DNA of 21,073 nt. Source: Chloroflexota bacterium. GTDB taxonomy: Bacteria > Chloroflexota > Limnocylindria > Limnocylindrales > CSP1-4. The notes below the pieces were generated by a model. The model saw only the letters and a program-made list of their open reading frames with translations. It was not told the origin of the DNA and ran no database searches. The stretch spans positions 1-21,073 of the forward strand of contig JAJYMP010000739.1 in the NCBI GenBank assembly GCA_021786915.1. Direction: 5' to 3'. Of the stretch, positions 1-21,073 are shown in pieces. The translations under genes were made by a program, and so were the position numbers. The stretch's first letter is position 1. The number at the start of each line of letters is the position of its first letter.

Positions 1-209
1 GAGATAATGAACGTCATCGGCTACATCGTGCGCGACGAGATGGCAACGGGGATCATCTCGGCCCTGCTGGTTGTACCGGTGCTAATGGTGCTGTGGGAGG
101 CACGCTCGACCCCGAAGCCGGTCGGGTCGGCTCCCTCGACCGCGGGCGCGCGCCGGCGTGGCTCGCCTCGATGGGCCTCGCGGAGCTGCTCCGGGTCCGC
201 GACGCGTAG
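1..209 (+). pseudogene. 3' end of an unidentified gene, apparently frameshifted
   Basis: The left edge cuts into a gene. From about position 7 to 100 the frame starting at base 1 has almost pure G/C third positions and encodes a hydrophobic stretch (GIISALLVVPVLMVLW, probably a membrane helix). From about 95 onward that frame loses its bias and the frame starting at base 3 gains it, reading TLDPEAGRVGSLDRG and then WLASMGLAELLRVRDA with a TAG stop at 207-209. The switch equals a missing base near 95-120. I cannot name a family. It may be a decayed gene, a base-calling error, or two genes of which the second is very short. An intact gene continuing in the first frame is unlikely because that frame becomes Arg/Ser-rich and runs into the antisense of the next gene. 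Confidence 0.4.
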
Positions 210-224
210 CGGGCGCGACGGACG

Positions 225-1715
225 CTACTGCGCCGCCGGCAGCCCGAAGGCCCACAGGCTGCCGTCGAGCGAGCCGACGAACAGCATGCCCTCCGCGGAC
301 GACGGCGCGCTGTACGTCTCCGGGCCGGTGTGGGCCGTGAACAGCACGGACCCGTCAGCGGCGCTCATCACGACCAGGTCTGGCCCGATCCCGCCCACCA
401 CCATGCCATGGACCCACGTCAGGGCCGGCATGACGGCGTGCTCGAACGGCCGCTCCCAGGTGACCGCACCGTTCGCCGGGTCGATCGCCTGCACGAAGCC
501 CGTCCTGGCCTGGCCGGCGATGATCGCCTTGCCGCCGCCCATGAAGATGCGTCCCTCGGCGAATGCCGGGGTCGAGACGGAGCCCTCGCCGCAGTCCGGG
601 CAGCCGCCGCCGATGGCGATCCGCTGCATCCATACCGGACCCGCGTCGAGCTGGCCGCGGTCGAAGGCGTAGAACAGCCCGTTCTTGTTGGCGGCGCCGA
701 CGAGCTGACGACCGGAGGCATCGGTGAACAGGGACGGCGTGGTGCCCCAGTCCCCGTCCAGGATGGACTGCGAGGGGGGCGTCTGCCAGCTGGACTTGAC
801 CTTGAGCGTCGTCGCGTCGAGGGCGACGATCGACTGGGCCAGCGGCTGCGACGTGGGCTGGGAATAGTTGCCGGTAGTGACGTAGACGGTCTGCGTGGCG
901 GCGTCGAGCGCGGGCGTCTGCCATATCCCGCCCCCAGTCTGGCCTCGCGGCACCGCGTCGAAGTGCGCCGTGACGGCGTGCGTCGCGAGGTCGACGCGCA
1001 GCAGCTGGCCCTGCACCAGCGGCTCGTCGCAGTTGGAGGCCACGCCGATGTAAGCCGATCCCTGCCAGATCAGCGGGCTCGACCAGTTGTACAGGCCGCC
1101 CTTGGGCGAGTTGTCGCCCACCTTGATCTTCCAGCGCACCGCCCCGGTGGCCGCGTCGAGCGCGTACCAGTTGGAATCGCCCCCGCCCACGTACACGACG
1201 CCGTCTTCCACGGTGGCCGACGAGGTGACGCCCAGGGTGTTCGGGTCGCAGGCCTTGGTGGTGGTCAGACCCAGGAAGGTCTTCCAGCGCACGACGCCGA
1301 GGGCGAGGTCGATCGCGTACTCGTACCCGTCCCAGGCGCCGACGTACGCGACGCCGCCGACGACGATGGGCTGGGCAGCGATCGGGCCGCCGAGGGTGAC
1401 GTGCATGCGCGGGACCAGCGTGCCCACGTTGCCGGGGCTCAGCGTGGTGTCGGTGCTGACGCCGTTGCGTGCGGGGCTGCCGAGGTACGTGGGCCACTCC
1501 GCCGACGCGGCGCCTGCGAGCGCTGTCGGGGCGGGGTCAGTGGGGAGCGCGCTCTGCCCGGCGCTCGCGGCGGGGGTGATTGTCGCCGTGGCCTGCAACC
1601 CGTTGCAGCCAGCTGTGGCGAGGATGACCACCACCAGCAGCGCAGGTCGAAGGCGCCTGGCGGGCCAGGGACGCCTGCGGGTGGGACTGGTGGCGGTCAG
1701 GGCAGGCTGGCTCAA
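225..1715 (-). CDS. PQQ-like beta-propeller repeat lipoprotein
   Basis: A 496-residue exported protein. The N-terminus has an Arg-rich n-region (residues 13-23), a hydrophobic core (ALLVVVILA) and a lipobox-like TAGC with Cys37, so membrane anchoring by lipidation is expected. After a low-complexity Ala/Pro/Thr spacer, the propeller starts at about residue 74 (WPTYLGSPARNG). Several PQQ/BamB-type blades follow the pattern 'GVVYVGGGDSNWYALDAATG' with variations up to the C-terminal GMLFVGSLDGSLWAFGL. Such blades form a closed beta-propeller. Binding of PQQ itself is not shown: no catalytic residues of quinoprotein dehydrogenases are evident, and many family members are scaffold or sensor proteins. 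Several Cys residues (for example GGGCPDCGEGS) could form disulfides. The start is a TTG with only a weak upstream purine stretch; it is chosen because it gives a complete signal peptide. The downstream neighbour (1854-2978) is on the same strand 138 bp upstream and is also secreted. Confidence 0.85.
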   Translation of the reverse strand: MSQPALTATSPTRRRPWPARRLRPALLVVVILATAGCNGLQATATITPAASAGQSALPTDPAPTALAGAASAEWPTYLGSPARNGVSTDTTLSPGNVGTLVPRMHVTLGGPIAAQPIVVGGVAYVGAWDGYEYAIDLALGVVRWKTFLGLTTTKACDPNTLGVTSSATVEDGVVYVGGGDSNWYALDAATGAVRWKIKVGDNSPKGGLYNWSSPLIWQGSAYIGVASNCDEPLVQGQLLRVDLATHAVTAHFDAVPRGQTGGGIWQTPALDAATQTVYVTTGNYSQPTSQPLAQSIVALDATTLKVKSSWQTPPSQSILDGDWGTTPSLFTDASGRQLVGAANKNGLFYAFDRGQLDAGPVWMQRIAIGGGCPDCGEGSVSTPAFAEGRIFMGGGKAIIAGQARTGFVQAIDPANGAVTWERPFEHAVMPALTWVHGMVVGGIGPDLVVMSAADGSVLFTAHTGPETYSAPSSAEGMLFVGSLDGSLWAFGLPAAQ

Positions 1716-1849
1716 GGCTGGGGCGCTCCGGCTGGACGGGACGGTGGTGTCCGCCGCGGAAGATACGCCAAATCGCTTTCGGCCTCCCCCGGCGACCCTC
1801 CGCCGCCCCCTCGCGGTCCGGGGCAGGGCGCTCCACGCCGAGCCGAGGC

Positions 1850-1870
1850 CGGGTCAGCTCCCGTAGCGGC
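1850..1870 (+). repeat. 21-bp exact direct repeat, copy 1
   Basis: The 21 bases from 1850 to 1870 (beginning cgggtcagctcccg and ending tagcggc) are identical to 7532-7552. In this copy the minus-strand glycosidase-like gene uses the sequence for its last codons and stop (YGS then TGA). Flanking bases differ on both sides. Confidence 0.75.
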
Positions 1871-2978
1871 GCACGGCATCGCGGATGCGGGTGTAGTCGG
1901 CCGGGTTCGCGTTCATGTTGACCTGGTCCATGAAGCTCCAGGCGAACAGCCCGGCCGCGGTGGCCTGACGCAGGTACGCGTCGGTCAGCATCGCGCTCGT
2001 GTCGGCGTCGAAGGTGGCCTGCGAGCCGTTGTCGGGCTTGTAGTGGGCGAGCATGACCGGGCCCCAGGCGTGGAGCGCTCGGGTCATCGCCAGCACGTCG
2101 GCCACGTTGGTGTCGCTCTCCATCGCCTGGAAGCTCTGGAAGTCGGACGCGCCCATGACGTCGGCGAAGTGCTGGAGCATCGAGCGGCCGCCGCCCGTGG
2201 ACGGGTCGTCCCATCGCTCCTGCCAGCCGCCCCAGCCCAGGGACACCTTCGCGTTGGGGGCGTAGCGGTGGAAGGTGACCTCCGCCCGGGTGTAGGCGTC
2301 CTTGAGCGCAGACCAGTACGCCTGGTCCGGGAGCCAGGCGCCCTGGTGGCAGGCGTAGGTCTGGAACTCGGTGAACATCGTCACGTACAGCGGCGGCCCC
2401 TTGGCGGTGCCGGCCCAGATCTTCGCCAGGGCTGCCATGTCGGACTGGAACAGGGCCGTCAGCGGGTACGGGCGGCCGCAGGCCGGGCCGTACTTGGTCT
2501 GGGTGGTTGTGGTGGCGTTGCCGCTCGCGTACACGATCAGGTGGAGCGCTCGCCCGACGGCGTACTGGGCCGGGATGAGGCTCGACGACCATCCGGTCAT
2601 CCATGACAGGTCGCCGTGGCCGTTGAACCAGCTCGAGAGGATCCGGACTGGGGCGACCTTGACGAGCGGGCTCGCCGCCGCCGTCCCCGCCTCGCTCCCA
2701 AGGCCGAACAGGAGCTTGGGGATCCCGGCCGGCGCGGAGGAGCCGGGCACGAAGCTGTGGGACGAGGTCTCCGAGGGCGATCCCAGGAGGGTCGCGCCCG
2801 GCGAGCCGCTGCCCAGGATGACCGCGGACCCGGCGGCGGCGCCGGTCGGCCCGGCCGGCGTGCCCGTGTTCGCGAGCGCCGGGGCGAGCAGGACGACCGC
2901 GACAAGCACGAGGGCCAGCACCCCCACGGCAGCGACACGGGGCCGCAGCGTCCGCGGAGGCCGGTCGGGCTGGTTCAT
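1854..2978 (-). CDS. secreted probable TIM-barrel glycoside hydrolase-like protein
   Basis: A 374-residue protein from the ATG at 2978. This start gives a clean signal peptide: a basic n-region (residues 1-14, RPPRTLRPR), a hydrophobic core (VAAVGVLALVLVAVVLLAPA) and a likely cleavage after ALA near residue 36. The frame stays open to a GTG at 3029, but the extra 17 residues look non-coding. A Gly/Ser/Ala-rich linker runs to about residue 90. The remainder alternates beta-like strands and helices in the manner of a TIM barrel: VRILSSWFNGHGD, LHLIVYASG, PPLYVTMFTEF, AKVSLGWGGWQ, VMLAHYKPDNG, GLFAWSFMDQV. Strand-end acidic residues Glu184 (MFTEFQ) and Glu267 (QAMESD) are candidates for a catalytic pair, by analogy with retaining glycosidases. 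I cannot assign a GH family, and the substrate is unknown. Location beside polysaccharide genes is consistent with a glycan role. Confidence 0.75.
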   Translation of the reverse strand: MNQPDRPPRTLRPRVAAVGVLALVLVAVVLLAPALANTGTPAGPTGAAAGSAVILGSGSPGATLLGSPSETSSHSFVPGSSAPAGIPKLLFGLGSEAGTAAASPLVKVAPVRILSSWFNGHGDLSWMTGWSSSLIPAQYAVGRALHLIVYASGNATTTTQTKYGPACGRPYPLTALFQSDMAALAKIWAGTAKGPPLYVTMFTEFQTYACHQGAWLPDQAYWSALKDAYTRAEVTFHRYAPNAKVSLGWGGWQERWDDPSTGGGRSMLQHFADVMGASDFQSFQAMESDTNVADVLAMTRALHAWGPVMLAHYKPDNGSQATFDADTSAMLTDAYLRQATAAGLFAWSFMDQVNMNANPADYTRIRDAVRRYGS

Positions 2979-3385
2979 CAGGGTGCCGGGGATGGTGCCG
3001 GCGCACGCCGCCTGCTGGCGCTGCAACACTTCTGCAATTCGGGCCGGGACTCGGCAGTTAGGTCCATGGCGCCCAGAAGAATAGCCTCAATGGCCCGTGA
3101 CTCTGTTATGGGGCGCGACTCCGAGGGGCACATATGATCCGCAGACGACGGTGCGGTCCGAGACCTGCAGAGGGCCCGCCTTCGACTTCCCACGACGGAC
3201 GGTGGACTTGGGTACTGACGCGTGATGGGGCCATCTGACCACCGAGCGGCGTCGTCGATCGACCGAACGTGTCAGCGCCAGAGTCGGCCTGCCACGCCCG
3301 CGCGGCGCGTCGCTCGAGAGCGCGCGATCGCCGCGCGGGGTGGTCTTCTCGATCGGCCGCTGTCCGGCTCGACCGGTAGCGCCAC
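2979..3385. other. divergent intergenic region, candidate promoters
   Basis: About 400 bp without a convincing gene, lying between a minus-strand secreted protein and the plus-strand glycosyltransferase operon. It is noticeably less GC-rich than the coding DNA around 3060-3140. A perfect-looking -10 hexamer TATGAT lies on the plus strand at 3133-3138, but no good -35 box is found at the usual spacing and it is 250 bp from the GT2 start. On the minus strand TATTCT (3083-3078) could serve the gene that begins at 2978, also without a clear -35. The Arg-rich frames across this region have no protein-like composition. Transcription in both directions from here is inferred from gene orientation. 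Confidence 0.35.
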
Positions 3386-4744
3386 ATGACCTCCAGCGTC
3401 GAGGTCTTCCTCGCGGTGGCGGCGGTGCTGGTGCTCCTCCAGGCCCTGTTCTCGCTCTACCTGATGCTGTTCTCGTGGGAGCACCCGAACCGGCTCGAGG
3501 CGAGCCGGGGACCGCGCGCCTATCACCGCTCGGACTTGTCGTTCACGGTCCTCGTTCCGGCCCGGGAGGAGGAGGCCGTCATCTTCGACACCGTCCTGCG
3601 GATCTGGAACGGGCGCTTCCCGCTCCGGGACGACCCCTCGGAGACTCCTGAGGGTTACCGGACGCGCAAGGAGCGGCAGGTCGAGATCGTGGTCATCTGC
3701 CACGAGGACGACCTGGCGACCATCGCCGAGGCCAACCGCGCCGCGGCCGCGGCCGGCACGAGCTCGGTACGGGTGGTGACGTTCTCCGGCACGCAGGTCA
3801 ACAAGCCGCGCGCACTGAACGTCGGGCTCGCGGTCACCTCGAATGACGTGGTTGCCGTGTTCGACGCCGAGGACGATGTCGATGCAGAGCTGCTCAACGC
3901 CGTGGCGACGGTGATGGAGCGCGAGGACGTCGGCATCGTCCAGGCGGGCGTCCAGCTCATGAACTTCCGCGACCACTGGTTCTCGCTCCACAACTGCGTC
4001 GAGTACTACTTCTGGTTCAAGAGCCGGCTCCACTTCCACGCCCGGCAGGGAATGATCCCGCTCGGCGGCAACACGGTGTTCGTGCGCCGCCACCTGCTCG
4101 AGCGGGTCGGCGGCTGGAACCCGGCCGCGCTCACCGAGGACGCCGACATCGGCGTGCGCCTGAGCGTCCTGCGGGAGCCGATCACGGTGGTCTACGACGG
4201 CGACCGGGTGACGCGGGAGGAGACCCCGTCCGACACGAGCGCGCTCATCCGCCAGCGGACCCGATGGCACCAGGGCTTCCTCCAGGTGCTCGTGCGGCGC
4301 GACTGGATGCGGCTGCCGGGCCCGCGCCAGCGGCTCCTCGCCGCGTACACCTTCAGCTACCCGTTCCTCCAGCTGCCGATCCTGACGCTCTGGCCGCTCG
4401 CCATCGTGCTGGGCGTCGTGTGGCACGTGTCGGTGGTGGTGTCGATGATCACGTTCCTCCCGCTGTACGCGCTCGCGTTCCAGTTCTTCGTGACCCTGAT
4501 CGGCGCCGGGATGTTCACCCGTGAATACGGCATGCGGCTGCCCGTCCGCACCTTCGTGACGCTCGCGCTGACCTTCCTGCCCTACCAGTGGCTCCTGACC
4601 GTGAGCTCTGTCCGAGCGCTGCGACGTGAGCTCGCCGCCCGCTCCGACTGGGAGAAGACCGCACACGTCGGCGCGCACCGCGCCGCGCTGCCCAGACCGG
4701 CGGTCACCGCGCCCATCACCGACAGCGAGCCCTTCGGGACATGA
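3386..4744 (+). CDS. membrane GT2-family processive-type glycosyltransferase
   Basis: A 452-residue family 2 glycosyltransferase of the BcsA/hyaluronan-synthase/N-acetylglucosaminyltransferase type. It should transfer sugars from a nucleotide-sugar in the cytoplasm and may help extrude the chain. An N-terminal helix (residues 5-29) precedes the GT-A domain. That domain shows LSFTVLVPAREEE (51-63), KPRALNVGL (140-148), the DAEDD metal/sugar-nucleotide motif (160-164), TEDADIG (250-256) with the catalytic-base Asp, and QRTRW (290-294), the QxxRW signature of processive enzymes. Three or more helices follow between about 316 and 410. There is no PilZ domain, so c-di-GMP control as in BcsA is not indicated. 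Its stop overlaps the start of the next gene (ATGA at 4741-4744), implying translational coupling. The ATG at 3386 has no obvious strong ribosome site. The sugar product is unknown. Confidence 0.9.
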   Translation: MTSSVEVFLAVAAVLVLLQALFSLYLMLFSWEHPNRLEASRGPRAYHRSDLSFTVLVPAREEEAVIFDTVLRIWNGRFPLRDDPSETPEGYRTRKERQVEIVVICHEDDLATIAEANRAAAAAGTSSVRVVTFSGTQVNKPRALNVGLAVTSNDVVAVFDAEDDVDAELLNAVATVMEREDVGIVQAGVQLMNFRDHWFSLHNCVEYYFWFKSRLHFHARQGMIPLGGNTVFVRRHLLERVGGWNPAALTEDADIGVRLSVLREPITVVYDGDRVTREETPSDTSALIRQRTRWHQGFLQVLVRRDWMRLPGPRQRLLAAYTFSYPFLQLPILTLWPLAIVLGVVWHVSVVVSMITFLPLYALAFQFFVTLIGAGMFTREYGMRLPVRTFVTLALTFLPYQWLLTVSSVRALRRELAARSDWEKTAHVGAHRAALPRPAVTAPITDSEPFGT

Positions 4745-7548
4745 CGACGCCGCTCGGTCCGACGGGGGGCGTGGCGAGCGGGCTCCGCAGCTCAGGGGGT
4801 GTGGCGAGCCGACTGCGATCGACGCTGGGCAGGAGGGGCGTCAGGGAGGCCGTCTGGGTGGCGGCCATCCTGGGCATCGGCGCGCTCGCCCACGCGGTCG
4901 ACATGTTCAACTACCCGTTCTACCAGCAGGACGAGGGGACGTACATCTCGCAGGCGTGGTCGGTGTTCCACCTCGGCCACCTGGCGCCCTACACCTACTG
5001 GTACGACCACCCGCCGGCTGGCTGGATCCAGCTGGGCGCGCTGCTCCAGCTCTTCGGCCAGGTGCTCAACGTCCCGAGCGACATCGAGGCCGGCCGCATC
5101 GTGATGCTGGGCTTCCAGGTGGGCTCGATGGCGCTGCTGTACGCGGTCGCGCGGGGCCTCGGGCGCAGCACCGCTGCCGCCACGGTCGCGGTCCTCGCCT
5201 TCGCCCTCTCGCCGTACGGCCTCGTCTTCCACCGCCGGATCCTGCTCGACAACATCGCGTCGTTCTGGCTGCTGGCCAGCCTCGCCCCGCTGGTCGCCCG
5301 GCGGCTGACGCTGTCCCGCGTCTGGATGAGCGCCCTCATGCTCGGCATCGGCGTCCTGTCCAAGGAGATCCTGATCGTGGCCGTGCCGGCCCTCGCGGTG
5401 CTGGTGGCCGTTCGGGCGGACCGCTCGCAACGGTCTCTCGCGACCCTCGGCTGGCTCGTGCTGGTGCTGAGCATCAGCTCGCTGTGGCTCCTGTTCGCGA
5501 TGCTCAAGGGGGAGCTCCTGCCGCCCGGCGCCCCGCTGTCTGGCAGTGGCGGGCATGTCAGCCTGATCGAGACGCTGCTCGTCCAGGCTGCCCGCGGCCG
5601 CGACGGCGGGATCCTGGAGGCCGGAAGCCACTTCTGGCAGACGGCCACCTGGTGGCTCGGGCAGGACCCGCTGCTCGTGGCGGGCGGCACGGCGGCGTCG
5701 GCGATGGCGGCCCTCTCCATCAGGCGCGCGAGGTCGATGGGCGCGCTCGGGCTGGCGGTGCTCTCGCTGTGGGTCTTCCTCGGCCGAGGCGGAGTCACGC
5801 TCGACTTCTACCTCGTGCCCCTCCTGCCCCTGCTCGCGCTGGAGGTCGCCTGGGCGTTCGACGGCATCCGGGCGCAGGGCCGTCGCCTGCCGGACGCCGC
5901 GGTCTGGCACCGCGCCCTCGACCACCGATTCGCGAGGGCGACCGCGGCCGGCGTCCTGTCGGTCTCGGTGGTCCTGACCGGGACCGGATCGCTCGTCCAC
6001 GCGTCGGATCGCGCCGTGCTGTGGTCGAGCCCCCAGGCGTCCACCCAGCGGGCGGCGATCAGCTGGGTGCGCGCCACGCTGCCCCCGGACTCGACGATGG
6101 TCATCGACATGTTCGCCTGGCCGGACCTGCACGAGCCGACGGTCCCGGCGCCCAGCTTCCCGCGCGCCGAGTACTACTGGAAGGTGGAGGAGGACCCCGC
6201 GATCCGCAGCGCCATCCTCAAGGACGACTGGCGCAACGTGGACTACGTCATGGCCACCCCGGACATGGTGGGCGACGCGTCGCAGCTGCCGTTCGTCCAG
6301 ACGATCCTCGACCACGCCGACGTGATCCGGCGGATCGACCAGGGTGGCTGGCCGGTCCTGATCGAGCGGACCCGCACGCTGCGGCGCCTGCCGGCCACGT
6401 CGGACCAGCTGCTCTCGACCTTGTGGGCGAGCTGGAGAGCGGCGGTGCTGCCGACGGGGAGCGTCGCCTCCGCGGTGGCGACGCCGGACAGTCTGGCCAT
6501 GGCGATGGCGGCCGCCGTCTACATGAACGACCGCGCGACGTACGACGCGCTGTGGGGCCGGGCCAGGGGCCACCTGCTCGGCAGTGATGGCCTCGTCCTG
6601 CCCGGCCACGGAGGTGTCCGGGACCCCGGCGCCGACACCGACCTCGCGGTGGCGCTGCTCCTGGCGGCCAGCCGCTGGGGCGACGCCGTGGCCATGGCGA
6701 ACGGGCGCGCCCTGATCGGCGCCATCTGGTCACGCGAGACGGCGATCGTCGGCGGGGACCGGCTGGTGGTGGCGTCTGCGCCGGCCGCCGGGGCCCAGGC
6801 CACGCAGCCGACCGTCGTGGACGACAGCGCCCTGGCGCCGTACGCCTATCGGATGTTCTCCGTCTTCGACCCCGGCCACCCGTGGCTCAAGGTGGTGGGC
6901 GGGACGTACCACTGGCTCGAGCGGCTCCGGCTCGACCCGGCCGTCGGCGGCCCGGTCGGGGTGGTGCCCCATCTGGTGGTGGTCGACGCCACGGGCGGGG
7001 TCGCTCCGGTCGGCGGGACGCTGGGCGGGTCGCGGTTCGACGCCGCGGCCAGCACGCTCCAGTGGCGGCTGGGCCTGGACATGATCTGGAACGGCGAGGG
7101 CCGGGCGCAGGACGTCCTCGAGTGGCTGGGCGTGCCGCGGCGGACCGTCGAGGCGGGAGGAGCGGCATTCGCGAGCTACAACCTCGATGGCATGGCGACC
7201 GGGCCCGGGCAGGGCCTCATGACGTCATCGACCGTGCTGCCCTCCCTGTTTGCCAGCGGGGGCGTCGACCTCGCCTCGCGGGCGTTCTCCTCGACGGTCC
7301 TCACGCCGGCACTCGCCGCACGTCCCGGCGAGCTCGACGCGACCAGCCTGGGCTGGGCGTGGTTCGCGACCGCGCTGATGGACGGCGGCCTGGCCAACCT
7401 CACGCAGGGCGAAGCGACCATCGACTGGGCGCGGCCGGGGCTGGTCGCCACCGCCGTGGTCGTCCCGGGTCCCCCTCCTGGCCCGGGTTCTGGGCCGGGG
7501 CCAGGTGCTGCCGCCGCGCCGGCGGCCGGAGCGGGTCAGCTCCCGTAG
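4741..7548 (+). CDS. GT39-like membrane glycosyltransferase fused to a GH8-like domain
   Basis: A 935-residue fusion protein. The N-terminal half is a GT-C/GT39 (ArnT/PMT-like) glycosyltransferase using a lipid-linked sugar. Asp64-Glu65 lie in YQQDEGTYIS, the first outer loop, where these enzymes keep their catalytic acid. YDHPPAGW and RRILLDN follow, with about ten hydrophobic helices to about residue 420 and a small alpha/beta domain to about 555. From about 575 to 900 the sequence follows GH8 endoglucanases such as BcsZ along its whole length. MNDRATYDALW matches the NDRAAFD block, GADTDLAVALLLA the DADLW block, ALAPYAYRMF the PSYLxP block, RFDAAAS the SYDAxR block (general base as Asp767), and MTSSTVLPSLF the end. 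The GH8 general acid Glu aligns with Asp583. The tail is Pro/Gly/Ala-rich. A ten-residue N-terminal sequence (9-18) is repeated at 19-28. The ATG overlaps the upstream GT2 stop. The GT-C assignment is firm; the GH8 match was made by eye. Confidence 0.85.
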   Translation: MTTPLGPTGGVASGLRSSGGVASRLRSTLGRRGVREAVWVAAILGIGALAHAVDMFNYPFYQQDEGTYISQAWSVFHLGHLAPYTYWYDHPPAGWIQLGALLQLFGQVLNVPSDIEAGRIVMLGFQVGSMALLYAVARGLGRSTAAATVAVLAFALSPYGLVFHRRILLDNIASFWLLASLAPLVARRLTLSRVWMSALMLGIGVLSKEILIVAVPALAVLVAVRADRSQRSLATLGWLVLVLSISSLWLLFAMLKGELLPPGAPLSGSGGHVSLIETLLVQAARGRDGGILEAGSHFWQTATWWLGQDPLLVAGGTAASAMAALSIRRARSMGALGLAVLSLWVFLGRGGVTLDFYLVPLLPLLALEVAWAFDGIRAQGRRLPDAAVWHRALDHRFARATAAGVLSVSVVLTGTGSLVHASDRAVLWSSPQASTQRAAISWVRATLPPDSTMVIDMFAWPDLHEPTVPAPSFPRAEYYWKVEEDPAIRSAILKDDWRNVDYVMATPDMVGDASQLPFVQTILDHADVIRRIDQGGWPVLIERTRTLRRLPATSDQLLSTLWASWRAAVLPTGSVASAVATPDSLAMAMAAAVYMNDRATYDALWGRARGHLLGSDGLVLPGHGGVRDPGADTDLAVALLLAASRWGDAVAMANGRALIGAIWSRETAIVGGDRLVVASAPAAGAQATQPTVVDDSALAPYAYRMFSVFDPGHPWLKVVGGTYHWLERLRLDPAVGGPVGVVPHLVVVDATGGVAPVGGTLGGSRFDAAASTLQWRLGLDMIWNGEGRAQDVLEWLGVPRRTVEAGGAAFASYNLDGMATGPGQGLMTSSTVLPSLFASGGVDLASRAFSSTVLTPALAARPGELDATSLGWAWFATALMDGGLANLTQGEATIDWARPGLVATAVVVPGPPPGPGSGPGPGAAAAPAAGAGQLP
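4765..4824 (+). repeat. tandem 30-bp (ten-codon) repeat
   Basis: Two adjacent in-frame copies (4765-4794 and 4795-4824) near the start of the GT39/GH8-like gene encode GGVASGLRSS and GGVASRLRST. They lie in the predicted cytoplasmic tail before the first membrane helix. The copies differ at several bases, so the duplication is not very recent. Confidence 0.7.
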
Positions 7549-7552
7549 CGGC
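7532..7552 (+). repeat. 21-bp exact direct repeat, copy 2
   Basis: Identical to 1850-1870 in the same orientation. Here the plus-strand GT39/GH8-like gene reads it as its last codons and stop (GQLP then TAG), just after a Pro/Gly/Ala-rich tail. The same DNA therefore ends two unrelated genes on opposite strands. Confidence 0.75.
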
Positions 7553-7677
7553 CGCAGCGCGGCGAGCGCGACGGTTGTCACGCTCCCCGCGCGCCCGGAG
7601 CCGGCGGCGTCACGCCGGTGCAGGGTTCCCGCGGCTAGGTTCGGCTGGCAGAGTCCGATCTGCCTGAGACCTTCATG

Positions 7678-7683
7678 AGGAGG
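7678..7683 (+). promoter_or_regulatory. ribosome binding site (AGGAGG)
   Basis: A perfect Shine-Dalgarno hexamer, six bases before the ATG at 7690. It settles the start of the small membrane protein in favour of 7690 over the in-frame ATG at 7675, which would overlap the hexamer. Confidence 0.85.
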
Positions 7684-7689
7684 CTGCCC

Positions 7690-7857
7690 ATGCTCTGGCT
7701 GTTGATCATCCTCGTGGTCGTTCTGCTGCTCGCCGGCGGCGGCGGCTACCGCTACCGAACCACCTACCCGGGCTACTACAACGGCGGCGTCGGGATCCTG
7801 GGCCTGCTCGTGATCCTGTTCCTCGTCCTGTGGCTGCTCGGTGCGATCCGCGTCTAG
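7690..7857 (+). CDS. small two-helix membrane protein, DUF3309-like
   Basis: A 55-residue protein with two hydrophobic segments (about residues 2-15 and 34-52) flanking a short Gly/Tyr/Arg-rich loop (GGGGYRYRTTYPGYYNGG). The hydrophobic/Tyr-Gly-loop/hydrophobic layout and length match the DUF3309 family of tiny bacterial membrane proteins, whose function is unknown. An excellent AGGAGG site six bases upstream argues strongly that it is translated. It stands alone between the glycosyltransferase operon (142 bp upstream) and a decayed region downstream, so context gives no functional clue. Confidence 0.8.
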   Translation: MLWLLIILVVVLLLAGGGGYRYRTTYPGYYNGGVGILGLLVILFLVLWLLGAIRV

Positions 7858-7861
7858 GGCG

Positions 7862-8238
7862 GCGGTTCGGTGAAGGCGACAGCGTCAGGAAGCGCGACCG
7901 AGCCGAAGTCGTCATCGACACCGGCCACGGCACCACGACCTTCGCCGTCACGGCCTGGAGGGCCGGCGCCTCGAGATCTCGACCGCCCGCGGCGTGGTCG
8001 AGGTGGCCGACGGTCGCGAACCGGTCTTCGACGACGAGGTGCGCCGGGTCGTGCTCGTCCTCGACCGCGCGCTCGCCCGGGAACGACTCGCCTCCGCGAT
8101 CCTCGACCTGCGGCCGCCCGCGCCCACGACACGGCTGCGCTCGAGGGCTAGGTCGCCGAGGTGGCCGCCGCGCTCGGCTGGTCCCTCCGGGCCGAGCGCG
8201 GCGCCTCCGTCAAGGTCCTCACCATCGGCGTCGCCTGA
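7862..8238 (+). pseudogene. decayed hypothetical gene with two frameshifts and an internal stop
   Basis: Coding character, judged by G/C at third positions, passes through all three frames in turn. Frame 3 from about 7880 to 7955 reads RAEVVIDTGHGTTTFAVTA. Frame 2 from about 7965 to 8120 reads RRLEISTARGVVEVADGR and then EPVFDDEVRRVVLVLDRALA and ERLASAILDLR. Frame 1 from about 8120 reads AHDTAALEG, a TAG at 8149-8151, then VAEVAAALGWSLRAERGASV and KVLTIGVA with a TGA at 8236-8238. Each change equals loss of one base. The reconstructed protein would be about 115-120 residues, mixed alpha/beta, with no family I recognise. The original start is unclear (GTG at 7870 is one option). Sequencing error is an alternative, but the internal stop favours real decay. 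Confidence 0.55.
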
Positions 8239-8242
8239 CGGC

Positions 8243-8556
8243 CTACGGGGCGGCCTGGGCCGCCTGTTCCACCCCGCGGATCAGGGCTTGCGCCCGGGCC
8301 GCGAGGGACTGCGCCTCGTGCTGCGAGATCGTCGCACCGGCGAAGTCAGCGCCGTTGAGCGCCGCCTTGATCTGCCGGGCCAGCGCGTCGCGCTGCGCCG
8401 TCCAGGCGGTGATCTCGGACTCGAGCCGCGTGTCGGTCGAGTCGTCGCCCGCAGGCCGAGCAGCGTCAGCATCGTCGGCCGGAGCTCGGTGTGGTCGGAC
8501 CACGTGGTCATGTCCACGCCCTTGTTCGTCACGCCCGGGGGCCCGCGACCAGGGCT
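8243..8556 (-). pseudogene. C-terminal remnant of a phosphoesterase/alkaline-phosphatase-superfamily gene
   Basis: Read leftward, one frame gives VTNKGVDMTTWSDHTELRPT and then MLTLLGLR. After a one-base slip at about 8447 a second frame gives DDSTDTRLESEITAWTAQRD, ALARQIKAALNGADFAGATI and SQHEAQSLAARAQALIRGVE, with a TAG at 8243-8245. 'TTWSDHTELRPTMLTLLGLRDD' resembles the end of the catalytic domain in alkaline-phosphatase-superfamily secreted proteins, where D and H ligate metal. The coiled helical tail with 'TAQRDALAxQIKxAL' resembles their C-terminus. From memory, those proteins carry several dozen residues between the two parts, so an internal deletion may accompany the frameshift. Nothing recognisable remains upstream of about 8556, so only the 3' end survives. 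It ends 4 bp from the stop of the facing pseudogene. Confidence 0.6.
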
Positions 8557-8561
8557 ACAAT
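8556..8561 (+). promoter_or_regulatory. candidate -10 box (TACAAT), leaderless start
   Basis: TACAAT ends nine bases before the GTG at 8570. At that spacing transcription would begin at or next to the start codon, which fits a leaderless mRNA and explains the missing Shine-Dalgarno site. No convincing -35 element is present at 16-18 bp. Confidence 0.4.
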
Positions 8562-8569
8562 CTCGGCTC

Positions 8570-9028
8570 GTGCAGCGCCTTCAGGTCCCGAAGAACCACC
8601 TGATGCTCATCGCCGGGCTCGTCTGGTGCCTGGCGGGGGTGATGGTCTGCCTCGTCGGGCTGCCGCTGCTGTTCCGGCTCGACCCCCTGGACCCTGCGCT
8701 GCTCCCCCTGGCGCTGGTCATCTTCGTCGTGTTCTACGTGTTCGTCTTCTCCCGCCTGGTCCGCAAGCACACGTACCGCGTCCGCGCCCGGACCGAGGAC
8801 CGGCTCCCCTTCTGGCACTTCTTCAACGCCTCGTCGTGGGCGGTGATGGCCGTGATGATGGGCGGCGGGATGACGCTCCGGCTCTCGCACGCCGTCCCCG
8901 ACTGGTTCATCGCGTTCTTCTACAGCGGCCTGGGCGTGGCGCTGTTCCTGTGCGGCCTGCGGTTCGTCGGCGTGTTCGCGCGCAAGGACGTGCTGGCGCT
9001 GGGGCCCGAGCGAGCCCGCGCCGACTGA
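8570..9028 (+). CDS. four-helix membrane protein of unknown function
   Basis: A 152-residue integral membrane protein starting at GTG (VQRLQVPKNHLM). Four hydrophobic segments are visible: LMLIAGLVWCLAGVMVCLVG, LALVIFVVFYVFVF, a third around ASSWAVMAVMMGGGM, and FIAFFYSGLGVALFLCGLRF. A basic loop lies between helices two and three (RLVRKHTYRVRARTEDRLPF). I do not recognise a family, and no catalytic motif stands out. The frame stays open far upstream through the decayed region, but composition becomes protein-like only at this GTG; ATG 8600 is an alternative that would shorten it by ten residues. It appears monocistronic and converges with the decarboxylase gene, 42 bp apart. Confidence 0.75.
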   Translation: MQRLQVPKNHLMLIAGLVWCLAGVMVCLVGLPLLFRLDPLDPALLPLALVIFVVFYVFVFSRLVRKHTYRVRARTEDRLPFWHFFNASSWAVMAVMMGGGMTLRLSHAVPDWFIAFFYSGLGVALFLCGLRFVGVFARKDVLALGPERARAD

Positions 9029-9070
9029 CCGCGGCACTCAGCGGCGGTGCACTCCGCGCCGGCGGGCGCG

Positions 9071-10564
9071 TCAGGTTCCAGTGAGCTCGTCGCCGAACCG
9101 GACGACAGCGTCGACGAGCTCGTCCACCTCCCGCTCGGTCGTGCGCGGGTTGATGAAGCACGGCCGGATCGCGAAGCGCCCGCCGACGATGGTGCTCGAC
9201 GGCGCGACTGTCGTCTCGCGGCGGAGGCGGTCGAGGATGGCGCGGTTGAGCTCGTCCGCGTCGGCGCCGGGCCCTGGCCGGTAGCGGTAGCAGACGACCG
9301 AGAGCTGGGGCTCCATGAGCAGCTCCAGGCGCGGGTGCTGGCGAGCCCGCTCCGCCACGGCGCGCGCGAACGCCACGTGCCGGTCCACGCGCGCGACGAC
9401 GCCCGCCCGGCCGATCTCGCGCAGCACCGCCCAGACAGCCACGCCGCGGGGCGGGGCCGAGAGCTCGAGCGACTGGTCGGCCCAGCGCCCGCCCATCTGG
9501 TCGAACTGCGAGCCCGGCTCCTCGTGCTCCTCACTGAACGAGCCCTCGAGGTACGCCGCGTCGCCCTCCGCGAAGGCCCTCGTGAGCACGCCCTCGTCAC
9601 GGACGAAGGTGGCCCCGATGCCGACCCCGGTGGCGAGCCACTTGTGCGGGTCCACGATCCAGGAATCCGCCTCGTCGAGGCCTGCGAACAGCGGCCGGAG
9701 CCCGGGCGAGGCGTTGGCGACCAGCCCGTACGCGCCGTCCACGTGGAGCCACGCGCCGTGCCGCCGGGCGATGGCGGCCAGGCGATCGATGCGGTCCACG
9801 GAGCCGGTGTCGGTGGCGCCCGCGCACGCGACGACCGCGATCGGGAGGATCCCGGCCCGGGCGTCGGCAGCGAGCGCCGCCTCCAGCTCGTCCTCGCGCG
9901 CCCGTCCGTCAGCGTCCACGGGGATGGGCACCACCGCTCGTCGGCCCAGCCCCAGCACCGCCGCGGCCCGGTGCACGGTCCGGTGCGCGAGCGCCGACGC
10001 GTAGATGCGACCGGGTGCGCCCTCGAGCGTCCCCTCCTCGGCCACGTCCCGGCCGCGCCCCTCGTACGCGGCCTGGCGCGCGGCCCCGAGCGCGATGAGG
10101 TTGGCCGTGGAGCCGCCGCTCGAGTACACCCCGGTGACGCCGTCAGGGAGGCCGCACAGGTCGGCCAGCCAGCGCAGGCTGGTGTGCTCGATGGCGTTGA
10201 ACGCGTGGAGCGTGTAGCGCTGGCCGCCGGCGACCGCGGTGGCGGCGAGGGCGGCGGCACCGGCGGTGGTGGCGCCGGTGGTGATGAAGGCGACGAAGCC
10301 GGGCGCGCTGACCCGGCTCCCCTGGCGAACGACGGCGGAGAGTTCGTCAACGGTCGCATCGAGCCCGGCCCCGCGCTCCGGAAGGCGGCCCTGGCCGGGG
10401 TCGTCGGGCGCCGCGCGGTAGGGCGGGAACGGCCCGGACGCGTGGCCTGCCGCGAACGCGTCGAGGGCCGGGGCGAGTCGCGCGAGCGCCTCCCCGAACC
10501 TGGCGATCTCGGCGGGCTCGGGCGGAATGGCGGCCGCGGGAGCGGCGTCAGGACGCGGGATCAT
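9071..10564 (-). CDS. PLP-dependent group II amino acid decarboxylase
   Basis: A 497-residue enzyme of the aromatic-L-amino-acid/glutamate/diaminobutyrate decarboxylase family (fold type I, cytoplasmic), which releases CO2 from an amino acid to make an amine. Family landmarks are in order: an N-terminal lid region with FVAFITTGAT, VTGVYSSGGSTANLIAL (the phosphate-binding GGSxAN segment), AHRTVHRAA, VDADGRAREDELEAAL, ACAGATDTGSVDRID, HVDGAYG with Asp276 for the pyridine nitrogen, and VDPHKWLATG with Lys308 for the Schiff base. The C-terminal small domain ends with FAIRPCFINPRTTEREVDEL. Length is normal. The substrate cannot be read from sequence alone. The ATG at 10564 has GGAGA about eight bases upstream; extension to 10888 would only add low-complexity residues. 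It is transcribed divergently from an ornithine-aminotransferase-like gene. Confidence 0.9.
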   Translation of the reverse strand: MIPRPDAAPAAAIPPEPAEIARFGEALARLAPALDAFAAGHASGPFPPYRAAPDDPGQGRLPERGAGLDATVDELSAVVRQGSRVSAPGFVAFITTGATTAGAAALAATAVAGGQRYTLHAFNAIEHTSLRWLADLCGLPDGVTGVYSSGGSTANLIALGAARQAAYEGRGRDVAEEGTLEGAPGRIYASALAHRTVHRAAAVLGLGRRAVVPIPVDADGRAREDELEAALAADARAGILPIAVVACAGATDTGSVDRIDRLAAIARRHGAWLHVDGAYGLVANASPGLRPLFAGLDEADSWIVDPHKWLATGVGIGATFVRDEGVLTRAFAEGDAAYLEGSFSEEHEEPGSQFDQMGGRWADQSLELSAPPRGVAVWAVLREIGRAGVVARVDRHVAFARAVAERARQHPRLELLMEPQLSVVCYRYRPGPGADADELNRAILDRLRRETTVAPSSTIVGGRFAIRPCFINPRTTEREVDELVDAVVRFGDELTGT

Positions 10565-10802
10565 CGAGCGGTCTCCGTGGGCGACGGCGAGTGCCACAGT
10601 CTGACGCCTGCCCGCCGGTCGCGCCACCGACAACCGCGTGCCGGTCTGGCGCCGCAGCCGCAGCAGCGCCGACGGCTGCGTGCGCGAACCGCGCGGCTGC
10701 GGCGGAGCAGGACGCCGACGTGCGCGCGCGAACCGCACGGGGGCGCCGGACATGCAACCATCGAGGGCGGAGCGGAGCCGGCACACTGCGAGGCGGACGA
10801 CG
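10565..10802. promoter_or_regulatory. divergent regulatory region with two 13-bp dyads
   Basis: This spacer separates the start codons of two PLP enzymes. It holds GCGCGAACCGCGC at 10682-10694, a perfect dyad with 5-bp arms and a 3-base centre, and a near copy GCGCGAACCGCAC at 10726-10738. The copies share the first 11 bases and lie 44 bp apart. Such paired dyads between divergent genes are typical operator layouts. Clear -35/-10 boxes were not found. Chance is possible in DNA this GC-rich. Confidence 0.4.
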
Positions 10803-12032
10803 ATGACAACCAAGGCGGTGGACCTCGGCGAGGCGACGGGGCGGTCGGCCTCCGCCATCGCGCAGGTGGATGCCCACGCGGCGCACAACTACCACCCGCT
10901 GCCCGTGGTGCTCGCCCGGGGCGAGGGCGCCTGGGTCTGGGACGTCGACGGCTGTCGCTACCTCGATCTGCTCGCCGGCTACAGCGCGCTCAACTTCGGG
11001 CACCTCCACCCGCGCCTCGTCGCTGCCGCCGACGCCCAGCTGCACCGTCTGACGCTGACCAGCCGCGCGTTCCACAACGACCTGCTCGGCACCTTCGCCG
11101 AGGAGCTCGCGGCGCTGTGCGGCATGGACATGGTCCTGCCGATGAACACCGGCGCCGAGGCGGTCGAGACCGCGATCAAGATGGCCCGCAAGTGGGGCTA
11201 CGAGCGCAAGGGCGTCCCCGAGGGGCGCGCGAAGATCGTGGTCATGGGCGGCAACTTCCACGGCCGCACCACGACCATCGTCGGCTTCTCGGACGACGCG
11301 GCGGCCCGCGACGGGTTCGGGCCCTTCACGCCCGGCTTCGTGCGCGTGCCCTACGGGGACGCGGCGGCGCTGGCCGATGCCATCGACGGGGAGACGGTCG
11401 CGGTGCTCCTCGAGCCGATCCAGGGCGAGGGCGGCGTGGTCATCCCGCCCGGCGGCTACCTGCGCGCCGTGCGGGCGATGTGCACCGAGCACGGCGTGCT
11501 GATGCTGGCTGACGAGATCCAGTCGGGGCTCGGCCGGACCGGCGAGACCTTCGCCTGCGACCACGAGGGCGTGGTCCCTGACGCGTACATCCTGGGCAAG
11601 GCGCTCGGCGGGGGCATCCTCCCGGTGTCGGCCGTGGTGGCAGATCGCGACGTGATGGGCGTGTTCCGGCCCGGCGAGCACGGCAGCACCTTCGGCGGCA
11701 ATCCCCTCGCCTGCGCGATGGGCATCGAGGTGGTCCGGATGCTGGGCACCGGCGAGTTCCAGGCACGGGCGCGCGAGTTGGGCGAGGTCCTGCGCCAGCG
11801 CCTCGCGGACCTTCCTGCGAGCCGGGTCGCCGGGTTCCGCGCCCGCGGGCTCTGGGCTGGGGTGGACGTCGTGGGCCGGACCGGCCGCGACGTGTGCGAG
11901 GGCCTGCTCCTGCGAGGCGTGCTGGCGAAGGACACGCACGGCAGCACCATCCGGCTCGCCCCGCCGCTCGTGATCGAGCGCGCCGACCTCGTGTGGGCGC
12001 TCGACCAGCTGGCCGAGGAGCTCGGCTCCTAG
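10803..12032 (+). CDS. rocD: class III aminotransferase, probably ornithine aminotransferase
   Basis: A 409-residue PLP enzyme that should move the delta-amino group of ornithine to 2-oxoglutarate, giving glutamate semialdehyde for proline or glutamate synthesis. Ornithine-aminotransferase traits are NYHPLPVVLARGEG at the N-terminus, YSALNFGHLHP, MNTGAEAVETAIKMARKWGY, GNFHGRTTTIVGFS, EPIQGEGGVVIPP, LADEIQSGLGRTG with Asp237 for the pyridine nitrogen, GKALGGGILPVSAVV with Lys266 for the Schiff base, HGSTFGGNPLACAM, and the closing THGSTIRLAPPLVI. Length is typical. The ATG at 10803 is preceded by GAGG about nine bases upstream. Other class III substrates (acetylornithine, diaminobutyrate) are possible but fit the NYHPLP/TTIVGFS pattern less well. 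It is divergent from the decarboxylase at 9071-10564. Confidence 0.85.
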   Translation: MTTKAVDLGEATGRSASAIAQVDAHAAHNYHPLPVVLARGEGAWVWDVDGCRYLDLLAGYSALNFGHLHPRLVAAADAQLHRLTLTSRAFHNDLLGTFAEELAALCGMDMVLPMNTGAEAVETAIKMARKWGYERKGVPEGRAKIVVMGGNFHGRTTTIVGFSDDAAARDGFGPFTPGFVRVPYGDAAALADAIDGETVAVLLEPIQGEGGVVIPPGGYLRAVRAMCTEHGVLMLADEIQSGLGRTGETFACDHEGVVPDAYILGKALGGGILPVSAVVADRDVMGVFRPGEHGSTFGGNPLACAMGIEVVRMLGTGEFQARARELGEVLRQRLADLPASRVAGFRARGLWAGVDVVGRTGRDVCEGLLLRGVLAKDTHGSTIRLAPPLVIERADLVWALDQLAEELGS

Positions 12033-12196
12033 GCGTCAGCACGTGAGGCCGGGCGCGGCGGGCTGGGCCGTCCGGTGCAGGCCTCGGCCGACGTCGTCGC
12101 CGGTACCTTCGGCAGGGTCGCGTTCCGGCCCCCGATGCTGCATCATTCGCGCGTTCGCGCTCGAGCCCGCGCCACGGCTCACCGCCCCGGACCACG

Positions 12197-14101
12197 TTGA
12201 CCGACACGCCCGCCCTGATCGACCCTAGCGGACCGGTAGGCATCGGCATGGGCGATGCCGCGCCGACGGCTGAGGCGGCCGTGGCCGTGCTCCCCTCCCC
12301 CGCCGCGCCCCGCCATCGGGGGCGCCGGCTCGTGCTCTTCCTCGCGTCGTTCGTCCTCGGCCTCGCCGCCGTCCTGGCCGTGACCGGCGCCGGGCTCGCT
12401 GCCTGGGATTCGGGCTACGAGGCGCGCGTCCTGCCGGGCGTGCACGTCGGCGGGGTTGACCTCTCGGGCCTCGACCGGAGCGGGGCCGCGGCAGCGCTCC
12501 GGGCGGCGTTCCCCTACGACCAGGGGCAGCTCGTGCTGCGCGCACCGAGCGGCGACATCACGGTGCCGTTCAGCGCCCTCGGCCGCCACGCCGAGGTGGA
12601 CGAGCTGGTCGACGAGGCCCTCGCCTCGGCCCGCGGCGGCGACCTCGCCACGCGCGTGGTGAGCGAGGTGGGCCAGGCGATCCACGGCGTGACGCTCGCG
12701 CCACGCGTCGGCCTCGACCGGCAGGCCCTGGGCGATGCGATCCGGGCGGCGCTCGCGCCGCTGCGCTCGAGCCCCGTCGACGCCACGATCGCGATGACCG
12801 CGAGCGGACCGGTCACGACCGCAGCCCGCGACGGGACCGCGGTGGACCCCGAGCCGGTCATCGCCGCTGCGCTCGCCGCGGTCAGCTCCACGGCCGCGCC
12901 ATCCGTCGTCGTGGTGCCGGTGACCACGACCCCCGTGCCGCCGACCGTCTCCGACACGGCCGTCAGCACGGCGTCCGCCCTCGCCGAGCAGGCCATCGGC
13001 CCGATCACCGTCGCCTTCGGCAAGAAGACGTGGACGATCAAGGAGGCCACCGTCCGCACGTGGGTCGGGTTCGGGACGGCCTCGGACGGCTCGATCCGGC
13101 CCACGGTGGACGCCACGAAGATCCCGGCCTCGCTCAAGGGCGTCGCGAAGACCGTCCTCAAACCCGCCACGTCCGCGGTCTTCCTCCGCGCGAAGGGCGG
13201 CAGGATCGTCGGTGTGGCGGCGTCGTCCGACGGGCGCAGGCTGGACGTGGCGGCCACCTCAAGCCGCATCGCGTCGGCCATCCTCGGGCGCATGTTCGGG
13301 GGCACGGCCACGCCGGTGAAGGTGGCCACGGCCCCGCTGCCTCCCAAGCTCACCACGGAGCAGGCGAAGCTCAAGGCGCCGGTCCTCACCCTCCTCGGCA
13401 CCTGGACCACGTGGTTCCCGATCAACGACCACAACTACTTCGGCGCGAACATCTGGCTCCCGGCCCAGATGATCAACGGCACCGTGGTCGCCCCCGGCGG
13501 CACCTTCGACTGGTGGAACGCGATCGGCGACGTGACCACCGCCCGCGGCTTCGGGCCCGGCGGCGTCATCAAGGGCAACCACACCGACCCGACCGGCGCG
13601 ATGGGCGGCGGGATGTGCTCGAGCTCCACCACGCTGTTCAACGCGGCGCTCCGGGCGGGCCTCCAGATGGGCGCCCGGGGGAACCACCGCTACTACATCA
13701 ACCGTTACCCGCTTGGGCTCGACGCCACGGTCTGGAAGATCGGCAGCGCGGTGCAGGACATGTCGTTCACCAACGACACCGCCCACTCGATCCTGATCCT
13801 GGGCATCAAGACGCGCTCGGGCGGCACCGGCTATGTCACCTACCAGATCTGGGGCATCCCCGACGGCCGGACGGTCTCGCTCTCGGGGCCGATGGTGACC
13901 AACGTCATCCAGGCGACGACCGACACGGTCTACGTGGACACCCTGCCCCACGGCGTCAGGCAGCAGACCGAGTACCCGTCGAACCAGATGGACGTCGCGG
14001 TGAGCCGAGTGGTCCGCGACAAGGGCGGCCACGTCATCCACTACGAGGTCTGGCGCTCCCACTACGTGCTCTGGAACGGGATCATCCAGGTCGGCAAGTA
14101 G
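12197..14101 (+). CDS. VanW family protein with peptidoglycan-binding-like domains
   Basis: A 634-residue membrane-anchored extracytoplasmic protein. A short cytoplasmic tail is followed by one helix (about residues 45-70, LVLFLASFVLGLAAVLAVTGAGLAAW split by a few small residues). Two YoaR/PG_binding_4-like regions follow: VLPGVHVGGVDLSGLDRSGA to about 200, and a second around 265-390 with SSDGRRLDVAATSSRIAS. The VanW domain spans about 410-560, with NGTVVAPGGTFDWWNAIG, GGGMCSSSTTLFNAALRAGL with Cys474, and NRYPLGLDATVW. The tail resembles a G5-like or linker segment (VYVDTLPHGVRQQTEYPSNQ). VanW proteins are wall-associated with unproven biochemistry; despite the name, no vancomycin-resistance operon is present. 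The TTG start at 12197 is the longest option. ATG 12248, preceded by GGTAGG, is an equally good start that keeps the helix. Confidence 0.85.
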   Translation: MTDTPALIDPSGPVGIGMGDAAPTAEAAVAVLPSPAAPRHRGRRLVLFLASFVLGLAAVLAVTGAGLAAWDSGYEARVLPGVHVGGVDLSGLDRSGAAAALRAAFPYDQGQLVLRAPSGDITVPFSALGRHAEVDELVDEALASARGGDLATRVVSEVGQAIHGVTLAPRVGLDRQALGDAIRAALAPLRSSPVDATIAMTASGPVTTAARDGTAVDPEPVIAAALAAVSSTAAPSVVVVPVTTTPVPPTVSDTAVSTASALAEQAIGPITVAFGKKTWTIKEATVRTWVGFGTASDGSIRPTVDATKIPASLKGVAKTVLKPATSAVFLRAKGGRIVGVAASSDGRRLDVAATSSRIASAILGRMFGGTATPVKVATAPLPPKLTTEQAKLKAPVLTLLGTWTTWFPINDHNYFGANIWLPAQMINGTVVAPGGTFDWWNAIGDVTTARGFGPGGVIKGNHTDPTGAMGGGMCSSSTTLFNAALRAGLQMGARGNHRYYINRYPLGLDATVWKIGSAVQDMSFTNDTAHSILILGIKTRSGGTGYVTYQIWGIPDGRTVSLSGPMVTNVIQATTDTVYVDTLPHGVRQQTEYPSNQMDVAVSRVVRDKGGHVIHYEVWRSHYVLWNGIIQVGK

Positions 14102-14114
14102 CCCGGGGCGGCGA

Positions 14115-14137
14115 GCGGCGGCCTCCATCGCCGCCGC
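14115..14137 (+). terminator. GC hairpin after the VanW gene
   Basis: A 7-bp perfect stem (GCGGCGG at 14115-14121 with CCGCCGC at 14131-14137) and a 9-base loop lie 14 bases after the VanW stop. No U-run follows, so intrinsic termination is uncertain. Confidence 0.3.
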
Positions 14138-14377
14138 AGCCGCGCTCGACGCTCAGGCTCGAGAGCACCGCCCGACGGCATGCAGGCACCCGCCGGCGAC
14201 GCGTGTCGACCTCGGCGGCCTCGCCCGCGAAGGCGGAGGTAGTACCAACAGTCCCGCCGGACGGTCCAATGGACCCCTTCCCGGGCGGCGGCACACGACC
14301 GACGCTTCCCTTACAGAACGCCGAGCCGGTGCCGCCCTGAGCACCGGTCGTGGCGCCGATCCAGGGGGGCTCCGATC

Positions 14378-15442
14378 ATGCGCCGCCGCACGATCGCCAT
14401 TCTCCGCCGCCCGATGCTCGCCACGGCATTCGCCCTGGGCGTGATGGCGCTGCCGCTGCCGCTCCTGCACGCGGCAGCGCAGGCCGCGGACCCGACCCCC
14501 GGCGCGAGCGCGACGACCACGGCCGGTCCCTCCCAGACGCCGGACCCCTCGGTGTCGCCGGGACCCACAGCCACGCCCAGCCCGAGCCCGTCGGTGACGC
14601 CGGGCCCGACCGGGACGTCGACGCCGCCGCCCACGCCCGCGCCAACCGGCTCCCCCACCCCGAGCGACTCGCCCACGCCGTCACCCACGCCCGCGCCCAC
14701 GCCCACGGCGTCCCCAACGCCGACGCCGTCCACGCCCGTCTCGCTGAACCTCTACGTCACGCGCATGTTCCGGTACCAGGACCCCAACTACACGGCCTGC
14801 ACCGCCGCCTCGACGATGGACATGCTCAACTTCATCGCCGCGACGCACAGCGGCGGAGTGGATTTCCGCTGGCGCGTGAACGTGACGAGCCCGATGCGCG
14901 ACGCGATCCTGCGCTTCGAGCGCGCGCACGACACGCTCGCCCGGACCGCCCGCGGCAGCGACCCCCACGGCTGGCGGAACGCCCTCAACTACTACGGCTG
15001 GGGCAGCGCGACCCTGAACTTCGCCCGGCAGGTCTACGTCGACCGCGCGTACTCGTCCTACGGGGACGCCATCAGGGATGCCGTTCGCCAGCTGGCCCTG
15101 ACCCGAAAGCCGATCGGGATGCTGGGCTGGGCCGGCAAGCACGCGCAGATGATCACGGGCTACTACGGGCTCCACGGCGACCCGTTGGCCAAGAATGCGG
15201 ACGGGTCCTGGACCAACCAGTTCTCCGTGGACGGCCTCTACGTGACGGACCCGCTGCGCAGCGACGGCTTCCTCAACCGCCTGGTGCCGTACATGACGCT
15301 CGCCAAGACCGCCAACTACCGACTCCGGTTCCGGCGGTACCTCCAGAACGACAGCCCCTATGACGACCCGTACACCCCGGGCCACCGCGCGTCGCGCGGT
15401 GAGTGGCACGGCAAGTTCGTGCTGATCCTGCCCGTCCGCTGA
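14378..15442 (+). CDS. secreted C39-like cysteine peptidase-fold protein with Pro/Thr/Ser linker
   Basis: A 354-residue exported protein. A signal peptide ([12 protein letters not shown], then a hydrophobic core, cleavage after AQA near residue 36) is followed by about 80 residues of Pro/Thr/Ser/Ala (38-120), the sort of linker that spans or decorates a wall. The C-terminal domain starts near residue 125. It has [15 protein letters not shown] with Cys141 at the start of a helix and [12 protein letters not shown] with His255 opening a strand, the Cys/His arrangement of papain-like C39-type domains. The third catalytic residue was not identified with confidence, so the protein may be a peptidase or an inactive binding domain. 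There is no GG-leader transporter nearby. Ribosome site AGGGGGG lies eight bases before the ATG. It follows the VanW gene by 276 bp on the same strand. Its stop abuts that of the MFS gene. Confidence 0.75.
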
Positions 15443-16981
15443 TCAGCCCGCCTCCCGAGCGGGGTCCGCGGCGCTCCGCGATTCGACCACCGGCGGGGCC
15501 TCGCGGGGCGGCGCCTCGGCTGACTCGCCCAGTCTGGCAGCCGGCATGGTGCGGATCGCCATCACCAGGGCGGCCGCAGCCGCGAGGACCATCAGCCAGT
15601 ACGCGACGCCGAGCCCGGCCTCGAGCGAATCACGCCCGGCGACGAGCTGCGCGGGCGTGAGCTGGGCGCGGCCGATGGGGTCGAGGATCGCTGACGAGGC
15701 GGACCCCACGTACGCCGCCAGGACGCCGCCCATCACGCCCACGCCCACCGATCCGCCGATCGTCCTGCTGAACTGCACGAGTCCGGTGGCGGTGGCACGC
15801 CGCTGCCATGGGACGGCGCCCTGGATCATGATCAGGAGCACGGTCGAGCTGAAGCCCATGCCCAGGCCGACGACCGCGCAGGCGGCGGTGACGAAGGCGA
15901 GCGAGTTGAACTGGGCCGCCTGGGTGGTCGCGAGCGAGCCGACCAGGATGAGCACGCTGCCGACGAGCACGAACGGCCGGGCGCCGACGCGGTGGAGCAC
16001 GCGCCCGGAGACGATCGAGCCCACGGGCCAGCCGATCGACATCGCCGCCACGACCGCGCCCGCCTCGACGGCCGTCCCACCCTCCACGCCCTGGACCAGC
16101 GGCGGCACGAACGTCGTGAGGCCGAACATGACGATCCCGGCGAGGGTGCCGATGCCCAGCCCGGCGCGGATGAGCGGGATGGACAGCAGGTCCAGGTCCA
16201 CGAGCGGCTCGTCGGCCCGTCGGGAGTGCCGCAGGAACAGGCCAAGCAGGCCGGCGGACGCGAGGAGCATCGCGGCGAACGGCACGGACACCCAGCCGAA
16301 CAGCTGACCGCCCTCCGAGACCGCGAACAGCAGCAGCACGATCGACCCCGAGAGCAGCCCCGCGCCCGACCAGTCGAGACGGTGGCGGCGGCGCTCGACC
16401 CGCTCGTGCAGCCCGAAGCCGATGATCAGGGCCGCCAGCAGGCCCACCGGGATGTTGATCTCGAACACCCAGGGCCAGCCGACGGTCGAGGTGACGAGCC
16501 CGCCGATCGCCGGGCCGACGATGGCCGCGACGCCCCAGATCCCCGAGAAGAAGCCCTGCATCCTGGCCCGCTGGCGCGGCTCGAAGATGTCGCCCGCGAT
16601 CGTGAACGAGATGGGCTGGACCGCCCCTGCGCCCAGGCCCTGGAGCGTGCGGAACGCGATCAGCATCCACATCGAGCTCGCCAGGCCGCACAGGGCGGAG
16701 CCCACGACGAACAGCCCGAGGCCCAGCAGGAACACGGGCTTGCGGCCGTGGATGTCGGCCAGTCGCGAGTAGAGCGGGACCGTGGTCGTGGAGGCGAGCA
16801 GGTAGGCCGAGAAGACCCAGGCGTACTCGGAGAGGCCGCCGAGCTGGCCGATGATCGTGGGCATCGCGGTGCCGACGACGGTCGAGTCCAGCGCGGCCAC
16901 GGCCAGGGCGGCCATGAGGCCGACCGTGATCAGCTTCTGCTCGCGGGTGATGGGCGGCGCGGGGATCTGGGCAGCGGCCAT
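15443..16981 (-). CDS. MFS drug/metabolite exporter, DHA2 (14-helix) family
   Basis: A 512-residue proton-coupled exporter in the EmrB/QacA/LfrA line. Signatures are LDSTVVGTAMPTI in helix 1 (Asp32), motif A in the loop after helix 2 (SRLADIHGRKPVFLLG, about 72-87), RTLQGLGAGAVQP (motif B with Arg111), GIWGVAAIVGPAIGGLV (motif C, the antiporter motif), and WVFEINIPVGLLA before helix 6. Fourteen helices fit the length. The Arg/Pro-rich C-terminal tail is cytoplasmic. Substrate is unknown; family members export cationic drugs, antibiotics or lipids. No TetR/MarR regulator lies beside it. It starts at ATG 16981. Its stop codon and that of the facing gene share the palindrome TGATCA at 15440-15445. 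Confidence 0.92.
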   Translation of the reverse strand: MAAAQIPAPPITREQKLITVGLMAALAVAALDSTVVGTAMPTIIGQLGGLSEYAWVFSAYLLASTTTVPLYSRLADIHGRKPVFLLGLGLFVVGSALCGLASSMWMLIAFRTLQGLGAGAVQPISFTIAGDIFEPRQRARMQGFFSGIWGVAAIVGPAIGGLVTSTVGWPWVFEINIPVGLLAALIIGFGLHERVERRRHRLDWSGAGLLSGSIVLLLFAVSEGGQLFGWVSVPFAAMLLASAGLLGLFLRHSRRADEPLVDLDLLSIPLIRAGLGIGTLAGIVMFGLTTFVPPLVQGVEGGTAVEAGAVVAAMSIGWPVGSIVSGRVLHRVGARPFVLVGSVLILVGSLATTQAAQFNSLAFVTAACAVVGLGMGFSSTVLLIMIQGAVPWQRRATATGLVQFSRTIGGSVGVGVMGGVLAAYVGSASSAILDPIGRAQLTPAQLVAGRDSLEAGLGVAYWLMVLAAAAALVMAIRTMPAARLGESAEAPPREAPPVVESRSAADPAREAG

Positions 16982-17034
16982 GGGTTGCCGAGTCTACCGG
17001 GGGCAGCACGGCGAAGCGCCGGCGGACCGCGAGG

Positions 17035-17062
17035 CGGGCGACTCTGCCGCCCGGCGACTCTG
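17035..17062. repeat. short hairpin with overlapping direct repeat
   Basis: CGGGCG (17035-17040) and CGCCCG (17048-17053) can pair around a 7-base loop, and GGCGACTCTG occurs at 17037-17046 and again at 17053-17062. The element sits between the minus-strand amrA-like gene and the exporter gene. It could be an attenuating hairpin or an operator upstream of the exporter; nothing decides between them. Confidence 0.25.
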
Positions 17063-17133
17063 GGCTCGCGGCTCGTGACGCGCGCCGGCATCAACGCATG
17101 GGTGCCGGCGTCGGCAACTCGCCGATGGCCCTG

Positions 17134-17754
17134 CTAGCGGTCCGCGACTGCCAGCCCGCCGAACCGGTCCGTCCGGAACGCGGAGACGACCGCCTCCGGA
17201 TGGCGCCAGGCGTCCTTGGGCAGGCCCGCCTTGCGCGTGGCGATGTCGAGCATCGCGGTCCGGTCCAGCCCATTCTCCTCGGCGACCTCGGGCAGGAGGA
17301 GCCCCCGCCGGCTTCCCAGCTGGACCACGATCCCGTCGGTGCCCAGGCGCCACGCGAGCGGGTCCGCGAGCGGGACCATCGGCCCGAGCACGGACACGTC
17401 GATCCGAAGCCGGGGCAGCTCCTCGGGGGTCAGGGGCCGGAACCGCGGGTCTGCCCGCGTGGCGCACGCCGCCGCCTCGGCCACGCTGTCGCGCACCGGC
17501 CGCTCGGGGTCGAGCATGCCCATGCAGCCGCGCAGCCCGCCCCCCTCGGTGAGCGTGACGAAGGCCCCGGCGCGGAGGCCCGTCGACGGCAGCGCGCGCA
17601 TCGCGGACTCCAGCGCGGCCGACCCCAGCGCGCGGCTCGCGACGGCCACGGCAATGCGGGCCACCTCGAGAAGCTCCGATCGCGCGGCGTCCGTGACGGC
17701 CACGGGATCCGGCAACCCGCTCGCGCCGCTCCTGCGCCCGAGTTCCGTGTGCAT
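17134..17754 (-). CDS. amrA: AMMECR1-domain protein (AmmeMemoRadiSam system protein A)
   Basis: A 206-residue cytoplasmic AMMECR1-domain protein, close to the family norm. The helix-rich N-terminus (ARSELLEVARIAVAVASRAL) leads to GAFVTLTEGGGLRGCMGML. That holds the near-invariant LRGC(I/M)G motif (74-79, Cys77), the suspected active or binding site. Next come a helix with ADPRFRPLTPEELPRLRIDVSVL, and GTDGIVVQLGSRRGLLLPEVAEENG, both hallmarks of the fold. The molecular activity of AMMECR1 proteins is not established; genomic linkage to Memo and a radical SAM enzyme is the main clue. An overlapping AGGAGGAGG run six bases upstream supports ATG 17754. It is divergent from the amrS-like gene across 136 bp, so the three components probably share a regulatory region. 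Confidence 0.92.
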   Translation of the reverse strand: MHTELGRRSGASGLPDPVAVTDAARSELLEVARIAVAVASRALGSAALESAMRALPSTGLRAGAFVTLTEGGGLRGCMGMLDPERPVRDSVAEAAACATRADPRFRPLTPEELPRLRIDVSVLGPMVPLADPLAWRLGTDGIVVQLGSRRGLLLPEVAEENGLDRTAMLDIATRKAGLPKDAWRHPEAVVSAFRTDRFGGLAVADR

Positions 17755-17760
17755 GGCGCT

Positions 17761-17769
17761 CCTCCTCCT
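17761..17769 (-). promoter_or_regulatory. strong ribosome binding site for the amrA-like gene
   Basis: On the minus strand this reads AGGAGGAGG, ending six bases before ATG 17754. It fixes the start and suggests efficient translation. Confidence 0.75.
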
Positions 17770-17890
17770 ACCTCGCGCCGCGATGGTGCGCGCCGGCGGG
17801 CGTCAAAGCGCAGACCCGGATGGCACGAAACCGGCCGGCCGGCCCTTCCGGCGTCGACGGTCTGGCCCCAAGATCCGGTGCGAGGTCTCC

Positions 17891-18955
17891 ATGCGCCAGC
17901 CGATCGTCCGCTCCGCCCTCCTCGGCCCCGTCCCGGGCGTGCTCGCCGTGCCCCAGGCGGCCGGTGCCGTCCGGTGCAACGTCTGCGCGCACCGCTGCCT
18001 GGTGCGGCCCGGCCGGCACGGGATCTGCGGCGTCCGCGAGAACCATGACGGCCGGCTGTTCGCGATGTCGTACGGCAATGTGGTCGCGGCAGCCCTCGAC
18101 CCCGTCGAGAAGAAGCCGCTGTTCCATGTCGCACCGGGTTCGACCGCCTGGTCCATTGCGATGCCGGGCTGCCCGTTCCACTGCGTGTTCTGCCAGAACT
18201 GGGATGTTGCGCAGGGCCCTCGTCTCGGTCTCGTCGTCGCGAGCCGCGAGTGCTCGCCCGAGGCCGTGGTGCGGGAGGCGATGCGGCGCGGCGCCGGCGC
18301 GATCGCCTACACCTACGTCGAGCCGACGGTCTTCCTGGAGTACGCGCTCGACACCGGCCACCTGGCCCGGACCGCCGGCCTGCTCAACCTGTGGATCACG
18401 GACGGCTACGCCACCCCCGAGGCGGTCGAGCTGCTGACGCGCTTCGTGGACGCCGCCAACGTTGACCTCAAGTCGTTCGATGACCGCTTCTACCGACGGC
18501 TCTGCGGGGCGCGGCTGGCGCCGGTGCTCGAGTCGATCGAGGCGATGCGCGCGGCCGGCATCTGGGTCGAGATCACGACGCTGGTCATCCCTGGGCACAA
18601 CGACAGCGACGCCGAGCTCGCGGCGATCGCCGACTGGATCGGCGAGCACCTCGGTCCCGAGACGCCCTGGCACGTGAGCCGCTTCCACCCGGACTTCCAC
18701 CTGCTCGACGTCCCGGCCACCCCCACCGAGACCCTCCTCCGCGCCCGGCGTCTCGGCCGCGAAGCCGGCCTCGCGCACGTGTACCTCGGCAACGCGCCCG
18801 AGCTCCGGGGCGAGGACACCGAGTGCGCCGGGTGCGGTGCCGTGATCGTCGAGCGGCGCGGGTACGGGGCGCGGTCGCGCCTCACCCCCGATGGCGCCTG
18901 CCCGGAGTGCGGCCGGACGATGGCGGGCGTTCGCCTCGCGATGGTGCCGGCGTGA
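17891..18955 (+). CDS. amrS: radical SAM enzyme of the AmmeMemoRadiSam system
   Basis: A 354-residue radical SAM protein. The [4Fe-4S] motif is CPFHCVFC (Cys94, Cys98, Cys101), preceded by GSTAWSIAMPG and followed by QNWDVAQ, as in the PflA-like/AmrS group. The SAM-binding barrel continues with AYTYVEPTVFLEYALDT, NLWITDGYATPEAVELL, ANVDLKSFDDRFYRRLCGA, and WVEITTLVIPGHNDSDAEL, ending with PWHVSRFHPDFHLLD. Two extra Cys clusters flank it: Cys29/32/36/46 at the N-terminus (CNVCAHRC...GICG) and CAGC/CPEC (312/315/337/340) at the C-terminus, probably zinc-ribbon or auxiliary cluster sites. Family members always accompany Memo, often AMMECR1; the reaction is unknown. The ATG at 17891 has GAGG about seven bases upstream. 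Its TGA overlaps the GTG of the Memo gene. Confidence 0.93.
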   Translation: MRQPIVRSALLGPVPGVLAVPQAAGAVRCNVCAHRCLVRPGRHGICGVRENHDGRLFAMSYGNVVAAALDPVEKKPLFHVAPGSTAWSIAMPGCPFHCVFCQNWDVAQGPRLGLVVASRECSPEAVVREAMRRGAGAIAYTYVEPTVFLEYALDTGHLARTAGLLNLWITDGYATPEAVELLTRFVDAANVDLKSFDDRFYRRLCGARLAPVLESIEAMRAAGIWVEITTLVIPGHNDSDAELAAIADWIGEHLGPETPWHVSRFHPDFHLLDVPATPTETLLRARRLGREAGLAHVYLGNAPELRGEDTECAGCGAVIVERRGYGARSRLTPDGACPECGRTMAGVRLAMVPA

Positions 18956-19902
18956 CGGGTCGCGACGCGCCCGGGTCCGGGTCCGGGTCCGCGCCCACCA
19001 CCGGGTCCGGGCCGCGTGAGGATGCGGGCGTCCGCCAGGGCGGGACCACCCGGGAGCCGGCGGTCGCCGGCTCCTTCTACCCGGACCGGGCGGACGCGCT
19101 CCGCGACCTGGTCCACGCCCTGCTGGCGAGGGCGGCGCCCGTCGGTCCGGCGGGATCCCCCATGGGCGTCCTCGTCCCGCACGCCGGCCTCGCGTACTCG
19201 GGGCTCGTCGCGGCCGCCGGCTGGCGGGCCCTGCTCGACCCCGCCGGACCTGCGCCGACGGTGATCGTCCTCGGCACCAACCACAGCGCCTGGTTCGACG
19301 GGGTGGCGGTCGATCCGGGCGGCGCCTGGCGCCTGCCCACCGGCGACGTCTCGATCGACGCTGGTCTCGCCGAGCGGATCGTTGTCCTGGGCCGCCCCTT
19401 CGGGGCCAGCCGCGTCGCGCACCGCGACGAGCACTCGATCGAGGTCCAGCTGCCACTGGCCCTCGCCCTCCGGCCCGGGCTGCGCATCGTCCCCTGCTCC
19501 GTCGCCGCGGGGACCGCCGTCGAGGCCGTCGAGGGGGGCACGCGGCTGGGCGCGCTCCTCGCCGAGCTCCGGGACGCCGGGGTCGAGGCACTACTGGCCA
19601 TCAGCACGGACATGGCCCACTACCCCGCCCACGATGAGGCGGTCCGCGTCACGGAGCGCCTGGGCCCGGCCATCTGCACGCTCGACCCGCACGCCACCGC
19701 CGCTCTCGAGCGCGAGGAGGCCGCGTCCGGCGTCCGGGGCATCGCCTGCGGGATGTGCGGAATCCAGCCGACCGTCCTGGGCCTCGCGGCCCTGCGCGCC
19801 ATGGGCGCGACCGCCGGGCGCGTCCTGGCTTCGGCCACCTCAGCCGACGCCGGCGGCCCGCGCAGTCGCACGGTGGGCTATCTGTCGGTGGCCTTCGCCT
19901 GA
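18952..19902 (+). CDS. amrB: Memo family protein (AmmeMemoRadiSam system protein B)
   Basis: A 316-residue Memo protein related to extradiol dioxygenase LigB and human MEMO1. The family start REPAVAGSFYPDRADAL appears at about residue 36. Metal-site residues are conserved: His77 (LVPHAGLAYSG), His111 (LGTNHSAW), His223 (STDMAHY) and a Cys in the CGxxP context, Cys269 (ACGMCGIQP). EHSIEVQLP is also typical. The first 35 residues are an extra Gly/Ser/Pro-rich extension (PGSGSGSAPTTGSGP). They come from a tandem gggtcc DNA repeat, so true translation might start later, but no good start lies between. GTG 18952 is chosen because it overlaps the amrS-like stop (GTGA), suggesting coupled synthesis. 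Metal identity and substrate are unknown. The gene converges with the GH18 gene, 7 bp apart. Confidence 0.92.
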   Translation: MTGRDAPGSGSGSAPTTGSGPREDAGVRQGGTTREPAVAGSFYPDRADALRDLVHALLARAAPVGPAGSPMGVLVPHAGLAYSGLVAAAGWRALLDPAGPAPTVIVLGTNHSAWFDGVAVDPGGAWRLPTGDVSIDAGLAERIVVLGRPFGASRVAHRDEHSIEVQLPLALALRPGLRIVPCSVAAGTAVEAVEGGTRLGALLAELRDAGVEALLAISTDMAHYPAHDEAVRVTERLGPAICTLDPHATAALEREEAASGVRGIACGMCGIQPTVLGLAALRAMGATAGRVLASATSADAGGPRSRTVGYLSVAFA

Positions 19903-19909
19903 GGGCGCC

Positions 19910-21073
19910 TCAGGACGCCGCGACGCCGCCGGCCACGAACCGCTGCATCAGTCCTGTGTACGCGGGCAGCCCGCGCTCGTAGCCGATCGCCCAGAATCCG
20001 GCCCCGGCGTACCCGCGCGATTCGCCCAGCCCGATCTTGCGTTCCAGGGTCGCCGCCGAGTCCACGTACACCGCGGACCACGTCCGGTCGTCGGGGATCG
20101 GGTCGAGCGTCGGGGGCAGGGACGGCGGTGGGGCCAGACTCCCGTCCGAGCCGACGAAGTACACGTCCACGCCCTCGAGCGGGTCGTTGGCCGGGACTGC
20201 GCCGGCGCTCGTGAGCACGTCCAGGTGCCTGCGCAGGATCCAGGCGGTCCCCTTGCCGGTGGAGGGGGCGGAGACCACCGGCCCCGTGACGGGCCACTCC
20301 ATCCCGTACAGGGGCAGGCCCAGCAGCAGGCGCTGGGGCGGAATGCCCATGGCCCCGTAGAGGTCCAGCGTCCACGTGATCGACCGGCCCTCGTCCGCCC
20401 GAGCGATCGGCGACACGGCGCCCGGCGCGGAGGTGGCGGTCCGGTAGTCGTAGGCCATCAGGAACACGCGGTCCACGAGCGCGGCGACCGCCGCGGAGGC
20501 CATCGCGGCGCCGGTCGGCCCCGACCCGGTTGCCACGGACACCGTGTCGCCCGGGTCGGCGGCCACGAGCGCGGCGCGCAGCCGACCCACGAAGGACCCG
20601 TAGGCCTCAACGAGGCTGATGTCGAGACCCTCGACGTCGACGTCGACGCCATCGACCCGGAGCGTGCCGACGAGCGCCACCAGCGACGCGATCGTGGCGT
20701 CCTGGAGTGACTGCCGCCCGAAGAACGTGGCGTTCCGCGCAGCCCCGAAGCTCGTGAAGACGAGTTCGACGCGCATGCCGCGGTGATGAGCCGCGCCGAT
20801 CATCGCGGCCCCCACCGCGCCGGTGATCTGCTTGTAACCCGGCTCCGCGGTGTTGATGGCGCCCTTGCTCGTGTTGCCCACGCTGAACAGCCCGACCGTG
20901 GTGAGCGGGGTTGCGGCGAGGTGTGCTGCGATCGTGTCGTCCATCTCCCAGTACGGGACGAAGCCGTAGAGCTCGCGTCCAGGCGCGGGGACGGGCGTCG
21001 CCGAGGGCAGGCCGGCCGCAGCCGAGGGCGAACCCGCGGCGCGATTCGGGTTCGCCGACGACAAGCCGCCGGG
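19910..21073 (-). CDS. GH18-family glycosidase (YaaH/chitinase-like), 5' end beyond the window
   Basis: At least 387 residues; the frame is open to the right edge, so the signal peptide or anchor expected of the family lies outside. A TTG at 21064 is the first in-window start but is probably internal. An Ala/Pro/Ser linker precedes the barrel, which begins ELYGFVPYWEMDD. The GH18 signature DxxDxDxE is intact (DGVDVDVE, with the catalytic Glu 145 residues after that TTG). LMAYDYRTATSAPGAVSPI, LLLGLPLYGMEWPV and AGAGFWAIGYERGL are the later family blocks. GH18 enzymes cleave beta-1,4-linked GlcNAc polymers; YaaH-like members act on peptidoglycan and bacterial walls. The family usually requires the Tyr seen in MAYDY. 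The substrate here is unknown. It shares no obvious operon inside the window. Confidence 0.87.
   Translation of the reverse strand, partial: PGGLSSANPNRAAGSPSAAAGLPSATPVPAPGRELYGFVPYWEMDDTIAAHLAATPLTTVGLFSVGNTSKGAINTAEPGYKQITGAVGAAMIGAAHHRGMRVELVFTSFGAARNATFFGRQSLQDATIASLVALVGTLRVDGVDVDVEGLDISLVEAYGSFVGRLRAALVAADPGDTVSVATGSGPTGAAMASAAVAALVDRVFLMAYDYRTATSAPGAVSPIARADEGRSITWTLDLYGAMGIPPQRLLLGLPLYGMEWPVTGPVVSAPSTGKGTAWILRRHLDVLTSAGAVPANDPLEGVDVYFVGSDGSLAPPPSLPPTLDPIPDDRTWSAVYVDSAATLERKIGLGESRGYAGAGFWAIGYERGLPAYTGLMQRFVAGGVAAS

Follow-up and report, generated by a model that had tools for sequence, protein, structure and literature searches.

A GT39-like glycosyltransferase fused to a GH8 domain with a lost active site, encoded next to a BcsA-like GT2 in a Chloroflexota contig

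The window, i.e., the whole stretch of 21,073 nucleotides analysed here, encodes a membrane-bound family 2 glycosyltransferase (GT2), directly followed by a protein that joins a GT-C type glycosyltransferase to a domain of glycoside hydrolase family 8 (GH8). The respective features are:

3386..4744, plus strand: BcsA-like membrane GT2 (452 aa)
4741..7548, plus strand: GT39-like (GT-C) and GH8 fusion protein (935 aa; start at ATG 4741 or GTG 4858)
4741..6015, plus strand: membrane portion of the GT-C enzyme (residues 1-425), with about 11 transmembrane helices according to structure model and fold match
4930..4935, plus strand: Asp64-Glu65, acidic motif of GT-C type in the first outside loop, nearly invariant (at least 90% of 45 rows)
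6016..6375, plus strand: subdomain that ends the GT-C part (residues 426-545, C-terminal), predicted outside, modelled with helices and strands
6391..7413, plus strand: GH8 (alpha/alpha)6 domain with lost active site, residues 551-891
6487..6489, plus strand: Asp583, in the alignment column that holds the proton-donor Glu of GH8 (CelA Glu95)
6628..6630, plus strand: Gly630, in the alignment column that holds Asp152 of CelA
6820..6822, plus strand: Asp694, clade-specific (11/11 in the clade; Asn in 20/20 compared intact relatives)
7039..7041, plus strand: Asp767, clade-specific (11/11), two residues ahead of the lost base
7045..7047, plus strand: Ala769, in the alignment column that holds the catalytic base (Asp278 of CelA)
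7465..7545, plus strand: disordered Pro/Gly/Ala tail, residues 909-935 (pLDDT below 50)

Upstream of the GT2, at 228-3086, the window also holds a beta-propeller gene of PQQ/BamB type (minus strand) and an unidentified frame; elsewhere it encodes a VanW protein with two PG_binding_4 stretches (12197-14101), and an AMMECR1 gene (minus) that adjoins a radical SAM gene (plus; 17137-18955).

That a GT-C enzyme carries a GH8 domain in the same chain, as proposed in an earlier note on this DNA, is confirmed as a real observation, i.e., sequence, model and fold matches agree. The C-terminal half shows a GH8 sequence profile as well as the (alpha/alpha)6 fold expected by that note (residues 551-891), and its domain model is confident. 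For the N-terminal half we find a GT-C fold with the acidic pair of PMT-type enzymes in the first outside loop. Its Pfam PMT score is below the cut-off for the window protein and above it for the relatives P0051, P0040, P0018 and P0102; the transferase is called GT39-like here, its CAZy family being either GT39 or GT83. In the VIA-align list of the fusion protein, GH8 rows fill the top such that missing other GT-C rows carry no meaning. A misassembly of the two halves was considered and is ruled out by full-length fused relatives on many separate contigs, e.g., locus L083 (genome G319) and locus L001 (OHK40).

The assignment of about 11 membrane helices is our own reading of the structure model, in which helix 93-109 is counted as a surface helix rather than a membrane-spanning one, as in ArnT. 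Given the odd count, the C-terminal parts and the Asp64-Glu65 loop face the same side of the membrane. The fraction of Lys and Arg is 0.20 for the loops placed inside and 0.072 for those placed outside; two short loops of the latter kind, near 164-168 and near 208, are exceptions (0.18 and 0.14 over the family). Model and charge pattern support the placement of the GH8 half outside the membrane, which had been named before as a point to check.

The upstream GT2 shows E251, D252 and QRTRW at 290-294, which are invariant in 24 rows and correspond to the TED and QxxRW motifs that we take as marks of BcsA-type processive GT2s. The underlying alignment (A2) comprises 24 GT2 proteins, taken from those loci among the best 80 of 464 relatives where the GT2 frame is not fused. 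The protein matches both BcsA and hyaluronan synthase, and its best VIA-align match is PcManGT. It is no BcsA cellulose synthase proper, i.e., it reaches 33.7 bits for the NCBIfam CelA model with a cut-off of 699.1, and Pfam identifies no PilZ domain in it.

To what extent the GH8 domain retains its active site was assessed for eight columns. The window copy keeps 0/8 and twelve clade members keep 0-2, while 20/20 compared intact relatives keep 8/8. Alignment A1 has 23 intact rows, from which P0040, P0091 and P0097 did not enter this comparison; the family columns were placed via P0097, which is intact and alignable to CelA and BcsZ. Alignment error could shift individual columns for the most divergent sequences. 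In CelA, Asp278 is the base, and Trp132, Trp205 and Tyr215 have roles as well. Within the family alignment, the window shows Gly630 and Ala769 in place of Asp152 and the base Asp278, whereas phmmer pairs Asp767 with the CelA base; the column of the donor Glu95 is occupied by Asp583. For CelA, the available text of PMC13363691 assigns proton donation to Glu95, and recognition and water coordination to Asp152 together with a Tyr. For the NCBIfam BcsZ equivalog (cut-off 299), the window protein scores 21.6 bits and the intact fusion of L001 150.6 bits. Since all eight active-site columns are substituted, the window GH8 should, as judged from its sequence, not hydrolyse via the known GH8 mechanism. 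The BcsZ-like trimming suggested by the earlier note can thus not be upheld for this copy, and an active BcsZ-like enzyme in the window is ruled out by its residues.

The loss is not restricted to the window. On the GT39 tree, which omits three fused rows with short GT39 pieces (P0003, L046_2641, L092_2080), 35/77 fused proteins are scored as active-site lost, i.e., they do not keep all of the donor Glu, Asp152 and base Asp columns. Parsimony yields 15 changes, at least 8 of them forced by well-supported branches, and worn fused copies appear on many branches. The window clade has 11 members therein, all of them lost (support 100), with the intact P0015 as sister. Natural variants are found as well, namely Glu-to-Gln at the donor column (L025:9983-12715) and Asp-to-Asn at the base column (L039:9923-12592).

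A search among 5.8 billion proteins, in which the 7996 best-seeded candidates were scored, yields 345 relatives, of which the best 120 are listed; 44 fused relatives were aligned with the window protein and are, among the matches listed, mostly 30-63% identical. Sampling 400 Chloroflexota genomes, we find 38 with a match at E 1e-40 or better, and 9 matches in 7 genomes span both halves when two candidates are scored per genome. For the phylum of the Patescibacteria genome of L019, 23/379 genomes have a match, 8 of them across both halves with two ending near residue 705. Plasmid records show no match at E 1e-20. A Methylophilaceae MAG contig filed under Pseudomonadota (L010) carries a fused gene that groups with a Saccharimonadia row, possibly due to a binning error or transfer. 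The earlier note knew of no described system with this architecture. In the literature searched, with subscription journals mostly uncovered, there is indeed no description of a GT39-GH8 fusion or the module below; the architecture is, on the other hand, not peculiar to this genome, since the fusions with their GT2 neighbours form a family.

For gene neighbourhoods, we used the best 80 of 464 relatives from a genome scan, picked by GT39/fusion similarity and not by GT2. A GT2 relative is located at most 1.2 kb upstream of the GT39 domain in 73/80 of these loci, in 70 cases on the same strand; the upstream GT2 is divergent in Streptomyces (L052, L053, L062). Among the seven other loci, L014 and L017 each represent the second copy of a tandem array with a GT2 at its head, and L016 sits at the edge of its contig and has a partial GT2. 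The coupling to an upstream GT2 and the link to polysaccharide synthesis, both proposed in the earlier note, are supported. GH8 is fused in 22 of the 80 loci, separate within 8 kb in 29, and not seen in 29. As to a single origin of the fusion, the fused label requires 12 changes on the GT39 tree (6 forced by starred branches), where the 'noGH8' label includes loci with short flanks.

Of the 47 loci flanked by 5 kb or more on either side, 36 have a polyprenyl-phosphate-sugar synthase (5mlz-type) no more than 8 kb away, 12 have GtrA, and 10 have neither. The background is 1-6 synthase matches per genome (6 genomes of 1.2-10.3 Mb, with the module's own counted). The order is synthase, GtrA-GT2, GT39-GH8 in L001, where GtrA is fused to the GT2; synthase-GT2, GT39-GH8, GtrA in L019, whose synthase and GT2 fusion matches PDB 5mlz with E 2.6e-33; and GT2, GT39, DUF4397 protein, GH8, synthase in Curtobacterium L047. 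In Microbacteriaceae, the module parts are separate genes close to each other. P0118 shows GtrA fused to GT39, and P0087 is a GT39 relative with a PslG-like hydrolase domain instead of GH8 (residues ~560-789; 4zn2, E 1.8e-17); no further PslG-like frames were found near GT39 in other loci. Among 12 hand-picked genomes, 9 have GH8, and G001, G003, G004, G005, G006 and G010 have exactly one, which is in each case the module's own. For G003, a genome of 1.2 Mb, both the sole GH8 and the sole synthase match are inside the module. Two further frames combine additional domains: a GT2 frame from Anaerolineae (L034:7168-9924) contains an FHA domain and a PF00535 synthase-like domain besides the BcsA-like GT2, and a separate GH8 frame from Subtercola vilae (L056:12803-14536) also has a sortase domain (PF04203, E 5.4e-20), which hints at cell-wall attachment.

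We read the whole as a cell-surface polysaccharide module in which the GT39-like enzyme decorates the GT2 product and the GH8 half acts as a scaffold that binds the chain but does not cut it, with a probability of roughly 0.55. Given its fold and motifs, the BcsA-like GT2 would build a chain at the cytoplasmic face and pass it out. The polyprenyl-phosphate-sugar synthase and the GtrA flippase, parts seen in relatives, would bring a lipid-linked sugar to the outer face; in the window, only the GT-C part of the GT-A / GtrA / GT-C set is found, such that synthase and GtrA would have to sit elsewhere in the genome. The GT39-like half would then move the lipid-linked sugar onto the emerging chain, next to a GH8 half that model and charge pattern place outside the membrane. 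Judged by its residues, GH8 of intact relatives most likely works as a hydrolase like BcsZ, cutting or releasing the chain. With the catalytic residues gone in the window clade, its GH8 is most likely a non-cutting, chain-binding scaffold that would hold the nascent glycan before the GT39 active site. More tentatively, we consider it possible that a tethered hydrolase has repeatedly been turned into a non-cutting guide that feeds glycan to the transferase, within a synthase-plus-decoration module of Chloroflexota, Actinomycetota and small-genome Patescibacteria.

Alternatively, GT2 and GT39 may carry out plain extracellular glycosylation of a protein or cell-wall polymer, with no new polysaccharide made and GH8 docking the acceptor. 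A GT-A enzyme, a GtrA flippase and a GT-C enzyme form a known arrangement (PMC13390465, available text), relatives encode such a synthase and GtrA, and the GT2's best VIA-align match to PcManGT fits as well. We nevertheless consider this unlikely, because relatives carry the 5mlz-type synthase besides the BcsA-like GT2, which is thus not needed for the donor, and because the QRTRW motif, the BcsA and hyaluronan synthase matches and the attached GH8 or PslG-like domains point to a polymer.

The GH8 half could also be a decaying remnant, unused and drifting. Its divergence is 1.26 times that of GT39 over 55 pairs of the window clade vs. 0.97 times over 190 pairs of intact relatives, and some worn copies elsewhere have stops or frame breaks, e.g., the copy of G240 with an in-frame stop. 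Still, all 11 clade members on the tree retain the full GH8 length, the model is confident, and 92 GH8 positions are identical in at least 10/11 members, which argues that the worn domain is not simply rotting; taken with the recurrence of worn copies across the tree, a remnant appears quite improbable.

The rule that a worn fused copy is always offset by an intact separate GH8 fails in G104, G240 and G385, where it is the sole GH8 of the genome. The rule holds for both loci of G011 (L081, L082; L093 was omitted as a copy of L081), with worn fused copies beside separate intact GH8 genes, and, in the form of a tandem intact fusion, for L017. GT39-GH8 fusions are duplicated in tandem in L014, L015 and L017, the latter with one copy worn and the next intact. 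Among separate GH8 genes, the active site is lost in only 1/29, compared to many fused ones, which is weak evidence since 25/29 stem from close Actinomycetota relatives. For Salmonella BcsZ, a role beyond catalysis is reported (PMC5070118, available text). This role, the conserved positions and the genomes with a worn sole GH8 favour the chain-binding scaffold.

Finally, it is very doubtful that catalysis was relocated, with Asp694 and Asp767 taking over from the former catalytic pair in a domain that cleaves or transfers a different glycan. In favour, both are the only clade-specific acids gained in the GH8 domain under the rule used (11/11 each), are within former active-site motifs, Asp767 pairs with the CelA base in the phmmer alignment, and in the related GH126 a key Asp is described as shifted by one residue (PMC13363691, available text). 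Against it, the columns of W621, W681 and Y697 are likewise substituted, the proton-donor column is variable (D, E, A, T, G), and three clade-specific acids arose under the same rule in the GT39 part, such that the two in GH8 may be drift.

What GH8 does in bacterial cellulose synthesis is, according to the available text of PMC5070118, unknown or poorly understood, and a family whose GH8 scaffold is kept while its catalysis is deleted on several branches provides a natural experiment on this function. The family also offers a module for surface polysaccharides that can be tested in Chloroflexota and Patescibacteria, both poorly known, for which cultured Microbacteriaceae, e.g., Curtobacterium and Frigoribacterium, have an unfused version.

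Compared to BcsZ, the GH8 endoglucanase of bacterial cellulose operons, the window GH8 is tethered to a GT-C enzyme and is without catalytic residues; in contrast to such operons, the window frames scanned with Pfam show no PilZ, BcsB or BcsC. The exopolysaccharide hydrolases PslG and PssZ (GH126) belong to families different from GH8 and are not known to be fused to GT-C enzymes. Glycosyltransferases of PMT / ArnT type share fold, topology and the acidic pair in the first outside loop, but lack the extra GH8 domain. A hydrolase swap beside a GT2 synthase, here GH8 vs. a PslG-like domain, resembles the Acidisarcina bcs locus, where GH8 is replaced by GH5; the available text of PMC9693552 describes no GT-C fusion for that locus. 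The GT-A / GtrA / GT-C glycosylation systems (PMC13390465, available text) have three kinds of parts that recur in many relatives of the module, which differs by its BcsA-like GT2, by GH8 in 51/80 loci (best 80 of 464) and by variously fused parts. The Actinoplanes gsf cluster was rejected as a studied member, since its GT-C-like member differs according to PMC13390465 itself. The module joins two usually separate systems, i.e., export with a BcsA-like GT2 and a BcsZ-like GH8, and glycosylation with synthase, GtrA and GT-C enzyme, parts of which relatives show fused in differing combinations. We read it as a synthase-dependent exopolysaccharide system merged with lipid-sugar glycosylation, to which a tethered and repeatedly disarmed GH8 is added.
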